A DNA stretch of 64,000 nt from a virus, in IMG/VR virus record IMGVR_UViG_3300047470_000272, positions 1 to 64,000 of that record; one strand, given 5' to 3'. Within the stretch, counting starts at the first letter, position 1. The number at the start of each line of letters is the position of its first letter. Shown piece after piece: positions 1-64,000 of the stretch. Below the pieces are notes generated by a model. It made no database searches. It was not told the origin of the DNA and saw nothing but the letters and a program-made list of their open reading frames with translations. A program made the position numbers and the translations under genes.

Positions 1-525
1 AACGTGGGCCTGGTGAAATTCTGGGGGGGGGGCCCGGGCGCCCCCGACCGCGGGGTTCGGTTCCTGGTGCTGCGGCTGCTGCTGCAGCTGTTCCTGGTAC
101 TGCTGCAGCTGCTGTTCGCGCAGCAGGCGAACAGCCTCGGCCTCCTGGGCCTCGCGCAGCAAGCGGGTGGCTTCGGCCAGGCGCTTGTCGGCGGCGGAAT
201 TCTTCTGGTACTGGCGGGTCAACTCGTCGAGCGCGACTTCGGTTTCCTCGCCGTCGATCTTGACCTTGACCTTGGCCGGCGCGGCCTGCGCGCTTGGCGC
301 CGGCTCGGGGGCCGGGTCGCTCAGCTGCTGCGACAGCTGGTCCGGGGCCGGCTCGGCCGGCGGATCTGCCGGCAGTTGCCAGCCGTTCTGGGCGGCCATT
401 TCGGCCTGGTGGCGCGCTTCAAGCGCCTCGAGCGCGGCTTCGCGCGCGGCGATCTGCGGGATCGGTTCTACTGCCGGTGCTGCCGGTGCTGCATCGTTTT
501 GCACGTCCGGTTGGATAGCGCTCAT
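1..525 (-). CDS. Capsid scaffolding-like protein (3' end outside window)
   Basis: The reading frame starts at ATG 525 behind an AGGAG ribosome site and stays open to the left window edge, so the C-terminus is missing. The first ~95 residues are Ala/Pro/Glu-rich. They are followed by a VKVKIDGEE segment and a DELTRQYQKNSAADKRL stretch, then a charged Leu/Gln-rich coiled-coil (LLREAQEAEAVRLLREQQ). A disordered N-terminus, a KVKVDGEE-type strand and a long coiled coil are usual for scaffold proteins encoded between portal and major capsid genes, and this gene lies downstream of the portal in the same direction. A run of ten G at 23-32 sits in the coding frame and is a likely place for a sequencing or replication frameshift. 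Function is inferred from composition and position only. Confidence 0.6.
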   Translation of the reverse strand, partial: MSAIQPDVQNDAAPAAPAVEPIPQIAAREAALEALEARHQAEMAAQNGWQLPADPPAEPAPDQLSQQLSDPAPEPAPSAQAAPAKVKVKIDGEETEVALDELTRQYQKNSAADKRLAEATRLLREAQEAEAVRLLREQQLQQYQEQLQQQPQHQEPNPAVGGARAPPPEFHQAHV

Positions 526-562
526 TGATTGACTCCTGGGTGAAACCCGCGGGGTGCGGGCG

Positions 563-585
563 AAAAAAAACCCGCGGGCGCGGGT
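563..585 (-). terminator. Rho-independent terminator ahead of the scaffold gene
   Basis: On the minus strand a 6-bp stem ACCCGC/GCGGGT with a 4-nt loop is followed by eight T. It lies about 40 nt before the scaffold start. A near copy sits at 28560-28584, again just before a structural gene, so it may be a regulated attenuator rather than a simple operon end. Confidence 0.8.
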
Positions 586-641
586 CTGATACGGGGATGG
601 CGGGCGGACTGTGCTAGGCTTGCCGCTTTTTGGAAATCGTC

Positions 642-938
642 ATGCAGTGGCCCGAACTCACAGTTGATCTGATCGCGTCGTTCGAGTGCGCCGAGGGCAA
701 GGACCAGACGCTCTACTGGGACGGCGCCTGTCCGGGCCTGGGCGTCCGGGTGACGCGCGGCGGCGCCAAGTCGTTCATCTTCGAGACGAAGGTGCGGCGC
801 GTCACGCCGAGAATCCAGCTGCGCATCACCATTGGCGACGTGCGGTCATGGAGCATCGCGGACGCGCGCGCCGTCGCCAGCCGGTACAAGCGCCTGAGCG
901 ACCAGGGCATCGACCCGCGCGACGTCCTCGCACGCTGA
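642..938 (+). CDS. Stand-alone integrase arm-binding domain (DUF4102-like)
   Basis: The 98-residue product matches the N-terminal arm-site DNA-binding domain of P4-type tyrosine integrases: LYWDGACPGLGVRVT, then GAKSFIFETKVRR, RITIGDV, WSIADARAVASRYK and a DQGIDPR end. In integrases this domain is followed by a core-binding domain and a catalytic domain with R-H-R-Y; here the frame stops right after the arm domain and no catalytic part follows. A TTG twelve bases upstream is a possible alternative start. The gene runs against its neighbours. It may be an integrase remnant, or a small DNA-binding protein that has kept only arm-site recognition. The domain assignment is strong; the role is unknown. 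Confidence 0.7.
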   Translation: MQWPELTVDLIASFECAEGKDQTLYWDGACPGLGVRVTRGGAKSFIFETKVRRVTPRIQLRITIGDVRSWSIADARAVASRYKRLSDQGIDPRDVLAR

Positions 939-942
939 CGCT

Positions 943-1170
943 TTAGCGAACGATCCTGACCTCGCCCTGCGCTTCTATCCACACGCGCGCGCCGCAGGAC
1001 AACGGCTTGTCCGGGGAGTACACGACGCGCGACGGGCCGAGGATCTCGACCTCGAACGCGTAGTCGTTCGATTTGTAGGTTTTCACGGTCAGCGGCGGTT
1101 CCTGCTCGGCGGCCGGCTTGCCGATGTTGGCGCGGATCTTCTGCTGGTGGACGTGGATGATGGTTTTCAC
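943..1170 (-). CDS. Conserved hypothetical phage protein, 75 aa
   Basis: A short protein beginning with GTG in a GTGA overlap with the stop of the upstream gene. It has an MKTIIHVHQQ opening, a TVKTYKSNDY segment and a VVYSPDKPLSCGARVWIE C-terminal half. I recall this pattern as a small conserved family in tailed-phage genomes with no assigned function. No membrane segment or catalytic motif is visible. It is the last minus-strand gene before the opposing arm-domain gene, in tight translational coupling with the portal cluster. Confidence 0.6.
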   Translation of the reverse strand: MKTIIHVHQQKIRANIGKPAAEQEPPLTVKTYKSNDYAFEVEILGPSRVVYSPDKPLSCGARVWIEAQGEVRIVR

Positions 1171-1442
1171 TCGTGCAGCTCCATCAGGAACACGAGGCAG
1201 CAGGCCGCGTGGGCCAGGTGCGAGCGGCCGGTTTCCGGGTCGATGTTCTCGCCCTGGCGCCAGGCCGACAGGTGGCGCATGGCGGCGGCGTAGTAGCGGT
1301 CCTCGCCGTCCGGTACATGCCGCCAGTTGTCGTCGGCGTACTTCTGCGCGCCGAACGTCAATACGCGCACGACCTCGTCGATGGGGGCCATTGGCAGCAG
1401 CTCGTAGCGCAGCTTGCCGCCGTCGTCCTTGCGGCCTTCCAT
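1167..1442 (-). CDS. dATP/dGTP diphosphohydrolase-like protein (DUF5664)
   Basis: The 91-residue protein opens with KDDGGKLRYELLP and continues PIDEVVRVLTFGAQKYADDNW, RYYAAAMRHLSAW, and SHLAHAACCLVFLMEL. This is the layout of the DUF5664 / MazG-like all-alpha NTP pyrophosphohydrolase fold found in phages, where acidic residues and the two helices with H and E bind metal and nucleotide. Such enzymes adjust nucleotide pools or remove modified dNTPs; that role here follows from family knowledge. It starts inside the stop of the upstream gene (ATGA), consistent with one polycistronic message. Confidence 0.65.
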   Translation of the reverse strand: MEGRKDDGGKLRYELLPMAPIDEVVRVLTFGAQKYADDNWRHVPDGEDRYYAAAMRHLSAWRQGENIDPETGRSHLAHAACCLVFLMELHE

Positions 1443-1717
1443 CAGTCGTCCTCGCCGAACTGGTGGACGAACACCGGCGAACCCTCGCCGACCCAGCTGC
1501 CGGCGATGTTGAAGTCGAAGTATTCCTCGGCTTCCTCCTCGTCCATGCCGTGGTGGTCCTGCAGGACCTGCAGCACCTTGGCCACGTCGTACGCGGCCAC
1601 GCGCAGGTTGATGCGCTCGGCGATGCCGATCACGCAGGCGTCGAACAGGTCGCGCGGTTCCAGCAGCATGGCGTCGTCGCCGTCCAGGATGCGGTCAAGA
1701 TCCTCGCTCAGCATCAT
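1442..1717 (-). CDS. Conserved phage protein, 91 aa
   Basis: An acidic 91-residue protein starting MMLSEDL, with an AAYDVAKVLQVL helix and an EEAEEYFDFNIAGSWVGEG segment followed by PVFVHQF. The EYFDFNI-x-G-x-WVGE pattern recurs in small phage proteins near portal genes, without known function. The first ATG overlaps the preceding stop (ATGATGA context). No transmembrane helix or signal is seen. Function unknown. Confidence 0.6.
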   Translation of the reverse strand: MMLSEDLDRILDGDDAMLLEPRDLFDACVIGIAERINLRVAAYDVAKVLQVLQDHHGMDEEEAEEYFDFNIAGSWVGEGSPVFVHQFGEDD

Positions 1718-2025
1718 TCGCCCTCCTGGCTGGCCAGCTCGGCCTCGGCGGCCTGGCCGGCAAGGCGCGCTTCTTCCAGCCACTCGGTGAAGCTGGCGGC
1801 GCGGCGCACGATCATCTGCAGTTCGCGCACGTAGTTGACGTCGCTGGCCTCGGCGTCGGCCAGCATTTCGAGCGCGGCGTGTCGCTCCTGCTCGGCGCGG
1901 CCGATCAGGTACTGGCCGACGGCGCCGTCCATGAACGCTTTCACGTCCAGGCCGAACTGCACGGTGTGCAGCAGCTGGCGCACCTCCGGGGGGAACTGCG
2001 AGAAGTCGATCTCGATCATGCTCAT
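1714..2025 (-). CDS. Hypothetical protein, 103 aa, helical
   Basis: The product is acidic and helix-rich, with FSQFPPEVRQLLHTVQFGLDV near the N-terminus and a long Ala/Glu helix (EWLEEARLAGQAAEAEL) at the C-terminus. It sits between the portal and the small coupled genes, overlapping both by four bases. A virion or head-assembly role is possible from location, but nothing in the sequence shows it. Confidence 0.55.
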   Translation of the reverse strand: MSMIEIDFSQFPPEVRQLLHTVQFGLDVKAFMDGAVGQYLIGRAEQERHAALEMLADAEASDVNYVRELQMIVRRAASFTEWLEEARLAGQAAEAELASQEGE

Positions 2026-5000
2026 TCGCTGTAATGCTCCACAAGTTTGTCGAAGAAGTCTCGGCCCAGCTGGTCAACAACGTCGGCCGGGATGACGAAG
2101 TCGCCGCCCTGCAGGCCGATCGGCTCCATGTCGGCCGGCGCGCCAGGTGCGCCCTCGGCCGGGGTGTGGAACTGCATCACCAGCTCCTCGAGGTAGTCCT
2201 GGCCCAGCACCTGCACGACGGCCGCCGGGATCACGTACTCGCCGCTCGACACCTGGGCCGGCTGCGCGCCGTCGATCAGGGCCGGGATGGTGTCCGAGGT
2301 GCCGGTGCCCGGACCCTGCAGCAGGCCGCCGTCGGCGTAGCCGGGGGGCGTTTGCTGCTGGCGCTGGATCTTCTCGACGTACTCGGGGATCGAGTTGATC
2401 GCGGCGTCGAGCTTGCCGCGGTTGTCGCCGACGAATTTCATGGCCTGCTGGGCGGCGCTGTGGATCGGCGCCTTGGCCAGTTTGTAGCCGGGGATCAGGC
2501 CGATCGCGTCACCCGCGGCGGCGCCGTACTCGCCCTTGCGCAGGTCGTTGGCCACGTCCAGCGCCGAGGTCACGGTGCCGGTGTAGGGCATCATGTCGAG
2601 CGCCAGCTTGATCTTCGGGTTCTCGTTCGACAGGCGCTCGTAGCCGGCCAGCGCACGGCCCGGCAGGCTCGCCGCCTGCTGCACGCCGTTGTTGATCGTG
2701 TTGGCGGCGCCGTTCCAGATCTGCTGCAGCGGCTGCAGCGGGTTGTTCGGGTCGACCAGGCCGCCGTCGGCGAAGTTGGTGGTCGACAGGTTGCTCATCA
2801 GGCTGTGGGTCAGGCTGTTCGTCTCCAGGTCGTCGGTGATGAGGCCCTTCATCTGGTCGCCGACCAGGCTGGAATTGAGCGCGTTCTTGCCCAGGCCCTT
2901 GTCGTCAAGCCAGCCGGTGTAGTTGGCCAGGTTGTCCCGCTCCATCGTGTCCGGGTTGATGAACTGGCCGCCGCGGCGCAGCAGGTTGGCCGCTGCGCGC
3001 TGCTGGCCGTAGTAGTCCAGGCCCTCCGGGATCGCGCCGACCAGGCCGCCGTTGGCGTAGGCCGCCTGCGCGATCAGGCTCGGACCCGCCGAATCCGGGC
3101 GGGTGGTCTCGATGCCGGCGCGGGCGCCGGTCCCGGCGGTGGGTGGCATCGGCGGCATCGGCTGGCCGGTGGTCGACGGGTCCTGGCCCGGCAGGAAGGC
3201 GATGCCGGTGCGGCGGTTTTTCACGGCTTCGATCCCCAGGCCAGCGGCGGGCATGCCCGGCTGCGGGAAGTTCGGGTCGATCCCGCTCGGCTGCGGCGGG
3301 CGGTAGCCGGCGGCCTTCATCAGCTCGTCGGCGATCGGGGCCACGCCCGGCACGGCGGCGATGACCTCGGCGGTCTGCATCGCGCTGAACTGCGCCTCGC
3401 TGCCCTTCTTGACGGCGTCGGCCGCGCTGACGCGGTCCTTCACGCCGATGCTGGCCACCTCGGCGTCGATCTTGCGGATCTGCGCGGCGATGAGGGCCGG
3501 GTCGACCTTCTGCGCCAGCTGCTGCTGCAGCTGCGACACCTGGTCCTGCAGCTGCTTGATGCGCGGGTCGCTGCCGTCGAAGTTGAAGAAGCGCGCGCCG
3601 TCCTTGTACCCCAGCTTGCCGAACAGTTCCTTGACGACTTCCTCGGTGTTCATGCCGAGGTTCACCAGGCCCTCGTTGGCCAGCATGTTGCCCAGCGCCG
3701 TCATGCCCTGGATGAACTGCTGCACCTGCTCGGTCGGGTTGACGGCGCCCATGCCGACGTTCACATTCAAAGTGAACTCGTTCATCAGCATGTCGTCCGT
3801 GATCTGGTCGACGCCGAAGCGCTGGAACAGCTGCGCGCTCTTGCTGCACAGGGCCAGCAGCGCGTCGTCGGTCTCGTAATACTGTTCCAGCATCACCAGC
3901 TGGCGCAGGACCGGCTCGACCCAGGTCTCGCAGAAGGTGCGCAGCTGGTAGCCGGACACCTGGTTGGCGCCGGCGTCGAGCATCTGCATGCCGCCGACGG
4001 TCTCGTTCAGCTTCCTGTTCGACTGCACCGAGGAGCCGCTGAAGGTGCCGGCGACGTCATCAAAATCCAGGTTCAGGACTTCCTGCTCTTTATATGAGGA
4101 GCCGGTGACGTCGTTGAACTCCACGACCTTGACGTCGTCGATGTCCTGCACCAGCGTCACCGAGCCGGGCACGTTCCTGGTCACGCTGCGCAGGTCGACC
4201 TGCTTGTTGCGGCGCGCGAAATAGCGCTTGTTCATCGCCAGCTTGACGTTGTCGATGCGCTGGTTGGCGACCTCGTTGATCTCGGCCTGCACGTCTTTCG
4301 TCAGGCGCGGCACCGACGAGGGGTACAGCTTGTGGGTCTCGATCACGGCGGACCCGACGACATACGGGCGGCGGCCGTGGAAGTAGACCTCGCCCAGCGG
4401 CACCGGGTCCGACAGCAGGTGTTCGCAGCCGAGCGTGTAGTAGCAGTAGTCGACCTCGTCGACCTCGACGATGTTCTTGTGGACCCACACCACGTTGAAA
4501 TTATTGTTGGCCTGGGTCTGGTACTTGGAATCGGGGCGCGGGGCCTCGCGCTGCAGGCGGATGGTGTCGCCGTAGGTCTTGGTCGCGCCCATGATGGTCG
4601 CTTCCGGCAGGGTTTTCCACTTCGCCTCGCCGGTCTTGGGGTCGACATTGCGCATGCGCGCCTTGACGTCCTTGACGTACATCGGGATCAGCTCGATCAC
4701 GTACGGCGAGGTGCCGACCGGGTCGGTCCAGTCCGCGCCCGGGTCGAAGCGCAGGTTCTCGATCGGGATCAGGCGGATCTGCGGGCGGTCGATGCCCTTC
4801 TTCTCGTTGTACTGCCAGTATTGATACGACGCCACCACGCCCACGGTCTGGGCGTCCTGGTAGGCGCCGACCAAGGTGAGGAACCAGGGGATGGATTTCG
4901 TCAGCCGGTGCTGCAGCAGCTCGCCCATCACCGCCGCGCTGGCCATCTGCGCGGGATCGTCCTCGTCCTGGGCCGTGACTTTCACGACGTCGTTGGAGGC

Positions 5001-5267
5001 GAAGAAGGCCTGGGCCGCGGCGGCCTCGTTCTTCCTGATCGTGGTGCGGGTCTTGGGCCGGAACAGTTTCGAGCGGCCCTTGTTGGCGTCGGCCAGGTAC
5101 TTGCTGCCGCTGGGGTGCTGGCCCTGGAACTGGCGCAGGTCTCCCTCGATCTGGGCGCGCACGGACGAATCGAACCAGTTGGTCGAGGCAGAGTATGCGT
5201 CTCGGGCCAGCGCGACCCAGTCTGGCGGGGCCTCGGTTGGGGCAGCGGGTTTGGTCTGGTCGTCCAT
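2022..5267 (-). CDS. Portal protein with long C-terminal extension
   Basis: The 1081-residue product has a portal-type first ~600 residues: a KGRSKLFRPKTRTTIRKNEAAA segment, DDPAQMASAAVMGELLQHR, VASYQYWQYN, ENLRFDPGADWTDP, and KLNETVGGMQML, as in podoviral/N4-type portals. The portal forms the dodecameric ring through which DNA is packaged and ejected. Residues after ~640 form an unusual tail: three (Y/F)AxGGLx motifs, then two closing units EYVIPAAVVQVLG and DFVIPADVVDQLG. These glycine motifs are common in phage virion proteins that end in an xVIPAdVVxxLG unit. It starts at ATG 5267 behind GAGG. The extension nearly doubles the usual portal size and may be a fused head or ejection component. 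Confidence 0.85.
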   Translation of the reverse strand: MDDQTKPAAPTEAPPDWVALARDAYSASTNWFDSSVRAQIEGDLRQFQGQHPSGSKYLADANKGRSKLFRPKTRTTIRKNEAAAAQAFFASNDVVKVTAQDEDDPAQMASAAVMGELLQHRLTKSIPWFLTLVGAYQDAQTVGVVASYQYWQYNEKKGIDRPQIRLIPIENLRFDPGADWTDPVGTSPYVIELIPMYVKDVKARMRNVDPKTGEAKWKTLPEATIMGATKTYGDTIRLQREAPRPDSKYQTQANNNFNVVWVHKNIVEVDEVDYCYYTLGCEHLLSDPVPLGEVYFHGRRPYVVGSAVIETHKLYPSSVPRLTKDVQAEINEVANQRIDNVKLAMNKRYFARRNKQVDLRSVTRNVPGSVTLVQDIDDVKVVEFNDVTGSSYKEQEVLNLDFDDVAGTFSGSSVQSNRKLNETVGGMQMLDAGANQVSGYQLRTFCETWVEPVLRQLVMLEQYYETDDALLALCSKSAQLFQRFGVDQITDDMLMNEFTLNVNVGMGAVNPTEQVQQFIQGMTALGNMLANEGLVNLGMNTEEVVKELFGKLGYKDGARFFNFDGSDPRIKQLQDQVSQLQQQLAQKVDPALIAAQIRKIDAEVASIGVKDRVSAADAVKKGSEAQFSAMQTAEVIAAVPGVAPIADELMKAAGYRPPQPSGIDPNFPQPGMPAAGLGIEAVKNRRTGIAFLPGQDPSTTGQPMPPMPPTAGTGARAGIETTRPDSAGPSLIAQAAYANGGLVGAIPEGLDYYGQQRAAANLLRRGGQFINPDTMERDNLANYTGWLDDKGLGKNALNSSLVGDQMKGLITDDLETNSLTHSLMSNLSTTNFADGGLVDPNNPLQPLQQIWNGAANTINNGVQQAASLPGRALAGYERLSNENPKIKLALDMMPYTGTVTSALDVANDLRKGEYGAAAGDAIGLIPGYKLAKAPIHSAAQQAMKFVGDNRGKLDAAINSIPEYVEKIQRQQQTPPGYADGGLLQGPGTGTSDTIPALIDGAQPAQVSSGEYVIPAAVVQVLGQDYLEELVMQFHTPAEGAPGAPADMEPIGLQGGDFVIPADVVDQLGRDFFDKLVEHYSE

Positions 5268-5277
5268 AGGGCCTCGG

Positions 5278-5628
5278 TTAGCGGTCGAACACGAAGTCGC
5301 CGGCGAAATTGGTTTTGAGCTGGGTGTACTGGGCCTCGTTGAACTGGCCGCGGCTCAGGCGGAACCGTTCGAGGATCTCGCCGCCGGCGCGGATCGTGTC
5401 CTTCTTGAGTTCCGATGCGGAGTACATGTTCGTCAGCAGCAGGCGGTAGCCCCACTGGCCGGACAGCATCAGGTCGTGGATGTTGGCTACGCCGCCGTCG
5501 ACGTTGATCGCCCACAGGTGGCCCGGGTAGTGGGTGTTCAGGGTGTCCGCGATCTCCTTGGCCAGGATCATGTCGCTGGCGCAGGTCGTCATGGCGCTGT
5601 CGTCGAGGCCGACGAGGAGTTTGCTCAT
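5278..5628 (-). CDS. Hypothetical head-region protein, 116 aa
   Basis: A 116-residue protein with the segments MSKLLVGLDDSAMTTCA, LAKEIADTLNTHYPGHLWAI and WGYRLLLTNMYSASEL, and a C-terminus rich in charged and aromatic residues (AQYTQLKTNFAGDFVFDR). It lies immediately before the portal gene with ten bases between them. Genes in this position are often virion or head-completion proteins, but I do not recognise the family. Confidence 0.55.
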   Translation of the reverse strand: MSKLLVGLDDSAMTTCASDMILAKEIADTLNTHYPGHLWAINVDGGVANIHDLMLSGQWGYRLLLTNMYSASELKKDTIRAGGEILERFRLSRGQFNEAQYTQLKTNFAGDFVFDR

Positions 5629-5640
5629 GGGGTGTCCTAT

Positions 5641-5799
5641 TTAATAGTCGTAGCTGTCCGGCTCGGTCTCGCTCTGGATCAGGCGGACCTTCTCGATGTC
5701 GGAGAGCCAGAGGTACTGGTCGAACGAATACATGGCGCGCAGCGCCTCGGGCAGCGCCTGGTACTCGCGGTACACCAGGTTCTCGCGGTCGTTCTGCAT
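5641..5799 (-). CDS. Small conserved-looking protein, 52 aa
   Basis: The frame opens at ATG 5799 (MQNDRENLVYREYQALP) and ends in ETEPDSYDY. It fills the gap between the spike-like gene and the 116-residue gene with no overlap. Its aromatic, charged composition and neat fit in the operon support it as a real gene. Function unknown. Confidence 0.55.
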   Translation of the reverse strand: MQNDRENLVYREYQALPEALRAMYSFDQYLWLSDIEKVRLIQSETEPDSYDY

Positions 5800-5807
5800 G
5801 GGTGGCC

Positions 5808-8366
5808 TCAGACGCTGCGCGGCAGGATGGCGAACTGGGCGCCGAGGCCGTAGTTCGGTTTCGTCGGGCGCGCCATGAACTTGGCCCAGGCGGCGGCGCC
5901 GCCCGGATAGCCGCTGTCGACTGCATACGCCAGGCCCGGCTGGTAGTTGGCCGGGTAGCCGTCGATCGAACTCGGGTAGCCGTCGATGTCGCCCGGCAGG
6001 CAGTTGGGCGAGAACGCCAGCCGCTGCGGCGAGTTGCAGGCGTACTGCTGCTGGGCCGGGGCGACGGTGAACGTGAAGCACTCGGCCAGCGAGCCGAAGA
6101 ACGGCGTGGTGCTGGTGGTGCGCACGCCGAGCGCGTAGGTGCAGGCGTTCAGGTTGCACACGGCCGGGTCGTTCATGCGGCCGACCTGGAACTTCGCCTT
6201 CCACAGCAGCAGGCGGCGCGCTTCCGAATTCCCCAGCAGCTCGACGCCGTGGCCGATGGCCTGGGTGTAGAAGTCGTCCATCCACGGCGCGATGCCGTTG
6301 CTGGTGCCGCCGTTGACCGGATAGGCCAGCGCGTAGCCGTTGGTGATGATGCCCAGCGTGTTGTCGTTGCCGTCCGGGTAGCGGGCGACGAACCAGCGGA
6401 TGTTGTTGGTGTACCAGGTCTGGAAATGCGTCTTGAGCGGGTGGCTGTCCGGGGTGATGGCGGCGCACTCGGCCAGCGTGCGCATGCTCCAGCCCTGCCC
6501 GCGCACCTGGTCGGAGCGCACATGCGCCTTCTCGAAGTCGCGGTAGTACGGGTTGTCCTGGTAATGGTTGAAGGTGCAGTAGAAGTGCAGGCCTTCCAGG
6601 TAGAACAGGTCGCCGGTCAGCAGGTACGGCAGGTAATACACGTCCGGCTGGTGCGACGAGTCGGGGCTGCCCTGGGTGGCGGTGCTCAGGTTCGGCAGCC
6701 TCTCGTTCTTGCCGGTGGCCGGGTTGATGCAGTCGCCGGGGTTGCCCAGGATCGAGGCGTACGGGAAGTTGATGACCGACAGCGGGTAGCCGCGGCCCGG
6801 CCCGGCGCTGTCGTCGCGCCGGCACATCGGCCAGCTGCCGCCGATGTCGGCGGTGGCCAGCATGATCGCCTTGGCGCGCTTGTCCATCGACAGCACGGTG
6901 GCGACGTAGGTGTCCGGCATGATGCCAATGTCGGCGCGCCCGCCGGTGGTGCCCATCGCCGGCTGCAGGTTGCCGAACCCCATCGGGTCGAACTTGGTGC
7001 TGGCCAGGGTCGTGACGTAGCCGTTCAGCACGCTCTCGGGGATCGTGATGCTCTGGTCGTAGTTCGGGATCTGTCCGCTGGCGATCAGGTAGGGCGTGTT
7101 GTGGCGGATGTGCAGGGCCGGCGCCGCGCCGTACCAGAAGGTGCGCTTCCAGCGCGCCGTCGGGGTGTGCACCAGGCCGGTCTTGCTGTAGACCGTCGCG
7201 CCATTGGCGGCGATCGTCACGTCGTAGGTGATGTCCGCGGTCGAGGTGTAGGCCTTGCAGTGCTCGAGCGCGGCGTCGACCCGTACCTGCCCGGTGCTGA
7301 ACTTGCGCACCGAGAACTGGGCGGTGAGGGTCGGATGCGGGCCGCCCGCGCCGATGAGCGGCACGCTGAACACATAGTCGGAGGCAACCGCGCCGGCGAA
7401 CCAGGTCTCCGGGGCCGTGTTGGCGCAGGTCGCGGTGTAGGTCGCGCCCGCGATGACGAGCGTGGCCGACGGCAGCGACGGCGGCAGGGACACCGCCGGC
7501 AGGCCTGGCGCCGGTGCTGCGCGGCGGATCGTGACGGTCTGGGTGGCGCTTGCGGCCAGCTGCGGGATGATGCCGCTGATGATGGCGTGGCGCACCGAGC
7601 CGTCGCCGTGGGTTGCTTTCACGTCGATCTGGCACGACAGCGGCGTGTTGTCGGCCAGCGCCAGGCTGACGTTGGCGCCGGCGGCCGGCAGGTGGCCCGG
7701 CACGAATACCTGGCCGAACGAGAACGGCGCGTTGGCGAGCGGCGCGGTCGACGTGTTTTCCAGCTTGAAGTTGGTGATCTCGCCCCCGATGGCGATCGGC
7801 GCATCGCTTCCCGGCTGGATGCCGTTGACCGCGACCACGGCGGCCGCGTACTGGCGCTGGCCGGACGACGCAGTGCCGACGGCCGGCGGGTTGGCGCCAT
7901 TGATGGCGATCTGGGCGACGCCGCGCTGGCCCTGGCTGGTGGTGACGGTGCTGCCGGTCGTGATGTTCTCGCTGGTGATCCCCCCCAGCAGGGCGGCGAG
8001 CTGGCGCTGGCCGGTTGCGACCTCGGTGACGTTCTGCGGCTCGAGGCCGTCGACCGGCACCCACACGGCGGCGATCTGGCCGCGCTGGCCAGTAGCGGCG
8101 ACGCCGTCGATGGCGACATGCTCGCTGACGGCGGCTGCGGCGGCAACGCGCTGGGCCTGGCGGGTGGCGAAGTGCACGTCCAGCAGCGCGGGGATCTGCG
8201 GCACCTGGTTGTACAGGGTCGAGTTGACGTCGGTGGTCAGGGTGCGGCCGCCGAACGTATAGCCGAGCACCGGCGGCGCGTTGAAGTTGGCGCTCGGGTC
8301 GGCCATCCCGACCTCCTCCGACCACAGGCGGGTCGAGAAGCTCGGGATCGTGCGGTCGTCACTCAT
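5808..8366 (-). CDS. Large tail-fibre/spike-like protein, 852 aa
   Basis: The N-terminal ~190 residues carry repeated Gln-centred motifs (GQRGQIAA, GQRQLAAL, SQGQRGVAQ, GQRQYAAA), spaced about 25-30 residues, like the QAQ repeats of the tail protein at 22.1-24.8 kb. Residues ~200-350 look like beta-sandwich modules. The C-terminal ~450 residues are rich in Trp, Tyr and His (FWYGAAPALHIRHNTPYL, YYLPYLLTGDLFYLEGLHFY, WYTNNIRWFVARYPDGND, GIAPWMDDFYTQAIGHG) and suggest an alpha-toroid fold as in polysaccharide lyases. I infer a virion protein that binds or cuts surface glycan. No catalytic residues are assigned. It starts at ATG 8366, overlapping the preceding small gene. Confidence 0.55.
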   Translation of the reverse strand: MSDDRTIPSFSTRLWSEEVGMADPSANFNAPPVLGYTFGGRTLTTDVNSTLYNQVPQIPALLDVHFATRQAQRVAAAAAVSEHVAIDGVAATGQRGQIAAVWVPVDGLEPQNVTEVATGQRQLAALLGGITSENITTGSTVTTSQGQRGVAQIAINGANPPAVGTASSGQRQYAAAVVAVNGIQPGSDAPIAIGGEITNFKLENTSTAPLANAPFSFGQVFVPGHLPAAGANVSLALADNTPLSCQIDVKATHGDGSVRHAIISGIIPQLAASATQTVTIRRAAPAPGLPAVSLPPSLPSATLVIAGATYTATCANTAPETWFAGAVASDYVFSVPLIGAGGPHPTLTAQFSVRKFSTGQVRVDAALEHCKAYTSTADITYDVTIAANGATVYSKTGLVHTPTARWKRTFWYGAAPALHIRHNTPYLIASGQIPNYDQSITIPESVLNGYVTTLASTKFDPMGFGNLQPAMGTTGGRADIGIMPDTYVATVLSMDKRAKAIMLATADIGGSWPMCRRDDSAGPGRGYPLSVINFPYASILGNPGDCINPATGKNERLPNLSTATQGSPDSSHQPDVYYLPYLLTGDLFYLEGLHFYCTFNHYQDNPYYRDFEKAHVRSDQVRGQGWSMRTLAECAAITPDSHPLKTHFQTWYTNNIRWFVARYPDGNDNTLGIITNGYALAYPVNGGTSNGIAPWMDDFYTQAIGHGVELLGNSEARRLLLWKAKFQVGRMNDPAVCNLNACTYALGVRTTSTTPFFGSLAECFTFTVAPAQQQYACNSPQRLAFSPNCLPGDIDGYPSSIDGYPANYQPGLAYAVDSGYPGGAAAWAKFMARPTKPNYGLGAQFAILPRSV

Positions 8367-8484
8367 CGGGGTCCTCTGGGATCGGCGTGGGCTTCGGTGG
8401 CGGCCCGTTCCCCACCAGGCGGTCCAGCCAGTCCCGGAATTCCGGGGACGGCTCGAACGGTCTGTCGGGGAACGGGCTGGCCAT
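8359..8484 (-). CDS. Small proline-rich protein, 41 aa
   Basis: A 41-residue frame (MASPFPDRPFEPSPEFRDWL at the start, then a PPPKPTPIPEDPDE tail) is coupled at both ends: its ATG overlaps the stop of the 93-residue gene, and its stop overlaps the start of the spike-like gene. This tight fit supports translation. Function unknown; the proline tail suggests an extended linker or adaptor. Confidence 0.5.
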   Translation of the reverse strand: MASPFPDRPFEPSPEFRDWLDRLVGNGPPPKPTPIPEDPDE

Positions 8485-8765
8485 CACACACCCCGGCCCT
8501 TGTGCTTGGCGTGGGCCGGGACCTGGTTGACCTGGTTGTGGGTGTCGGTGCGCACCACGCCGCGGGCGGTCGGCACGCTGGGCACCTGGCGGCTGGTCTT
8601 GGGCACCGGCGGGCGCGCCATCGGCGACGGACCGGCCGGGATCTTCGGCGAGACGGGCGGCACGGCCGGCGGACGCGCAGCCTTCGGCGGCATCGGCGGG
8701 GCCGGTGGCGGATTCATGCTGGGCACCTGTTCCGGCTTCGCCACAGGCTTGACGAACTTCTTCAT
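8484..8765 (-). CDS. Proline/lysine-rich basic protein, 93 aa
   Basis: The product starts MKKFVKPVAKPEQVPS and is dominated by Pro, Ala and Lys (NPPPAPPMPPKAARPPAVPP), with a basic C-terminus KHKGRGV. Low-complexity basic proteins of this kind occur among minor virion components, but no family is recognised. The start has a GGAGAT site upstream. It is the first late gene after the plus-strand accessory island, with its start facing away from that island. Confidence 0.5.
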   Translation of the reverse strand: MKKFVKPVAKPEQVPSMNPPPAPPMPPKAARPPAVPPVSPKIPAGPSPMARPPVPKTSRQVPSVPTARGVVRTDTHNQVNQVPAHAKHKGRGV

Positions 8766-8819
8766 GGGGAGATCTCCGAGGTCTTGACAGGTGGTAACAC
8801 CAGACGACAAACTGGCGTG

Positions 8820-9974
8820 ATGGATAAACAAAAAGAAACTGAACTGACGGCGCAGGGCATGGCCGACTGCATGGACATGGTTCGCCAGGAGCTGGTCGAG
8901 GCTGGCGTGGTCAAGGCTGACGTGGCGCCGATGTTCCTGGCCGAGGCGGTGCTGAGCCATGTGGCGGCGCTTGGGGCCGACTTGCGGTCGACGCTGACGG
9001 AGCTGACGACGGTGCAGCGCAAGCTGATCGACGCGAACGCCGAGATCGCGGCCCTGCTGCTGGCCCGGGACCAAACCGCTGTTCCAGTGGTGCCGGAACC
9101 GGCTGAAACCTGCATGGATGCTGGCTTCCAGTCCCTGCGGGAGGGTGGGACCAATTCCCGCGAATTCGGGGGAATTAAGCCGTCCGCCGTGACGATCCCG
9201 ACCACGCCGGAACAGGCGATCGCGTTCATCGGCAGCCAGTTCGAGGTCCGCGAGGATGCCGAGCCGCTGGACCGGACCCGCTTTCAGCTCACCGTCCACG
9301 ATCTGCTGTCGGCCTTCGACTGGTGGTTCGGTGACGCCGAAGCCGCACCGTCCGACGGCGAGCTGTACGAGGCGGCATCGCGCCGTGCCGATCCGGCAGC
9401 GCACGACGCGGCACTCGCGGAATCGCTGGCCGTGTTTGGCGCGTCGGCCGGGCTGACGTCGGAGCACAAGGCGGCGCAGCAGGCGGCGAACGCAGCTGCT
9501 ACTCAAAGGCTCGATACCGCGCCGCGCCGGCTCCGCGGCGTGATTTCCGAGGACTCGCCCTTGGTACGGGCGCATCGTGCCGCCGAGGCACAGGCAGGTC
9601 AGCGGGAATCCGTGACAGTCACGGAAAAGGGTCCGTGGTCGGTCAGCGACTGGGGCCAGGGCCGCATCGTGATCCAGTCCAACGACTTCACCCACGACGT
9701 GGCGCTGGAGATCAGCGGCGACTTCGGATCGGTGGAGCGCGAGATCGCCCACGCCGAGGAAATCGCACGCCGGCTGAACGCCTACCCGACTCTGGTCTAT
9801 ACCTGCATCGGCAAGGGCGGCGAGTACGAACTGATCGGCCAGGCCAAGGGCGCGGGCACCATGCGTGACCATGCCGATCTGGTCGTGTACCGCGACGCGC
9901 AGACCGGCCAGCTGTACTGCCGTGCCAGACCTGACTTCGTCGAGCGCATGCAGTTGGTCGGGAGTCAGCGATGA
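8820..9974 (+). CDS. Phage protein with C-terminal DUF1653-like domain
   Basis: The 384-residue product has a helical N-terminus (MDKQKETELTAQGMADCMDM), a middle part with FQLTVHDLLSAFDWWFGD, and an Ala-rich linker. The C-terminal part GGEYELIGQAKGAGTMRDHADLVVYRDAQTG followed by LYCRARPDFVERM matches the DUF1653 pattern (Y-x-hhG-x-A...VVYR...F-x-E), a small beta barrel of unknown role. This is the first gene of the plus-strand island and is opposed to the surrounding late genes. A TTGACA box lies at 8784-8789, but no good -10 follows. Its stop overlaps the next start. Confidence 0.55.
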   Translation: MDKQKETELTAQGMADCMDMVRQELVEAGVVKADVAPMFLAEAVLSHVAALGADLRSTLTELTTVQRKLIDANAEIAALLLARDQTAVPVVPEPAETCMDAGFQSLREGGTNSREFGGIKPSAVTIPTTPEQAIAFIGSQFEVREDAEPLDRTRFQLTVHDLLSAFDWWFGDAEAAPSDGELYEAASRRADPAAHDAALAESLAVFGASAGLTSEHKAAQQAANAAATQRLDTAPRRLRGVISEDSPLVRAHRAAEAQAGQRESVTVTEKGPWSVSDWGQGRIVIQSNDFTHDVALEISGDFGSVEREIAHAEEIARRLNAYPTLVYTCIGKGGEYELIGQAKGAGTMRDHADLVVYRDAQTGQLYCRARPDFVERMQLVGSQR

Positions 9975-10435
9975 AGGTCCTGTTCTTCGACATCGACGGC
10001 GTGGTCAATAGCGACCGCAGCAGCATGGCGCTGGGCGGCTACCCGCACGACTTCTCAGAGGCCGACATGCCCAAGTTCGACCACGTTGCCCTGGGGCTGA
10101 TCCGCAGGTTGTGCCGTGTGACCGAGACGGTGATCGTCCTGTCCTCGACCTGGCGCATCTACCACCGTCCGGGCGTCGTTGCCGAGGCGCTGGACCTGCC
10201 GGTGATCGACGAGACGCCGGACCACGGCAGCTACGACACGCGGGGCAGCGAGATCGCGGCATGGCTGGCCCAGCATCCCGAGGTTGAGACCTACGCCATC
10301 GTCGACGACGTGGCGATCTGCGACGGCCATCCTGACCTTGCGGCCCGCTTCGTCCAGACCAACCCGGAGTGGGGAGTCAGCCTGAGCGACTACCGCCAGC
10401 TGCGCCACCTGCTCGACACGGAGTGCCACGAATGA
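9971..10435 (+). CDS. HAD-superfamily phosphatase-like protein
   Basis: The 154-residue protein starts VLFFDIDGVVNSD, the HAD motif I (DxDG) with nucleophile Asp and acid/base Asp. It has motif II in VIVLSSTWR and motif IV in YAIVDDVAICDGH. Length and the SSTWR signature match small HAD proteins of the kind found fused or next to RNA-repair enzymes. It probably hydrolyses a phosphate ester in the cytoplasm; the substrate is unknown. It is coupled by ATGA to both neighbours inside the accessory island. Confidence 0.7.
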   Translation: MKVLFFDIDGVVNSDRSSMALGGYPHDFSEADMPKFDHVALGLIRRLCRVTETVIVLSSTWRIYHRPGVVAEALDLPVIDETPDHGSYDTRGSEIAAWLAQHPEVETYAIVDDVAICDGHPDLAARFVQTNPEWGVSLSDYRQLRHLLDTECHE

Positions 10436-10719
10436 TTCACCCCCACGCTACCCGCACCATCATCGCCAGGGCCGATCTGGTCGACGGCGCCTACTACGAG
10501 GGGCGCTGCCGCAATGCCACCGTCGCACGCTGGAACGCTGAGCGCGGCGTGTTCATCCACTGGCGCACCAAGTTCGCCAACGTGTTCCTCGAAGCGATCA
10601 AGCACCCCGAGGACGAGCAGCACTTCGACGTGTTCGTGCCGATCCGCCGTCTCGACGAGGCCGAGGTGGGCAAGTCGATCCCGTTCGACGACCAGCCAGT
10701 GCGAGGTATCCGGCCATGA
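10432..10719 (+). CDS. Hypothetical protein, 95 aa
   Basis: The product has an RADLVDGAYYEGRCRNATVARW N-terminal half that looks like a small beta barrel, then FIHWRTKFANVFLEAI and a DEQHFDVFVPIRRL strand. The pattern of short strands around GAYYEGRCRNA resembles phage proteins that sense or bind small ligands, but no family is recognised. Start and stop overlap neighbouring genes by four bases, indicating translational coupling. Confidence 0.55.
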   Translation: MIHPHATRTIIARADLVDGAYYEGRCRNATVARWNAERGVFIHWRTKFANVFLEAIKHPEDEQHFDVFVPIRRLDEAEVGKSIPFDDQPVRGIRP

Positions 10720-10853
10720 CCAACCCGACCGCCCGCGCCATCGCCAGCGTGGCCTGCTGCGCAGCCTGCTGCGCGATTGCCTTCGCCGAACCTGTCTATG
10801 GTGTGCTGTGCATCATCGGCATGATCGGCGGCCTCTACACTATCTGGAGCTAG
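10716..10853 (+). CDS. Small membrane protein, 45 aa
   Basis: A 45-residue product with two hydrophobic stretches: AIASVACCAACCAIAFA (five Cys including two CC pairs) and VLCIIGMIGGLYTIW. It probably crosses the inner membrane once or twice. It starts inside the stop of the upstream gene. Small cysteine-rich membrane peptides in accessory islands can be superinfection-exclusion factors; that is only a possibility here. Confidence 0.5.
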   Translation: MTNPTARAIASVACCAACCAIAFAEPVYGVLCIIGMIGGLYTIWS

Positions 10854-10856
10854 ACC

Positions 10857-11072
10857 ATGACCGACACCAACGACAAGATCGAATTCGACCAGGACAAGAT
10901 CGCCAAGCTGAAACCGTGGGATGTGGTGGACCACCTGGACACCGACGAAATGATCGCCGCCTACCTGACCGAGGTGCTGAACCCGGACGATGGTGGACCC
11001 GAGCCGGACGCCGCCTCTCTGCGCAAGGCCATCGAGGACACCATCCGCGCACTCAGGAAGCGCACCGCGTGA
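10857..11072 (+). CDS. Small acidic protein resembling the N-terminus of HigA-like antidotes
   Basis: The 71-residue protein reads WDVVDHLDTDEMIAAYLTEV and then ends in a helix ASLRKAIEDTIRALRKR. Addiction-module antidotes of the RelE/HigB partner family begin with a similar D-x-x-xxLxTxExIAxYL segment followed by a helix-turn-helix; here the HTH is absent. It may be a truncated antitoxin, or an unrelated protein with the same motif. No toxin gene is seen next to it. Confidence 0.5.
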   Translation: MTDTNDKIEFDQDKIAKLKPWDVVDHLDTDEMIAAYLTEVLNPDDGGPEPDAASLRKAIEDTIRALRKRTA

Positions 11073-11326
11073 AGCCGAACGAACGCCAGCTCAAGGAAGG
11101 CGACGTCGTCCAGCTCTCGCCTGACGTCGGCAACCCCATGTTCGCCTGCTGCATGGCCGTGGTCCGGGAGCCAAAGACCTTCGGCGCAATGGTCTACGTC
11201 CAGATGACCGGCGAGAACGGCCAGCCCGGCGGGCAGGCGTTCTACTTCGCCCAGTGGGCCGAAATGGAGTACGTCGGCCAGGCCGAGTGGATGCTCAAGC
11301 GGGTCGGCGACGAGGACGAGGGATGA
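11069..11326 (+). CDS. Hypothetical small beta-rich protein, 85 aa
   Basis: GTG start in a GTGA overlap. The sequence KEGDVVQLSPDVGNPMFACCMAVV and FGAMVYVQMTG suggests an SH3-like small barrel, as in phage proteins that open with 'GDVVQL-P'. The C-terminus is acidic (VGDEDEG). Function unknown. Confidence 0.5.
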   Translation: MKPNERQLKEGDVVQLSPDVGNPMFACCMAVVREPKTFGAMVYVQMTGENGQPGGQAFYFAQWAEMEYVGQAEWMLKRVGDEDEG

Positions 11327-11511
11327 TGTACTACAGCGCCCTGCCACGCCGCTTCTGCACGCCCGAGCAGCCGATGCAGCACGAGGAGCGGGACCACTAC
11401 CAGTGGAGCCATCCCGATGCGCAGGCGGTCGCGCCCTGGTACAACCTTGTGCTCTACAACTGCCCGCACTGCGGGCACACCTTCCACGCCGAACCGAGGA
11501 AACCCGAATGA
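11323..11511 (+). CDS. Small putative zinc-binding protein, 62 aa
   Basis: The product starts MMYYSALPRRFCTPEQP and ends with a zinc-knuckle-like YNCPHCGHTFHAEP. Only one CxxC pair plus His residues are present, so metal binding is partial or uses Cys12 and His. Its ATG overlaps the previous stop, and a second ATG follows directly (11326). Function unknown. Confidence 0.5.
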   Translation: MMYYSALPRRFCTPEQPMQHEERDHYQWSHPDAQAVAPWYNLVLYNCPHCGHTFHAEPRKPE

Positions 11512-11765
11512 GCAGGACGACACCGTTGGCGGAGCTGTCGACCCTGCGGCCTGCCCTGCTGATGCGGCTACAGTTCGTCGAGTGCATGCTGGCGACCTAC
11601 GGCAACATCAACCGGGGCGTGCTGGTCGACTTCTTCGGCCTGTCGCTGCCCCAGGCCAGCCTCGACCTGAACCTGTACCTCGACTACGCGCCGGGCAATG
11701 CGGCGTATGACCTGACGGCACGGACCTACCGCCGCACCGAACACTTCAAGAGGCTATGGCCATGA
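11508..11765 (+). CDS. Orphan winged-helix domain of WYL-regulator type
   Basis: The 85-residue product matches the N-terminal winged-helix domain of WYL-family regulators: LLMRLQFVECMLATYGNINR, then VLVDFFGLSLPQASLDLNLY, YAPGNAAYDLTARTYRR. The partner WYL ligand-sensing domain is missing, so this is a DNA-binding domain alone. WYL regulators often sit with phage-defence genes; here it lies in a phage accessory island. It could control the island or a host operon. The domain match is clear to me from pattern; the target is unknown. Confidence 0.65.
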   Translation: MSRTTPLAELSTLRPALLMRLQFVECMLATYGNINRGVLVDFFGLSLPQASLDLNLYLDYAPGNAAYDLTARTYRRTEHFKRLWP

Positions 11766-12142
11766 CCTGTCCACGATGCGGCAGCACAGGCATCCATGCC
11801 TGCCCCGGCCATCCGATCCCGGCCTGGACACCCGAGAAGGTGCGGGAGCTGCACCAGGTGCTGCGCCGGTACGAGTCGCCGGCCAGCAGGAACCAGAGAG
11901 AGGGCCGGTACGCCGGCACCTGGCAGGGCAAGCATGTCCGTCGCCGTGCTCTGGTGCCTGCCCTGATGGTCGGCGGTGAGGAGCTGTTCCCGCCCTTCCT
12001 GCCGTTCCCCGACAACGGGATCGCCTGGATGACCATGAACGCCCGCAGTCCGGTGCCGCCGATCCTGCCGCTGCGCATCCGCTACCGCAGCAAGGGCATG
12101 ACCGCCGAGGTGGTGATCGACCGGGCCGATGCCGATGACTAG
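11762..12142 (+). CDS. Zinc-ribbon hypothetical protein, about 126 aa
   Basis: The start MTCPRCGSTGIHACPGH carries a CxxC-x(6-8)-C zinc-ribbon-like motif. The remainder is basic and proline-rich (VRRRALVPALMVGGEELFPP, PILPLRIRYRSKG). I chose ATG 11762 because it overlaps the stop of the winged-helix gene; ATG 11756 is six bases upstream in the same frame. Function unknown. Confidence 0.5.
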   Translation: MTCPRCGSTGIHACPGHPIPAWTPEKVRELHQVLRRYESPASRNQREGRYAGTWQGKHVRRRALVPALMVGGEELFPPFLPFPDNGIAWMTMNARSPVPPILPLRIRYRSKGMTAEVVIDRADADD

Positions 12143-12287
12143 CCGCCGCCAGCGTGAGGGCTACTACGCCGGCAAGCTGTACGGTGCGCACTGGCGCAGC
12201 CGGTACTACCGCAGGCCGGGCGAGTACACCGCTGCGCTCAGGCCCTACGTGGCAATGGTCAAGCCGGGCCGGGACGAGCGGACGTAG
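12135..12287 (+). CDS. Small basic aromatic protein, 50 aa
   Basis: The frame MTSRRQREGYYAGKLYGAHW continues with SRYYRRPGEY and ends GRDERT. It is rich in Arg and Tyr and overlaps the upstream gene by eight bases. It is the last gene of the island before a hairpin. Real translation is likely but not certain. Confidence 0.45.
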   Translation: MTSRRQREGYYAGKLYGAHWRSRYYRRPGEYTAALRPYVAMVKPGRDERT

Positions 12288-12288
12288 A

Positions 12289-12322
12289 AACGCCCCCGGC
12301 ACCTTTCGGCACCGGAGGCGTT
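12289..12322 (+). terminator. Hairpin closing the first accessory island
   Basis: Arms AACGCC(c)CCGG and CCGG(a)GGCGTT form about ten base pairs with one mismatch, directly after the last island gene. No T-tract follows on the plus strand, so intrinsic termination is uncertain. Confidence 0.4.
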
Positions 12323-12361
12323 GGCCCCCCTCCACAGTTGGCCGGTCCAGTATAGCGCCCG

Positions 12362-12934
12362 TTAGGCGTGTCCGTCGAGATAGCGGTACATGGTCATGCG
12401 GCTGATGCCGTACTCCCTGGCCAGCGCGGCCTTGGAGATCGCGGGGTCGGCAGCGCGCAGGCGCAGCTCCTGCACCGTGGCGTCGTCGAGCGTGGGCTTC
12501 CTGCCCTTGTACACGCCCTTCCTCTTGGCGATGGCGATCCCTTCGGCCTGCCGCTCGCGGATCATGGCCCTCTCGAACTGCGCCACGGCACCGAGCAGGC
12601 CGAGCATCAGGTCGTTCATCGGGTTGGGTTCGCCCGAGAAGGTCAGGTTCTGCTTGACGAAGATGACCGTCACGCCGTCATCGGTCAGGCGGGCCACCAT
12701 CAGCAGCAGGTCGTGCAGGTTGCGGCCCAGGCGGTCCAGCGAGTGGACGTAGAGCGTGTCGCCGTCCCTCACGTAGTCGAGCATCGCCTTCAATGCCGGC
12801 CTGTTGGTCGTGCTGCCGCTGCACTTGTCCTCGAACGTCTTGTCCAGCTCGATCCCGTCAAGCTGCCTCTCCGTGTTCTGGTCGGTCGTCGATACCCGCA
12901 CATACCCGATCCGCTTCCCTGGTCCCTTGCTCAT
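12362..12934 (-). CDS. Serine recombinase of the resolvase/invertase family
   Basis: The 190-residue protein has the full small-serine-recombinase layout: KRIGYVRVSTTDQN with the catalytic Ser, TLYVHSLDRLGRN with the active-site Arg residues, VKQNLTFSG, MLGLLGAVAQFERAMIRERQ (long E helix), and a C-terminal HTH (ISKAALAREYGISRMTMYRY). Such enzymes resolve dimers or invert DNA by double-strand cleavage at paired sites. I chose ATG 12934 because GGAGGG lies just upstream; an in-frame start at 12964 exists. In a plasmid-like phage it could resolve multimers, complementing ParABS. No res or inverted-repeat ends were found. Confidence 0.9.
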   Translation of the reverse strand: MSKGPGKRIGYVRVSTTDQNTERQLDGIELDKTFEDKCSGSTTNRPALKAMLDYVRDGDTLYVHSLDRLGRNLHDLLLMVARLTDDGVTVIFVKQNLTFSGEPNPMNDLMLGLLGAVAQFERAMIRERQAEGIAIAKRKGVYKGRKPTLDDATVQELRLRAADPAISKAALAREYGISRMTMYRYLDGHA

Positions 12935-12967
12935 GGTCTGCCCTCCGTGGTGGTTGTGTACCACTTG

Positions 12968-12995
12968 AGTCTAGACCATGAACGCACAGTGTCAA
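12968..12995 (-). promoter_or_regulatory. Promoter of the resolvase gene
   Basis: On the minus strand a perfect TTGACA (-35) is followed after 16 bp by TAGACT (-10). The -10 overlaps a GTCTAGAC palindrome that could be an operator. It points into the resolvase gene. Confidence 0.6.
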
Positions 12996-13060
12996 GCTAG
13001 GCGGGACACCATCCTATTGTTACTGGTCGAGGTCAGGCCTGCGCCCCGTAACACATGGTT

Positions 13061-13252
13061 CTACCCTTGTGGTGCAGCCACCCGGCGCAGATCCGCCCTG
13101 GCTTTCCACAGCAGCCGTGCGACGACGTGGCGACCGAACTCCATCTGCTTGGCCGTCACCATCAGCTCGATCCCGAAGTCGCCCAGGCGCATCTGGTAGA
13201 AGGTCAGGCCACCGAACTCATGGAACTTGCGTGTCGTGATCCGCATCGTCAC
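13061..13252 (-). CDS. Small hypothetical protein after TerL, 63 aa
   Basis: The frame begins at GTG in a GTGA overlap with the terminase stop (ATG at 13246 is the alternative). The sequence TTRKFHEFGGLTFYQMRLGDF ends in a basic helix VVARLLWKARADLRRV. It is co-translated with the terminase. Function unknown. Confidence 0.55.
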   Translation of the reverse strand: MTMRITTRKFHEFGGLTFYQMRLGDFGIELMVTAKQMEFGRHVVARLLWKARADLRRVAAPQG

Positions 13253-14865
13253 ACCCCGTCGGCGAAGGTTTCGGGTTCGAGCGCACGCTCGTCGATGATG
13301 ATCGGCGGGACCGGCGACATGTCGTACAGGCGGGAGGTCGCGTCGATCAGATCCTTCTTCGCACTGAAAGGATAGGTCAGATATTCTTCCAAAAAGCCTT
13401 TGTTGAGACTGTACATGTTCCCTTCGTGGTCGCGCCTGGTCACAGGCTTGAAGATTCGGAAGGGTTGGCCCTGTTCGCGGATGCGCTTTTGGTTCGCGGT
13501 CTCGCCCTGGACCACGGCGGCGAGATAGAAACGGCGGCTGATGAAGTCGGGCTGCAACCTCTGGACGCGGTCGTCTTTCGATTGCGCCCCGTCGGAAGTC
13601 CAGGCCAGCTCGACGATCTCGAACGCCTCCTTCTCGCGGGTCATCTGCTCCTCGAAGTATTCGAGATCCGACTGGAGACCGTACCGCTCGTAGCCGACGT
13701 GCACGGCCTGGACCCCAGGCTGGGACATCCAGTACCGGCGCAGGCCCTTCAACGCTTCCCAACGCTCGCGCAGGCCCATTTTGTGTCTGTAGCCGTCGAG
13801 CAGGTAGCGGTTGTTGCCGCTATCGACGCCGACCACGGCCATCGCGGTGTTGTCCGACCCCTTCTTTTTGGAATTGGCCGGGTCCACCATGATGTACACG
13901 TTCAAGGTGGCGGGTCGAATGTCGATGAAGGATAGCCACTCCTTCTTGAACATGCTCTCGTTGCCGGCGGCGGGATTCATCAATTGTTGGCACGCGATCG
14001 TCGCCGGCCCCTGGGCCAGTTTCTTCGCTGCCCACGCTTCCTGGGTCAGGAATACCGGCTTGCCGTCGGGCGTGCCGTCAGCGGTCGCAGGGTACAGCCG
14101 CACCTTGAGGATGCGCCTGTCGATGATCTCCTGATAGGTGTCCATGAAGCTGTAGCGCGTCCCGACGTGCCACGCGCGGATCTTGCCGTCCTCGCCCCTG
14201 GCGCCCAGGTTGTCCGAGAGTTCCCAGGCCGTGGTCGTTTTGTTGACCTGATCCGGGGTGCTGACGGACTCCCTCGTCACCACGTCGTCATATACGCGCA
14301 GTAAAAAGTGTGCGCCGGTGGGTTGCCCATCGACAAGGCCGTGGCTCTCGACAGTCGCTTCTTTGGGATTTGATTTCCTGCGTACAACGATGCCTTTTTC
14401 TTCGCTCCACTTTGGCGACTGGCCGCGTGGGTCGGGGTACAGCACGTCGGGGTAGGTGGCCTGCAATTCCCGGTTGGCCTCAAGCTCCTGCTTGATCTGC
14501 AATAGGAACTTTCTCGCCACTGGCTTAGTGTGGGAAAAAATGCCTATCGTGATCTCTGGATTGACAATAATCTCCTGAATAATGCCCGCAAATGTAATAA
14601 CCGTGCTCTTATAATGTTCCCTTGCCCAAAGATCAAGAACACCGTCCGGTTCAGTTTCGACCTCGCGGCAGCGTGCGTAGATCCAGGGGTGGATGGCGTC
14701 GAGCCGGTGCAGCAGGCGCGTCAGCAAATAGAAGCGGTCGTTCCTGCCCAGCCACGCCTTGCCGTCCATGCCGTACTGGCTCTCGATCACCTCCCACAGG
14801 TCGGCCACCGCGTCGAACGGGGCCGCGTGCAGGGCGGCGCGGATCTCGTCAGGCAGGGTCAGCAT
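13249..14865 (-). CDS. terL: Terminase large subunit
   Basis: The 538-residue ATPase-nuclease packages DNA into the prohead. The ATPase half has the atypical Walker A-like LWAREHYKSTVITFAG, common in T7/N4-type terminases, and a Walker B strand LRVYDDVV. The nuclease half begins at YIMVDPANSKKKGSDNTAMAV (first metal Asp) and has acidic residues around VHVGYERYGLQSDLEYFEEQ and ending YPFSAKKDLIDATSRLYD. Its length is normal. The first 17 bases overlap the small-subunit gene. Part of the gene around 14.3-14.65 kb is less GC-rich than its surroundings by eye. Confidence 0.92.
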   Translation of the reverse strand: MLTLPDEIRAALHAAPFDAVADLWEVIESQYGMDGKAWLGRNDRFYLLTRLLHRLDAIHPWIYARCREVETEPDGVLDLWAREHYKSTVITFAGIIQEIIVNPEITIGIFSHTKPVARKFLLQIKQELEANRELQATYPDVLYPDPRGQSPKWSEEKGIVVRRKSNPKEATVESHGLVDGQPTGAHFLLRVYDDVVTRESVSTPDQVNKTTTAWELSDNLGARGEDGKIRAWHVGTRYSFMDTYQEIIDRRILKVRLYPATADGTPDGKPVFLTQEAWAAKKLAQGPATIACQQLMNPAAGNESMFKKEWLSFIDIRPATLNVYIMVDPANSKKKGSDNTAMAVVGVDSGNNRYLLDGYRHKMGLRERWEALKGLRRYWMSQPGVQAVHVGYERYGLQSDLEYFEEQMTREKEAFEIVELAWTSDGAQSKDDRVQRLQPDFISRRFYLAAVVQGETANQKRIREQGQPFRIFKPVTRRDHEGNMYSLNKGFLEEYLTYPFSAKKDLIDATSRLYDMSPVPPIIIDERALEPETFADGV

Positions 14866-15394
14866 TGGTCCCTACGGCCTGTTGCAGGCGCTTCTTGAAC
14901 GCGGCACGCAGCTCGTCGAATCCATCCGACACCGCCACGGTCACGTTGGTGCTGCTGTCCTCCGGGTCGTCCAGCTCGCGGATCTTGCGGATCGTCTCGA
15001 CGGCCAGCTTGTTCGCCTCGACAATCGTCTTGACGTCTTTGGGCTGATCGACGCTGTCCACCATCGTCAGCAGCTTGTCCATCGCCTTGCGTGCCACGGC
15101 CAAGCCGGTCGTCATGTCCCGCACGTCCTGGGTGGCCTCGTCGATCTGCACTTGACGAATCTGTTCGTCGCTCGTCATTCCGTTCGTCACCTGTTCGTCA
15201 ACAGGTACGCCAGCCATTGCTTCCCGTACAAGTTCCCGCTTAACATCACTGGTCCCTTTGATCCAGCCCTGCTTCTTGGCGTAGCGCCGCAAGGTGGGTT
15301 CGGGGATGCTGTGCTTCGTGGCCAGGGCGTTGATGCTGTACCCGCCTGCCGCGTAGTCGACCTCCGCAGCGGCGAAATCATATTGAGTGGTCAT
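14849..15394 (-). CDS. terS: Terminase small subunit
   Basis: The 181-residue protein carries an N-terminal helix-turn-helix ([30 protein letters not shown]) for recognition of the packaging site. A long helical oligomerisation region follows ([38 protein letters not shown]), then a short tail. This order is usual for small terminase subunits, which form rings and direct the large subunit to DNA. It lies directly before the large subunit, and its start faces the palindrome at the head of the second accessory island. Confidence 0.8.
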
Positions 15395-15438
15395 TCGAGC
15401 TGTCCTTTGTGCGCGAGGGAGCGCCTATTGTGTGCACC

Positions 15439-15459
15439 TATATAGCATCATGCTATATA
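15439..15459 (+). promoter_or_regulatory. Perfect palindrome in the radC/terS divergent region
   Basis: Two 10-bp arms TATATAGCAT and ATGCTATATA are separated by one base. A TATACT hexamer at 15456-15461 overlaps the right arm and could be the -10 of the rightward operon. This looks like an operator for a dimeric repressor controlling the island between 15.5 and 21.7 kb. The regulator is not known. Confidence 0.6.
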
Positions 15460-15516
15460 CTATCCATGTGGGTCTGTGCGCCCTCGTTTCCCCTTCCACT
15501 TGAACGGAGCCAACTT

Positions 15517-16011
15517 ATGAACGCCCAGGTAGTGCAGCTGAAACCAGAGCCGCGCGTTGATACACGCCGGCAGCGCGAGGATGCGACCATCCGCCGCGCC
15601 CTCTCCATCCTGTCGAACCGCATGCGCCAGCCCGGCGAGGTGCTGTCCAGCCCTGTCACGGCGCAGCACTATGTGCGCCTCTACGCGGGCGAGTTGGAAT
15701 ATGAGGTGTTCATGGTCCTGTTCCTCGACTCGCACAACCGTGTCGTGGCGCGTGAGGAAATGTTCAGGGGCACGCTGACCCAGACCAGTGTCTACCCGCG
15801 CGAAGTGGTCAAGGCGGCGCTGGCCCATAACGCGGCAGCAGTGCTGCTGGCGCATAACCACCCGTCGGGCAAGGCTCAGCCGAGCGAGGCCGACCAGATG
15901 CTGACCAACGCACTCAAGTCGGCCCTGGCCCTGATCGACGTACGGGTGCTCGACCACATCGTCGTCACCACGAAGTTCGCCTATTCCTTCGCCGAGCACG
16001 GCGACATCTGA
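15517..16011 (+). CDS. RadC-family JAMM/MPN protein
   Basis: The 164-residue protein has the RadC core: [11 protein letters not shown], then [20 protein letters not shown], and the metal motif [17 protein letters not shown]. The N-terminal helix-hairpin-helix part of chromosomal RadC is missing, as is usual for plasmid and phage copies. The JAMM motif suggests a zinc hydrolase; the cellular role of RadC proteins is not settled. GGAGC precedes ATG 15517. It is the first gene of the second accessory island, a position where plasmids often carry radC-like genes. Confidence 0.85.
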
Positions 16012-16027
16012 CCCACAGGAGACCACC

Positions 16028-17005
16028 ATGAGCACCGAAGTGCGCTTCACCGTCACCCTTGACGTGGACAAGCCCGAGCGGCTGGCCCGTCACCCGATGG
16101 CCGCAACCCTGCGCGCCGCGATCCAGAACCAGTTCAAGGCTATCGAGGCCACGGCCTGGGCCAAGTCCCTCGTAACGGTCAACAGCTTCATGGTTACGCC
16201 CGACACGACCCAGCCCGTGATCGACAACCTCGTCGATGCGCTGGGCCTGCTGGGGTTCGCCGACCCTCACGAGGAGGTCAACGGCGGCGACTGCGTGGAC
16301 GTCATCTGCGAGCATTGGGACCAGTTGGCCCCGCTGGCGTCCGTGTGGCCGCTGACCGAGGATCAGCGCGAGCTGTGCACCCGCGTGAAGATCGGCACCC
16401 GCGTGCGCTCGATCAACGGCGAGATCTCCGACACCGACGACGGCGAGAAGTCCACCGCCGAGGGCGAGATCGGCACCATCACCGCGATTGACCTGACCCA
16501 GCAGAACGGGATCTGCCTTGCGTTCGAGTTGTCGGAAGTCTCCGTGCTGCTCTCCGTCGCCGAGCTGGCCGACGAGGACAAATACGAGATCGACCCGGAC
16601 GAGCCGGTCTACACCACGCGCGAGGACGTCATCCGGGCCGTGGAAGGCCTGCTGGGGCACGAGGGGTCCTACGAGCTGGCTACCCGCGTCTACGAGTACA
16701 TGCGCGAACAGGGCATGGTCGAGCACAACGGCCAGGGCTTCGTGATCGAGCGCGACACCAACGTGTTCCAGATTGCCGCCGACCTGTCCAGGGCCGATCT
16801 GCCCGACTCCTACCCGCCCGAGCTGGCGATTGCCGACCACCACCTGACCGCCGACCAGTTGTTCACGAAGTACAGCACCAAGCGCGACAACGGCGAGCAC
16901 CCGCAGCACCTGCGCCGCGACTGGCGGCACGATGTGGCCGAGGACAACACGATCCTGGGCTACTGGCAGTGGGTCGAGCATCAGATCGAACTAGCGCGCG
17001 ACTGA
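16028..17005 (+). CDS. Hypothetical island protein, 325 aa
   Basis: An acidic protein with no recognised family. Visible parts are an N-terminal region with TVTLDVDKPERLARHP, a middle segment RSINGEISDTDDGEKSTAEGE and EIGTITAIDLTQQNGICLAF that looks like a small beta-barrel domain, and a C-terminal segment with HLRRDWRHDVAEDNTILGYWQWVEHQ. The GILGYWxWVxHQ end is typical of plasmid-borne unknown proteins. It starts at ATG 16028 after CAGGAG and is followed by the first of three structured RNA leaders. Confidence 0.6.
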   Translation: MSTEVRFTVTLDVDKPERLARHPMAATLRAAIQNQFKAIEATAWAKSLVTVNSFMVTPDTTQPVIDNLVDALGLLGFADPHEEVNGGDCVDVICEHWDQLAPLASVWPLTEDQRELCTRVKIGTRVRSINGEISDTDDGEKSTAEGEIGTITAIDLTQQNGICLAFELSEVSVLLSVAELADEDKYEIDPDEPVYTTREDVIRAVEGLLGHEGSYELATRVYEYMREQGMVEHNGQGFVIERDTNVFQIAADLSRADLPDSYPPELAIADHHLTADQLFTKYSTKRDNGEHPQHLRRDWRHDVAEDNTILGYWQWVEHQIELARD

Positions 17006-17012
17006 ACCAGTC

Positions 17013-17055
17013 TGAGCGCCTTGTACGCAGGGCGCTCAGGCGGGGGCCGTCCCCG
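17013..17055 (+). ncRNA. Two-hairpin leader, copy 1
   Basis: The first hairpin has eleven base pairs (TGAGCGCCTTG pairing with a G-rich arm ending GGCGCTCA, one G-U) closed by a UACG tetraloop. The second is CGGGG/CCCCG with a 5-nt loop. Both are followed by ACTAC and a GAGGAG ribosome site for the gene at 17074. Copies 2 and 3 lie upstream of genes at 18076 and 19307. There is no T-tract, so a role in translation, processing or protein binding is more likely than termination. Confidence 0.65.
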
Positions 17056-17073
17056 ACTACCGAGGAGAACAAC

Positions 17074-17556
17074 ATGCCTGTCTACAGCTTTATCACCACC
17101 ATCACCGCGCCGCACCTGGACGCGGCAAAGGACGCCGCCGCCGAAATGACGATCTCGCTGGACGAGGCCGTCACTGCTGGCGACCTCCACCCGGACGTAA
17201 CCGTCGAGCGCGGCGAGCTGGTCGACAGCGTCCTGTTCGGCTATCTGGACCTGTCCACCGCCCACCTGACGCCGGGCACGCGCGAGCGCCTGAACTTCTA
17301 CGGCGACGATCCGGGCCGCAGCGTTGACGGCCTGCGCCTGCGTCTGGCGAACTCTGGCTGGCCCGCCATGAGCATCGCCCCCTATGAGCACGGCTGGTTC
17401 GTGACCGTGCCCGACAAGAAGGAGCAGGACCTGTCCGGCCTGCCCGAGGATCTGGCCGCCGTCATGCACTACGCCCAGGTCGCCGGCGCGTATGTGGTGC
17501 GCTTCGACAGCGATGGCCACACTGTGGACGACCTGTCCGTCTACGAGGAGGGCTGA
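17074..17556 (+). CDS. Hypothetical island protein, 160 aa
   Basis: The product begins MPVYSFITTITAPHLDAAKD and contains NFYGDDPGRSVDGLRLRLAN and YEHGWFVTVPDKKE. It ends in a strand-rich part (AGAYVVRFDSDGHTVDDL). The compact alpha/beta pattern and the phrase 'YEHGWFV-VP' suggest a soluble single-domain protein of the kind found on broad-host plasmids; no function can be assigned. ATG 17074 is chosen for its GAGGAG site directly after the two-hairpin leader. Confidence 0.6.
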   Translation: MPVYSFITTITAPHLDAAKDAAAEMTISLDEAVTAGDLHPDVTVERGELVDSVLFGYLDLSTAHLTPGTRERLNFYGDDPGRSVDGLRLRLANSGWPAMSIAPYEHGWFVTVPDKKEQDLSGLPEDLAAVMHYAQVAGAYVVRFDSDGHTVDDLSVYEEG

Positions 17557-17559
17557 GCC

Positions 17560-18006
17560 ATGCCCAAGAAAACCTACCGCGTCGTCTACAACGGCGTCGA
17601 GTACACCCGCCAGACCGAGCGCATCTACACGCACATCGTGCTGGTGCGGCGCGACTACGAAACCGAGCTGGCTCAGAGCATCAAGACTGCCCGCGAGCGT
17701 GCCAGGGCCAGCCACGGCTATGCGGTCGAGCACGCCAACCAGCCCATCACCGCGAAAAGCTGGGCCACGGCGGACGAGCTGGCCGAGAGTGCGCGTGTCG
17801 CCGGCATGACGCCCGAGCAGTACGAGGCCGAGTGCGTCGAGAAGGCCCGCGCCTACGTCGAGAAGCGCCGCGCCGCAGGGGTGTTCGACAACCCCGGCCC
17901 GCTCACATGGTGCGGCAGGCCGGATCTGGCCGCGAAGGAGGAAGCCAGGGCGCGCAGCAGCGGGTATTGGGCCGAGGTCGTCACCGTGCCGGTGCCGCAA
18001 CCCTGA
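17560..18006 (+). CDS. Hypothetical island protein, 148 aa
   Basis: A basic protein starting MPKKTYRVVYNGVEYTRQTE, with a strand-rich N-terminus, a long helical middle (YETELAQSIKTARERARASH, ATADELAESARVAGMTPEQY) and a C-terminal WCGRPDLAAKEEARA. It is three bases downstream of the preceding gene. No family recognised. It may bind nucleic acid, given its basic N-terminal part, but this is weak inference. Confidence 0.55.
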   Translation: MPKKTYRVVYNGVEYTRQTERIYTHIVLVRRDYETELAQSIKTARERARASHGYAVEHANQPITAKSWATADELAESARVAGMTPEQYEAECVEKARAYVEKRRAAGVFDNPGPLTWCGRPDLAAKEEARARSSGYWAEVVTVPVPQP

Positions 18007-18019
18007 CCATGCCAGTCTC

Positions 18020-18059
18020 AGCGTCTCCGCAAGGGGGCGCTCAGGCGGGAATGGTCCCG
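18020..18059 (+). ncRNA. Two-hairpin leader, copy 2
   Basis: The first hairpin has nine pairs, including two G-U, closed by a GCAA tetraloop (GNRA type). The second is CGGGA/TCCCG with loop ATGG. It is followed by ACTAC and AGGAGG before ATG 18076. The stems differ from copy 1 in sequence but keep the pairing, which supports a conserved RNA structure. Confidence 0.65.
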
Positions 18060-18075
18060 ACTACAGGAGGATGCC

Positions 18076-18546
18076 ATGATAGCAACGCCATACGACACCA
18101 TCGTGCGGCTGCTCCAAGCCGCAATGAGCCGCGATGCACAGATGAACGCCAGGGAGGAGTGCCCGACCGGCGACGACTACAACGACCTGTTCGACTTGGT
18201 GCAGCAGATCGCTGGTGCGCTCACACCGCCGCCGCTGCCGATCACCGCGCCGAAGCAGGAGCCGCGTGCGCCAACCGTCTACGAGTGCCCGGACTGCGAC
18301 TGGACCGGCACGCTGGACGAGATCAACGGCATCCACCACATCCACCACATACAGGAGTACCTCGAACCGGGCGAGCTGGTCCCGGCTGGCTGCTGCCCTG
18401 AGTGCAACAGCGTGATCTGCGTCGAGGACCCGGACATTCCGCACCACACCCTGTACCACGTCGGCATCACCATGCGTGGCCGTGGCTGGACCGTGGCCGC
18501 GCCTGCCGATTGCCCTTCCCTCGACACCACCACGAAAGGAGCCTGA
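18076..18546 (+). CDS. Zinc-ribbon island protein, 156 aa
   Basis: A helical N-terminus (YDTIVRLLQAAMSRDAQMNA) and a proline linker lead to a four-Cys zinc-ribbon: VYECPDCDWTG and AGCCPECNSVICV, separated by a His-rich turn (GIHHIHHIQEY). A small structural zinc site is likely. The C-terminus contains a TMRGRGWTVAAP segment. It starts after the second RNA leader. Function unknown. Confidence 0.6.
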   Translation: MIATPYDTIVRLLQAAMSRDAQMNAREECPTGDDYNDLFDLVQQIAGALTPPPLPITAPKQEPRAPTVYECPDCDWTGTLDEINGIHHIHHIQEYLEPGELVPAGCCPECNSVICVEDPDIPHHTLYHVGITMRGRGWTVAAPADCPSLDTTTKGA

Positions 18547-18548
18547 CC

Positions 18549-18989
18549 ATGTCTGACACCACGAAACCGGCGCTGTACGCGCTCAACCCGCAGGAGCACG
18601 CGACCATCCAGGCCGCGCTGGCCTGCTACTTCGACCGGGTCGACGATGCGTTCGCCGACCAGATCTACACCGAGACCGCCACCAAGGGCGGCACCGTCAA
18701 GGCGATGGACGCCAAGCAGGTCGAGTCGCTCGCCAAGCGTCTGAACGGCCCCGGCCTGGAGTTCGTCGAGATCGTCAACCTGATCGGCGACGACCCGGAC
18801 GACCCCTACGTGCGCGGCGCGCATACGCATTACCTGCTGGACGAGGGCACGCTCGAAGTTGACCACCGCACCATCGTCTCGCGCGGCGACGATCCCGGCG
18901 CGTATGTCATGGCTTGGCTGTGGGTGTCGAACGAGCAGGCCGGGGTCGAGGACGAGGACGAGGACGAGGAAACGGAGGCACAGCAATGA
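18549..18989 (+). CDS. Hypothetical island protein with acidic tail, 146 aa
   Basis: The product begins MSDTTKPALYALNPQEHATI, then has a helical and strand mixture (GLEFVEIVNLIGDDPDDPYV, THYLLDEGTLEVDHRTI, GAYVMAWLWVSNEQ). It ends in a run of Glu/Asp (EDEDEDEETEAQQ). Such acidic tails occur in DNA-mimic or inhibitor proteins, but also in many unknown phage proteins. It overlaps the next gene by four bases. Confidence 0.55.
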   Translation: MSDTTKPALYALNPQEHATIQAALACYFDRVDDAFADQIYTETATKGGTVKAMDAKQVESLAKRLNGPGLEFVEIVNLIGDDPDDPYVRGAHTHYLLDEGTLEVDHRTIVSRGDDPGAYVMAWLWVSNEQAGVEDEDEDEETEAQQ

Positions 18990-19237
18990 ACACCGTGACC
19001 ACCCTGCCGCCCGATCCCGAGGGCCAGAACGACGACCGCGCCAACTATGCTTCTACGGCGCTGCTGGCTTTTGCCGACATGACCGGCCTGAATCAGGCCG
19101 ACATTGACGAAGGCACCGCGCTGGGCGATCTGCTCTGCAACCTGATGCACTGGTGCGACCGTCATGATGTCAGCTTCGACGACGGCCTGAGCACAGCCCG
19201 CTGGCACTACACCAGCGAGACGGGAGCCGACCGATAG
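18986..19237 (+). CDS. Hypothetical island protein, 83 aa
   Basis: An acidic 83-residue protein with the helical segment STALLAFADMTGLNQADIDE and GDLLCNLMHWCDRHDVSFDD. The latter pattern (LCNLMHWCDxxxxxFDxxLxxAxxHY) is common to small plasmid and phage proteins of unknown role. It starts inside the previous stop and is followed by the third RNA leader. Confidence 0.6.
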   Translation: MNTVTTLPPDPEGQNDDRANYASTALLAFADMTGLNQADIDEGTALGDLLCNLMHWCDRHDVSFDDGLSTARWHYTSETGADR

Positions 19238-19245
19238 CGCCAGTG

Positions 19246-19288
19246 CCAGCGCCTGCCGCGTGCGGGCGCTGGTGCGGGAATTGTCCCG
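19246..19288 (+). ncRNA. Two-hairpin leader, copy 3
   Basis: Eleven base pairs join CCAGCGCCTGC with GCGGGCGCTGG around a 5-nt loop; a second hairpin CGGGA/TCCCG has loop ATTG. GGCAAC replaces the GACTAC of copies 1 and 2, then AAGGAG precedes ATG 19307. Its spacing to the start codon matches copy 1 (18 nt). Confidence 0.65.
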
Positions 19289-19306
19289 GCAACCAAGGAG
19301 AGAGCA

Positions 19307-19732
19307 ATGGACCTGCACCAGACCGCGATCACGGCGGCATTCGTGATGGATGGGCTGCACCAAGCCGACCTGAAAGAGGTCATGTCCCACTACATCGGCG
19401 ACGGTGGCCTGCTCGAAGTGGTCGACGACGTCATGTACTGGGTCCCGGCGATAACGGCGCTGCGTGCCGCTGCCGACCAGATGCGCCCCGACTATCCTGG
19501 CGTGTTCGAGTACGAGGTGTCCAGCGAGTTCGGCAAGTGGCTGGGCGGGAACATCATCGACGAGGGCGATCTGCCCGACCGTGGGCACGCGATGACCATC
19601 CTGATCGACTTGGTGGAGTCGTTCTATCGCCTGAACGGGCCGGAGCACCGCGACCAGCGCCGCCGCCTGCGTGCCAACCTGGACGCCGCCGCCGACCTCC
19701 TCATGGCACCTGCCGCCAGCCAGGGGACCTGA
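19307..19732 (+). CDS. Hypothetical island protein, 141 aa
   Basis: The protein is largely helical: HQTAITAAFVMDGLHQADLK, VVDDVMYWVPAITALRAAAD, and a C-terminal LRANLDAAADLLMAP. The middle FEYEVSSEFGKWLGGNIIDE is strand-like. No family recognised. It is the third gene of the island preceded by the two-hairpin leader. Confidence 0.55.
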   Translation: MDLHQTAITAAFVMDGLHQADLKEVMSHYIGDGGLLEVVDDVMYWVPAITALRAAADQMRPDYPGVFEYEVSSEFGKWLGGNIIDEGDLPDRGHAMTILIDLVESFYRLNGPEHRDQRRRLRANLDAAADLLMAPAASQGT

Positions 19733-19746
19733 CCCATGAGCCGCTC

Positions 19747-19793
19747 TGACGAAGTTCGTCACCCGGTGACGAAGTCTGACGAGCGGCTCGTCA
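19747..19793 (+). repeat. Two nested TGACGA palindromes
   Basis: TGACGAAGTTCGTCA (15 bp) and TGACGAGCGGCTCGTCA (17 bp) are each perfect inverted repeats about one base, with starts 30 bp apart (three helical turns). They lie between two genes of the island, just before ATG 19810. Operator sites for a dimeric regulator are the simplest reading. The same stretch could encode a 20-residue peptide, which I do not claim. Confidence 0.55.
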
Positions 19794-19809
19794 AATGAAA
19801 GGAGTGGAA

Positions 19810-20148
19810 ATGAAACGACCGAGAAACTACAGCCCGACCAGCATCAGCCCGCACGCGGTGGGTTCGACCCGCATCTGCCATGCCTGCGAAGCCAGCCTGC
19901 CCCACGCGCAGATGACCGAGATCCACCCGGTGCCGGGCCTGACCATGTACCGCTGCCCGGCGTGCGTCGAGCTGCTTGCGCGCGTGCTGGCCTACGCCAA
20001 GTCGCGCTGGTGCTGGGACGACGCCGCCATGCTCGGCGAACTGTTCGAGCGCGACTGGGTGCGCGGCGAGACCGTCGAGGGCTTCGTTGACGCCTGGGCG
20101 CGCGACTACGACCTGACCGACCCGCGCGACGTGGGGATGAACCCATGA
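19810..20148 (+). CDS. Putative zinc-binding island protein, 112 aa
   Basis: Two CxxC pairs frame a small domain: STRICHACEASLPHAQ and MYRCPACVELLARV, then AKSRWCWDDAAMLGELFERD. A structural zinc site is likely. ATG 19810 is chosen because GGAG lies seven bases upstream; an in-frame ATG at 19795 is less well placed. The nested palindromes lie directly upstream, so it may be separately regulated. Confidence 0.6.
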   Translation: MKRPRNYSPTSISPHAVGSTRICHACEASLPHAQMTEIHPVPGLTMYRCPACVELLARVLAYAKSRWCWDDAAMLGELFERDWVRGETVEGFVDAWARDYDLTDPRDVGMNP

Positions 20149-20333
20149 GCGGGCGTCCGTCCGCAGAAGTCGTCAAGGCCGTGGCCTTGATGCGCGAGAG
20201 TGGCGGCAAGGTGACGGCCTACGCCGCCGCCAGGGCCGTCGGCATCGCCCTGTCCACCATCTACCGCTCGCCGCTGTACAAGGCGTACAAAGCCGAGCAG
20301 GAAACCACCCCAACCCGCAAGGAGGAACCATGA
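20145..20333 (+). CDS. Small helix-turn-helix protein, 62 aa
   Basis: The protein reads GRPSAEVVKAVALMRESGGK, then TAYAAARAVGIALSTIYRS, which fits a resolvase/terminase-small-subunit type HTH (two short helices, a glycine turn, and a recognition helix). The tail is charged. A DNA-binding role is likely; the target may be the palindromes 350 bp upstream, but this is untested inference. ATGA overlaps link it to both neighbours. Confidence 0.6.
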   Translation: MSGRPSAEVVKAVALMRESGGKVTAYAAARAVGIALSTIYRSPLYKAYKAEQETTPTRKEEP

Positions 20334-20788
20334 AAAAGAAGGACTTCAAGATCTACGAGGCCGGCATGGACGACATGATCGCCAAGCATGGCTGGGCCGT
20401 GCAGGGCGTGTTCGGCAGCCCGACCTCACCCTCGTTTTCCTACAGCGTCGGGCTGGCCGCGAAAGGCCTGCCCGAGGTGATCGTGTTCGGCCTGCCGCCG
20501 CAGGTTGCGGCCCAGTTCCTGAACGAGCTGGGCCGCCGCTTCACGACCGAGGGCGTACCCCCGCTCGACGTGGATCTGCTCGACGTGGCTCAGGGCTACC
20601 CGGCGCGCCTGGTGCCGGTCCCGCGTGTCGCCGCCGACCAGTACCTGTTCGCCGCAAAGCACCGCTACCCCGCTTACACGGCGGTCCAGCTGGTCTGGAC
20701 CGACGAGAACAGCCGCTATCCCTGGGATAACGGTTTCGACCCGGCGCTGGTGTCTCGCCAGCCCATCCTGCGCAGCACCCTCAACTGA
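20330..20788 (+). CDS. DUF4262-family protein
   Basis: The product has the DUF4262 hallmarks: KHGWAVQGVFGSPTSPSFSY, SVGLAAKGLPEVIVFGLPPQ, and a later HRYPAYTAVQLVWTDE followed by YPWDNGFD. The family is about 150 residues, matching this protein, and is widespread on plasmids and in actinobacterial and proteobacterial genomes. Its biochemical role is unknown. It is coupled to the small HTH gene by ATGA. Confidence 0.75.
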   Translation: MKKKDFKIYEAGMDDMIAKHGWAVQGVFGSPTSPSFSYSVGLAAKGLPEVIVFGLPPQVAAQFLNELGRRFTTEGVPPLDVDLLDVAQGYPARLVPVPRVAADQYLFAAKHRYPAYTAVQLVWTDENSRYPWDNGFDPALVSRQPILRSTLN

Positions 20789-20800
20789 AAGGAGCAAGCC

Positions 20801-21151
20801 ATGAACGACTCGATCACGCGGCTCGACTACTTCGCCGCCCATGCGCCGACGGCGATTCCCGACTGGTTCAAGCCCGAAGAACCGGAGTACAACGGCCCGG
20901 CCTACCCCACCCTTCCCGCCGGCATCCCGGAGGAGGACCGCAAGATGATCGCAAGCTGGGAGAGGGACCCCTGCTTCGACCTCGAAGGCGAATACGCATG
21001 GTTTCAGAACGACGTCGAAGCCTACCGGGCGGCGATGAAGGATCACAAGGAGCGGATCGCGGTGGAGCGGTATCTGCGGTGGCCGTGGGCCTACGCGAAA
21101 AGCATGCTGCTCTGGTGCGACGTCTACACCGTCCAGAAGGAGCCGTCATGA
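20801..21151 (+). CDS. Hypothetical island protein, 116 aa
   Basis: The product is acidic and aromatic, with ITRLDYFAAHAPTAIPDWFK at the start, a REDP-like linker and a C-terminal helix pair (AWFQNDVEAYRAAMKDHKER, YLRWPWAYAKSMLLWCDV). The opening resembles phage and plasmid proteins that begin with 'RLDYFAAHAP-IP-WF', often near SSB or recombination genes. Function unknown. Confidence 0.6.
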   Translation: MNDSITRLDYFAAHAPTAIPDWFKPEEPEYNGPAYPTLPAGIPEEDRKMIASWERDPCFDLEGEYAWFQNDVEAYRAAMKDHKERIAVERYLRWPWAYAKSMLLWCDVYTVQKEPS

Positions 21152-21363
21152 GCCACGATCCCGTCACCATCACCGCCACAATGGACGATGACTGTGCGTG
21201 GGAGCTGGCGCAGTTCTGCAAGCGCTCGACGTTCCATGACTTCTTCGACAAGACCGAAGCGCACCTGCCGCACGACCAGCGCACCGCACTGGCCTACCGC
21301 ATGATTCGCGGGATCGAGGCCGTGCAGGGTGCGCTGGCCAAGCAGGGCTATTCACCACGCTAA
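21148..21363 (+). CDS. Small conserved phage/plasmid protein, 71 aa
   Basis: The sequence contains CAWELAQFCKRSTFHDFFDK and ends ALAKQGYSPR. Proteins with an 'ELAQFCKRxxFxD' helix and a 'A-QGYxPR' end are common small phage products with no known activity. It starts in the stop of the preceding gene. Confidence 0.6.
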   Translation: MSHDPVTITATMDDDCAWELAQFCKRSTFHDFFDKTEAHLPHDQRTALAYRMIRGIEAVQGALAKQGYSPR

Positions 21364-21375
21364 CAGGAGAACAAC

Positions 21376-21693
21376 ATGACTTCAATTCTGACCATCAAGG
21401 GTTCGACCAGCACGCAGCAGATCGAGGACGCCATCCCCTACACCGACATGCGCCAGCACGCCATTGAGCGCCGCGACGACGCCGCCGCCGTGATCGCCGA
21501 GCAGGGCGACGAGGCCGTGCTGGAACTGCACCAGATCGACGGGCTGGACGTGCTGTACTCGCCGACCTTCGGCTACGCCTACGTCAACCAGAAGGGCAGC
21601 GGCACCGGCGACAGCATGGTGATCGACAACGGTGAAGCCGAATCAGCCGAGCATGCGGTCCAAATCTGGCGCGACCAGAACGGCCCCGCCTGA
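21376..21693 (+). CDS. Hypothetical protein, 105 aa, last gene of the second island
   Basis: The product starts MTSILTIKGSTSTQQIEDAI and contains RRDDAAAVIAEQGDEAVLEL and LYSPTFGYAYVNQ. It appears alpha/beta and soluble. A strong terminator begins 20 bases after the stop, showing that it ends the plus-strand operon. Function unknown. Confidence 0.55.
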   Translation: MTSILTIKGSTSTQQIEDAIPYTDMRQHAIERRDDAAAVIAEQGDEAVLELHQIDGLDVLYSPTFGYAYVNQKGSGTGDSMVIDNGEAESAEHAVQIWRDQNGPA

Positions 21694-21712
21694 ACCGGCC
21701 CTGCCCCTGTGA

Positions 21713-21736
21713 AGCCGCCCTCGGGCGGCTTTTTTA
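21713..21736 (+). terminator. Rho-independent terminator of the second island
   Basis: AGCCGCCC and GGGCGGCT pair across a TC loop and are followed by six T. It separates the plus-strand island from the minus-strand tail genes, whose last stop overlaps its end. Confidence 0.9.
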
Positions 21737-22057
21737 CGTCCGCAGGCGCCCGACGCAGGGCATGTCCCACTCGGCCCGCAGACCGGCCCCGGCGTTGGCG
21801 ATGATCCGGGCCACGTAGCGCCCGCCCTCGGTCAAGTCCAGCGTGTACGGCAGCGTGGCGCGGTAGGTGCCGCTGGTCTCGGGGACGTACACCAGCTGGA
21901 TCGGCCACTGCACGCCGCCCACCTCTGCCCCGGTCTGGGTCAGCAGCGTCATGACCACGTTGGCGTCGGTCACATAGGCGCCGGTTGCTTCGTCGCGCAG
22001 GCCTGTCACGTCCACGATGCTGTTGTTGCCGAGATAAAGGATATGGATAGTGCTCAT
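21734..22057 (-). CDS. Small virion-type protein, 107 aa
   Basis: The product is beta-rich: MSTIHILYLGNNSIVDVTGL, ATGAYVTDANVVMTLLTQ, VPETSGTYRATLPYTL. It looks like an Ig-like or jelly-roll fold, as in small phage tail and adaptor proteins that begin with 'hhYxGNxxxVxxxGLxD'. It is the last gene of the leftward tail block and is coupled to the discoidin-repeat protein. I infer a virion accessory role. Confidence 0.55.
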   Translation of the reverse strand: MSTIHILYLGNNSIVDVTGLRDEATGAYVTDANVVMTLLTQTGAEVGGVQWPIQLVYVPETSGTYRATLPYTLDLTEGGRYVARIIANAGAGLRAEWDMPCVGRLRT

Positions 22058-24765
22058 CGTTCAGGCCTCAAGTCTACGCGCCCGCTCAAGGCCGGGCGCA
22101 CGCGGTTCGCCCCGTCCAGCGAGGTCCAGGGGTGCGGCGTGCCGGCCAGTGCCGGGTGCAGGCGCTTCGTGTCCAGCGACAGCATGCCGGGCCGGGGATG
22201 GTACTGTTCCAGCACCCCTGCCGCGTGCTGCGCGGCCTGCGCCGTGGTCACGACGGCATCGGTCGCCACGACCAGGACGTTGCCGTCGCCGATGTGCTGG
22301 GCCTGTCCTGCTTCGATCTGCGTGTCCGCCGCCACGCCCACCTGAGTGTTGCTGGACTGGCCCTGACGGGTCGCCGCTGGCGCATCCGACGACAGGGCAA
22401 GCCCGCCGCTGGCGTGCTGCACCTGCCCGCTCTCGACCGTGTTGACGGCTTCGCCGCGCATCGCGGCGCGCACGCGCTGGCGTTGCTCGGTGGTCGCGCT
22501 GGTGTCGATGCCGACGGCGGACTCCGCGGCGGCGCGCTGGCCTTGGCTGGTCGCGCCCACTGCCGGGCTGGCCACACCGGCCTGGGCGTCAACCTGCTGG
22601 GCCTGCGCGGTGGCGGCGTCGGCGATGAACGCGTTCGCCAGCTGGCCGCCGGCGCGCTGGGCGCTCGCAGTCGTGACGCTGCTGCCGATCTCCCCTGCGA
22701 GGTGGCCGGCCGCATGCTGGGCCTGCTGCCCTGCCACGCTAGCATCGAGCGTGACTTCGGCCACGCCGGACTGGTGCTGCGCCTGGCTGCTGGTGCTGCT
22801 GGCCGTGCTGGCAACAATCGCCTGTGCTGCGGTGGTCTGCGCCTGCGCGCTGCCGGACGCCCCGGGCTGGAACACGGCGCCGATGGCGCTGCTGGCCTGG
22901 GCCTGGCTGGTGCTGCTTGACACCAGCAGGGTGGCGCTCGCACTGGCTGCCGTGCGCTGTGCCTGCGCCGTGCCGGTGGTCGTGTCGGCAGCGGTCGCGG
23001 CGACGGCGGAACCGCTCTGCGCCTGACTGGTCGAGGCCGAGCTGGTGACGAAGTCAATGCTGATCTCGACCGAGGCGCTGCTGGTCTGGCCCTGCCGGGT
23101 GGTGCCGGCTGCCCCCTGCGCGTTGCGCAGCGCGACCGCTTCCAGCACGCGGATGCCGCCGCTGCCGCTGACGGTGGTGTTCTGGGTGGCGGCCTGGTTG
23201 TTCGGCCGCCAGTAGGTGCGCCAGACGTTGAAGTAGTTATCGACCAGCGTCCAGCCAGTCGCAGTTTCGCCGCTGCTGCTGTTGCTGACGTAGTCGAGCA
23301 GCACGGAGGCGCCGGGCTGCACCTGCATCGCCGGCAGCGACAGGGTCCCGGTGCCGTTGTCGGTCGAGGCCGCCGAGGCCGTCGAACCGAACTCGGCCGC
23401 CGGGCCGCCGCTGTTCAGCACCGTGACGGTGCTAATCATCGTCGGGTGCGCGGAACTGTACGGGTTCGGCGGCGGCGCCACCGGCGCCACCGTGACGACG
23501 TTGCTGCTGTTGCCGAGCGCGTTGACGCAATAGAACTGGTACAGCCACTGTACCGGGAACTGGGGATACCCGATGACGACCTGGTCGCGCACCGGCGTCA
23601 GCCCGACGTAGCTGTTGCCCGCCGTGTCCGAGACCGACAAGGTCCAGGCCCGGTCGGTGCTGGTGTTGGCGCTACCGTCGAGCGGGTTGGTGTAGCCGGT
23701 CAGGACCACGCTGACGACCACATGGTCGCCGGCGGCGAGCGCGAACGGCACGAACGCATCGCTGCCGTCGCGGCTGTCGTTGCGCGTGCTGCTAACGAAC
23801 TGCCACGGCGTGATGGCGCCGGCCTGCGCGCTGCTGCCCTGTCCCTGGCTGGTGCTGGCCTGGACGGCAATACCCACGCTGGCCGCAGCGCTGGCGTGCT
23901 GGGCCTGGCTGGCGGCGACGGCCGCATCGACCGGCCCGGCAGCGTTGACCTGCTGGGCCTGGCTGGTGGCGACGGTGGCGCTGCTGGCGAGCGCGGCGCT
24001 GGCGGCGCTGTTCTGTGCCTGGCTGGTTGCGCCGACTACGCTGCCGACGTTGAGCGCGGCCACGCTGGCGCTGCTGCCCTGCGCCTGGCTGGTGCTGGCG
24101 GTGCCAGTGACTGAACCGGCGCTGATTGCCGCACCGACGCTGCCGCTCTGCGCCTGGCTGGTGCTGGCGGTGCTGTCGGTGACGCTCGGGCCGGTCCCGG
24201 TCGTGCCGATCGGCTCGGCCAGGTAGACGATGTCTAGGCTGGTGTTGCCCGAGCTGGACGACTTGTCGAGGTCGGCGAACGGCTGGCCGAGGTAGACCAC
24301 GTCGAAGGTGTTGTCGCCGCCCGTGCCGGGAACCGGCACCGTGAACATGCGGCTCTCAGTTCCCGTCCAGCCGACCGCGCCCACGATGGTGTCGAGCGCC
24401 GTCCAGGTGGTGCCGTCATCGCTGTACTGGAGCGAGAAGTCCTTCGGCGTGTACTGAGAATAGCCAGAGGTAAAAATCGACTGGATGCCCCACTGCACGA
24501 TGTCCTTGGCGTTGCCTGCGCCGAAGTCGTATTGCAGCCAGTGCGGCATGGCCGTGCTGGCCGACGCCCACGAGGTCGTGTTGTTGCCGTCGAACGCATT
24601 GGCGGGGACATAGGTGCCGCTGAAGGTCGTGTCGGCGCTGGCCGTGCCGCCCGTCGCCACCGACGCGCCGCCGACCGTGGTGCAGAGGTAGAACTCGGCG
24701 AGGTCAGTCTCGGCCGACGACTGTGCCGCCGTAATGTAGAGCCGCCAGTAGCGATGCGCGGCCAC
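22054..24765 (-). CDS. Tail protein with discoidin domain and QAQ repeats, 903 aa
   Basis: The first ~145 residues form an F5/8-type (discoidin) carbohydrate-binding module: HRYWRLYITAAQSSAETDLA, ANAFDGNNTTSWAS, and ALDTIVGAVGWTG. From about residue 200 to the end run more than fifteen units with a central S/T-x-AQ or QAQ, spaced near 18-22 residues, interrupted once by a beta-sandwich insert (~320-530). A short C-terminal domain ends in HPWTSLDGANRVRPALSG. Repeats of this type probably form an extended fibrous shaft. It starts with GTG 24765 next to the upstream stop. A receptor-binding or tail-fibre role is inferred. Confidence 0.65.
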   Translation of the reverse strand: MAAHRYWRLYITAAQSSAETDLAEFYLCTTVGGASVATGGTASADTTFSGTYVPANAFDGNNTTSWASASTAMPHWLQYDFGAGNAKDIVQWGIQSIFTSGYSQYTPKDFSLQYSDDGTTWTALDTIVGAVGWTGTESRMFTVPVPGTGGDNTFDVVYLGQPFADLDKSSSSGNTSLDIVYLAEPIGTTGTGPSVTDSTASTSQAQSGSVGAAISAGSVTGTASTSQAQGSSASVAALNVGSVVGATSQAQNSAASAALASSATVATSQAQQVNAAGPVDAAVAASQAQHASAAASVGIAVQASTSQGQGSSAQAGAITPWQFVSSTRNDSRDGSDAFVPFALAAGDHVVVSVVLTGYTNPLDGSANTSTDRAWTLSVSDTAGNSYVGLTPVRDQVVIGYPQFPVQWLYQFYCVNALGNSSNVVTVAPVAPPPNPYSSAHPTMISTVTVLNSGGPAAEFGSTASAASTDNGTGTLSLPAMQVQPGASVLLDYVSNSSSGETATGWTLVDNYFNVWRTYWRPNNQAATQNTTVSGSGGIRVLEAVALRNAQGAAGTTRQGQTSSASVEISIDFVTSSASTSQAQSGSAVAATAADTTTGTAQAQRTAASASATLLVSSSTSQAQASSAIGAVFQPGASGSAQAQTTAAQAIVASTASSTSSQAQHQSGVAEVTLDASVAGQQAQHAAGHLAGEIGSSVTTASAQRAGGQLANAFIADAATAQAQQVDAQAGVASPAVGATSQGQRAAAESAVGIDTSATTEQRQRVRAAMRGEAVNTVESGQVQHASGGLALSSDAPAATRQGQSSNTQVGVAADTQIEAGQAQHIGDGNVLVVATDAVVTTAQAAQHAAGVLEQYHPRPGMLSLDTKRLHPALAGTPHPWTSLDGANRVRPALSGRVDLRPER

Positions 24766-24766
24766 G

Positions 24767-27628
24767 TTACGTCACCGTCAGGTCGTCGATCCAGTAGTTG
24801 CCGATGGTGCCGACGCCATCCCACCAGAGCATCCAGAGTTCGACCACGCCGGATTCCAGCGGGGTCACGGTCAGGCCGGCGGATTGCTCCCAGGTGTTGA
24901 GGGCGACCGGGTCGACCGAGGCGGTGGCGTCAGCGTCGATTCCGGCCAGCGCGCCGCCGTAGATCAGCAGCGCGCCCTTGATGCTGGCGAGATCGCGGCG
25001 ACTCCAGACCTTGAAAGTCTTCGCCACGCCCGCCTGCAGCAGGTAGCGTCCCAGCGAGAAGCGCACCGGGTAGTTCTGCGTACGGAAGCCAGAGGTCAGG
25101 CTGCACTTCCACGCGATGCCGGACGGCGTGTGGCGCTGGGTGACATCGCTCCTGACCGTGCCTTCGTTGAAGTAGATGCGGTGGTCGTTGGGATCGCCAT
25201 TGTGCTTGTGCGAGTAGACGTAGCCGTCGACATAGGCGAAGGGGCCGAGGTTGTTCTGGTTGATGTAGCTGGCCTCGGTGCAGTTGCCATTGACGAAGCA
25301 GATCGAGTTGTAGTCGCTGCCGCCCGAGACCGACGATCCCGCGTTGTTGCCGGTGGCGTAGTTGGAGACGATGGAATCATAGACCGGGGAGGAATAGGTT
25401 CCCATGCCGTTGCCGCCATTGTTGCGCGCCACCACGTAGTGCATGCGGTTCTTGTACTTGCCGAACTGGACCCCCAGCGTGTCGACCGCCGCCTGGCCGT
25501 TGCTGCATCCCTGGATCGCCCTGGCGATCACCACGCCTGCGGTCTGGCACGAGACGCCAGTGTTGCCATTGTTGAAGCCGTGGACGCCGTACAGGTTCCA
25601 CTGCGCCTGCGACCCGGTCAGCAGGAACCCGTTGCCGTTGTTGTTCGCGTGGCAGTTCGAGACCACGCCGCTCGCCGTCGTCGCCCCGACCACCGCAGCG
25701 GAGAAGCGCACGAAGTTGAAATGGTCGAGATTGATGTACTTGTTGCTGCCGACATACAGGCCGTTGCCGTTGCCGTTCATGCCGTCCCACCATGTCTCGC
25801 CGCCATCCTGCGCGCTCATGTCGGTGCGGTTCCAGCCGCCACTGTAGGTGATCGGCAGGCCCAGCGTGCCAGCCTTGTTGATCTGGTTCGTGTTCGAGAA
25901 GTTGGGCGGCACCGGGAACATCTGCGCGGTCTCGCGCTTGTAGGTCGCCACGGTCTCGGTCGCGCCGTGGTAGCCGCGCAGCGAGGTGAAGCTGCCGGAC
26001 AACTGGTTGTCGAGCGTGACGGTGGTGCCGTTGATGCCGGCGATCCCGAACCAGCTATCTTCCAGCTCGGCATTGATGCAGGTCCAGACCACGGTGCCGT
26101 CGGTGACGGTCCTGCTCCACGCGGCAGGCCAGGTCGGCTCGGTCGAGTCGGAGGTGCCAGCGGTGGTGACTTGGTACAGGAAGCCGTTGCGGTTGACCTG
26201 GGTCGGACGGCGGCGGTCGCCGAGCGCATAGGCGGTTGACGCGGCCCAGCTCTTGTTGTGGACCTTGCCGATCAGCGAGCGGTGCGTGAGCGCGTCGGGC
26301 GAGGACGATGCCTTGCAGGCGATGATGTTGTCGAGCCAGATGGTGACGGCACCAGGGTCGAGGTCCGCGTACAGTGCCACCGAGGCCACGTTCGACGGCA
26401 GGGCCGCGCCAGTGTCGATCACCATCGGGTGCCATTGCGTGGCCGGGTAGTCTGGCAGGTAGAGCGACTGGACCGGCACGTCGCCGGTCGTGTCCGAGCA
26501 CAGCACGAGGCGCATGGTGCCGCCCAGCACGGCAGCGTTGGCCTGGAACCAGAACGACACCTGCTGGTAGCTGGAGAGGTCGAGCGCGCCGGTCGCCCTG
26601 TACGCGATCTTCCCGGTGGTGAAGGCACCAGCGACGGCGAATTGCGCGTAGGCCGTGCCTTCGCGGCGCGAGGTGGTGATCTGCGCCGTGGCACCGACGT
26701 TGGTCGCCGCCGTCCATGCGGTATCGCAGGTGTCGATGTTGGCCGTGACGGCAGCGGCCAGCGTGACGGTCTTGCTGTTCTGCGTCCACGTCGCGTTGCC
26801 GACCAGCGTGTCGTCCGGGGTGGCGCGCAGGCGGATCGTGTCGCCAGCCGCAAGGCGCGCGGCGGTCGCGCCGGTCTGGACGGTGCGCCAGCGGTTGGCG
26901 AACGAGGTGCCGGTGCCATCCATGCGACCCGGCACCAGCAGGTAGACGAAGTTGAAGTACGGGTCGTCCGGGAACTTAACCGGCAGCGCGGCGGCAGGCG
27001 GGGTGAACGCGCCGGCGTAGCGGGCCACGCCCCTGGTCAGGCGGAAGTCCTGGATGTAGCCGGGGAAGTGTTTCGTGTTCGAGTTGTCATTGCCGATGAC
27101 GAAGTTGCTGGTCTGTGTCGACAGCACGCTGGTGTCGGCCACCGAGTTCTGCACCGCGCCGTCGATGTACAGGCGCGCCGTGCTGGGATCGCGGTCGACC
27201 GCGATGTGATACCACTGGAACAGGGTTGGCGTGAAAGCGGCGGTCAGCGCGCCAGCGGCGGCGGTGCCGGAAGTCGACCACTGGTACTGGATCTGGCCGG
27301 AGGCGTTCATGCCCACGCGCCAGCTCAAACTGCCTGCGCCACCATCCTGCCACTGGCCGAACATGGTCTCGACCGTGGTCGCGGAGTGGCTGGTGAAGTA
27401 GACCCACGCTTCTGCGGTGAACTTGTTCGCGCCGAGCTGCAGGCCATTGCTTGAAGTGACCGGGAACGTGATGCGCGACGACGTGGCCGAAGAAAAGTCA
27501 AGCGAGCGCGAACCGTACCTGGCGACGGCAACGCTGGACACCGAGGTCAAGGTCGGCGTGCGCCCGAACACGGAAAAGTCGGAGCCTAGATCGTCACCGC
27601 CCTCCGGGTCCAGGTAGAACGTGGTCAT
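24767..27628 (-). CDS. Tail spike-like protein with LamG and beta-helix regions, 953 aa
   Basis: Residues ~35-210 form a LamG/concanavalin-like domain (YGSRSLDFSSATSSRITFP, FTAEAWVYFTSHS, QWYHIAVDRDPSTARLYIDG, GYIQDFRLTRGVARY). A beta-rich middle follows, then a long right-handed beta-helix-like stretch with Asn/Gly ladders (GNGNGLYVGSNKYINLDHFN, ASGVVSNCHANNNGNGFLL, HGFNNGNTGVSC). The C-terminus is a jelly-roll-like module. Such architecture is standard for phage spikes that bind or cut capsular polysaccharide. No catalytic residues are assigned. It directly precedes the discoidin protein, so both may decorate the same tail. Confidence 0.7.
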   Translation of the reverse strand: MTTFYLDPEGGDDLGSDFSVFGRTPTLTSVSSVAVARYGSRSLDFSSATSSRITFPVTSSNGLQLGANKFTAEAWVYFTSHSATTVETMFGQWQDGGAGSLSWRVGMNASGQIQYQWSTSGTAAAGALTAAFTPTLFQWYHIAVDRDPSTARLYIDGAVQNSVADTSVLSTQTSNFVIGNDNSNTKHFPGYIQDFRLTRGVARYAGAFTPPAAALPVKFPDDPYFNFVYLLVPGRMDGTGTSFANRWRTVQTGATAARLAAGDTIRLRATPDDTLVGNATWTQNSKTVTLAAAVTANIDTCDTAWTAATNVGATAQITTSRREGTAYAQFAVAGAFTTGKIAYRATGALDLSSYQQVSFWFQANAAVLGGTMRLVLCSDTTGDVPVQSLYLPDYPATQWHPMVIDTGAALPSNVASVALYADLDPGAVTIWLDNIIACKASSSPDALTHRSLIGKVHNKSWAASTAYALGDRRRPTQVNRNGFLYQVTTAGTSDSTEPTWPAAWSRTVTDGTVVWTCINAELEDSWFGIAGINGTTVTLDNQLSGSFTSLRGYHGATETVATYKRETAQMFPVPPNFSNTNQINKAGTLGLPITYSGGWNRTDMSAQDGGETWWDGMNGNGNGLYVGSNKYINLDHFNFVRFSAAVVGATTASGVVSNCHANNNGNGFLLTGSQAQWNLYGVHGFNNGNTGVSCQTAGVVIARAIQGCSNGQAAVDTLGVQFGKYKNRMHYVVARNNGGNGMGTYSSPVYDSIVSNYATGNNAGSSVSGGSDYNSICFVNGNCTEASYINQNNLGPFAYVDGYVYSHKHNGDPNDHRIYFNEGTVRSDVTQRHTPSGIAWKCSLTSGFRTQNYPVRFSLGRYLLQAGVAKTFKVWSRRDLASIKGALLIYGGALAGIDADATASVDPVALNTWEQSAGLTVTPLESGVVELWMLWWDGVGTIGNYWIDDLTVT

Positions 27629-28095
27629 TACTCACCTGCCGCATACTGGATCGCCAGCCACATGTCGTGCAGGGTCTGGAGGCGGCCCAGCAGGGCCGTG
27701 TAGTCGTCCGTTCCCAGATCGAACGCCGCGCTCACCTGGGCGTCCGTCAGCTCGGCGTTCGCCAGGCGCTCGACGATCCAGAACGCCAGCCGGGCCGTGT
27801 CGCTGCCGAAGGTGGGGCGATAGGCGGCGCGAAAGCGCACGGCCAGCGCGGGCGCGTCCTGGTACTTGAGCGTGAACGTGCCGCCGGCAAGCATGTCGCG
27901 CAGCTCGCGGTCGGCCGCCGCCGCATTCAGCATGTCGGTCACGCTGGTGGCGGCGGCGACGATCTCGGTGTCGTCCGGCTCGTGGTTGAATTCCAGCTGC
28001 TGGCCGGATTCGACGCCGTCATCGGCCAGGACCACGACCACGCTCCAGCTGCCGAAGGACTGCTCGACGCTGTTCGTGCGCACGTAGGCGTACAT
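27628..28095 (-). CDS. Hypothetical tail-region protein, 155 aa
   Basis: The protein starts MYAYVRTNSVEQSFGSWSVV and has a helical centre (SVTDMLNAAAADRELRDML) and a C-terminal helix (DDYTALLGRLQTLHDMWLAI). It overlaps the spike gene start by one base and follows a conserved structural gene. A minor virion or tail-assembly role is likely from position. Family not recognised. Confidence 0.55.
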   Translation of the reverse strand: MYAYVRTNSVEQSFGSWSVVVVLADDGVESGQQLEFNHEPDDTEIVAAATSVTDMLNAAAADRELRDMLAGGTFTLKYQDAPALAVRFRAAYRPTFGSDTARLAFWIVERLANAELTDAQVSAAFDLGTDDYTALLGRLQTLHDMWLAIQYAAGE

Positions 28096-28099
28096 GGCG

Positions 28100-28519
28100 T
28101 TACAGGCCCGAGCTGCTGTTGAGCACGTCGTGGGTGAACGACGAGCACGACACGGTCTGGCCGGCCGAGATCGAGGTCGTGGCGATAATCATGTTCGCGG
28201 CGCTGGTGCCGACCGAGCCGTCCATCACGACGGTGGTGCCGTCGGATTTGACCGCGCGGAAGAAGGTCGCGGTGCCGGTGGCGTCGGCGCTCGAATCCGC
28301 GGTCATCGCGTTGAAGGTGATGAGGCCGCCGACGGCCGCCGGGGCCGCGGTGGCCGAGAAGCGCAGCTCGGCCAACAACGTGTTGCCGGACAGCGCGGTG
28401 TTGGCGGTGGCGGGCTGGGTGCCGCTGTAGATGCGCAGGTAGCCGTTGTTCAGCAGGGCGCTCAGCGCGTCGGCCTGGGCGTTCACGACGGTGTCGGAAA
28501 TTTGGGTGTTCATTGCCAT
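28100..28519 (-). CDS. Conserved virion structural protein, 139 aa
   Basis: The product is beta-rich and Thr/Ala-rich: ISDTVVNAQADALSALLNNG, LRIYSGTQPATANTAL, LLAELRFSATAAPAAVGG, and MDGSVGTSAANMIIATTSIS. The 'LNNGYLRIYxGtQPA.xd.al....LLaeL.f' pattern is a frequent small structural protein in tailed phages. It starts at ATG 28519 with GGAG upstream and is preceded by the second copy of the A-tract terminator. Location in the virion is unknown. Confidence 0.7.
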   Translation of the reverse strand: MAMNTQISDTVVNAQADALSALLNNGYLRIYSGTQPATANTALSGNTLLAELRFSATAAPAAVGGLITFNAMTADSSADATGTATFFRAVKSDGTTVVMDGSVGTSAANMIIATTSISAGQTVSCSSFTHDVLNSSSGL

Positions 28520-28559
28520 GATGGATCTCCATACCCGGCCGCTGTGCGGGGCCAGGACG

Positions 28560-28584
28560 AAAAAAAACCCGCCGGGTGGCGGGT
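28560..28584 (-). terminator. Rho-independent terminator ahead of a structural gene
   Basis: On the minus strand ACCCGCC/GGCGGGT with loop ACCC is followed by eight T. It resembles the terminator at 563-585 in stem, T-tract and the flanking ACCCGC context. It lies between the 87-residue gene and the structural gene at 28519, inside what looks like one late transcription unit, so read-through control is plausible. Confidence 0.85.
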
Positions 28585-28648
28585 CTAATAGGGGTTGCGG
28601 ATGACGGGCAGGCGCAAGCGCCCGGGCGGCCCCGTACCTCCGCAGGAA

Positions 28649-28912
28649 TCAGTCGGGCGCTTCGGTGAACGTCACGTAGTATTTCTTGCCGACGACGAGC
28701 TTGTCGATGACGGCCTGGTTCTGGATCGAGGCGTTGAATTCCGCGCAAGGGGTGTAGTGGCCGAAGATCGCGTTCTCGCTCAGCGCCTGTTTTTCAGTGC
28801 TGCCCTCCCAGACCGCGCCGAACTTGACGTAGCCGCCGGCCGGGTCGCCGCTGCTGGATCGGGAAGGGTTCACATGATGGAGTTGCAGCTTGCAGACCAT
28901 GACGTCGCTCAT
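28649..28912 (-). CDS. Hypothetical protein, 87 aa
   Basis: The product begins MSDVMVCKLQLHHVNPSRSS, with TEKQALSENAIFGHYTPCAE and an end KLVVGKKYYVTFTEAPD. The opening and 'VGK-YYVTFT-AP' end recall small phage proteins encoded near late genes. Its AGAGGA ribosome site lies in one arm of a possible hairpin (CCTCTAT/ATAGAGG, 28920-28945). It is the first gene of the leftward late block and is cut off from the next gene by a terminator. Function unknown. Confidence 0.6.
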   Translation of the reverse strand: MSDVMVCKLQLHHVNPSRSSSGDPAGGYVKFGAVWEGSTEKQALSENAIFGHYTPCAEFNASIQNQAVIDKLVVGKKYYVTFTEAPD

Positions 28913-29146
28913 GATGTTCCTCTATATAGATAACAGGATAGAGGGGTTGGTCTTGCAGTCTTGCGCCCCTGGGGAATGTCGGAAACTCTGGACGAACGAA
29001 GGCCGCGAGGGTCGCCGTCCGCTACTGCACGGTGTGTCGCTGGCACCCGTAAACCGGGTGGTTCGCCCGAGTTATGCCGAGTCGAAAGGGCCAGAAACCA
29101 TCCACAACAGCACCGATACGCTCAGCAGTGCCGTCAGGATACGGAT
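28913..29146. other. Intergenic region, possible late control region
   Basis: No convincing gene lies here. The right edge is the end of a zinc-motif gene, the left edge the first late gene. Apart from the CCTCTAT/ATAGAGG inverted repeat near the left end, I see no strong sigma-70 promoter on the minus strand. Position between a possible Q-type gene and the late genes is what a late promoter would occupy. Confidence 0.4.
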
Positions 29147-29680
29147 TTAAAGAGCCGGATTCAAGCCCAATTTCGCGTTCGCGTCCTCGCTGTCGCTGCG
29201 CAGGCGCTTGTTCGCGCGGGTCACGCCCCGGATCAGGTCCATTTGCAGCTCCTCGACCATATCCAGCACGTAGTCGCGGATCGCCGGGTTGCAGCGCAGC
29301 TCGGTCTCGCCCTTGCCGAGGCACAGCGGGCAATCCTTCTCCGACAGCACCGGCGCGCCCAGCACTTTCACCTTGCCGTGGCCGGTGCAGGCCGGGCACA
29401 CGGAGTTGAGCCAGCGGCGCAGCGACAGGTAGGCGATCTTGTCGATCGGGATGTGCTCGGGCCAGTTGCGGCGCAGCGCCTTGGTCGAGACGATCCAGGT
29501 CCACTTGTCCAGCAGGCGCCGGTAGCAGCTGGCGTCATTGCCATACTTGACGCGCACCAGCAGGCCGCCGAAGTTCGACGACAGGGCCATCGCCATCAGG
29601 ACGTCGGTGGTGACGTGCAGCGCGTCGTTGCGCAGGTTGCCGGACTGGGTGGCGCGGGCATAGCGTTCGGCCAGGAGCAT
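29147..29680 (-). CDS. DnaJ-type zinc protein, possible Q-like antiterminator
   Basis: The 177-residue protein has helical flanks (NLRNDALHVTTDVLMAMALS, IRDYVLDMVEELQMDLIRGV) around a zinc motif CPACTGHGKVKV...CPLCLGKGE, that is two CxxCxGxG units. Phage Q antiterminators of the zinc type have such a double motif in a helical background of similar length. The gene is followed by a non-coding gap and then the late genes with two terminators inside them, the expected context for Q. Alternative: a generic DnaJ-like zinc protein. The assignment rests on motif and context. Confidence 0.5.
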   Translation of the reverse strand: MLLAERYARATQSGNLRNDALHVTTDVLMAMALSSNFGGLLVRVKYGNDASCYRRLLDKWTWIVSTKALRRNWPEHIPIDKIAYLSLRRWLNSVCPACTGHGKVKVLGAPVLSEKDCPLCLGKGETELRCNPAIRDYVLDMVEELQMDLIRGVTRANKRLRSDSEDANAKLGLNPAL

Positions 29681-29687
29681 GGGGACC

Positions 29688-29879
29688 TCAGACGAGTTTC
29701 AGGGTGGCCAGGACGTGGTCGATGGCGCGGTCGAGCAGCTGCGGGGTCGGGTTGCCCTGGATGATCGGGTCCATCAGGGCCGCGATCTCGTCCTGCGTGG
29801 CGTCGCTCGCGCACAGCATCAGGCGCACCATGCGGTAGCGGCGCGCATCCTGCTCGTTGACTTGGTACTGGGTGTTCAT
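29688..29879 (-). CDS. Hypothetical protein, 63 aa
   Basis: A helical protein: NEQDARRYRMVRLMLCASDA, then TQDEIAALMDPIIQGNPTP and LLDRAIDHVLATLKLV. It is coupled to the preceding nuclease gene by a four-base overlap. The pattern fits a small nucleic-acid or protein-binding helical hairpin. Family not recognised. Confidence 0.55.
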   Translation of the reverse strand: MNTQYQVNEQDARRYRMVRLMLCASDATQDEIAALMDPIIQGNPTPQLLDRAIDHVLATLKLV

Positions 29880-30211
29880 TGGGTCTCCAGGATGTCGATG
29901 TTGTAGACGGCTTTCATCAGGTGGCGCTTGAGCTTGTAGACGGCGGTCAGCACGCCCTTGACGTCCTCGACGACTTCGCGGCCGTCCTGCTCGTAGACGA
30001 AGTCGGCGATGTAGCGGATGGCCGGGGTGGCGCGGCGGCTACCCACCAGGCGCACGCCGCGCACCAGCTCGAACGACACCTGGCGGCGCAGCTTCGAGAT
30101 CCGGCCCTCGGCGGCCGCTTGTTGCAGCACCTTCCAGCGGCGCGCCTCGGCCTGCGAGTCGAACGCCAGGCCGTCGACCACGGTCTTGCGGTTGAAGAAC
30201 TTGCGGCCCAT
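29876..30211 (-). CDS. DUF1064 family nuclease-like protein
   Basis: The 111-residue protein has the DUF1064 pattern: KFFNRKTVVDGLAFDSQAEA, ISKLRRQVSFEL, then IRYIADFVYEQDGREVVEDV followed by KGVLTAVYKLKRHLMKAVYN. E in SQAEA, D in ADFVY and E-D-V-K-G form a PD-(D/E)XK-like site, as in T7 endonuclease I-type resolvases. It probably cuts branched DNA intermediates during phage replication or packaging. Length is typical of the family. Confidence 0.75.
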   Translation of the reverse strand: MGRKFFNRKTVVDGLAFDSQAEARRWKVLQQAAAEGRISKLRRQVSFELVRGVRLVGSRRATPAIRYIADFVYEQDGREVVEDVKGVLTAVYKLKRHLMKAVYNIDILETQ

Positions 30212-30438
30212 CAGTAATCCTTCACGGTGCGCACCGGGCGGCGCGGCGCCGTGCGGCGGGTGTCGAGCTGGACCACCTCGGCGAGGTACGGGCGCTTGGC
30301 GCGCTGCTCGCGGCGGTTGACGGCGGCGATCGCGCGGGCGCGGGCGGCGGCGCGGATTGCCGGGTCAGAGGACATCGACTCGGCCATGTAGCGCGCCGCG
30401 CGCGCCGCGATCCAGTTGGTGATGAGGACCACGCTCAT
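30211..30438 (-). CDS. Small basic protein, 75 aa
   Basis: The product starts MSVVLITNWIAARAARYMAE and continues with an Ala/Arg helix (AIRAAARARAIAAVNRREQR) and a basic tail. Its start overlaps the previous stop. The high positive charge suggests nucleic-acid binding. Family not recognised. Confidence 0.5.
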   Translation of the reverse strand: MSVVLITNWIAARAARYMAESMSSDPAIRAAARARAIAAVNRREQRAKRPYLAEVVQLDTRRTAPRRPVRTVKDY

Positions 30439-30839
30439 GCTTTCTCCCCGGTGAACTTGCCGTAGTGGCTGGGCAGGTCGCGCAGGTCGTTGCTGCCGTC
30501 GCGGCGGCCGCGCGAGGACGGGATGTTCTGGCGCGACAGGGGTTTGAAGGGCGGCATCTGGCGCGGCGGCACCTTCGGCAGCTGGCTGGGGTCGGGCGGC
30601 GCTTCGATCAGGCCGTACTTCTGCAGCAGCGCATCGCTGGCCCGGATGCGCGGGCCGGCATCGCTCACCGTCTCGGCGCAGCCGCGCGCAACGAGGTCGC
30701 GGTACAGCTCGGAGATCTCCGCGAGGGTCAGGCGCAGGGTGCCGTGCTGCAGCACGCCCTCCTCGGGGGTGATCTGCGCGCCGGCCAGCAGCAGCTTGAT
30801 GATCTTGTACGGCTTGCTGTTCGTGTTCGGCATTTTCAT
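30435..30839 (-). CDS. Hypothetical DNA-binding-like protein, 134 aa
   Basis: The N-terminal ~75 residues look like a winged helix: SKPYKIIKLLLAGAQITPEE, LRLTLAEISELYRDLVARG. A proline-rich basic tail follows (PPRQMPPFKPLSRQNIPSSR). It may be a regulator or an accessory factor for the primase-helicase genes upstream, but no family is recognised. Confidence 0.5.
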   Translation of the reverse strand: MKMPNTNSKPYKIIKLLLAGAQITPEEGVLQHGTLRLTLAEISELYRDLVARGCAETVSDAGPRIRASDALLQKYGLIEAPPDPSQLPKVPPRQMPPFKPLSRQNIPSSRGRRDGSNDLRDLPSHYGKFTGEKA

Positions 30840-31261
30840 GCGGGGTCTCCATCGGCATACACCGGGTCCAGGCCGTGCTCGGCCATCCAGGCGCCCAGGC
30901 GCTGGTGGTTGTTCTCAGGGGTCTGGCGGTAGCCGTGCTCGATCGCCTTGGCCAGCGTCAGGACGAAGTCGCGGTCCGGGCCGGGATGGCGCAGCGGGAT
31001 TCGCCACTGCGCCATGTCCTCCACGGTCCAGCCGTAGTGCTCGGCCACGTCCTCCAGCGCCCGGATCACGCGGGCCAGGCGCGGGACGTCGTCCATCGCC
31101 GCCTGGTTGATGCGGATGCGCACCTTCTCGAGTTCGATGTCGGCCAGCTCCCAGTCGTAGAACCAGGCCAGCACGTTGAAGTCGATCACGAAGTCGCGCG
31201 AGACCGCGATCTTGCGGGTCGCCGGCGCCACCGGGCGCGGAGGACGGGGCATGCGGATCAT
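30836..31261 (-). CDS. Hypothetical protein, 141 aa
   Basis: A basic N-terminus MIRMPRPPRPVAPATRKIAV leads to an acidic helical body (FNVLAWFYDWELADIELEKV, IRALEDVAEHYGWTVEDM). The C-terminus has RLGAWMAEHGLDPVYADG. It is translated in overlap with the vWA gene and the winged-helix-like gene. Function unknown. Confidence 0.55.
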   Translation of the reverse strand: MIRMPRPPRPVAPATRKIAVSRDFVIDFNVLAWFYDWELADIELEKVRIRINQAAMDDVPRLARVIRALEDVAEHYGWTVEDMAQWRIPLRHPGPDRDFVLTLAKAIEHGYRQTPENNHQRLGAWMAEHGLDPVYADGDPA

Positions 31262-31872
31262 CGGGCCTCGGTGCGCATGCTGGTGGCGTAGGCGGTCAGG
31301 TTGCCGTAGGACTCGGCCACGCCGGCGGCGGTCTTGGTGAAGTTGCGCGTGGTCGCGCCGCTGATGCCCAGGCCCGCGCCGACCTTGAACGAGTCAATGT
31401 CCGCGCCCTCGAACACGAACTTCCAGCCCTTCTCGTTCTGGCACGCCTTGACCAGCGCCTTGACCTGGTCGAGGGTGAACTCGCGGCTGGTGTTCTCCTC
31501 GCCGTCGGTGACGATGTTGACCAGCACCTTGTCGGCCCAGCCCTCGCGCTCGATGCGCGTGAGCTGGCGCGTGAGCGTGGTGCCGATCGCGTCCAGCAGC
31601 GACGTCGAGCCGACCGTGGCGTAGTTGGCCTGGGTCAGGTTGCCCAGGTGCTGGACGTTGACGCCCTCGTACAGGGTCTCGACGTCGTGGCTGAACGTGA
31701 CCAGGGTGGCGCGCGCGTAGCCCGGCAGCGCTTTCTGGCCCATCAGGAAACCGTTGTAGCCGCCGATGGTGTCCTGGCGGATGTCGTTCATCGACCCGCT
31801 GCGGTCGAGGATGGTGATGATCTCGAGCTTGTTGCCGCTCGGGGTTTTGAGGATGCCGTCGATGATGCTCAT
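31258..31872 (-). CDS. von Willebrand factor A-domain protein
   Basis: The 204-residue product is a single vWA domain. The MIDAS site is visible: DRSGSM in IITILDRSGSMNDIRQ, the Thr in ATVGSTSLLDAIG, and TDGEE in VNIVTDGEENTS. Such domains bind a metal and a partner protein; in phages and bacteria they often work with AAA ATPases, which are not adjacent here. I chose ATG 31872 behind AAAGGAC rather than in-frame starts upstream. It could be a cytoplasmic adaptor for host takeover; this is inference. Confidence 0.8.
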   Translation of the reverse strand: MSIIDGILKTPSGNKLEIITILDRSGSMNDIRQDTIGGYNGFLMGQKALPGYARATLVTFSHDVETLYEGVNVQHLGNLTQANYATVGSTSLLDAIGTTLTRQLTRIEREGWADKVLVNIVTDGEENTSREFTLDQVKALVKACQNEKGWKFVFEGADIDSFKVGAGLGISGATTRNFTKTAAGVAESYGNLTAYATSMRTEAR

Positions 31873-32191
31873 GCCCGTCCTTTTGTCGTCGTTGAAAAAA
31901 CCGTGCGCCCAGCAGCATCCAAAGGTGAGAGGGGGCAGCTGCGCCGCCGCTTGGCTCTCATCCGCGCCATGAAGGGCTGTTTCGCCCGTCACCACGCCAC
32001 CCGCTGGGGTCTGAATTTCCTCGACCTGGCGTTGTTCTCACCCCCTTGGCACCAGGTCTTGCTGCGGTCGCTTCAGCAACGCCGCGTCGGCGCGCCTGCA
32101 AGGTTGGGCAGGGGCCGGTCTTTTTGCGGTGGGGGCCGATGCAGGCCCATGCACATTTGATAAGGGTGTCGTCCGCTCCACCCGGCACGCG
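31873..32191. other. Intergenic region, 319 bp
   Basis: It lies between the end of the primase gene and the start of the vWA gene. I see no convincing gene, tRNA, terminator or sigma-70 promoter. It may hold a promoter for the vWA-to-zinc-protein genes, or a processed RNA leader. Confidence 0.4.
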
Positions 32192-33082
32192 CTACCGGAA
32201 TACCGGGCGCGCCGCCCTTGTCAATGCCATGCGCAGGCGTCGGGGACCGTCGTCACCCCACTCCATCAGCGCGTCGGCCCAGTCGGTGCCGATGATGTTT
32301 TCCGGGTACGCCATGCCGCAGCCGAGCAGTTCGGCCGCCTCGGTGGCTTTCTCGACGCCCGGATTAAAACCACGGCGCGCGCAGGTTTCCCAGTCGTTGT
32401 CGCCGCACACCACGGCCAGCCCTTCGACCTTGGCGCGTTTCGCCACCGCCACCAGGTTGCCGGCGTCCAGGCAGATCTCGACCTGCGCGTTCGGCACGTT
32501 CTGGAAGATCGCCAGGCCGGTCGCAAAGCCCTCGGTGTAGGCGTGCAGCACGGCGCCGGGGCGCATCAGCAGCAGCGAGACCTCACGCGTGGAGCAGCCC
32601 GTATAGTTCTTCTTGGTGCCGTCGGGCCAGATCCGCTGCACGGTCGCCAGGCGGCCGTCCTTGAACAGCGGCCAGACCAGCGCTTCGCCGTCCAGGCGCA
32701 GCTTGTCGGCGCCGAGCATCGACAGGCCCTTGCGGGTGAGATAGGGGTGGCCGTCGACCAGGCGCGGCAGCGACTGGTAGTAGCGGGCCATCGACTGGTA
32801 GGCGCGCGCGGCCTTCTCCCACTCGCGGCGGCGCAGCGCGGCCAGGTCCTTCTGGATGCGTTTTCTCTCGATCGGCGAGACCGGGGTCTCGTCGCGCCAC
32901 TCGACCCACTCCTCGTCGACCGCATAGTCCTTGAAGTAGCCGCGGCGGCCGTCCACGCGCAGCATGTAGGCGCCGTTCTTCTTCTTCGGCTTGTCGACCG
33001 TGGCGCAGCGATACCACTTGCCGTTCGGGACCACTTCGCGCGGCAGGAAACCGGCGGCCAGCAGGGTGTTGTAGAAGTCCAT
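32192..33082 (-). CDS. Toprim-domain DNA primase
   Basis: The 296-residue protein has an N-terminal region resembling phage/plasmid primases (GYFKDYAVDEEWVEWRDE, YLTRKGLSML). A core follows with LVWPLFKDGRLATVQRIWPD and a Toprim segment: YTEGFATGLAIF (catalytic Glu) and GLAVVCGDNDWE (acidic pair). It would make RNA primers for phage or plasmid replication. It overlaps the helicase gene by one base, and the pair form the replication module on this strand. A separate zinc-finger domain is missing or degenerate. Confidence 0.75.
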   Translation of the reverse strand: MDFYNTLLAAGFLPREVVPNGKWYRCATVDKPKKKNGAYMLRVDGRRGYFKDYAVDEEWVEWRDETPVSPIERKRIQKDLAALRRREWEKAARAYQSMARYYQSLPRLVDGHPYLTRKGLSMLGADKLRLDGEALVWPLFKDGRLATVQRIWPDGTKKNYTGCSTREVSLLLMRPGAVLHAYTEGFATGLAIFQNVPNAQVEICLDAGNLVAVAKRAKVEGLAVVCGDNDWETCARRGFNPGVEKATEAAELLGCGMAYPENIIGTDWADALMEWGDDGPRRLRMALTRAARPVFR

Positions 33083-34575
33083 CAGGCTCGCTCCTTCCTG
33101 AAACCCATCTTCTTGCCGTAGGCGATGTCGAGCGAGGTCAGCTTGTTGCGCACGTACTGCTTGGCCTCGACCGGCACGACGTCGGCGAACGCGATCTTCG
33201 GCGCCGGCTGGTTGGTCAGGCGGGCGTAGCGGTTCTTCGCCCAGGCCTCGGGGTTCTCTTTCTTGCGGCGGATCGCCTCGTGCACCAGCTGCGGGTACAG
33301 GTCGGCCGCCAGTTCGGCGGGGTCGCGCGCGGCCAGCAGCTCGACCAGGCTGCCCGGCTCGTGGCGCACGGCCTCCTTCGGCGGGTAGACGTGGCCGCAG
33401 GTCGGGCAGTACGGCATCGGGTGGTGCAGGCTCTTGCAGGCCGGGCACTTCATCGGCTTGGCCTCGGCCTTGTCGCGGTTCTTGCCGGCGCCGTTCTTGC
33501 GCCCGCGCGTAAAACCCAGCGCACCCTCGGCGAAGAAGGCGGTCCACTCGTCCCAGAAGCGCTCGGAGTTGCCCGAGTGGTCCAGCACGATCAGGTGGTC
33601 CTTGCCGTCGGAGATCCGCAGGCCCCGGCCGAACAGCTGGATGTACTCGGCGAGCGAGTTCGCCAGCGGGCGCGCCATGATGACCACGCCAATGTCGGGC
33701 ACATCAAAACCTTTACTCGCGGCCGTCACGGTAATCAGTCCCCGGATCGACGAGTCCGGGCGGCGGAACTCCTCGACCACGTCGGCGCGCTCGACGTCGT
33801 CCTCGCGGTAGGTGTAGGCGCGGGTCATGATGCCGGCCGCCATGAACTGGCGTTCCAGCTCCTGGACGTGGGCGGTGTCGACCGCCGAGCAGATGAACTT
33901 GCGGCCGTCGCCCAGGCGCAGGTACTCGGCCACGCAGTCGCCCACGACCTTGCTGGCGCGGCGGCTGGTCTCGCCGACGTCGAACTCGCCGTTGACGATC
34001 GCCACGCCGGTCATGTCCGGCTCGCGCGCCGCGAAAATGCGGAACGGCGACAGGAAACCACGGCGGATCAGGTCGTTGGTGGTGGCCACGTTGATGAGGA
34101 CGTCGTACATCTTGTCCATGCCGCGCGTGAAGGGCGTGGCGGTCAGGCCGATGAACACCGTCGAGCCGTCGTCATCCAGCATGCGCTGCTTCACGGCGCG
34201 GCTGATCGTGTGGCACTCGTCGATCAGGATCACGATGGCCGAGGGCCAGGCGCGGCGCGCCACGGTCTGGATCGAGCACACCTGCACGCGCTCCCAGGGG
34301 GCCACGCGCGGGTGGTTGCCCTGCACCACGCCGTGCGGGATGCCCTCGGCGTCGAACACCATCGAGGTCTGGTCGATCAGGTTGATGCGGTCGCAGACAA
34401 ACGCGGCGCGGTGCATCTTTTTCAGGGTCTGGCGCACCATGAACGCGCCGATCTTGGTCTTGCCGGAGCCGGTCGGGGCCACCAGGCAGATGCGGCGGTG
34501 GCCGGCCCGGATCGCGGCGCGGATGCTTTCGATCGCGTCGATCTGGTAGTCGCGCAGGTCGCGGTAGTCGTCCAT
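33082..34575 (-). CDS. SF2 DEAD/DEAH helicase
   Basis: The 497-residue helicase has LRDYQIDAIESIRAA (Q-like), Walker A in VAPTGSGKTKIGA, DECH in ILIDECHTIS, and SAT-like LTATPF. In its second RecA domain are ITVTAASKGFDVPDIGVV and QLFGRGLRISDGK (motif VI). A zinc ribbon CPACKSLHHPMPYCPTCGHV lies near residue 385. The family unwinds DNA or RNA and is common next to phage primases. It begins right after the coiled-coil gene (TAATG). Confidence 0.88.
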   Translation of the reverse strand: MDDYRDLRDYQIDAIESIRAAIRAGHRRICLVAPTGSGKTKIGAFMVRQTLKKMHRAAFVCDRINLIDQTSMVFDAEGIPHGVVQGNHPRVAPWERVQVCSIQTVARRAWPSAIVILIDECHTISRAVKQRMLDDDGSTVFIGLTATPFTRGMDKMYDVLINVATTNDLIRRGFLSPFRIFAAREPDMTGVAIVNGEFDVGETSRRASKVVGDCVAEYLRLGDGRKFICSAVDTAHVQELERQFMAAGIMTRAYTYREDDVERADVVEEFRRPDSSIRGLITVTAASKGFDVPDIGVVIMARPLANSLAEYIQLFGRGLRISDGKDHLIVLDHSGNSERFWDEWTAFFAEGALGFTRGRKNGAGKNRDKAEAKPMKCPACKSLHHPMPYCPTCGHVYPPKEAVRHEPGSLVELLAARDPAELAADLYPQLVHEAIRRKKENPEAWAKNRYARLTNQPAPKIAFADVVPVEAKQYVRNKLTSLDIAYGKKMGFRKERA

Positions 34576-34904
34576 TAGATGCCCCGCACCAGTCTGCGCA
34601 CGCGTTCCAGCAGGTCGTGCTCGCTGGGCGCCTCGGTCAGGGCCATCAGGTCGCCGACCAGCCGGCGGTGGTGCTGCAGCTGGCGTTTATGGTTGTCGCG
34701 CTCGCGCGCCAGCTCGTTGCCGCGCGTGATCTCCTGGTCGAGACGGCGCTTGATGCCGAAGCGGGCGCGGATCTCGGCCGCCAGCAGGTCGCCGCGGTGG
34801 CCGGCCTGCAGGGCGTCGAGCTGGGCGGTCAGGATCTCGACCTCCTCTTTCAGCAGGTCGATCATTTCCTCGGCCGACGGCACGTCCAGGTCGTCGGCGC
34901 TCAT
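34575..34904 (-). CDS. Coiled-coil hypothetical protein, 109 aa
   Basis: Most of the protein is a predicted coiled coil: AEEMIDLLKEEVEILTAQLD, then RRLDQEITRGNELARERDNH. It ends in a basic helix (HDLLERVRRLVRGI). It may be a dimeric adaptor for the helicase that follows. No family recognised. Confidence 0.6.
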   Translation of the reverse strand: MSADDLDVPSAEEMIDLLKEEVEILTAQLDALQAGHRGDLLAAEIRARFGIKRRLDQEITRGNELARERDNHKRQLQHHRRLVGDLMALTEAPSEHDLLERVRRLVRGI

Positions 34905-35332
34905 TTGCACACCTGCCAGTGGGTGCCACGGCGGCGCTGCCGGGCTTCGCGGTGTTCCTGGATCAGCAGGCCGTTGCGGTGCAGCCGCCGCTGCTCGTCG
35001 CGCGCGATCGTGCGGCCCAGGTTGTCTGAATAGCGGAAGCGCTCGGTGAACACGAACGCCTCGACGCGCGTGGCCAGCGCCAGGCGCGCCAAATCGTCGC
35101 GGGCGTCGAGCAGCGCATCCGACAGCGGCCGGTTGCATTCGCCCAGGTAGGCGCGCACGGTGAAGTGGCGCTCGAACGGCTCGGTGTCGGGCAGCCAACG
35201 GTAGAAGTGATGCGCCTGGTCGTAGCGGATCGCCGGGCCGCCGTCGGCCAGCACGTCCAGGTAGGCCGACAGGCGCCAGTCCTTGATCCAGGCGACGATG
35301 AAATACTGCGCGGCTTTCTGGCGGTTCATCAT
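34901..35332 (-). CDS. Hypothetical protein, 143 aa
   Basis: The protein starts MMNRQKAAQYFIVAWIKDWR and has aromatic and charged segments (YDQAHHFYRWLPDTEPFERH, ATRVEAFVFTERFRYSDNLG) and a basic end (REARQRRRGTHWQVCK). Overlaps of four bases join it to both neighbours. Family not recognised. Confidence 0.55.
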   Translation of the reverse strand: MMNRQKAAQYFIVAWIKDWRLSAYLDVLADGGPAIRYDQAHHFYRWLPDTEPFERHFTVRAYLGECNRPLSDALLDARDDLARLALATRVEAFVFTERFRYSDNLGRTIARDEQRRLHRNGLLIQEHREARQRRRGTHWQVCK

Positions 35333-35733
35333 GGGTTGACCCCCAGCTTCTCGTTGCACAGCGCGCGCAGCTCCTCCTGCGTGCCGTACAGGGCCTCGAA
35401 CCTGGCCTTGTTCGGATGCACGGCCACCAGGCTCTGGTCGTTGCCGGTGCCCTGTTGATGGTGGCCGGCGCAAAGGGGCAGGACGTTCATGTGGCAGCCC
35501 GGCTTGGTCCTGCCGTCGATGTGGTGAATCGACACGTAGTCGGACGTCGCCAGGCCGGCCACGCGGCAGGCGATGCAGCCGATCTCGCGGGCCAGGCGGT
35601 CCCAGTACGCGGCCTCGACCGCGCTGACGGCGCGCTGGCGGCTTTTCAGGCCGGTCCTGGCGCGCGACTTGGGCTGTTTTTCACGCGCCCGGGTGACGAA
35701 CCCGGTGCGCTTGAGAATCGAGGTGCGCTTCAT
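35329..35733 (-). CDS. Ref-like HNH nuclease (RecA-dependent nuclease family)
   Basis: The C-terminal ~75 residues match the Ref family (phage P1 recombination enhancement function): a zinc pair CIACRV, then SIHHIDGRTKPGCHMNVLPL and LCAGHHQQ, then VHPNKARFEALYGTQEELRA. HH and H residues belong to the HNH site; Cys residues bind zinc. The N-terminal ~45 residues are basic and Lys/Arg-rich, as in Ref, where they bind DNA. P1 Ref cuts ssDNA within RecA D-loops. Start ATG 35733 overlaps the stop of the Cro-DUF4406 gene. Confidence 0.75.
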   Translation of the reverse strand: MKRTSILKRTGFVTRAREKQPKSRARTGLKSRQRAVSAVEAAYWDRLAREIGCIACRVAGLATSDYVSIHHIDGRTKPGCHMNVLPLCAGHHQQGTGNDQSLVAVHPNKARFEALYGTQEELRALCNEKLGVNP

Positions 35734-36302
35734 TTGAGCGCACCGGCTTTCACGACGCGCAGTTCCAGCTGGCGCGCCAGGTACACCTCGAGCTGGGCGC
35801 CCTTCGAGCGGTTCCAGCCCGGCAGGACAACCAGCGTGTCGCAGTGGGTCAGCATGGCGATGATGTCGTGGCGCATGTAGCCGGCCCAGGTGGTGTCCGG
35901 CGCCAGCTCGAACTCGGCCGGGTTGACGACGCGGTAGCCCAGGTTGCGCAGGCGCGCCGCTTCGGCGTTGAAGGCGGGACGGTTCAGGTCGACCTTGCCG
36001 GTCATCGGACCGGAGATATAGATCGCGTTGGTCGGCGGGGTGTGGCGGTAGGGCCGGACCTCGATCAGGTTGTAGTCCTCGTTGAGCTGTTCGCACTGGA
36101 CCACGCCCTCGCTGGCGCGCTCGATCCCGCTGCAGCGGCGGAGCGGGGTGCCTTTCCGGGACCACTGATGCACGGCCTGGGCCGACACGCCCAGTTCGCG
36201 GGCCAGCGCGCTGTACGAGCCGACCTTGTTGGCGGCGACACCCAGAAACTCCTGTTCGCGGTGCCGGCGGGCGGCGCGCATCCGTGCGGAAAGTTTTTTC
36301 AT
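35730..36302 (-). CDS. Cro-like HTH fused to a DUF4406 domain
   Basis: Residues ~20-80 form a YdaS/Cro-type domain: KVGSYSALARELGVSAQAVH, QWSRKGTPLRRCSGIERASE, then VVQCEQLNEDYNLIEV. Residues ~95-190 are a DUF4406 (nucleoside deoxyribosyltransferase-like) domain: NAIYISGPMTGKVDLNRPAF, LRNLGYRVVNPAEF, YMRHDIIAMLTHCDTLVVLP, GWNRSKGAQLEVYLARQL. The two parts are usually separate genes; the junction has no stop. The first gene of the leftward unit, it sits opposite the repressor, the place of cro. No ribosome site precedes ATG 36302; the promoter places the start of RNA very close to it, so the message may be leaderless. Confidence 0.75.
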   Translation of the reverse strand: MKKLSARMRAARRHREQEFLGVAANKVGSYSALARELGVSAQAVHQWSRKGTPLRRCSGIERASEGVVQCEQLNEDYNLIEVRPYRHTPPTNAIYISGPMTGKVDLNRPAFNAEAARLRNLGYRVVNPAEFELAPDTTWAGYMRHDIIAMLTHCDTLVVLPGWNRSKGAQLEVYLARQLELRVVKAGALK

Positions 36303-36309
36303 GGGATAG

Positions 36310-36355
36310 ATTCTACAAGCAACACTTTAAATTACAAGTGAAACTTTAAGGAATC
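36310..36355 (-). promoter_or_regulatory. Leftward early promoter with repressor operators
   Basis: On the minus strand TTGTAA (36332-36337), a 16-bp spacer and TAGAAT (36310-36315) form the promoter. Half-sites CACTTTAA and AAACTTTAAG lie over and beside it. Read on the opposite strand, 36323-36347 is nearly identical to 37233-37257 on the right side of the repressor. Confidence 0.65.
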
Positions 36356-36430
36356 AAGCGCCGCTTATAGAACCGCCTGTGTTATGTTGCGCGTTAGGAA
36401 GTCACCACTACTAGAACGAAGGGAAACACC

Positions 36431-37060
36431 ATGCCAACGATCCATGACCGCATAAAGCGTCGCCGTGAGGAACTAGAACTGAGTCGTGTGCAACTAGGAG
36501 ATCTGTGTGGAGTGACGCAGCAGGCCGTCTATGGGTGGGAGGAACTTAAAGCGATGCCGTCGTATCATCGGTTGAAAACAATTGCAGAAGTATTAAAAAC
36601 AACAACGGAATACTTGTCAGCGGGAATTGATGTTAATGTTCCATTAGCGGAAAAATATACCTTGGTAAGGTTGCTAGGGACCGATAAGGAAGGGGGCATA
36701 GCAGTGCAACATCACCACGAAGTTGGCGGTCTGGCCGACGACCACAACAGCTTTGCCTATCGCAGGGATTTCCTGCATACGCTCGGGGTCGCGCCCGAAC
36801 ACTGCCGCGTATTCATCAACGAGGACGACAGCATGAACATGGGCAGCCAGCTGCTCATCGACCTGAAGCAGACCGAGCTGAAGGACGACAAGGTGTTCCT
36901 GCTCGACACCCCGGCCGGCCTGAAGGTGCGCCGTCTGTTCATCCAGCTCGACGGCATGGTGCGGGTCTGCGCCGACCGCGCCAACATGCCCGAGCAGCTG
37001 GTGCCGGCCACCGCCGTCAAGACCATCGGCAGAGTCGTGGCGCAACAGGGAGCGCTCTAG
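36431..37060 (+). CDS. CI-type phage repressor (XRE HTH plus S24 domain)
   Basis: Residues 5-65 form an XRE helix-turn-helix (HDRIKRRREELELSRVQLGD, LCGVTQQAVYGWEELKAM). The C-terminal part is an S24/LexA-like domain: CRVFINEDDSMNMGSQLLID with the candidate catalytic Ser, DDKVFLLDTPAGLKVRRLFI with the Lys region, and VPATAVKTIGRVVAQQ at the end. Usual length. If cleavage competent, RecA could trigger induction. The AGGGAAA site precedes ATG 36431. Its upstream part is relatively AT-rich. It is flanked by operators on both sides, as expected for an autoregulated immunity repressor. Confidence 0.85.
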   Translation: MPTIHDRIKRRREELELSRVQLGDLCGVTQQAVYGWEELKAMPSYHRLKTIAEVLKTTTEYLSAGIDVNVPLAEKYTLVRLLGTDKEGGIAVQHHHEVGGLADDHNSFAYRRDFLHTLGVAPEHCRVFINEDDSMNMGSQLLIDLKQTELKDDKVFLLDTPAGLKVRRLFIQLDGMVRVCADRANMPEQLVPATAVKTIGRVVAQQGAL

Positions 37061-37087
37061 CGCCGATCCCCTCACGCCACCAGGAGG

Positions 37088-37113
37088 AGCCGGCCACAAG
37101 CCGGCTTTTTTTT
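37088..37113 (+). terminator. Rho-independent terminator of the repressor gene
   Basis: AGCCGGC/GCCGGCT with a 5-nt loop is followed by eight T. It isolates repressor transcription from the rightward early unit. Confidence 0.9.
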
Positions 37114-37182
37114 CGCCTCAACGCGTCTCAGACAAGCTCGTCAGCTCGCACCTCTCGCCAACACAGGCTCGGAGCTTTGCGT

Positions 37183-37270
37183 TTGCACAACAAGTGTACT
37201 GAACTGTAATCTAAAGTTTTGCTGAAAAGATCAAAGTTTCCCTTGTAAATTAAAGTCAGACTTTAATAGA
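37183..37270 (+). promoter_or_regulatory. Rightward early promoter region with operators
   Basis: A perfect 19-bp palindrome ATTAAAGTCAGACTTTAAT lies at 37249-37267, and further half-sites AAAGTTT at 37213 and 37233. Two promoter readings exist: TTGTAA (37243) with a 16-bp spacer to AATAGA, mirroring the left promoter; and TTGCAC (37183) with a 16-bp spacer to TGTAAT. Either would be blocked by repressor bound at these sites. Confidence 0.65.
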
Positions 37271-37307
37271 CTGGTTCCTGTTTCCCACCGCAAACAGGAG
37301 CCGTCAG

Positions 37308-37721
37308 TTGGACTATTCCGCACCCTACACGCTGCATGGACTGACGCTGGCCGTCGGCCCGCACGAGCACGAAAGCGAACCGGCGCACTTCGGCGGCTCG
37401 GTCGTGCTCGACGTCGAATTCACCTATGAACCGGGCTACCCGGCGCGTCCGGCCGGCCTGGGCGACCCGGGCGACCCCGGCCTGCCCGAGGAATTCGACT
37501 TCAAGCGCGTGCTGGCCACGCACCCGATCGTGCTGGAAACGCGCGACCGCACCCTGCGCGTGATCGTCAGCAGCGGCGCCGACATCTACGAGCGCCTGCC
37601 GCAGGCCAGGCTGGACATGATCGAGGCCGACCTGATCGAGCGCCGCCGCGGCAGCCGCATCGGCGCCCTGGTCGACGCGGCCGTCATCGCCAGCATGGTC
37701 GACCTGGAGGCGCTGCAATGA
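37308..37721 (+). CDS. Hypothetical early protein, 137 aa
   Basis: TTG start with CAGGAG upstream. The N-terminal half is beta-like (YTLHGLTLAVGPHEHESEPA, GSVVLDVEFTYEPGYPARPA); a Gly/Pro linker leads to a C-terminal helical region (RLPQARLDMIEADLIERRRG). As the first gene rightward of the immunity region it should be an early gene under repressor control. Function unknown. Confidence 0.55.
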   Translation: MDYSAPYTLHGLTLAVGPHEHESEPAHFGGSVVLDVEFTYEPGYPARPAGLGDPGDPGLPEEFDFKRVLATHPIVLETRDRTLRVIVSSGADIYERLPQARLDMIEADLIERRRGSRIGALVDAAVIASMVDLEALQ

Positions 37722-38257
37722 ACGCGCCCGTCACGAAAACCCATTGGAAGCAGCTGATCGACCCGCGCTTCCTCGGCGTCTACGCCCTGCCCAACGGCGA
37801 GGACATGACCGTCACCATCAACTACGTCCAGAAAGAGACGGTCACGATGATGGGCGGCAAGAAAGAGGACCATTCGCTGGCCTACATGGTCGAGACGAAG
37901 CCGCTGATCCTGAACTCGACCAACAGCAAGACGATCGAGAAGCTGTACGGCCCGTACATCGAGGACTGGTCCGGCAAGCGCATCACGCTGTACGCCAGCA
38001 CGACCAAGCTGGGCAGCGAAATGGTCGAGTGCCTGCGCATCCGCACCAAGATCCCGGCCGAGGTGAAGCCGGCGCTGCCCGAGGCGCGCATGGACAAGGC
38101 CCTGGCCGCCGTCAAGAAGGGCGAGTTCGCCGCCGAGACGCTGCGCGTGAAGTACGCCCTGTCGCCCGAACAGGCAAGCCGCCTGGCCGCCGTCGAGGCC
38201 GAACTGGCCGGCGACCAGGTCGCCCCGGCAGCAAGCGCGCCGCAGGAGAACGCGTGA
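37718..38257 (+). CDS. Conserved phage recombination-module protein, 179 aa
   Basis: The product has [40 protein letters not shown], and [20 protein letters not shown] followed by [13 protein letters not shown]. This pattern (LxxPxfLGxYxLxxGeDhxlTI...LNxTNxKTIxKLYgxPYIEdWxGk) is a conserved phage family usually next to recombination or replication genes. It is directly followed by an exonuclease and SSB here, so a role in homologous recombination is likely but not shown. Confidence 0.65.
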
Positions 38258-39009
38258 ACGGCTTTCACTTCCGCTGCTCGTCGCTGCACACCCTGATGGC
38301 CGACCCGAAGGCGATCGACCCGGCCCTGCTCGCCACCCCGGAGCTGGCCGCGCTCGCGGCCAAGAAGGCGAAAACCGACGAGGACCGCGCGATCCTGGCG
38401 CCGCTGTTCGACAGCACCCTGTCGGCCGGCGCCAGGTCCTACCTCGAGGACCTGGCCCAGGAGTACGTGTACGGCTACACCAACATCGTGCACTCGAAGT
38501 ACACGCAGAAGGGAATCATCGTCGAGGACGAGTCGATCGCGCTGTACAACGAGCGCTTCTTCACGTCCTACCGCAAGAACAAGGAGCGCCGCACCAACGA
38601 GTACATCACCGGCGAGTGCGACATTTTTACGGGCGAGAAGATCATCGACATCAAGTCGAGCTGGTCGCTGGCCACCTTCCCGGCCCTGTCGGCCCAGGCG
38701 CACAAGACCGAGTACGAGTGGCAGATGCGCGGCTACATGTGGCTGTGGGATTGCGAGCAGGCCGAGGTCGCGTACTGCCTGGTCGACACGCCCGGGGAAC
38801 TGATCGGCTACGAGAACCCGCACCTGCACCAGTTCGACGTCTCCGAGCTGCGCGAGGAACCGCTGCCGATCGAGCTGCGCATCACCACCATCACCTACCT
38901 GCGCGACCGCGCGATCGAGAACAGGATCGCGCGCCGCGTCACGGCGGCGCGCGCCTACCTCGACGCGATCGTCGCGCGCATCCGGGCCGAGCACGGCCTC
39001 CTGCACTGA
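38254..39009 (+). CDS. PD-(D/E)XK exonuclease, RecE/Cas4-like
   Basis: The 251-residue protein contains [20 protein letters not shown], where D in GECD and D-x-K form the PD-(D/E)XK metal site. [21 protein letters not shown] helix-strand pair is as in phage recombination exonucleases. Family members process DNA ends for annealing-type recombination. GTG 38254 overlaps the previous stop, with CAGGAG upstream. Neighbouring SSB supports the role. Confidence 0.7.
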
Positions 39010-39035
39010 CCACCCTCAACCGCAAAGGAATCAAC

Positions 39036-39464
39036 ATGGCATCTGTCAACAAGGTCATCATCGTCGGCAACCTGGGCCGCGACCCCGAAATGCGCTACAT
39101 GCCCAGCGGCGACCCGATCGCCAACATCGCCGTCGCCACCTCCTTCAAGTCCAAGGACAAGAACACCGGCGAAGCCAAGGAACTGACGGAATGGCACCGC
39201 ATTTCCTTCTTCGGCAAGCTGGCCGAGATCGTCGGCCAGTACCTCAAGAAGGGTTCGAGCGTGTACGTCGAGGGCCGCCTGCAGACCCGCAAGTACACCG
39301 ACAAGGATGGCGTCGAGAAGTACGCGACCGACATCGTGGCCGAGAACATGCAGATGCTCGGCGGCGGCGGTGGCGCGGGTGCCGGCAGCGCCCCGGCCCG
39401 TCCGGCGCAGGCCCCGCGCCCGGCAGCCCAGCCGGCCTACCAAGACTCGGACGTGCCTTTTTGA
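39036..39464 (+). CDS. ssb: Single-stranded DNA-binding protein
   Basis: The 142-residue protein is a standard bacterial-type [23 protein letters not shown], then [41 protein letters not shown] Gly/Ala/Pro linker follows, and the tip DSDVPF recruits host partners. It coats ssDNA during phage or plasmid replication. AAAGGA precedes ATG. Confidence 0.95.
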
Positions 39465-39480
39465 TAACAAAGGGGACGCC

Positions 39481-40128
39481 ATGAGCCGCGATCTGAATGA
39501 TCCCGAACGCTTCCTGCAGCAGCACCTGGCCAAGGTGTCGGACAGGCACCCGGACCCGTTCGACTACGGCGCCGCCGCCGGTTATTTCATGGACCAGCTG
39601 GCACTGGCGGCCGCCCAGGTGCTGGGCGAATCCGCCGGACCCAGCGTCGTGATGCGCTGGGAGAACCTGTTCTACGCCAAGCTCAAGGCGGTGCAGGCCG
39701 GCCAGCCGCAGGAAGTGCGCCTGACGCCGCCGGCGCCGCCGCCGCCACGGTTCCCGGACCCCGAGGAGCACGAGGCCTGGATCGCGGCCAACGTGCAGCC
39801 GGCGCAGGTCCAGCTGGAACTGGAAGCGGTGGACGACGTCGGCCTGACCCCGGCCCAGCTCGAGGCGGCGCGATGGAGCGCGGACCGCGTCCTGCGCCAG
39901 GCCGACGTCGCGCGCGCGCTGGGCGTGAAGCAATGGGACATCAGCCGCTTCGAGTTCGGCGAGCTGGTCCCGACCCGCGAGCAGTTCGTCCTGCTGCGCC
40001 AGTTCTACAAGCTGCCGCCGACCGGCTTCCCGGCTGAACGCATGGTGCCCCACAAGGGCAAGGTCCGGCGCCTGACCAAGGCCGAGCGCGCCCTGCGCGA
40101 TTACCCCAACGACAAAGGAACGCCATGA
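39481..40128 (+). CDS. XRE-like HTH protein, 215 aa
   Basis: An N-terminal helical region (FLQQHLAKVSDRHPDPFDYG) and a proline linker are followed by a C-terminal helix-turn-helix: LRQADVARALGVKQWDISRF, EFGELVPTREQFVLLRQFYK. A basic end is seen (HKGKVRRLTKAERALRDYPN). It could be an early regulator. The target is unknown; palindromes upstream of parA are candidates. Confidence 0.6.
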   Translation: MSRDLNDPERFLQQHLAKVSDRHPDPFDYGAAAGYFMDQLALAAAQVLGESAGPSVVMRWENLFYAKLKAVQAGQPQEVRLTPPAPPPPRFPDPEEHEAWIAANVQPAQVQLELEAVDDVGLTPAQLEAARWSADRVLRQADVARALGVKQWDISRFEFGELVPTREQFVLLRQFYKLPPTGFPAERMVPHKGKVRRLTKAERALRDYPNDKGTP

Positions 40129-40469
40129 ACGACCAAGAGCACGACCCGGGCGACGAGATCGTGTACCACCCCGAGGACAACGGCAAGCCGTGCTTCGGCT
40201 GCTACTTCGGCGCGGTGTTCGATTCCCTGACCGACGACGAGCTGGGCACCATCCCGCTTGACGCCGAGGACCTCGACGGCGAGGACCCGGAAGCGGTCGA
40301 GTACATGCGCCGCGTCGGCGCCGCCTGGGCCACCGTGGCCGACTCGGTCGCGCACCTGGCGATCCAGATCGCGGGCGAGACCGCGCCCGAGCTGATGGAG
40401 CCGTTCCACGAACGCATCGACCACATGATCGCGCTGATCCTGGCGCCGAAAGGAAACCATGCCCACTGA
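40125..40469 (+). CDS. Hypothetical paralog A, 114 aa
   Basis: The product has an acidic N-terminus, then KPCFGCYFGAVFDSLTDDEL and a C-terminal helical body (WATVADSVAHLAIQIAGETA, FHERIDHMIALILAPKGNHA). It is similar to the next gene around the PCF-x-C-hF-x-A-hFxSL signature, so the two are tandem paralogs. Function unknown. Confidence 0.6.
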   Translation: MNDQEHDPGDEIVYHPEDNGKPCFGCYFGAVFDSLTDDELGTIPLDAEDLDGEDPEAVEYMRRVGAAWATVADSVAHLAIQIAGETAPELMEPFHERIDHMIALILAPKGNHAH

Positions 40470-40869
40470 CCCGATCCCGGAGCTGCCGAGCTTTCACAGC
40501 GGCTTCTTCGTCAAGCACGACCACGACGAGACGGCCCCGCCCGAGGGCTTGACCGTCATCGAGCGCGACGCCAACGGCATGCCGTGCTTCGCCTGCTTCT
40601 TCGAGGCCATGTTCGAGTCGCTGCCGATCGACCAGTACAAGGCGCTGGCCAAGATCGACATCAGCGGGCTGGAAGATGACATCGGGCCGCTCGCGGTGCG
40701 CATCGGCGCCACGGTCGCCTACCTGGCCGACGCCATCGCCTGGGTGCTGGCGCGCGGCCTGTCGGTCCCGGAGGAGACCGTGCCGCTGCTGGCCGACCGG
40801 CTGCACAAGGCCTTGAAGATCGCGGTCGACGACATGGAGGCGGAAGGCGTAGAGCCGCTGGTTCGCTGA
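40459..40869 (+). CDS. Hypothetical paralog B, 136 aa
   Basis: GMPCFACFFEAMFESLPIDQ repeats the signature of the previous gene, and the following helices (AVRIGATVAYLADAIAWVLA, LADRLHKALKIAVDDMEAEG) occupy the same place. It overlaps the upstream gene by 11 bases. Function unknown; duplication within an early operon suggests related partners or targets. Confidence 0.6.
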   Translation: MPTDPIPELPSFHSGFFVKHDHDETAPPEGLTVIERDANGMPCFACFFEAMFESLPIDQYKALAKIDISGLEDDIGPLAVRIGATVAYLADAIAWVLARGLSVPEETVPLLADRLHKALKIAVDDMEAEGVEPLVR

Positions 40870-41813
40870 TGCAGATGCCACTGACATTCACGCCGGCCGC
40901 GACCGGCCCCCACCACAAGGAACCGACGACCATGACCAGCATCCTCGAACGCTTTGCCTTGCCCCCGCAGAACAACCTGACGCCGGCACCGCTGGGCCGG
41001 TTCGCGCAGCTGCAGCCGGGCCTGCAGGTGCCGCACCTGACCGCGCCGCAGCTGGTCATGGTCACGCCCGAATGGGCCGCCGAGGCGCTGCGCATCAACA
41101 CCATCAACCGCAGGCTCAAGGACGCCGGCGTGCGCAAGCTGTGCGACGACATCCGCGCCGGGCTGTGGACGGTGACGCACCAGGGCATCTGTTTCTACAC
41201 GACCGGCGACATCTGCGACGGCCAGCACCGGCTCGAAGCGATCAAGCGCGCCGGCGTGGCGGTGCCGGTATTCGTCACCTACGGCTTCCCGCGCGAGGAG
41301 GCGCACGCGGTCGACCGCGGCGTGACGCGCAGCCAGGCCGACGCCCTCACGATCTCGGGCGCCTGCGGGATCGTCACCTCCAGCCAGATCGCGCTGGTCA
41401 AGCAGACCTGCGCACACCACGCCGTGCACAGCGACGCCAACATGGCCGCGCGCCTGCTGCAGTACCGCGAGCCGTACGAGTTCGCACTCGACGTGTTCGG
41501 CGGCGCCATCCGCAAGCACCTGACCACCATCCCGGTGATGGGCGCGATCGCGCTGGCGCACCACGCCGGCGTGGCGGAAACGGAGCTGAACACCTTCGCC
41601 AACGTGGTGCTGACGGGCGTGATGACCAAGACCCACCACCAGAGCATCATCAAGTTCCGCGACGCGCTGCTGAACAACGGGCGCGTGACCGGCATGGCCG
41701 AACGCGACGAGGTGATGCGCCGCGCCCAGAACGCGATCCTCGCGCACCTGGAACGCAAGACGCTGACCCAGGTGCGCGCTCCGAAAGAACTGATCTGGCC
41801 GCTGTTCGACTGA
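40869..41813 (+). CDS. DGQHR-motif ParB/Srx-fold-like protein, 314 aa
   Basis: The motif CDGQHRLEAIKRAGVAVPVF and the upstream NTINRRLKDAGVRKLCDDIR match DGQHR-type proteins (ParB/Srx-like fold, related to DndB-type proteins). The C-terminal half is helical (AHHAVHSDANMAARLLQYRE, THHQSIIKFRDALLNNGRVT). In known families this fold senses or modifies DNA. The start is either ATG 40869, in TGATG overlap with the previous stop, or ATG 40932, which has AAGGA upstream. Position among recombination genes suggests a DNA role. Confidence 0.65.
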   Translation: MQMPLTFTPAATGPHHKEPTTMTSILERFALPPQNNLTPAPLGRFAQLQPGLQVPHLTAPQLVMVTPEWAAEALRINTINRRLKDAGVRKLCDDIRAGLWTVTHQGICFYTTGDICDGQHRLEAIKRAGVAVPVFVTYGFPREEAHAVDRGVTRSQADALTISGACGIVTSSQIALVKQTCAHHAVHSDANMAARLLQYREPYEFALDVFGGAIRKHLTTIPVMGAIALAHHAGVAETELNTFANVVLTGVMTKTHHQSIIKFRDALLNNGRVTGMAERDEVMRRAQNAILAHLERKTLTQVRAPKELIWPLFD

Positions 41814-42208
41814 TGCAGCGCCTGTTCGTCCTGCGCGAGGCGGTGCACCTGGCCAGCCTGGTCTCGTTCCTGACCGCGAACTGGAAACAGTTCGCGCAGG
41901 AGGGCCGGTTCCTGGCCGTGACGGTCACGTTTTATAAATCGAAGCGCTCGCTCGAACAGAACCGCCGCTACTTCGGCCCAGCCGTCCTCGGCGCCATCGC
42001 CGAACAGGCGTGGGTCGGCGGGCGCCAGTACGACAAGGAAAGCTGGCACGAGTATTTCAAACGCCAGTTCATCGGCACCGTCGACCTGCCCGACGGCGCC
42101 ACACGCGCCATGTCCTCGACCGACCTGTCGGTCGAGGAATTCAGCGTGTTCATGCAGCAGGTCGAAGCGTTCGCCGCACAGCAGCTCGGCGTGCACTTCA
42201 CTCTCTAA
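41813..42208 (+). CDS. NinB/Orf recombination mediator
   Basis: The 131-residue protein matches NinB (lambda Orf): KSKRSLEQNRRYFGPAVLGA, AEQAWVGGRQYDKESWHEYF, KRQFIGTVDLPDGATRAMSS, then TDLSVEEFSVFMQQVEAFAA. Lambda Orf helps recombinases load on SSB-coated DNA. It overlaps the upstream stop (TGATG) and closes the rightward recombination module begun at 37.7 kb. Confidence 0.85.
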   Translation: MQRLFVLREAVHLASLVSFLTANWKQFAQEGRFLAVTVTFYKSKRSLEQNRRYFGPAVLGAIAEQAWVGGRQYDKESWHEYFKRQFIGTVDLPDGATRAMSSTDLSVEEFSVFMQQVEAFAAQQLGVHFTL

Positions 42209-42222
42209 CCATAGGAGGCACC

Positions 42223-42474
42223 ATGCCACGCAAGAAACCCGACCCGCAGACCCAGAACCCGAAGGCACTGCTCGACAAGCTGCTCGAGATCCTGGGCTGC
42301 AAGAACGACGCCGCGCTGTGCCGCGTGATGGACGTGCAGCCGCCGGTCATCAGCAAGATGCGCCACGGCCACCTGACGGTGTCGGCCACCTTCCTCATCA
42401 AGTCGCACGACGCCACCGGCCTGTCGATCAACGAGCTGCGCGCGCTGCTGTACACGCCGCTGCAGCCGGCCTGA
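42223..42474 (+). CDS. Small helix-turn-helix protein, 83 aa
   Basis: NDAALCRVMDVQPPVISKMR followed by HGHLTVSATFLIKSHDATGL fits an XRE-like HTH of phage regulators. AGGAGG precedes ATG 42223. It is the last gene before parS copy 1 and the par genes. A repressor role for a nearby promoter is plausible. Confidence 0.65.
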   Translation: MPRKKPDPQTQNPKALLDKLLEILGCKNDAALCRVMDVQPPVISKMRHGHLTVSATFLIKSHDATGLSINELRALLYTPLQPA

Positions 42475-42541
42475 CGGAGACGGGTGCGCCGGCCAGGCCT
42501 CGAACGCGTGCTGCGCGCCTACCCGCGCTGAGCTAAAAAAA

Positions 42542-42564
42542 GGGGTGTGATAGTATCACACCCC
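42542..42564 (+). repeat. parS-like palindrome 1
   Basis: A perfect 23-bp inverted repeat whose 17-bp core is GTGTGATAGTATCACAC, flanked by GGGG and CCCC. An identical 23-bp copy lies inside parB, and a 19-bp variant at 56879. Position upstream of the par genes and repetition make it the likely ParB-binding centromere. Confidence 0.8.
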
Positions 42565-42688
42565 CTCCCAAAAGTTCCAAAGTTGCAATACTATGGTCCT
42601 GTGGGTTTGATGTCGATCAGACCGCAATGCGCCAGGCCTGGAGCGGGCCGGGCTGGCGCGACGACCATCCCGCATGAGGAGAGACGTT

Positions 42689-43321
42689 TTGGCAAAGGCG
42701 ATTACCGCATACGTGTCCGATGACGGCCAGGTGCACCGTAGCCAGGAAGAAGCCGAGTGGGCCGACTACGGCCTGGCGCTGCGCAAGGACATCAAGGACT
42801 TCATGACCCAGCAGGGGATCACCGACGCCGACGGCGCGATGGCCGCCCTGATCGGCAAGTGGGATCTGTGGCGCCTCGGCGGGTATCCGGGCTGGCTGGC
42901 CGGCCTGCGCGGGGAGGAAGCACCCGCACCGGCGCCCGCGCCGCTGGCGGCGCCGGTCGAGGCGCCCGCGCCGGCGGTGCAGCTGGTGCCGCCGGTGCAG
43001 CGTGCGCCGGCCCCGGCCGGCAATGAGCCGCTGGCGTTCCGCCGCCGCGTGGCCGTGATCGCGCTGCCGCAGATCCACCACCGCATGATCGAGAACGAGT
43101 TCGGCAAGGAGTTCAAGCTGCTGCTGCTGGACGCGGCCGACTCGATGAAGGCGCTCGAATCGCTGCGCGCCTACCACAAGGTGATCGTCATGACCCGCCG
43201 CGCCAACGGCAAGACCGTGCAGATCCTGCGCGGCATCGGCCAGGAACCGCTGTTGGTCAACGGCGACGTCGACGCACTGCGCGATGCGCTGACCGCGATG
43301 TACCTGGCCAGCGCCGCATGA
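42689..43321 (+). CDS. Protein with C-terminal DUF2325-like domain, about 210 aa
   Basis: An N-terminal ~75-residue helical part (YGLALRKDIKDFMTQQGITD, ALIGKWDLWRLGGYPGWLAG) is joined by an Ala/Pro linker to a C-terminal domain. The latter (RRRVAVIALPQIHHRMIENE, KALESLRAYHKVIVMTRRAN, EPLLVNGDVDALRDALTAMY) resembles DUF2325-type Rossmann-like proteins and aligns with the end of the 758-residue protein at 50.8 kb. TTG 42689 is preferred: AGGAGAG lies five bases upstream, while ATG 42674 lacks a site. It lies between parS 1 and parA, but a terminator separates it from parA. Role unknown. Confidence 0.6.
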   Translation: MAKAITAYVSDDGQVHRSQEEAEWADYGLALRKDIKDFMTQQGITDADGAMAALIGKWDLWRLGGYPGWLAGLRGEEAPAPAPAPLAAPVEAPAPAVQLVPPVQRAPAPAGNEPLAFRRRVAVIALPQIHHRMIENEFGKEFKLLLLDAADSMKALESLRAYHKVIVMTRRANGKTVQILRGIGQEPLLVNGDVDALRDALTAMYLASAA

Positions 43322-43362
43322 GGTAGAATCGTTGCTGGTCCGTGGACAGACCAACATACCCC

Positions 43363-43394
43363 GCCCCGCTGCTTATTCAGCGGGGCTTTTTTTT
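43363..43394 (+). terminator. Rho-independent terminator before parA
   Basis: GCCCCGCTG/CAGCGGGGC with a 6-nt loop is followed by eight T. It cuts transcription between the DUF2325-like gene and parA. Confidence 0.92.
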
Positions 43395-43406
43395 GCCCTG
43401 TCTTAG

Positions 43407-43435
43407 TGGTAATTATTGCTCCTGCATGAGATAAT
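43407..43435 (+). promoter_or_regulatory. parA promoter
   Basis: An extended -10, TGAGATAAT (TG at 43427, GATAAT at 43430-43435), lies 31 bases before parA. The -35 is weak, as is common with extended -10 promoters. AATTAT and ATAATT arms surround it and may be an operator for ParA or ParB. Confidence 0.5.
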
Positions 43436-43466
43436 TTCCTCTTTCTAATAACAGGGCACTACTGAC

Positions 43467-44279
43467 ATGGCGAAAATTGTAGCGGTCGTCAACCACAAGG
43501 GCGGCGTCAACAAAACCTTCCTCTGCACCTCGGGCGCGGACGCCCTGGCGCGCGAAGGCCTGAGTGTGCTGGTCGTCGACTTCGATCCCCAGGCCCACGC
43601 GACCGCCCTGATCTACAGCTTCGCGGAGCTGCCGTCCCGGCCGATCGAGCGTGTGCTGGCCGGCCAGTCGACGATCTCCGAGGCGATCATCACCGAGACC
43701 CGCATCCCCGGCGTGCACCTGCTCGGCGCGACCCTGAAACTGGCGAACCTGGAACGCGAGGTGCTGGCCGCCAACCCGTTCATCGCCACGCGCCTGCTGG
43801 CCGAGAAGCTGTCGCGGATTGCCGACGGCTACGACGTGATCCTGATCGACTGCCCGCCGTCGCTGGGCCTGCTCAGCGCGAACGCGCTGGCGGCCGCCGA
43901 CATGGTGATCGTGCCGGTCGAATCCGGCTCCAAGCTGTCGCTGATCGGCGCTGACGACGTGCTCGACTTCATCCACCAGGCCAAGACCGCCAACCCGAAA
44001 CTGACCTTTGGCGGCGCCGTGCTCACCAAGCACGACGGCCGCAAGCAGGTATGCCGGATCGTCGCCAACGAGGTGAAGGCCTCGTTCGAGAGCGTGTTCG
44101 AGACCGCGCTGCCGGAATCGACCGACGTCAAGAAGGCCCAGCTGGTCGGCAAGACCATCATGCAGTACGACAAGGACCATACGGTCTCGCGCGTGACGGT
44201 GCGCCTGATGCGCGAGCTGATGGACAAGCTGGGGCTGGCCCGCAAGAACATGGAGGAGGAGCTGGCCCATGCCGAGTAA
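43467..44279 (+). CDS. parA: ParA partition ATPase
   Basis: The 270-residue deviant-Walker ATPase moves plasmid copies along the nucleoid. Motifs: HKGGVNKTFLCTSGADALAR (Walker A with signature Lys; the usual KGGVGKT has Asn in place of the last Gly), VVDFDPQAHAT (A'), and DVILIDCPPSLGLLSANALA (Walker B region). There is no N-terminal DNA-binding domain, so it is the short (type Ib-like/chromosomal-like) form. It overlaps parB by 11 bases. Confidence 0.93.
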   Translation: MAKIVAVVNHKGGVNKTFLCTSGADALAREGLSVLVVDFDPQAHATALIYSFAELPSRPIERVLAGQSTISEAIITETRIPGVHLLGATLKLANLEREVLAANPFIATRLLAEKLSRIADGYDVILIDCPPSLGLLSANALAAADMVIVPVESGSKLSLIGADDVLDFIHQAKTANPKLTFGGAVLTKHDGRKQVCRIVANEVKASFESVFETALPESTDVKKAQLVGKTIMQYDKDHTVSRVTVRLMRELMDKLGLARKNMEEELAHAE

Positions 44280-45186
44280 GCAGGAACGCGAACTGATGGC
44301 GGGCGCGGCCGAGCGCCGGCCACGCGAACAGATGCAGGCCGACGTCGCCACCACCATCATCGGCAGGATGGGCCAGGACACTGCGCCGCCGCAGATGCTC
44401 AAGCTGCACTACATCGCGGTGTCGGCCTACCAGAGCCGCGGCCGGGCCGACCAGGCCTATATAGAAGCGCTGGCCGAGAGCATCCGTATCGAGGGCCTGC
44501 ACGACCCGATCATCGTGCGCCCGCTGGCGGCCTTGCCGCAGGAGGGGTGTGATAGTATCACACCCCCCCAACCCCGCTACGAGCTGATCGCCGGCCACCA
44601 TCGGCTGCAGGCGTACGCCCACCTGGGCCGGCACGAGATCCCCGCGTTCGTTCGCTCCATGTCCGACGCCGAGGCGGCCAGGGCACTGACGACCGAGAAT
44701 ACCCACCGCAGGAACCTGGGCGACTGGGAACTGTACAAGCACGCGCAGATGCTGCGCCGGATCGGCGCCGCCACCAGCGCGACCGAGCTGGGGCGCCTGC
44801 TGAACGTTGACCGCACCGTGATCCCGGCGCTGGACGGCTTTGCCGTGCTGCCGCTGGCCGCGCAGCAGCTGCTCGACGACCACCCCACGATCGTCGGCTA
44901 CAACCTGGCCAAGAAGTTCAAGGCCTACTGTCCGCAGCACGAGCTGCTGGTACTCGACGCGCTCGACCTGCTCGCCAAGGGCAAGCTGACCCAGGCCAGC
45001 GTACCGGCGTGGATCGAGGAGCGGGCCAACCCGCGCGCCGACAAGCCGAAAAAGGACATCGAACTGGGCGGCGGCGTGCGCCTGGTGTACACGGCCGAGG
45101 GCGCGCGCGTGTCCGGCAATATCGACTACGACGCACTGCACCGGCTGGTCGAGGAAAACCTGCCTAAGCTCTTGAAAACACGGTAA
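44269..45186 (+). CDS. parB: ParB centromere-binding protein
   Basis: The 305-residue ParB has IEALAESIRIEGLHDPIIVR, then the CTPase/sulfiredoxin-fold motif YELIAGHHRLQAYAHLG and TTENTHRRNLGDWELYKHAQ (box II-type). The HTH follows around ATSATELGRLLNVDRTVIPA, with a C-terminal region for dimerisation. A 13-residue insertion, LPQEGCDSITPPQ, interrupts the usual VRPL...RYELIAGH join; it is the translation of a perfect parS copy. ParB would load at parS and spread as a clamp. Confidence 0.92.
   Translation: MPSKQERELMAGAAERRPREQMQADVATTIIGRMGQDTAPPQMLKLHYIAVSAYQSRGRADQAYIEALAESIRIEGLHDPIIVRPLAALPQEGCDSITPPQPRYELIAGHHRLQAYAHLGRHEIPAFVRSMSDAEAARALTTENTHRRNLGDWELYKHAQMLRRIGAATSATELGRLLNVDRTVIPALDGFAVLPLAAQQLLDDHPTIVGYNLAKKFKAYCPQHELLVLDALDLLAKGKLTQASVPAWIEERANPRADKPKKDIELGGGVRLVYTAEGARVSGNIDYDALHRLVEENLPKLLKTR
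44544..44566 (+). repeat. parS-like palindrome 2, inside parB
   Basis: An identical 23-bp copy of parS 1, lying in frame in parB between two conserved blocks. It encodes the residues GCDSITPP. A centromere within its own binding-protein gene is known in some plasmid families, but the perfect identity to the upstream site is striking. Confidence 0.85.
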
Positions 45187-45227
45187 AAATCACACATTCT
45201 CACGCCACACAAGACACATAAAAACGC

Positions 45228-45257
45228 TTGCGGCCATTGATACCGCTCAATAATAAT
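45228..45257 (+). promoter_or_regulatory. Promoter of the small-gene operon after parB
   Basis: TTGCGG (45228-45233), a 17-bp spacer and TAATAA (45251-45256), or AATAAT with 18 bp. The surrounding 80 bp are AT-rich compared with neighbours. It points toward the gene at 45289. Confidence 0.55.
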
Positions 45258-45288
45258 AGTGTGTGTTCCCTATCTTACCGACACCCCA

Positions 45289-45660
45289 ATGCTCAAAGTC
45301 CCCGAACGTTTTCGCGTCACCAGCGGCATCTACGGCACCACCAAGGAGGCCGGCAACAACGGCCTGTTCATGGTCAAGCTCGCGCGCAACCAGACCCTGC
45401 GCGTGATCTGCTCGGACCAGCTGGGCTGGGAACACGTCTCCGTCTCGCGCCAGGATCGCCCGCCACTCTGGGACGAGATGTGCGCCGTCAAAGAATTGTT
45501 CTGGGACCCGGAGGATTGCGTGATGCAGCTGCACCCCCCGCGCTCGGCATGGATTTCCAACCACCCGAACTGCCTGCACCTGTGGCGCCCGCTCGAGATC
45601 GAGATCCCGCGTCCGCCGGACATCTTCGTCGGCATCGCCAAACTGGGAACGCTCGCATGA
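45289..45660 (+). CDS. DUF7694-like conserved phage protein
   Basis: The 123-residue protein contains WEHVSVSRQDRPPLWDEMCA, then VKELFWDPEDCVMQLHPPRS and NHPNCLHLWRP. This matches a conserved phage family (DUF7694-like) of unknown function. I chose ATG 45289; a GTG 30 bases upstream is possible. First gene of the operon behind the promoter above. Confidence 0.7.
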   Translation: MLKVPERFRVTSGIYGTTKEAGNNGLFMVKLARNQTLRVICSDQLGWEHVSVSRQDRPPLWDEMCAVKELFWDPEDCVMQLHPPRSAWISNHPNCLHLWRPLEIEIPRPPDIFVGIAKLGTLA

Positions 45661-45806
45661 TCCGCGAACCCGACATCGACCTGACCGTCACCATGCCGTG
45701 GCCGACGATCTGTGCACTGGCCTGCAAGGCGCGCATCCAGGGCTGCTCGCTGGGCCAGCTGGTGATCGAGGCGCTGGAGGCGCGCCTGGCACGGAGCGGC
45801 GCATGA
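45657..45806 (+). CDS. Small hypothetical protein, 49 aa
   Basis: The product reads LTVTMPWPTICALACKARIQ then GCSLGQLVIEALEARLARSG. A short strand followed by two helices, as in ribbon-helix-helix proteins, is possible. The start lies in the preceding stop. Function unknown. Confidence 0.5.
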   Translation: MIREPDIDLTVTMPWPTICALACKARIQGCSLGQLVIEALEARLARSGA

Positions 45807-46228
45807 GCGACGAACCCCTGGACCACGCGCACAGGATCGCCTACCTGCACGGCGTCATGGCGGTGCTGATGGACGAACTGGACCGGATCTACAAGCCGGG
45901 CCGCTTCTTCCTCTGGCAGATGCTGGAGCAGCGGCGCGGCCGGCGCCTGCTGTACCAGGCCGACGCGGTGCTGTCCGAGATCGCCCGCCTGATGGGCGAG
46001 CCGCGCACGCCGCTGCCGCCGATCCGCCGGCCCAGGCTGATCGGGCACCCGCTGGCGTGGTGGTACGGCCAGTGGGTGATCGGCATCTGGAACGCCTGCT
46101 CGTTCGTCAACTACGCGCTCACTGACCGCTGGGGCTTCGCTGCGGCGTCCCTGCTCGCGCTGTTCGTCTGCTCGCTGTGGCGAGTCCCTCCCTACCGTCT
46201 CGCTAAACAAGGAAAGTGGCACCAATGA
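45803..46228 (+). CDS. Hypothetical protein with C-terminal membrane helices, 141 aa
   Basis: A helical cytoplasmic half (HGVMAVLMDELDRIYKPGRF, YQADAVLSEIARLMGEPRTP) is followed by two hydrophobic stretches (AWWYGQWVIGIWNACSFVNY, GFAAASLLALFVCSLW). It probably sits in the inner membrane. Such proteins near plasmid maintenance genes can act in exclusion, but there is no direct evidence here. Confidence 0.55.
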   Translation: MSDEPLDHAHRIAYLHGVMAVLMDELDRIYKPGRFFLWQMLEQRRGRRLLYQADAVLSEIARLMGEPRTPLPPIRRPRLIGHPLAWWYGQWVIGIWNACSFVNYALTDRWGFAAASLLALFVCSLWRVPPYRLAKQGKWHQ

Positions 46229-46548
46229 CCAATAAGAAGAAAGAACGCAGCACCGACGACGAGGCCGTGGCCGCAAAGGCGTTCCTCGACGGCGTGGCCG
46301 ACCTGATGCAGAAGCACCAGATCCAGCCGGGCATGGCGTTTAGCCTGTTCGGCTTCTTCGGCCGCAACATCATCGACTACGAGGTCGAGGAGCTGGGCGG
46401 CGACCGCAACGACCTCGTGCTCGAAGCGATGAAGGCCTTCACCGTGGGCCTGGGCGTGAAGGGCGGCTTCGTCGAGATGAAGGGCGAGATGGCCGAGCAG
46501 GTCAAGGCGCAGTTCGAGCGTCAGCACGACGACAAACCCCTGCAGTGA
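46225..46548 (+). CDS. Hypothetical protein, 107 aa
   Basis: The product starts MTNKKKERSTDDEAVAAKAF and has DGVADLMQKHQIQPGMAFSL and a GFFGRNIIDYEVEELGGDRN segment. It ends in an acidic-helical tail. The next gene is of similar size with a related opening (MTKKKFTKQ). AAGGAAAG lies upstream. Function unknown. Confidence 0.55.
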   Translation: MTNKKKERSTDDEAVAAKAFLDGVADLMQKHQIQPGMAFSLFGFFGRNIIDYEVEELGGDRNDLVLEAMKAFTVGLGVKGGFVEMKGEMAEQVKAQFERQHDDKPLQ

Positions 46549-46555
46549 GGACCAC

Positions 46556-46891
46556 ATGACCAAGAAAAAATTCACGAAACAGAACATCGCCGAACTCGCC
46601 GGCGCGCTGACCGGCGCGTACATGGAGGCCCTGAAAGAGCAGGAGCAGCACGGCCTGCACTACCCGGACCTGGTGTTTTCCGCGATCGTCGCGCTCAAGG
46701 GTGTCGGCATGATGCTGCACGATAACGAGGACGAAGTGGTCGAGGACCTGCGCGAGATCATCGAGCACGCGCTGGCCGCCAACGTGGTCGGCAAGCGCTT
46801 CAAGACCGAGGCGGAAATGAACGCCTGGCTGGCCGAGCAGGGCAAGAACCCGGATGGCTCGCCTCTGACCCCGACGGGGCCGGTGCACTGA
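46556..46891 (+). CDS. Hypothetical protein, 111 aa
   Basis: A helical product: FTKQNIAELAGALTGAYMEA, DLVFSAIVALKGVGMMLHDN, and EDEVVEDLREIIEHALAANV. It follows the 107-residue gene by seven bases and has similar charge. Family not recognised. Confidence 0.55.
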   Translation: MTKKKFTKQNIAELAGALTGAYMEALKEQEQHGLHYPDLVFSAIVALKGVGMMLHDNEDEVVEDLREIIEHALAANVVGKRFKTEAEMNAWLAEQGKNPDGSPLTPTGPVH

Positions 46892-46910
46892 TGAGCGACA
46901 AGGACATGAA

Positions 46911-47135
46911 TTGAATCTGTTCACCCTCTGGACCGTCTACAACCGGCCAGACGATTACCCCCAGCATTACGTGGCGCGCCGCTTCGAGGTGCAGCCCGGC
47001 GGCCGGCTCGTCACGACCGACGACGTCCTGACCAGCGGGACCCTCGACGGGGTGCGCGAACAACTGCCGCGTGGCCTGCACCGTGTGGTGCGCCAGCCCG
47101 GCGACCTCCCATCCATTATGGAGACCTGGATATGA
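46911..47135 (+). CDS. Hypothetical protein, 74 aa
   Basis: TTG start with AAGGA six bases upstream. LFTLWTVYNRPDDYPQHYVA then RRFEVQPGGRLVTTDDVLTS suggests a small beta-rich protein of the phage family that reads 'MLWTVYxxPxDYPxhYVaRxf'. No function known. Overlaps the next gene by four bases. Confidence 0.6.
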   Translation: MNLFTLWTVYNRPDDYPQHYVARRFEVQPGGRLVTTDDVLTSGTLDGVREQLPRGLHRVVRQPGDLPSIMETWI

Positions 47136-47821
47136 GCGATACCTATGAACTGATCGACGCCGCCACCGAGTACGCCAAGAGCTACGAGGACGACGACCGC
47201 GAGTGCATCCAGACCGACGTCATGAACGCGTTCTATCAAGGCTCGGCCTGGCGCCAGAAGCAGGACGCCTGGCCCGAGGACATGACCGCACCAAGGCGCA
47301 CCGCCTACCCGGCCAGCTTCACGCAGGGCGAGGGCGGCGCCTGGATTGTGCAGTTCCGCGACGTGCCCGAAGCGCTCACGCAGGGCGAGACGCTGGACGA
47401 TGCGATCGCAATGGCCGCTGACGCGCTGGGCACGGCCCTCGACTTCTACTTCGAGGACAACCGCCTGCCCGCGCTGCCGTCGGCTGTACAGGTCGGCGAG
47501 TGCCTGATCCCGCTGCCGCTCGAATCGGACCTGCTGCTGACCCAGCGGACCCTGGCCGCGCTGCGCAAGGCGGCCTCGCCGATCTCGTTATGGTGGGCGA
47601 TGTTCGCGGCCCAGGAGGAGCTGGCCGGCGCGCCGATCCCGGACGAGGCCACGATCCTGCACTTCATGGGGTCGGGCGCAAGCACGATGGTGCTGGCGCG
47701 CGACTGGCGAAACTTCGAGGATGCACTGGGCGCCGCGGCCGGGCTGCAGCTGAGCGACGCCGAGCGGGCCGAGATCGAGCGGATGCGCGCGCACTTCGCC
47801 GACGACGAGGAGCCATCATGA
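47132..47821 (+). CDS. HicB-like domain protein, 229 aa
   Basis: Residues ~58-125 form a HicB fold: YPASFTQGEGGAWIVQFRDV, PEALTQGETLDDAIAMAADA, LGTALDFYFEDNRLPALPSA. Flanking parts are a helical N-terminus and a C-terminal helix-rich segment with ISLWWAMFAAQEELAG. HicB normally neutralises HicA mRNA interferase; no HicA gene is adjacent, so this is an orphan, perhaps an anti-toxin decoy or a structural relative. Confidence 0.6.
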   Translation: MSDTYELIDAATEYAKSYEDDDRECIQTDVMNAFYQGSAWRQKQDAWPEDMTAPRRTAYPASFTQGEGGAWIVQFRDVPEALTQGETLDDAIAMAADALGTALDFYFEDNRLPALPSAVQVGECLIPLPLESDLLLTQRTLAALRKAASPISLWWAMFAAQEELAGAPIPDEATILHFMGSGASTMVLARDWRNFEDALGAAAGLQLSDAERAEIERMRAHFADDEEPS

Positions 47822-48084
47822 CATACCCGTTCCGCAAGTACCCCGGCTACCACGGCGTGTTCACGCGCGACCAGGCCCCCGGCGCGCTGGCCAGCGGCAC
47901 CCGCATCATGAAGGCCAGCTCCGAGGAGGGCGATGCCCACCCGGATGGCGCGCTCGGCACCGTGCTGGGCAGCATGTCGCACCCCGAGGTCCAGAACGGC
48001 GCCGTGATGTACTTCATCGAATGGGACGCCAGGCCAAAGGTCGCCATCGCCACCATCGGCGTCAAGGTGGTGCCCGCACCATGA
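47818..48084 (+). CDS. Hypothetical protein, 88 aa
   Basis: The sequence begins MTYPFRKYPGYHGVFTRDQA and ends VKVVPAP, with GTRIMKASSEEGDAHPDGAL and VMYFIEWDARPKVAIATIG. It looks like a small beta barrel (SH3-like). It is coupled by four-base overlaps to both neighbours. Function unknown. Confidence 0.6.
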   Translation: MTYPFRKYPGYHGVFTRDQAPGALASGTRIMKASSEEGDAHPDGALGTVLGSMSHPEVQNGAVMYFIEWDARPKVAIATIGVKVVPAP

Positions 48085-48335
48085 CCGCGTCGATCTGCCC
48101 CTGCTGCGACGAGGAGGTGCTCGACACCGACCGCCGCGCCCCATCCTATGGCCAGCCGGTCCACTACGAGTGCGGCCTGCGCGCCGCGCTCGGCTCGCTC
48201 GGCCACCAGAGACGCCGCTGCTCGTGCTATGGCGGCGAGGAGGAGGACCCGCCGGGTCTGACCCGGCGCCAGGCCGCGATGGCGGCCACGTTGTACTTTC
48301 ACCTGGGCCGCGTGCCCGACCATTTTAATAATTGA
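48081..48335 (+). CDS. Zinc-ribbon protein, 84 aa
   Basis: The product has CPCCDEEVLDTD, YECGLRAALGSLGHQ and CSCYGGEEE, enough Cys for a treble-clef or ribbon zinc site. The C-terminus is helical (TRRQAAMAATLYFHLGRVPD). ATG 48081 overlaps the preceding stop. Function unknown. Confidence 0.55.
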   Translation: MTASICPCCDEEVLDTDRRAPSYGQPVHYECGLRAALGSLGHQRRRCSCYGGEEEDPPGLTRRQAAMAATLYFHLGRVPDHFNN

Positions 48336-48354
48336 TAAACCCTGACCACGAACC

Positions 48355-48705
48355 ATGACCCGCTCCCCCCACGCCGCCGCACTGGCCGATGTGCTCCCTT
48401 TGATCGAATCGCTCGAACTTCCCTACCTTGAATCGCTGCAGCAGCTGCTGGCCGACCATATCGCCAAGCGGCGGGTCGACCTGGTCGCCGAGGCCCGCGC
48501 GAAAATCGCCCGCATCGCCGCCGACATCGGCCTGCCGCCCGAGGAGATCCTGGCGGCGGGCAAGCCGCGCCGCTGTTTCCCCACTGCCGGCGTGCCGAAA
48601 TACCGCGACCCGGAAACCGGCAAGACGTGGAGCGGCATGGGCACCATTCCGATGTGGATTCGGGGCAAAGACCGGGAACAGTACCGGATTGGCGGTGAAG
48701 CATGA
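48355..48705 (+). CDS. H-NS-like protein A, 116 aa
   Basis: An N-terminal helical oligomerisation region (YLESLQQLLADHIAKRRVDL, VAEARAKIARIAADIGLPPE) and a C-terminal DNA-binding motif VPKYRDPETGKTWSGMGTIP followed by MWIRGKD match the H-NS family (conserved KYRxPxxGxTWSGxGxxPxWI). H-NS proteins bind AT-rich DNA in the minor groove and silence it. Phage and plasmid copies can moderate host responses or silence their own late genes. It overlaps the second copy by four bases. Confidence 0.85.
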   Translation: MTRSPHAAALADVLPLIESLELPYLESLQQLLADHIAKRRVDLVAEARAKIARIAADIGLPPEEILAAGKPRRCFPTAGVPKYRDPETGKTWSGMGTIPMWIRGKDREQYRIGGEA

Positions 48706-49172
48706 GCGACCTGCACCGTAACTACCAGGCCTACCAGGAGCTGCAGAACCAGATCCGCGCGCTGCAGGAGAAAGCCACGTTGCTGATGATGGAGGGCCGC
48801 GCCGCCGCCATCACCGACATCAAGGCCCTGATCGCCGCCTACGAGCTGACCGCCGAGGAACTCGGCTATCCGCCGCCCCCAAGCCTGCCGAAGCGCGAGA
48901 GGAAACCCGAGAAGAAGCGCGACCGCACGCCGAAGGGCGCACCGAAGTACAGGGACCCCGAGAGCGGCGCCACCTGGACCGGCAGTGGCCGCACTCCGAA
49001 CTGGATCGCCGGCCGCGACTGGGACGACTTCCTGATCGAGAAGCCGGCGCCCGCCGGCTACGCGCCGACGGCATCGCCCGCCGTGGACGCCAGCCACGCG
49101 GTGCACCAGATGGCGTCCGCCGGCCCGGCGCTGCCGGTGGCGGCCTGGCCAGATCCGCGCCAGACCAGCTGA
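48702..49172 (+). CDS. H-NS-like protein B, 156 aa
   Basis: A second H-NS-like protein with its own N-terminal helix (YQELQNQIRALQEKATLLMM, ITDIKALIAAYELTAEELGY), a basic linker (RERKPEKKRDRTPKG) and the DNA motif APKYRDPESGATWTGSGRTP then NWIAGRD. It is longer than protein A, with a disordered tail. Two tandem H-NS-like genes directly upstream of trfA are unusual; they may form hetero-oligomers or act on different targets. Confidence 0.85.
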   Translation: MSDLHRNYQAYQELQNQIRALQEKATLLMMEGRAAAITDIKALIAAYELTAEELGYPPPPSLPKRERKPEKKRDRTPKGAPKYRDPESGATWTGSGRTPNWIAGRDWDDFLIEKPAPAGYAPTASPAVDASHAVHQMASAGPALPVAAWPDPRQTS

Positions 49173-49225
49173 GACACACCCGGGCCACGTCCTGGCCCGC
49201 CTGACAACGCAACGATAGGACGACC

Positions 49226-50260
49226 ATGCCGGACGATTCCACGCCGCAGCAGCGCGCGCTCGACCTGAAAACCAAGGCCCGGACGATGGAGGCCGAACTG
49301 AAACGGTTCGCCCCGGTCCAGCTGCCGTACTGGCACGACGAGGTGCGGGCGATCGCCAACGAGCTGACCCGCTGCGCCCTGATCTCGACCAAGACGGGCG
49401 GCGCCCCGCGCCGCTACTACCACAACGAGCGGCTGTTCACGCTCGGCGGCGACGACGCGGCCGTCACCATGACCGGCGAGGAGATCCGCGGCCAGGACTG
49501 GAAGGTGTTTCTCACGCTGGCGCACCTGGCGCGCGAGCACAAGCTGGGCGGCCTGGTGGTGCGGGTGAAAAGCTCGACCATCTGCAAGCTCAACAAATGG
49601 CAGACCCGCCAGGTCTACTACACCGAGATCTACAACTCGATCCTGCGGCTGTCGGGCGTGTCGCTGATGATCTACTCGCGCCGCCTGACCAAGATGCGCG
49701 CCTACGAAAAGGCGCGCGCCGCCGTCGGCTCGGTGGAAATGCTGGCCGCCATGTACGACGAGATCCGCGCGATCGAGGAGCAGGACCTGGCCGCCACCGA
49801 CGTCTCGGGCATGCAGCTGCGCATGGTCGACAGCGGCGTGCGTTTCACCGGCGGCAAGACCCCGGTCGACGACGTCCCGCAGGGCGACCTCGAGTGGGAG
49901 ATCCCGATGGACCCGAACATGATCCTGCTGTTCGCCAAGGAGTGGCTGACGCTGGTGTCGGAGAGCGCGCAAAGCGAGATGTCGACCGGCGCCGGCATCC
50001 TGCAGGCCTACTACGGCGGCCACAAGAATCCCAACGACGTCAAGGTGAGCACACTGGCCAAGCTGCTGCAGCTGACCTGCTCGCCCAAGGAGCAGAAACG
50101 CATCGTCAAGCAGCGCCTGCAGGAGCTGGTCGAGCACAAGGTGCTGGTGCGGTTCTGGTTCAGCCAGGGCAAGGAGGGCGAACTGGTGCACGTCGAGCGC
50201 GCGAAATGGGACGGCAACGGCGACCGGAACGACGCGCCGGCCGAGGGAAAAGCGGCGTGA
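49226..50260 (+). CDS. trfA: TrfA-like plasmid replication initiator
   Basis: The 344-residue protein resembles TrfA of RK2/IncP plasmids: FAPVQLPYWHDEVRAIANEL, TRCALISTKTGGAPRRYYHN, then EIRGQDWKVFLTLAHLAREH, winged-helix segments (VVRVKSSTICKLNKWQTRQV, YYTEIYNSILRLSGVSLMIY), and a C-terminal domain. It would bind iterons, melt the origin and load the host helicase with DnaA. Its gene ends at the first DnaA box of the origin. Length matches TrfA. Confidence 0.85.
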   Translation: MPDDSTPQQRALDLKTKARTMEAELKRFAPVQLPYWHDEVRAIANELTRCALISTKTGGAPRRYYHNERLFTLGGDDAAVTMTGEEIRGQDWKVFLTLAHLAREHKLGGLVVRVKSSTICKLNKWQTRQVYYTEIYNSILRLSGVSLMIYSRRLTKMRAYEKARAAVGSVEMLAAMYDEIRAIEEQDLAATDVSGMQLRMVDSGVRFTGGKTPVDDVPQGDLEWEIPMDPNMILLFAKEWLTLVSESAQSEMSTGAGILQAYYGGHKNPNDVKVSTLAKLLQLTCSPKEQKRIVKQRLQELVEHKVLVRFWFSQGKEGELVHVERAKWDGNGDRNDAPAEGKAA

Positions 50261-50278
50261 GCAGTCAGTTTATCCACA

Positions 50279-50410
50279 GTAAACGACCCACCGGGCATGG
50301 TAAACGACACACCGGAGCAGGGTCCTCAAGGGTAAACGACACACCGGGCAGCGCAAACGACACACCGTTTTGGGTAAACGACACACCGTTTACGGTAAAC
50401 GACACACCGG
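50279..50410 (+). repeat. TrfA iterons
   Basis: Six copies of GTAAACGACACACCGG or near variants start at 50279, 50300, 50332, 50353, 50374 and 50395. Four of the five steps are 21 bp and one is 32 bp, so sites lie on one face of the helix. All point the same way. RK2 iterons are 17 bp with about 22-bp spacing. Confidence 0.92.
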
Positions 50411-50552
50411 GCCATGTTGATAAGCGGCTACATATCAACAGTTTACGCGACTTATCCACACCCCCATAAACCTTCTTTTGAACCTTCTTATAAACCCAAG
50501 GGGGTAGTTATCCACAAATGGTGCTCTCAAGCATGCACAGTATGCAAGGTTC

Positions 50553-50591
50553 ATTAAAGTCGCCTTTAAGGAATCGTTAACTGAAACTTTA
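50553..50591 (+). promoter_or_regulatory. Operator-like cluster next to oriV
   Basis: ATTAAAGTC with CTTTAAGGAATC and TGAAACTTTA repeat the half-sites of the immunity operators; CTTTAAGGAATC is an exact 12-base match to 36344-36355, and TGAAACTTTA to 36339-36348. It lies between the main iteron array and the gene at 50850, suggesting that the phage repressor binds here. Confidence 0.55.
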
Positions 50592-50798
50592 GGCAAACGA
50601 CACACCTTCGTGAAAGTCTCACGACCTTGTAGGAACGAACCTACAAAAACTCACGAAATGTAACAACTGTTCAAAATCGTTTCCGTAGCTAAATTTTTGA
50701 TTTGAAAAACAAAATCAACCCCGAGCGTGCAGTGAATGATGTTTACAATCTGCAACACCGGGTTTATAGGTCGACTTAAAAAAAAAGAACAAATGCGT

Positions 50799-50838
50799 TG
50801 GAATCCAGGACACTTTTCGCTACAGTGGAATTCCAAAC
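50799..50838 (+). promoter_or_regulatory. Promoter with inverted repeat for the repeat-protein gene
   Basis: TTGGAA (50799-50804), a 16-bp spacer and TACAGT (50821-50826). Arms TTGGAAT-CC and GG-AATTCCAA surround the promoter and may be an operator. It lies 24 bases before ATG 50850. Confidence 0.45.
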
Positions 50839-50849
50839 AGTAAATAACC

Positions 50850-53126
50850 ATGCTTCCCATGACCAAAAAGAACTGGACTGACACTGAGCTGGACTGCCTC
50901 GCGTGGAATCTCATGGAGCGTTACCCGGAGCGCGGCTTCGCCTCTGTCAAGCAACCGTACGACATCAACCTGTCCGACGTCGAGTTCACCCCAGTTCTCC
51001 AGGCCTGTCTGCCGCCAGAACGGCACGGCGTGCGTCCGAAGCTCAGCCGGATCAAGCGCGACCTGGTGAAAGCGTTCGACAGGGTAGCGGTCCCTGCGCA
51101 GAGCACGGAGCAGACAGCGCAGGGGCAGGGCGAGGAAGGAGCAGGCACTGCCCGCGTGCGGTGGGGACAGGATGACTGGCGGTTCTGTGCGCTGGCCCTG
51201 CACACGATGTGCCCGGAGCTGGACCTGGTGAACGCCCCGGACCTCTCGAAAGTCACGCTGCATCAACTCAATCTGGCCGCCTCGGCGATGGAGCAGGGCC
51301 GGCAGCGCAAGTTCAAGCGCCTGGCCGACGCCGCCGACCGGCTGGCCCAGGTCTACAAGCAGGCACGAGAAAACCGCGACCCGTTCTACTTTGGCCGGCC
51401 CGAACAGGGCGACACCCCGGCCGAGACGGCCGACACCGATGCCGCCGTCGCCCCGCAGGCAACCCCCGAGGAGCCGCCACAGGCCGCGCAGCTGGCCGAG
51501 ACACCCGAGACTGCACCGGCCCCGGAAAAACTGCCTGACGCCCCGGCGCCGGTCCTCCCTGCGCCCGTGCGGCCCCAGATCTACTGGACCGCCGACGAAT
51601 ACAAGGCGATCGCCGCCGAACTGCGCAGAACCTGGCCGCGCGCGCTCGAGGACGGCTTCCTGCCGGGCCTGAACATCACCGACCTGAACATTGCGATCCG
51701 CAAGGCACTGCCGCCGGAACGCCAGCGCCGCATGGCCAACCAGGCCCATATCCGCTCGTTCGGCAACCGCCTGCGGGACGCGCTGGCCGGCAAACCGATC
51801 TGGACCGCCGAGCAGTTCAAACAGCATGAGGAAGCAACCCAGGCCCCCGTCGCTGCCGTGGCCCCGCCAGCCGTGGAGCCGGCCCCGGCACCCGCGCCGG
51901 ACCCGGTGCAGGACTTCCGGTCCGGCCCGCGCGTGTTCTGGTCGGCCGAGGAGTGGGACACGCTGATCCGCCTGCTGTACGCGAAGTATCCGCAGGTCGA
52001 GGCACGCTTCCGCGACCTGACGCTGAGCATGCTCAACGACACGGCCCAGCGCATGGAGCGCCCGCGCCGCTTCTTCTCGGTGGCCGCCACCCTGAAACAC
52101 CTGGAACCGGCCGTGGCGCGCGTCAAGCAGGCCGCGGGCAGTGCGCAGCCCGAACCCCTACCTGCAGCAGCGGCCGAGCCGACCCCGGCCCCGGCGCCGC
52201 CGAACGAGAAGGCCGACAAGCTGTTCGTCAAGATCGAATGGACCCGCCAGGAGTGGCTCCTGATCGCCGAGGAGCTGCACAAGCTGTTCCCGGCCCATAA
52301 CTACCCCTACGGCCAGAGCCTGGTCGGGCTGGACACCGACGACGTCGCTTTCGCGCAGCAACGCGTGCTGCCGCTGGAACGCCAGCGCCGGCACCTGAAA
52401 GTGGTGTCGTTCTCGACCCTGCGCGCGCCGCTCGAACGCGCCTTTGCCGACCTGCACGCGGTTCTCGAAGGCAAGCCGCCGGCGTGCGTCCTGGTGCCGG
52501 CCGCCGCGCCCGCGCCCGCCGCGGTGGTGGAGACCGCGCCGCCGGTCGCCCCCGTTGCCGCCATTCCGGCATCGGTGCCCGCCGTGAACCCGTACGAGGC
52601 CGCTTTTGCCCCGCTGATGGCCCTGCTGGGCGCGGAGGTCGCCAAGCACCTCGGCCCGATGATCCAGACGATGGTCGAGCAGGCAGTGGCGAAGCTGCCG
52701 GCGCCGGTCGTGAACGTGGCCGCGGCGCCGGCCGCAGCACCGGGCTTCGCGGCGCCGCACCTGGTGGCGGCCAGCGCGCCGCCGAAGAACTACGGTGACG
52801 AAAAGCCGCGCGTCGAGAAAACCCGGCGCCTGGTGGTGGGCATCCTGGTCAACCGCGAGAAGCAGTACAAGGACGAGCTGGAACGCACCTTCCCGATGGT
52901 CGAGATCCGGCTCGCGCACTGCGACGAGAAGGGGTCGCTGGAGCGCTTCGTCAACGTCGACAGGATGATCGGCATGGAACGCTTCGTGAATCACACCACG
53001 ACCGGCAAGATCAAGAAGCTGGTCGGCGACCGCTACGTGGCGTGCAACGGCGCCATGAGCGAACTCAAGCGCATCATCAGCATGTGGCTGGCCTCGCAGG
53101 GTATCCAGCTGGGGCAGGTGGCGTGA
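50850..53126 (+). CDS. Five-repeat SANT-like protein with C-terminal DUF2325-like domain, 758 aa
   Basis: Five modules begin with an aromatic/Trp pair and a helix ending in an aromatic-Pro step: about residues 8-79 (NWTDTELDCLAWNLMERYP), 104-170 (RWGQDDWRFCALALHTMCP), 245-312 (YWTADEYKAIAAELRRTWP), 363-428 (FWSAEEWDTLIRLLYAKYP), 463-535 (EWTRQEWLLIAEELHKLFP). Three share LPPERQRR or LPLERQRR-like turns. Ala/Pro linkers separate them. Residues ~655-752 (RRLVVGILVNREKQYKDELE, YVACNGAMSELKRIISMWLA) match the C-terminal domain of the protein upstream of parA. I do not know this protein. Position next to oriV suggests a role in replication, partition or copy control. ATG 50859 is an alternative start. 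Confidence 0.75.
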   Translation: MLPMTKKNWTDTELDCLAWNLMERYPERGFASVKQPYDINLSDVEFTPVLQACLPPERHGVRPKLSRIKRDLVKAFDRVAVPAQSTEQTAQGQGEEGAGTARVRWGQDDWRFCALALHTMCPELDLVNAPDLSKVTLHQLNLAASAMEQGRQRKFKRLADAADRLAQVYKQARENRDPFYFGRPEQGDTPAETADTDAAVAPQATPEEPPQAAQLAETPETAPAPEKLPDAPAPVLPAPVRPQIYWTADEYKAIAAELRRTWPRALEDGFLPGLNITDLNIAIRKALPPERQRRMANQAHIRSFGNRLRDALAGKPIWTAEQFKQHEEATQAPVAAVAPPAVEPAPAPAPDPVQDFRSGPRVFWSAEEWDTLIRLLYAKYPQVEARFRDLTLSMLNDTAQRMERPRRFFSVAATLKHLEPAVARVKQAAGSAQPEPLPAAAAEPTPAPAPPNEKADKLFVKIEWTRQEWLLIAEELHKLFPAHNYPYGQSLVGLDTDDVAFAQQRVLPLERQRRHLKVVSFSTLRAPLERAFADLHAVLEGKPPACVLVPAAAPAPAAVVETAPPVAPVAAIPASVPAVNPYEAAFAPLMALLGAEVAKHLGPMIQTMVEQAVAKLPAPVVNVAAAPAAAPGFAAPHLVAASAPPKNYGDEKPRVEKTRRLVVGILVNREKQYKDELERTFPMVEIRLAHCDEKGSLERFVNVDRMIGMERFVNHTTTGKIKKLVGDRYVACNGAMSELKRIISMWLASQGIQLGQVA

Positions 53127-53500
53127 TGCACTACATTCTGACCAAGGACCGCCAGGTGGTTGCCTGCGCCGACCTGCAGGAGTGGGCGATCGTCTGGGGC
53201 ACGACCAGCAACCAGATCGCGCGCACCGTCCTCGGCCGCGCCGTCGTCTCGACCGTGTTCCTCGGACTGGACCACAGCTTCACCGGCGGCCCGCCGGTGC
53301 TGTTCGAGACCATGATCTTCGAGCGGCACCGCCCGCGCGAATACATGGAGCGCTACTGCACCATCGAGGAGGCCGAACGCGGCCACAGGAGGGCCGTGTA
53401 CCACGTCGACCAGCTGCTGCGCAAAGCCAGCCTCTCCTCGACCAGCCGCAACGCCCGCGAAGGTCGGTTCATGACCCGGCGCGCAAAGGCCCACGCATGA
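53126..53500 (+). CDS. Hypothetical protein, 124 aa
   Basis: The protein starts MHYILTKDRQVVACADLQEW and has VSTVFLGLDHSFTGGPPVLF, ETMIFERHRPREYMERYCTI. The 'STVFLGxdHxfxxgPPxLFETMhF' phrase is a common phage protein of unknown function. It overlaps the large repeat gene by one base and ends basic. Confidence 0.65.
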   Translation: MHYILTKDRQVVACADLQEWAIVWGTTSNQIARTVLGRAVVSTVFLGLDHSFTGGPPVLFETMIFERHRPREYMERYCTIEEAERGHRRAVYHVDQLLRKASLSSTSRNAREGRFMTRRAKAHA

Positions 53501-53730
53501 GCGCGCCGTACTTTGTCGCGCTGTGCAACGGCTTCGTGCAGCTGGACGACGAGCAGTCGTCACCTGAGGACCAGGTACGCTTTACGATCGTCCACAACGT
53601 GCGCCTGGCCACCTGCTTCAACAGCTTTCAGGAGGCCGACGACTTCGGCAACTGGGCCGTCGAGTTCCTGCCGCGCGGCCTGCGCTATTTCGCCATCCTA
53701 CAATCGACCATTGGAGGCAGTCATGCCTGA
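53497..53730 (+). CDS. Hypothetical protein, 77 aa
   Basis: The product is MSAPYFVALCNGFVQLDDEQ followed by VRFTIVHNVRLATCFNSFQE and a short helical tail. It appears beta-rich. Its start overlaps the previous stop. Function unknown. Confidence 0.55.
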   Translation: MSAPYFVALCNGFVQLDDEQSSPEDQVRFTIVHNVRLATCFNSFQEADDFGNWAVEFLPRGLRYFAILQSTIGGSHA

Positions 53731-53750
53731 CCAATGGGAGCAGATCCACT

Positions 53751-54377
53751 ATGGCAGACCTTGAGAAAATCCGTGCCGCCGAGAACGATCCGGCGCGCCA
53801 TGAACACGCGGTCCGGGTGACGCAGGAGATCAACCGGCGCCTCGACCTGGCCAGCATGAACGCGCTGGCCAACCAGGCCAGGGCGGCGAAAAGCCCCAAG
53901 GCGAAAGTGATCCTGCTGCAGAAAGCGGCCGACAAGTTCGGCGAGGCGGCAAGCGGCCTGGTGCCGTGCCGCAAAGGCTGTAGCCACTGCTGTCACATGG
54001 CGACGATGATCCACCTGGACGAAGCGAAGGCGATCGCCGCCGCCACCGGGGCGAAGATGGTCACGCCCAAGGCGTTCAACGTCGACCTGCAGTACGTCGA
54101 CAAGATCCGCGCCAGGTACGACGGGGTCGCGTGCCGCTTCCTCGTGAATGGCGCCTGCTCGATCTACGCCCAGCGCCCGCTGGCCTGCCGCATCCACGTC
54201 GTGGTCGACGTCGATAACACGCTGTGCGAGATCGTGCCGGGCCAGAAGATCCGCCTGCCGATGATCGACACCCGCGAATTCGACTGGGCGATCTCGATGG
54301 CGTGGGGCGGCCCGCTGGAAATGAAGTACGCCGACATCCGCGAATTTTTCCCACCGAAACCGGACAAGACAAAATGA
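53751..54377 (+). CDS. YkgJ-like cysteine-cluster protein, 208 aa
   Basis: The C-terminal two-thirds carry the YkgJ-type motif: VPCRKGCSHCCHMATM (CxxxCxxCC), then GVACRFLVNGACSIYAQRPL and ACRIH. These Cys residues probably bind a metal or Fe-S cluster. The N-terminal ~70 residues are helical. The family is usually bacterial; a copy in a phage-plasmid accessory operon is unusual. Function is unknown even for chromosomal members. Confidence 0.7.
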   Translation: MADLEKIRAAENDPARHEHAVRVTQEINRRLDLASMNALANQARAAKSPKAKVILLQKAADKFGEAASGLVPCRKGCSHCCHMATMIHLDEAKAIAAATGAKMVTPKAFNVDLQYVDKIRARYDGVACRFLVNGACSIYAQRPLACRIHVVVDVDNTLCEIVPGQKIRLPMIDTREFDWAISMAWGGPLEMKYADIREFFPPKPDKTK

Positions 54378-54592
54378 TCCATACCGAAAAGAACCCCGGC
54401 AAGTACGACGACCTGTGCACGGAGGTGCGCGCGAAAGCCGAAGCGCTCGGCGCCGTCGTCATCGTCCTGAGCGGCAACAAGGGCCACGGCTTTTCCGTGC
54501 AGGCCCCGCCCGAGGTGCTGTTCACGCTGCCGGGCATGCTCGAGACGATGGCCGCCGAGATCCGCCGCGACCTGAAAGGCCGCGCGTCGTGA
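54374..54592 (+). CDS. Small phage protein, 72 aa
   Basis: The sequence MIHTEKNPGKYDDLCTEVRA, GAVVIVLSGNKGHGFSVQAP and LPGMLETMAAEIRRDL fits a small conserved phage family with 'GKYDDLxTxVRE...GxGFSVQ...LPxxLExxAxxIR'. Role unknown. Coupled to both neighbours. Confidence 0.65.
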   Translation: MIHTEKNPGKYDDLCTEVRAKAEALGAVVIVLSGNKGHGFSVQAPPEVLFTLPGMLETMAAEIRRDLKGRAS

Positions 54593-54957
54593 GCGACGGC
54601 TACAGGGTGCGGCGCGAGAACGACTGTGTCGTGATCGAGGGCTGGATTCCCGTCACCGACCTGGTCGCGCTGACGCGCGAATGGAACGAGAACCACCGCG
54701 ACGGCGACGAGGCCTGGATCGTCGACAGCGTGCTGGCCCAGCATTTGAAGTGCAACATGGTGATGGGCACGCCGCGGGCCTGCCTCGCGTGGCGCCAGCA
54801 GCTGGGCCTCACGCCCGAGGTCAAGCCGCGCCAGGAGTACCTGCTGACCGACGGCGGCATTTACTGCTGCCGCTGCGGGCTGACCAGCCACTCGCGCGAG
54901 GACATCAGGAACCGCTACTGCGGTTCGTGCAAGACCTATCTGAGGAACGACACATGA
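54589..54957 (+). CDS. Hypothetical zinc-ribbon protein, 122 aa
   Basis: GTG start overlapping the previous stop. The N-terminal part is acidic (VVIEGWIPVTDLVALTREWN). The C-terminal ~35 residues form a ribbon: GIYCCRCGLTSHSREDIRNR then YCGSCKTYL, four Cys for zinc. Function unknown. Confidence 0.6.
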   Translation: MSDGYRVRRENDCVVIEGWIPVTDLVALTREWNENHRDGDEAWIVDSVLAQHLKCNMVMGTPRACLAWRQQLGLTPEVKPRQEYLLTDGGIYCCRCGLTSHSREDIRNRYCGSCKTYLRNDT

Positions 54958-55226
54958 ATATGCGAGACAAGAAGCGCGCCCTGGTGGCGCGCCCGCTGGC
55001 GGCCTGGACGCCGCCGTCCGACGCCGAGCTGGAACTGCTGGCCACGTTGACCCGGGTGCGCCATGCGCGCGTGGCGTTGTTGCGCCGGCCAGGTGCGGTG
55101 GAGTCGATCAAGGCACAGATCAAGCTGATGAGTAAAGGCGCGGCCAAGGTGCTGCGCAAGATGCTGGCCGAGGACCTGAAACTGATGCGGCTGCTGGACC
55201 GGCAGAAACCTGCCGCCAATCCATAA
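54954..55226 (+). CDS. Small basic helical protein, 90 aa
   Basis: The product is highly basic and helical (MRDKKRALVARPLAAW, VRHARVALLRRPGAVESIKA, KVLRKMLAEDLKLMRLLDRQ). DNA or RNA binding is likely from charge alone. It starts in the previous stop and ends the operon; a promoter follows. Confidence 0.5.
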   Translation: MNMRDKKRALVARPLAAWTPPSDAELELLATLTRVRHARVALLRRPGAVESIKAQIKLMSKGAAKVLRKMLAEDLKLMRLLDRQKPAANP

Positions 55227-55229
55227 CCG

Positions 55230-55258
55230 TTGCCCGCGCGCATAATTAGCATTATGTT
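55230..55258 (+). promoter_or_regulatory. Promoter with inverted repeat
   Basis: TTGCCC, a 17-bp spacer and TATGTT. CATAAT and ATTATG arms around TAGC overlap the -10 and could form an operator. It precedes the gene at 55293. Confidence 0.5.
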
Positions 55259-55292
55259 AAATCCATTCGTGCCAATCTAAAGGAGGCGAACC

Positions 55293-55844
55293 ATGACGGA
55301 CAAACAAAAAGTCGAGCACCTGACGCTGGCCGACCTGCCGCCGGCGATCCAGGGCCACATCAAGCAGGCCCTCAAGGGCGCGCGCAGCCAGATCGTGGAG
55401 GTCGGCGAGTCCGACGCCGCCGTCCTGATCTATGGCGACGAGACCCTGGTGGTCGACGCCAATGTCGCCAACGAGCGCGAGAAGAACGCCCTCGCGTTCA
55501 GCGTGCGCGAGCTGGTCCAGATGAACAACGCCCACACGGTGGTGCACATCCATGAAATGTGGACGCTGCCCGAGTCGATGTCGACCGAGCGCAAGATCGC
55601 GCTGATGGACAAGTACGGCGCAATCTCGCGCATGCCCGAGCGGGTCGAGGGCCTGATGGTGAACGTCGAGTGCCGCGACGGCAGCGGCTGGCTGGCCAGG
55701 TCCGAGATCCACCGCAAGGGCCGCGCCGTCACGCTGTCCGAGCCGGTCGTCGACGACCTCACCCACATAAACTTCGGCGGGCGCTTTGCCGGCTGGTTCG
55801 CGCCCGAGAAGCCACTGGACGAGAGCGCCTGGAACAAGAAGTAG
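55293..55844 (+). CDS. Hypothetical protein, 183 aa
   Basis: The product has an N-terminal EHLTLADLPPAIQGHIKQAL, a beta-like middle (SDAAVLIYGDETLVVDANVA) and TVVHIHEMWTLPESMSTER. Its 'HIHEMWTLPxxxxxE' phrase recalls a phage family of unknown function that seems to act on host proteins. AGGAGG precedes ATG. Followed directly by a SLOG-type gene. Confidence 0.6.
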   Translation: MTDKQKVEHLTLADLPPAIQGHIKQALKGARSQIVEVGESDAAVLIYGDETLVVDANVANEREKNALAFSVRELVQMNNAHTVVHIHEMWTLPESMSTERKIALMDKYGAISRMPERVEGLMVNVECRDGSGWLARSEIHRKGRAVTLSEPVVDDLTHINFGGRFAGWFAPEKPLDESAWNKK

Positions 55845-56206
55845 TGCGCGTTCTCGTCACCGGCGGGCGCAAGTACGCCAACCGCGCGCGGGTCTACTCC
55901 GCGCTCGACGCGGTGCACGCCAAGCACGGCATCAGCTTGCTGATCGAGGGCGGCGCGCGCGGCGCCGACCGCCTGGCCCGCGACTGGGCCAAGCTGCGCC
56001 GGGTTCCACATGAAACGTGCGAGGCCGACTGGGACCGCTACGGCAACGCCGCCGGCGGCATCCGCAACAGCCAGATGCTGGCCGACTGGAAGCCCGAGGC
56101 GGTTGTCGCGTTCAAGGGCGGGACCGGGACGGCCGACATGGTGGCGAAGGCCGAGCGGGCCAGGGTGCCGGTGTGGCGCGTGCCGGAAACCCCAATTTGC
56201 AACTAA
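55844..56206 (+). CDS. YspA-like DUF2493 (SLOG) protein
   Basis: GTG start overlapping the previous stop codon by one base. The 120-residue protein has VLVTGGRKYANRARVYSALD, LLIEGGARGADRLARDWAKL, GGIRNSQMLADWKPEAVVAF and KGGTGTADMVAKAERA, the DUF2493/YspA pattern of the SLOG superfamily. It probably binds a nucleotide or NAD-like ligand; some SLOG proteins sense signal molecules in defence. No partner is adjacent. Common small phage gene. Confidence 0.8.
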   Translation: MRVLVTGGRKYANRARVYSALDAVHAKHGISLLIEGGARGADRLARDWAKLRRVPHETCEADWDRYGNAAGGIRNSQMLADWKPEAVVAFKGGTGTADMVAKAERARVPVWRVPETPICN

Positions 56207-56243
56207 CCAAGATGTGAGGCACCTGTTTGCAGCACAATTCGGA

Positions 56244-56267
56244 CGATCCGTAAAATGCCCGTATAAT
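56244..56267 (+). promoter_or_regulatory. Promoter giving a possible leaderless mRNA
   Basis: A perfect TATAAT (56262-56267) ends eight bases before ATG 56276, so transcription should start at or next to the start codon. The -35 is weak (TTCGGA region). No ribosome site is present. Confidence 0.55.
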
Positions 56268-56275
56268 CCGCGCCC

Positions 56276-56599
56276 ATGAACCTCGACTCTCCCGACCTCC
56301 TCGCCCAGGAGCTGGCCGCCGTGCGCGAGAACTGGGCGCCCTACGTCACCGACCTGCAGGTCAAGGCCGGCCGGATCTGCTGCATCCAGAAACTCATGTA
56401 CACCTGGGCCTTGCTGGCCGACGTCACGCCGTGGGGCAATGCCGCCGACGGCCGCTGGTGCTATTCCAGCTACGAGAAAGCGCGCGCCGCACTCGACGCC
56501 TGGCCGGGCGAGGACGGTACTGAACCCGACGGCTGGCACCGGCATGTCCACTCCGGGCGCCGCCGCGACACGGACGGCACCGAATACGTGATGCCATGA
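56276..56599 (+). CDS. Hypothetical protein, 107 aa
   Basis: The product has RICCIQKLMYTWALLADVTP and WGNAADGRWCYSSYEKARAA, with GTEPDGWHRHVHSGRRRDTD at the end. The 'DGWHRHxxTGRRR' phrase is common in a small phage protein of unknown role. The likely leaderless message starts at its ATG. Confidence 0.65.
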   Translation: MNLDSPDLLAQELAAVRENWAPYVTDLQVKAGRICCIQKLMYTWALLADVTPWGNAADGRWCYSSYEKARAALDAWPGEDGTEPDGWHRHVHSGRRRDTDGTEYVMP

Positions 56600-56832
56600 G
56601 CGCGCCCGCCTACACCACCGGCCAGCTGGTGCAGCTGGCCTACCACGGCCAGACGATCGAGGCCAGGATCGAGATCGTATCGGCCAACAGCCGCAGCCTG
56701 CTGCTGACGTTCGACGGCGCCATGATGACGCCCGGCGGCGGGATGATGCTGGGCATGATGCCGCTGCTGATGGACGACGACGGCGTCTACCGCGACCTGA
56801 CCGACAACGCGCCGGCGACCCTGACCCCGTAA
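56596..56832 (+). CDS. Hypothetical protein, 78 aa
   Basis: The product is TGQLVQLAYHGQTIEARIEI then a Met/Gly-rich loop (GAMMTPGGGMMLGMMPLLMD). Small beta barrel-like. It overlaps the previous gene by four bases and precedes a terminator. Function unknown. Confidence 0.6.
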   Translation: MSAPAYTTGQLVQLAYHGQTIEARIEIVSANSRSLLLTFDGAMMTPGGGMMLGMMPLLMDDDGVYRDLTDNAPATLTP

Positions 56833-56836
56833 ACGC

Positions 56837-56871
56837 AAAAAAGCCCGCCCACCGCGAAGGTGGACGGGCTT
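56837..56871. terminator. Bidirectional terminator between early and lysis genes
   Basis: A 12-bp stem (AAGCCCG, one mismatch, CCACC) with loop GCGAA. On the minus strand a six-T tract follows, giving a clear terminator for the lysis transcript; on the plus strand TTGTATT is weaker. Confidence 0.85.
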
Positions 56872-56878
56872 GTATTGC

Positions 56879-56897
56879 GGCGTGATAGTATCACGCC
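56879..56897 (+). repeat. parS-like palindrome 3
   Basis: GGCGTGATAGTATCACGCC, a perfect 19-bp palindrome with the 13-bp core GTGATAGTATCAC of copies 1 and 2. It overlaps the stop codon of the endolysin gene. It is 12 kb from the other sites and has a base change in each arm. Confidence 0.75.
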
Positions 56898-57328
56898 CCC
56901 TCGAACGTTTTCCTCTCCAACGCGCGGCGGATCACCAGGCCGCGGATCGCGCGCCCGCCGGCGAAGCGCCACTTCGGGAACTCCGCGGCCGCGCCATCCC
57001 AGTCCAGGCGCCGTATTTTGCGCCTGAGCGTGCTGGCCGAGAGCGACCCGAGGCCCAAATTGTACGCAAAGCTGGTCACGGCCGCGAGCCGGGCCGGGTA
57101 CGGCGCCAGCTCCGGGCACAGCTGCAGGACCTTGAGCATGAAGCCGCCCGCCTCGCTGGCCAGCAGCATGTCGCACTGGGTCTGCGTGCGCACCTCCCCT
57201 TCCTTCACGCCCCTGGTCGACCCCCAGCAGATCGTCAGAATCCCGACCACGTCGCGGTACGCGCGCAGCCGGCACCCTTCAAACGTGCGGATCAGGCGCA
57301 GGGCCAGTTCGAGCGCCTGCCCCATCAT
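56891..57328 (-). CDS. Endolysin, T4-lysozyme type (glycoside hydrolase 24)
   Basis: The 145-residue lysozyme cuts peptidoglycan. The triad Glu-8x-Asp-5x-Thr is visible in FEGCRLRAYRDVVGILTICW. It also shows TRGVKEGEVRTQTQCDMLLA, SFAYNLGLGSLSASTLRRKI, FPKWRFAGGRAIRGLVIRRA and a short C-terminus. No signal peptide or SAR segment is seen, so it needs a holin. ATG 57328 overlaps the holin-like stop. Gene's last codons contain parS 3. Confidence 0.9.
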   Translation of the reverse strand: MMGQALELALRLIRTFEGCRLRAYRDVVGILTICWGSTRGVKEGEVRTQTQCDMLLASEAGGFMLKVLQLCPELAPYPARLAAVTSFAYNLGLGSLSASTLRRKIRRLDWDGAAAEFPKWRFAGGRAIRGLVIRRALERKTFEGA

Positions 57329-57807
57329 CGCTGGCCGTTCGCTTTCGAGATCGTGCGGTTGAGGAACCAGAAGCCCAGGATGCCGGACAGGATCGCGCGG
57401 TCCTCGCTGTCGTACACCTTGAGAATCGCTTCCCAGCCGCCGACACCGTGCGCCAGCGCCACCTGGTACATGGCCAGCTTTGCCAGCCCGTAGAGCGCCA
57501 GCAGGTATCCGGTGGCCACCGGCCTGACCGCGAAGTTCAGGGCGTCGACCCACCCTACGTGGGTTAGTTGCATTTGACCCTTGAGCGCCTCGGTGAGCGC
57601 ACTCATTTCGGCCAGGTTCAGGTCGGCTTCGCCCTGCGTGCGGATCTCGTCCTGGCGCATGGCGCTGCGGGTCTGTTCCAGCGCGATCTGCTTGTCGAGC
57701 AGGGCCAGCTCGTGCTGGTTGTCGCCACGCTGCTTGAGCATGGCGAAGATCTCGGGCAGCAGGCGCATCAGCCCGCCGCCCAGTAAAGAAAGGAGCGAAA
57801 GAATCAA
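57325..57807 (-). CDS. Phage holin, 3-TM superfamily type
   Basis: The 160-residue protein has an N-terminal hydrophobic helix (MILSLLSLLGGGLMRLLPEI), an Asp/Gln/Leu-rich coiled coil (HELALLDKQIALEQTRSAMR), and two further helices (AVRPVATGYLLALYGLAKLA, AILSGILGFWFLNRTISKAN). This is the 3-TM holin pattern (GTA/phage type). It would form the inner-membrane lesion that releases endolysin. Confidence 0.8.
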   Translation of the reverse strand: MILSLLSLLGGGLMRLLPEIFAMLKQRGDNQHELALLDKQIALEQTRSAMRQDEIRTQGEADLNLAEMSALTEALKGQMQLTHVGWVDALNFAVRPVATGYLLALYGLAKLAMYQVALAHGVGGWEAILKVYDSEDRAILSGILGFWFLNRTISKANGQR

Positions 57808-57832
57808 GATGGTCTCCCGGTTGGGCGCGGCG

Positions 57833-57940
57833 TTAGACGAACACCGAGCGCAGGGTCAAGATCAGGACCACGGTCGCCAGCGTGGCGGCAACGACCGCGA
57901 GGGTGTGGCACACCCGCATCTGTATCCTGCGGCTGGTCAT
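57833..57940 (-). CDS. Small membrane protein in the lysis cassette, 35 aa
   Basis: MTSRRIQMRVCHTLAVVAATL continues into a hydrophobic helix VVLILTLRSVFV. One membrane span with a basic N-terminus, as in small antiholins or lysis peptides. Start ATG 57940 overlaps the stop of the next gene upstream. No Rz/Rz1 spanin pair was recognised nearby. Confidence 0.55.
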   Translation of the reverse strand: MTSRRIQMRVCHTLAVVAATLATVVLILTLRSVFV

Positions 57941-58119
57941 TTGATGTGCTCCTTGAAATAGGTGACGATCCACGAGATCAGGCCGACGACGGCCGATCCC
58001 AACGTCACGATTCCCCACTTCAAAGCCTGATCCCGGTCGGCCGTGAGCTTGGCGACCTTATCTTCCAGTGCGGCGATGCGCTGTTCGGCGACCGCCATGT
58101 GCGTTTCTTGCGAAGGCAT
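57937..58119 (-). CDS. XhlA-like lysis accessory protein, 60 aa
   Basis: A coiled-coil N-terminus (AEQRIAALEDKVAKLTADRD) and one C-terminal membrane helix (WGIVTLGSAVVGLISWIVTY) match the haemolysin XhlA-like layout: soluble coil plus tail anchor. Such proteins assist holin function. First gene of the lysis block after the giant protein gene. Confidence 0.65.
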   Translation of the reverse strand: MPSQETHMAVAEQRIAALEDKVAKLTADRDQALKWGIVTLGSAVVGLISWIVTYFKEHIK

Positions 58120-58186
58120 GGTTGTTATCCCTAGTTTTATAGTGGTACAACAATCCCCGCCCGCCCGACGGGGTACTTACGGAACA

Positions 58187-61100
58187 TTAGTCCTCCCCGT
58201 CTGCGAAATCGCCGGCCGAGCGCGCATCCTTCGCGCGCTTGGCCGGCAGGTACAGGCCCTGTTTGGCCTGCTGGTTGTGCTTCATGCGGTTGCGCACCGA
58301 CTGGGCCAGATGCAGCCCGCCGATGATCCGGTTCGGGTGCGCGCGGTTGAACTCCCGGATCGCGGCCATCTGGTCGCCCACGTCCTCGTGCTTGATGCGC
58401 TTGCGGGCGTACTCGTCCATCAGCTGCTGGCGGCGGCGCTGCAGGGCCTGGTCGCGCTCGTAGATCGCGGCCTTGGCTTCCTGCGCCTCGCGCACGCGGC
58501 CGTTCGAGAACCCCAGCCACGAGGCCGCGTGCTCGGTGCCGGTGATGTCGTCGGCCACCACGATGCCGTTGCGGTCCTTGGCGCCGTCCTCCTCGGCGTA
58601 GCGGATCGAGCGCCACGGTCCCTTGGCCACCGACGGCAGCGCGGTCTCGATCGCGCGCGCGCTGTCGCCGCGGCCCCACTGCTGCAAGGCCCTGGCCCAG
58701 TTGGCGCCGATGCCGACGACCGGGCCGAGCAGGCCGGCCAGGAACGCGTCGAACGAACGCTCGCCCTGCAGTCCTTCCTGGATGTCCGGGAAGATCAGGT
58801 GGTCGGCGCCGACCCGGCCGGACATGTCGAACGGGGTCGGGCGCGTGATGCCGTGCGCCAGCACCTGGCCGGCCGTCTCGCCGAACAGGTCGGCCAGCAG
58901 GCGCCGCAGCGCCACCTCGGCGTCCCACGGATCGTCGTCGCTGCCGCCCAGCATCGACGCGGCCGCCAGCAGCGTCGACACCGCCGGCAGGCCGATGATG
59001 CCGGCCGCGATCGCGTGGGTGACGAGCAGGCCGGCCAGCGTCTTTTGCGCTTGCCGGTCGCCCTGGAACGCGAGTTTCGCGTTGCGCGCGAAGGTGTAGA
59101 TCAGGTTCTGGCTGTACTGCTTGAACAGGAACACGACCTGCGCCGCCGACCCCTGCATGAAGCGCGGGCGATTTGACGAGGCATAATCGAAATGCGAGGC
59201 CTTGGTCAGTTCGACCGAGGCGCGGAACGCGTCGTCGTGGTTCATGCCGTCCTTGCGCGCCAGCCGGTAGGCCGCCAGCGCCGTCGCCTGGCGGTTGAAG
59301 CGCTCGGCGTGGTGGAACATGAAGGATGCCACCTTCATCACCTTGCGCATGTTGCCGTGCAGCTGGTTGTCGCGGCCCGAGGCCACGCCGACCAGATCGT
59401 GCACCATCGTCAGGTCGACCAGGCCGATGCGCAGCCACTCCTCCCAGGCGCGCTTCTCGTCGCCCTTGAGGATCTTGCCCATGTCGTTGTGGCCGCGCAT
59501 CGCCAGCCCGGACGCCTCGATCAGCGCCGACGTCGCCTTGGAGTAGCCGAAGCGGCCGCCGAGGATCGGCAGCGCCACCGTCGGGGTCTGCAGCAGGTTG
59601 GTCAGCGCCGAGGCCGGCGACGCACCCAGGAACCAGACAAAACCGAACGAGGTCAGCTTCGTCGACAGCTGGTTGCCCTTCGGGTTCATGTAGTTGTCGT
59701 GGCGCTTGTGCATCTCGTCGATGACCTGCTGCGCCTTGACGTGGTCGTAGTCCGGGTTGGCGGCGTTGACGTTGGCGAACTTCTGCATGCCCTCGAGCAC
59801 CTCGGCCAGCCGGTCCGAGTAGTTCAGCTTGGCCAGGTAGGACACGCCGTGGAACATGTGGTGGGCGAACGCGCGGCGCGCATCCTGGCTGAAGCCCGGC
59901 ATGCCGGTGCGGTGGATGCCGCTCTTGGCCCAGGACAGGTCCGGCAGGCTGGTCAGATACAGCTGGTTGATCGTGTCCTGCAGCGACGGGTCCTGCAGGC
60001 CCGCGTCGTCCAGTGCGGCGTACAGCTTTTTCAGGAAGCCGCGCGAGACGGAATCCCTGGCCGCGTTGAACTCGGCGCGCTTCGTCACCGGCATCACCTG
60101 GTAGCCCTTGGACGCCGGGTACTCGGCCAGCAGGCGCCGGCGTTCGTCCTCGGCCTGGTTCAGGGTCTCGGCGAAGATGACGGCCTCGCGCACCACGCTT
60201 TGCCCCGGTTTCGGGTCCTTGCCGACCCAGCGCACGGTGACGACGTAGTCGCCGAAGCGCGCCAGCGGGAAGTACACGCCCTTGATGCCGCGCCCGAAGA
60301 ACTCCTGCTCCATCCGGCGCATCAGGCTCTTGCGGTTGGGGTGCGCCGTCAGGGTGCGGTCGATCCGGTCCTTCACGGCCTGGCGCACGTTGGCGTAGTG
60401 GGTCTGGTACATCTGCGCCGCCTCGTGGAAGATCTTGATCGCTTCCGGCTCGGCCTTCTTGAGGGCCTCGTAGCGCGCGTTCAGTTCCTTCCAGTGCGTG
60501 TAGTTGTCGCCGGTGACGTAGGCCTCGGACGGGTCGATCTCGCGGCGGGTGCTGTCGTGCATCAGGCTGGCCAGCTCGTCGGCGCGCTTGAGCCTGGCCC
60601 AGCGGTCGACGATGGCGTCGGCCTTGCTGCCGCCCTCGGTCTTTTCGGCGTCCATGAACGCGGCCAGTTCGCTGTAGAACTGCAGCATGTTTGGCCGGTC
60701 GCCCTGCGGGAACAGCTTGCCGTAGATCTCGGTCAGCTGCAGGCGGCCCAGGAACTGCAGGCCGATCGAGCGGTAGTGCGACAGCGTGCGGCCCAGCTTC
60801 GTCACCGTGTTGGTTTTCAGCGTGTCGCCGACCTGGCGCGCCAGCTGCTGCGGGGTGGCGCGCGACAGGCGCACGCTGGCCTCGTCCCTCGCCGCCGGCA
60901 GCGGGCCGGTGTCCTCGACGTTGCGCGAGAACAGCGGCAGGCCGCCTTGTACCTTCTCGCGCATGGTGTCGGTGATGTCGATCACCGGCTGGCTGCTCCA
61001 CCCCTTGTACGGGTAGTAGTTGTTGGCGCCGAAGTCCGGGTCGCCGGTGACGCCGTGGTTGGCGTAGGCCAGGCGGCCGTCCTCGTCGACGTAGTTGGTC

Positions 61101-64000
61101 GTGCCCGGCTTCGGGTCGTACGGCTCCTTGTGGATGACGTCGCCCTCGTACACGCGGCCGCCGCCCAGCCCCTTCATCAGGTTGTTCACCGCGTTCGGCA
61201 CGATCTTGTCGTAGAACGTGCGCATGCCGTGGCCGCCCAGGTTCAGGTTGTCGCCGGTGAAGCGGGCGGCGCTGAACGGATCGGCCTTGATCTGGTCGAT
61301 CGCCTTGCTGGCCAGCTCCTTGCCCATCAGGTTGGCGAGGTCGTGGTCATCGTTGGCCCAGGTCTCGTGCGGCTCGCCGTCCAGCAGCGTGATGTTGACG
61401 CGGTAGCCCGGCTCGTCGTGGGCCTTCTCGATCTCGACCGCCTTGACCTGCTGCGACAGGTTGAAGCGGTTGACGGCCTGGTCGCCGGTGACGAACGAGA
61501 CACGGTCATAGCCCTTCTCGGCGGCGTAGACCATCACGCGTTTCAGGGCCAGGTTCAGCCAGGCCTCGGTCTTGCCGACAAACGGCGCGTGCGGCACGCC
61601 GATCCTGGAGTTCTGGTCCTTTTCATACAGCGCGCGATAATGGTCGACGATGGCGTAGTCCGACGGGTTGTCCAGCTCCCAGCGGTCTTTCCAGTCGCGG
61701 TGGTGCTCGATCGCGCTCATTGCCTCGATCGTGTAGTCGAAGCCGAGGTTGTCGTTCCTGTTCAGCACCTGGCGCGCGGCCTTGGCGGCCGCGTCCAGTT
61801 CCGCCGGCGGGACCGGGTCGCCCTTGAAGCCGTCACGCTTGCCGATTTGCCCCCAGTCACTCTGCAGTTCCTCGAGGTGGAGTACGCGCTTGCCCTCGCT
61901 GTCGGTGCGGTCGTTGAAGCGGACGTGCGCCAGCACGTTCTTCTGGTCCCAGTGGCTCGACTGGAAGGTATTGCGGGTGCGCTCGTTGTCCTCCTGCAGC
62001 GATTCTTCCTGCAGCGCGTGCAGCCTGGTGCGCTCGTCCGGTGCCAGGTCGTCCTCGGTCCACCCCGGGCGGCGCATGTTGCCCTGGACCTCCCAGCCGT
62101 ACTTGTCGCTCAGCTCGCCGATGTAGTCGTCCAGCGTGAACGACGGCTCGCGCTGCGGCAGGGTCAGCAGCAGCTCGCGGTTGTTCTCGCCGCCCGGCAG
62201 CGTGTAGCTGGCGTAGCGCGGACGCTGGAAGCGGTTGGACGGCAGCCGGTAGGCCAGGTCGGCCTCGATGTTGCGCTGGTCGATCAGGTTCGACCACTCC
62301 TCCTGCAGCGCCAGGCGCTCGGGCGTCTCGTCGCTGTCCAGGATGCGCTCCTGCAGGTCGTCCAGGCGCTCGTTGTACTTGGCGAGCACCGCGTCGCGCT
62401 TGGCCAGGCCTTCCGGGGTCGGCTCGGGCACTTCCTCGCTGTGCATCGTTTCCGTGACGCGCACGCCATTCTCGGCCAGGTAGTCCAGCAGCGCGGCCTT
62501 CGTGACCTTGGTGTTCTCGCCCTGCATCAGCAGCCAGTCCATCACGCCGGTCCAGTAGATCTCGTCCTGCTTGACGCCCTTCTGGGCGAAGCCGCTGCCC
62601 ATCATGGTCTCGCCCCACTGCAGGGCGGTGGCCGACTTCTGCGGCAGGCGCTCGATCTGGCGCGCCAGCTGCGAGAACCAGGGCGACTTCATGCCGTCCG
62701 AGAACCGGGCGGTCTCCATGTTGCCGAAGGTGCGCGCGGCGCGCGAACCCTCGACCGCCTCCCTGGCGCGGGCCAGCAAGGACATGGTCTCGGCCTGGGT
62801 CTTGCCCTCCATCCAGTCGGCGACCCGGTCCAGGCCCAGCTGACGCAGGGCTTTCTGCACCAGCGCGGCGAACTTCTGCCAGCCGTTGATGGTCTTGCCG
62901 GTGCCGGCCAGATCCGCCAGCGCTTCCTCGGTGGCCAGGTTCAGGTCGTAGCCGAAGGTGGCGGCCTGCTCGCGCGCGGCCTTGGCCAGCTCCGGGTTGA
63001 TGAGGCGCAGGCGGTTCAGCTCGCGGGTCAGCGCTTCCTTGCCCAGCAGGGCCTGCAGGCCGATGTGGCCCAGCGCCTCGTGCGCCAGCACGAACTGCAC
63101 TTCGCCGGCGTGTCCGAGGTTGTCCGCCACTATCCAGACCTGTCCCTGGTAGGTCGCGCCGCGGGTGTCGCTAGGTGCCTTGAACGGCAGGTCGGCCACG
63201 CTCTGGACGACAGTTACTTTCGGGGCGTTCAGCCAGCCCTTCACGATCGGCGCGACCACGTTCTGCACGTCGCCCCTGGACATGCCGGTGTCGCTTCGTC
63301 CGCGCGAGAACTCGGCGTCCTCGTCCTCGGTCTGGGCCTCGGCCGGCTTGCCCAGCTCGACCAGCGGCTTGTATTCCAGCAGCTTCTCGAGCAGCTTGAC
63401 GCCCTGCTCGCCGGTCGGGATGAACACGCGCTCCTGCCAGTTGATGCGCTCGACGAACGCGCCGTTGTTGGTCAGCAGCTCGCGCTCGGCGCGGTTGTAC
63501 GCCAGCGACTGGCCGCTGATCTCGATCCGGCTGTCGTTCGAGACGCGCACCTTCTGCAGCAGCCAGCCGTTGGCCAGGATGCCGCGCTGGCCATCCATCA
63601 GGCGCTGTAGCACGGTGCTCGGTGCGACCTTCGACAGGTTCGAGCCGACCCCGAGGTTTTTCAGGGTCTGGTCCAGGTTGCGCTCGGATACCACGCGGCC
63701 CAGCAGGCGCTCGCCGTCCTCGGTCTGGGTGCGCACCACGCGCGGGTCGCCCGGCAGGCGGTCCCAGATCGGCAGCAGCATCCCGGTCAAGAGGTGCGTC
63801 TTGCTGGTGTAGGTCGTCGGGGTGGCGGCGACCTCGGCATCCCACTCGGAGCGCGCCGCGTCAGCGGTCAGGCGCACGAACGCCGGCACCTGGCGCTCGG
63901 TCTCCTTCTGCGCCACCAGGTGCGGGCGCATCTTGTCCAAGAGGCGGATGAACGCGTCCCGCTCCGAACCGGACGGGCCGGCCAGGATAGTCTGCTCGAC
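58187..64000 (-). CDS. Giant polyvalent virion-type protein, C-terminal part (5' end outside window)
   Basis: The frame is open from the right window edge to the stop at 58187, giving at least 1937 residues; the start is not visible. The N-terminal visible part (LLTGMLLPIWDRLPGDPRVV, TEDGERLLGRVV) resembles the end of SNF2/strawberry-notch-type helicase polyvalent proteins. About residue 285 (counted from 63940) it has FVLAHEALGHIGLQALLG, the HExxxH-like motif of large polyvalent proteins. A later VLHLEELQSDWGQIGKRDGF block is an LPD domain. C-terminal ~800 residues are helical with a hydrophobic stretch (LLVTHAIAAGIIGLPAVSTL). Giant virion proteins in Bcep22-like phages and DarB-like antirestriction proteins are injected with DNA; either role is possible. 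Confidence 0.75.
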   Translation of the reverse strand, partial: VEQTILAGPSGSERDAFIRLLDKMRPHLVAQKETERQVPAFVRLTADAARSEWDAEVAATPTTYTSKTHLLTGMLLPIWDRLPGDPRVVRTQTEDGERLLGRVVSERNLDQTLKNLGVGSNLSKVAPSTVLQRLMDGQRGILANGWLLQKVRVSNDSRIEISGQSLAYNRAERELLTNNGAFVERINWQERVFIPTGEQGVKLLEKLLEYKPLVELGKPAEAQTEDEDAEFSRGRSDTGMSRGDVQNVVAPIVKGWLNAPKVTVVQSVADLPFKAPSDTRGATYQGQVWIVADNLGHAGEVQFVLAHEALGHIGLQALLGKEALTRELNRLRLINPELAKAAREQAATFGYDLNLATEEALADLAGTGKTINGWQKFAALVQKALRQLGLDRVADWMEGKTQAETMSLLARAREAVEGSRAARTFGNMETARFSDGMKSPWFSQLARQIERLPQKSATALQWGETMMGSGFAQKGVKQDEIYWTGVMDWLLMQGENTKVTKAALLDYLAENGVRVTETMHSEEVPEPTPEGLAKRDAVLAKYNERLDDLQERILDSDETPERLALQEEWSNLIDQRNIEADLAYRLPSNRFQRPRYASYTLPGGENNRELLLTLPQREPSFTLDDYIGELSDKYGWEVQGNMRRPGWTEDDLAPDERTRLHALQEESLQEDNERTRNTFQSSHWDQKNVLAHVRFNDRTDSEGKRVLHLEELQSDWGQIGKRDGFKGDPVPPAELDAAAKAARQVLNRNDNLGFDYTIEAMSAIEHHRDWKDRWELDNPSDYAIVDHYRALYEKDQNSRIGVPHAPFVGKTEAWLNLALKRVMVYAAEKGYDRVSFVTGDQAVNRFNLSQQVKAVEIEKAHDEPGYRVNITLLDGEPHETWANDDHDLANLMGKELASKAIDQIKADPFSAARFTGDNLNLGGHGMRTFYDKIVPNAVNNLMKGLGGGRVYEGDVIHKEPYDPKPGTTNYVDEDGRLAYANHGVTGDPDFGANNYYPYKGWSSQPVIDITDTMREKVQGGLPLFSRNVEDTGPLPAARDEASVRLSRATPQQLARQVGDTLKTNTVTKLGRTLSHYRSIGLQFLGRLQLTEIYGKLFPQGDRPNMLQFYSELAAFMDAEKTEGGSKADAIVDRWARLKRADELASLMHDSTRREIDPSEAYVTGDNYTHWKELNARYEALKKAEPEAIKIFHEAAQMYQTHYANVRQAVKDRIDRTLTAHPNRKSLMRRMEQEFFGRGIKGVYFPLARFGDYVVTVRWVGKDPKPGQSVVREAVIFAETLNQAEDERRRLLAEYPASKGYQVMPVTKRAEFNAARDSVSRGFLKKLYAALDDAGLQDPSLQDTINQLYLTSLPDLSWAKSGIHRTGMPGFSQDARRAFAHHMFHGVSYLAKLNYSDRLAEVLEGMQKFANVNAANPDYDHVKAQQVIDEMHKRHDNYMNPKGNQLSTKLTSFGFVWFLGASPASALTNLLQTPTVALPILGGRFGYSKATSALIEASGLAMRGHNDMGKILKGDEKRAWEEWLRIGLVDLTMVHDLVGVASGRDNQLHGNMRKVMKVASFMFHHAERFNRQATALAAYRLARKDGMNHDDAFRASVELTKASHFDYASSNRPRFMQGSAAQVVFLFKQYSQNLIYTFARNAKLAFQGDRQAQKTLAGLLVTHAIAAGIIGLPAVSTLLAAASMLGGSDDDPWDAEVALRRLLADLFGETAGQVLAHGITRPTPFDMSGRVGADHLIFPDIQEGLQGERSFDAFLAGLLGPVVGIGANWARALQQWGRGDSARAIETALPSVAKGPWRSIRYAEEDGAKDRNGIVVADDITGTEHAASWLGFSNGRVREAQEAKAAIYERDQALQRRRQQLMDEYARKRIKHEDVGDQMAAIREFNRAHPNRIIGGLHLAQSVRNRMKHNQQAKQGLYLPAKRAKDARSAGDFADGED

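Follow-up and report, generated by a model that had tools for sequence, protein, structure and literature searches.

Three junctions between consecutive genes of a virus genome carry copies of an RNA element whose base pairing, judged from compensatory changes among related sequences, is kept by evolution. They lie within the window, i.e. the analysed stretch of 64,000 nucleotides, which belongs to an 82,127-base virus record (IMGVR_UViG_3300047470_000272), and are located on the + strand at 17001–17061, 18006–18065 and 19234–19294, each followed by a gene. At the level of aligned sequences, strand-specific conserved pairing and a constant placement between the stop codon of one gene and the start codon of the following one are established. 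The element probably governs the timing of translation of the following gene. The favoured overall reading, held with slightly less than even confidence, is that the three sites represent one conserved, strand-specific RNA element acting in cis at the junctions of polycistronic phage mRNA and setting translation of the next gene.

The element is about 55 bases long. Copy A (17001–17055, +; 53.9 bits with covariance model R1; 48.7 bits, E = 1.5e-10 with model R2; part of alignments A3 and A6) starts with the 5′ strand of a basal helix P1 (ACUG, 17001–17004), which overlaps the upstream stop codon TGA (17003–17005), followed by CCAG (17007–17010), the long hairpin P3 (17011–17040, loop UACG) and the short hairpin CGGGGGCCGUCCCCG (17041–17055); the 3′ strand of P1 (CCGU, 17047–17050) is located within the latter and three of the four P1 pairs form. 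Copy B (18006–18059, +; R2 61.9 bits, E = 6.8e-14) comprises P1 strands ACCA (18006–18009) and UGGU (18052–18055), both changed in compensation relative to ACAG/UUGU, the upstream stop TGA (18004–18006), CCAG (18012–18015), P3 (18016–18045, loop GCAA) and the short hairpin CGGGAAUGGUCCCG (18046–18059). Copy C (19234–19288, +; R2 66.9 bits, E = 3.6e-15) pairs AUAG (19234–19237, overlapping the stop TAG at 19235–19237) with UUGU (19281–19284) and contains CCAG (19240–19243), P3 (19244–19274) and the short hairpin CGGGAAUUGUCCCG (19275–19288). Next to the short hairpins are GACTAC (copies A and B) or GGCAAC (copy C), Shine-Dalgarno sequences read as GAGGAG (17062–17067, +), AGGAGG (18065–18070, +) and AAGGAG (19295–19300, +), and the ATG start codons at 17074, 18076 and 19307, 18, 16 and 18 nt downstream of the respective short hairpin. 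The original prediction, which had described three copies with a long hairpin, a short hairpin and a strong ribosome site, GACTAC in two of them, UACG and GCAA tetraloops and near-equal distances to the start codon, is borne out in all of these points. It had, however, drawn the element as starting about 10 nt too far downstream, since the element begins at the upstream stop codon.

Folding of copies A, B and C was stronger than that of shuffled sequences (z-scores of −3.4, −1.9 and −2.1, respectively). The short hairpin alone occurs in the window at chance level (18 one-mismatch matches versus 18.4 expected), and the reality of the element was therefore judged from relatives. Model R2 retrieved exactly these three copies from the window (next match, E = 0.33), and R1 detected only the same three in the 82 kb record.

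Relatives were collected by pattern scans of IMG/VR viral contigs, each scan freeing different parts of the element, and by protein search. About 100 further copies were recovered, distributed over three groups of uncultured phages as defined by common neighbouring genes: one resembling the window, a second one, and a third of lower GC content with a primase resembling that of Salicola and Alteromonas phages. Full contigs carry one to five copies each, compared to three in the record of the window. An architecture scan independent of sequence, covering 9285 start sites, yielded 84 matches as opposed to none in shuffles, and it also picked up copies of a variant type described below. The element was found in IMG/VR viral contigs only, and not in the named phage and plasmid records tested: a DNA search of such records did not find the element, nor did covariance model searches of related named records, among which one run without a positive record is weak. 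Searching 754 bacterial genomes with the model (about 15 candidates scored per genome) revealed five weak matches; three of these (L258, L259 and L262) were dismissed as chance because no start site follows them, and a pattern scan of genomes produced only chance matches among the matches listed. Bacterial stretches containing the hairpin letters by chance did not exceed 31 bits with R2 and mostly stayed below 24, whereas nearly all element copies scored 45–76 bits and a few divergent ones 38–42 bits, values which partly arise by construction, since most of these copies had served to build R2. No Rfam 15 family matched in the window at the gathering threshold, none matched at E ≤ 5 across 15400–21500, and none matched at the elements of relatives; literature searches returned analogues, but not this element. 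One relative (L021) harbours a match to the int-alpA RNA family (RF02996, 38.8 bits) at 8979–9053 (−). Overall, the data support an undescribed RNA structure in cis to the three genes, as had been proposed; it shows covariation and has no Rfam match.

RNAalifold applied to 62 aligned copies added the outer helix P1, which had not been drawn originally; it encloses P3 and covaries (ACAG/UUGU and variants, including ACCA/UGGU, ACUA/UAGU, ACGG/UCGU, AAUG/UAUU, AGUA/UAUU, AAAG/UUUU and others). Each of the 11 P3 pairs shows changes of both partners in the 62-copy alignment and likewise in an enlarged alignment of 90 copies. In the latter, 95.6 % of the cells pair, as compared to 34–40 % for slid structures, with shares of 98.1 % for P1, 93.8 % for P3 and 98.9 % for CCAG/CGGG. 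In the first scans the partner of P1 within the loop was entered as N, and three scans exerted no selection on the 5′ strand of P1; P1 pairing is no effect of selection in those scans, because the P1 strands were unconstrained there. Significance was assessed with a custom tree-aware null, in which substitutions were replaced along the tree in 60 replicates, a procedure similar to R-scape but not R-scape itself. Among all columns of the 90-copy alignment, the 11 best column pairs fall in P1 or P3, and seven pairs reached E ≤ 0.05, six of P3 and one of P1 (pair 3–51). The assertion that sequence differs while pairing is kept, and the covariation in homologues called for in its support, are thereby corroborated, the latter with this R-scape-like script. 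The frequent G-U pairs, together with far lower scores of the reverse strand, point to RNA of the coding strand. Sequence and loop of P3 vary freely and the conserved letters are located at the base of the element. Immediately 5′ of P1, 86 of the 90 copies have a G, for which the first C of CCCG is a possible partner.

The CGGG motif has two possible partners: the upstream CCAG, resulting in one long hairpin (nested fold) that contains an internal loop and stacks about 18 pairs, or the downstream CCCG, resulting in the short hairpin. The original model of two hairpins holds for P3; it lacked P1, and the structure goes beyond two independent hairpins, because P1 covaries and CGGG competes between CCCG and CCAG. 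CCAG and CGGG are invariant in canonical copies, and CGGG/CCCG accordingly displays no compensatory change there. The outer pair of CGGG/CCCG is broken in about 10 copies, in part because A-type copies possess CCCCG and shift the register. Nearly all copies contained CCCG even when the search pattern did not require it; exceptions are L341 (no CCCG), L301 (CCCA) and L279 (changed CGGG). Six variant copies of the same architecture, with other P1 pairs, have CGGG/CCCG replaced by GGCC/GGCC or GGCU/GGCC (start codons at L203 8430(−), L217 5583(−), L288 2445(+), L317 529(−), L338 1877(+) and L366 15703(+)), and UAA overlaps a P1 strand in all six. The short hairpin is therefore supported across types. 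This variant type has an A/U-rich P1 and belongs to the third phage group. CCAG/CGGG covaries only in a small canonical subfamily and is not significant under the tree-aware null. Copies with this pairing replaced, e.g. by UCAC or GCAC with GGGA, were observed at L323 2254–2309(−), L305 6588–6643(+), L346 472–527(−), L203 9042–9096(−) and L326 7628–7684(−); pair G10–C43 is changed to C-G in four aligned copies. The two folds are mutually exclusive at CGGG, with a mean predicted energy difference of 0.8 kcal/mol and predicted energies within 2 kcal/mol of each other in 56 of 89 copies. Such near-equal energies, along with the invariance of the motif, suggest that CGGG may switch between its CCAG and CCCG partners. 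The view that P1 and the short hairpin constitute a proven pseudoknot was rejected, as P1 is nested around P3 and fits either fold.

In all 89 copies with an assessable position, the element is located between genes, directly after a co-directional open reading frame whose stop codon overlaps or adjoins it; it is therefore intercistronic and not the RNA leader originally envisaged. Relative to the first base of P1, the stop codon starts at −8 to +2, most often at −2 (60 copies) and in 10 copies at +2. Stop codons at −2 are UGA and never UAA, which the conserved G 5′ of P1 would explain. The distance from CCCG to the start codon is 16–22 nt in 82 of 90 copies. No promoter-like site, and on the + strand no terminator-like site, coincides with the copies in the window; Rho-independent terminators (GC-rich hairpin plus T run) were accordingly rejected as an identity of the copies. 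The adjoining stop codons could simply reflect genome compaction.

Copy A is preceded by a gene without Pfam match (16028–17005, +), whose stop codon is located inside P1, and followed by a DUF5983 gene (17074–17556, +; PF19419, E = 1.6e-20). A further open reading frame (17560–18006, +) occupies the space between copies A and B. Copy B precedes a gene of unassigned function with Cys pairs resembling zinc ribbons (18076–18546, +), and copy C another one of unassigned function (19307–19732, +), relatives of which keep the element in other viral contigs. Three genes of unknown function had been announced, a description which applies to the latter two and not to the DUF5983 gene. While in both the window and L003 an A-type copy precedes the DUF5983 gene, it directly precedes a homologue of the 17560–18006 gene in L005, L036 and L047, the DUF5983 gene of the window segment 17074–18006 being present or absent behind the A-type element as if swapped. 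Downstream proteins include ArdC N-terminal domain proteins (4 of 58 scanned), GP88, DUF5983, Lar-like, RusA-like and clamp-like proteins as well as small zinc ribbons, and most are without known function. A Massilia plasmid encodes a homologue of the copy C gene and lacks the element; in this plasmid (L263, Massilia sp. WG5; 8968–9381 and 12496–13002) the homologue is found near a JAB-domain (RadC-like) gene, recalling the gene order of the window. At 12362–12964 (−), the window contains an open reading frame which by sequence looks like a serine resolvase/invertase and adjoins terminase genes.

The geometry of stop codon, element and start codon fits an intercistronic structure for putative translational coupling. 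Judging by known ribosome footprints, a ribosome positioned at the stop codon would reach the ACAG..CCAG strand. When CGGG pairs with CCAG, the nested long hairpin would form; when it pairs with CCCG, the short hairpin would, and the P1 strands would then engage in a pseudoknot. The ribosome that completes translation of the upstream gene, possibly together with a further factor, may determine the balance between these folds: at the upstream stop codon this ribosome would cover the ACAG..CCAG strand, thereby freeing CGGG for CCCG, and the altered fold, which borders on the ribosome site of the next gene, would then change initiation. As the Shine-Dalgarno sequence is unpaired in both folds, any effect on initiation must be indirect. 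Translational coupling through RNA unfolding is known (PMC12548453). The more specific proposition of a dedicated RNA switch sensing translation termination, in which the terminating ribosome moves CGGG from CCAG to CCCG and thus sets the next initiation, and which phage genomes would employ repeatedly ahead of genes for anti-restriction and replication, is distinctly doubtful.

The main contender, though unlikely, is that a trans-acting protein or small molecule binds the site as a translational operator or riboswitch, with P3 serving as scaffold, the base (ACAG..CCAG / CGGGAAUUGUCCCG) as recognition site, and the ribosome sites of several genes blocked together. The clustering of conserved letters at the base, below a freely varying P3, would agree with binding, as would the regulon-like occurrence of one to five copies per contig before unrelated genes and the precedent of T4 gp32, a phage protein whose target is a pseudoknot in a leader (PMC3014915). 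On the other hand, the variant copies alter the conserved letters and keep the architecture, and linked blastp comparisons between the three phage groups, reading incomplete contigs, identified no common candidate for an RNA-binding-like or other trans-acting protein. With respect to riboswitches, the element is not a 5′ leader and never heads an operon, unlike most riboswitches, and the downstream genes are unrelated. Improbable, too, is a signal for mRNA processing or stability, i.e. RNase III-like cleavage or protection from 3′ exonucleases. Processing sites of T7 and REP hairpins provide the comparison for such intercistronic hairpins, and the stacked pairs of the nested fold directly after stop codons would suit this function; it demands structure, however, and neither an invariant CCAG/CGGG..CCC nor a fixed distance to the next start codon.

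The latter distance, kept relative to the Shine-Dalgarno sequence, also argues against a put-like antiterminator, whose nascent RNA would bind RNA polymerase and permit readthrough of terminators in the phage operon. HK022 putRNA of about 70 nt with two stem-loops requires no phage protein (PMC9378689), in agreement with the lack of a common phage factor across the groups seen here; compared by description, put sites are nevertheless located downstream of early promoters and the present element between genes, which renders this explanation highly improbable. Very improbable is a function at the DNA level (cassette boundary, recombination site or binding site of a DNA-binding protein) with the hairpins as by-products: the genes behind A-type copies do differ between related phages, as though exchanged, but the arms diverge freely with pairing kept, many G-U pairs occur on one strand only, and the position of the element relative to stop and start codons is retained. 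Hairpins without function arise easily in GC-rich DNA, and within the window the short hairpin on its own occurs about as often as expected at random. This explanation has a negligible probability, being contradicted by the covariation, by the outcome of the architecture scan and by the model scores.

To our knowledge, conserved mRNA structures have rarely been described in phages other than the model ones; with the element, phage biology gains an RNA family which is widespread and supported by covariation. The stop codon inside a helix and the adjoining ribosome site offer a direct test of reusable phage RNA switches tuning neighbouring genes, anti-restriction genes included, and the alignment and models can be used for screening other genomes.

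The nearest analogues are SAS/ESAS, put RNA and the gene 32 pseudoknot, each of which differs in a defining feature. The start-associated sequences (SAS/ESAS) of cluster K mycobacteriophages are likewise multi-copy and located right before start codons across gene families, some with an upstream inverted repeat (PMC3203893). According to their authors, ESAS repeats do not support RNA pairing and a site for a DNA-binding protein was proposed (PMC3203893), in contrast to the strongly supported RNA pairing of the present element; the SAS 13-mer GGGATAGGAGCCC had no match in the window with up to two mismatches. HK022 putL and putR are likewise phage RNAs of similar length; they are described as two stem-loops and require no phage protein (PMC9378689), and one of the two possible folds of the element has two hairpins. 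The comparison is by description. The put RNAs are promoter-linked and act on RNA polymerase, whereas the present element occupies intercistronic positions and keeps its place relative to stop and start codons. The T4 gene 32 mRNA also possesses a pseudoknot 5′ of the ribosome site for translation control (PMC3014915), but in a single gene bound by its own product, whereas the present element is multi-copy, lies ahead of unrelated genes and has a stop codon at its start. Genes VII–IX of f1 and rpmI–rplT resemble it in carrying an intercistronic structure whose state a ribosome on the preceding cistron could affect (PMC12548453); those are individual cases, whereas here one RNA family recurs, with the stop codon in its basal helix.
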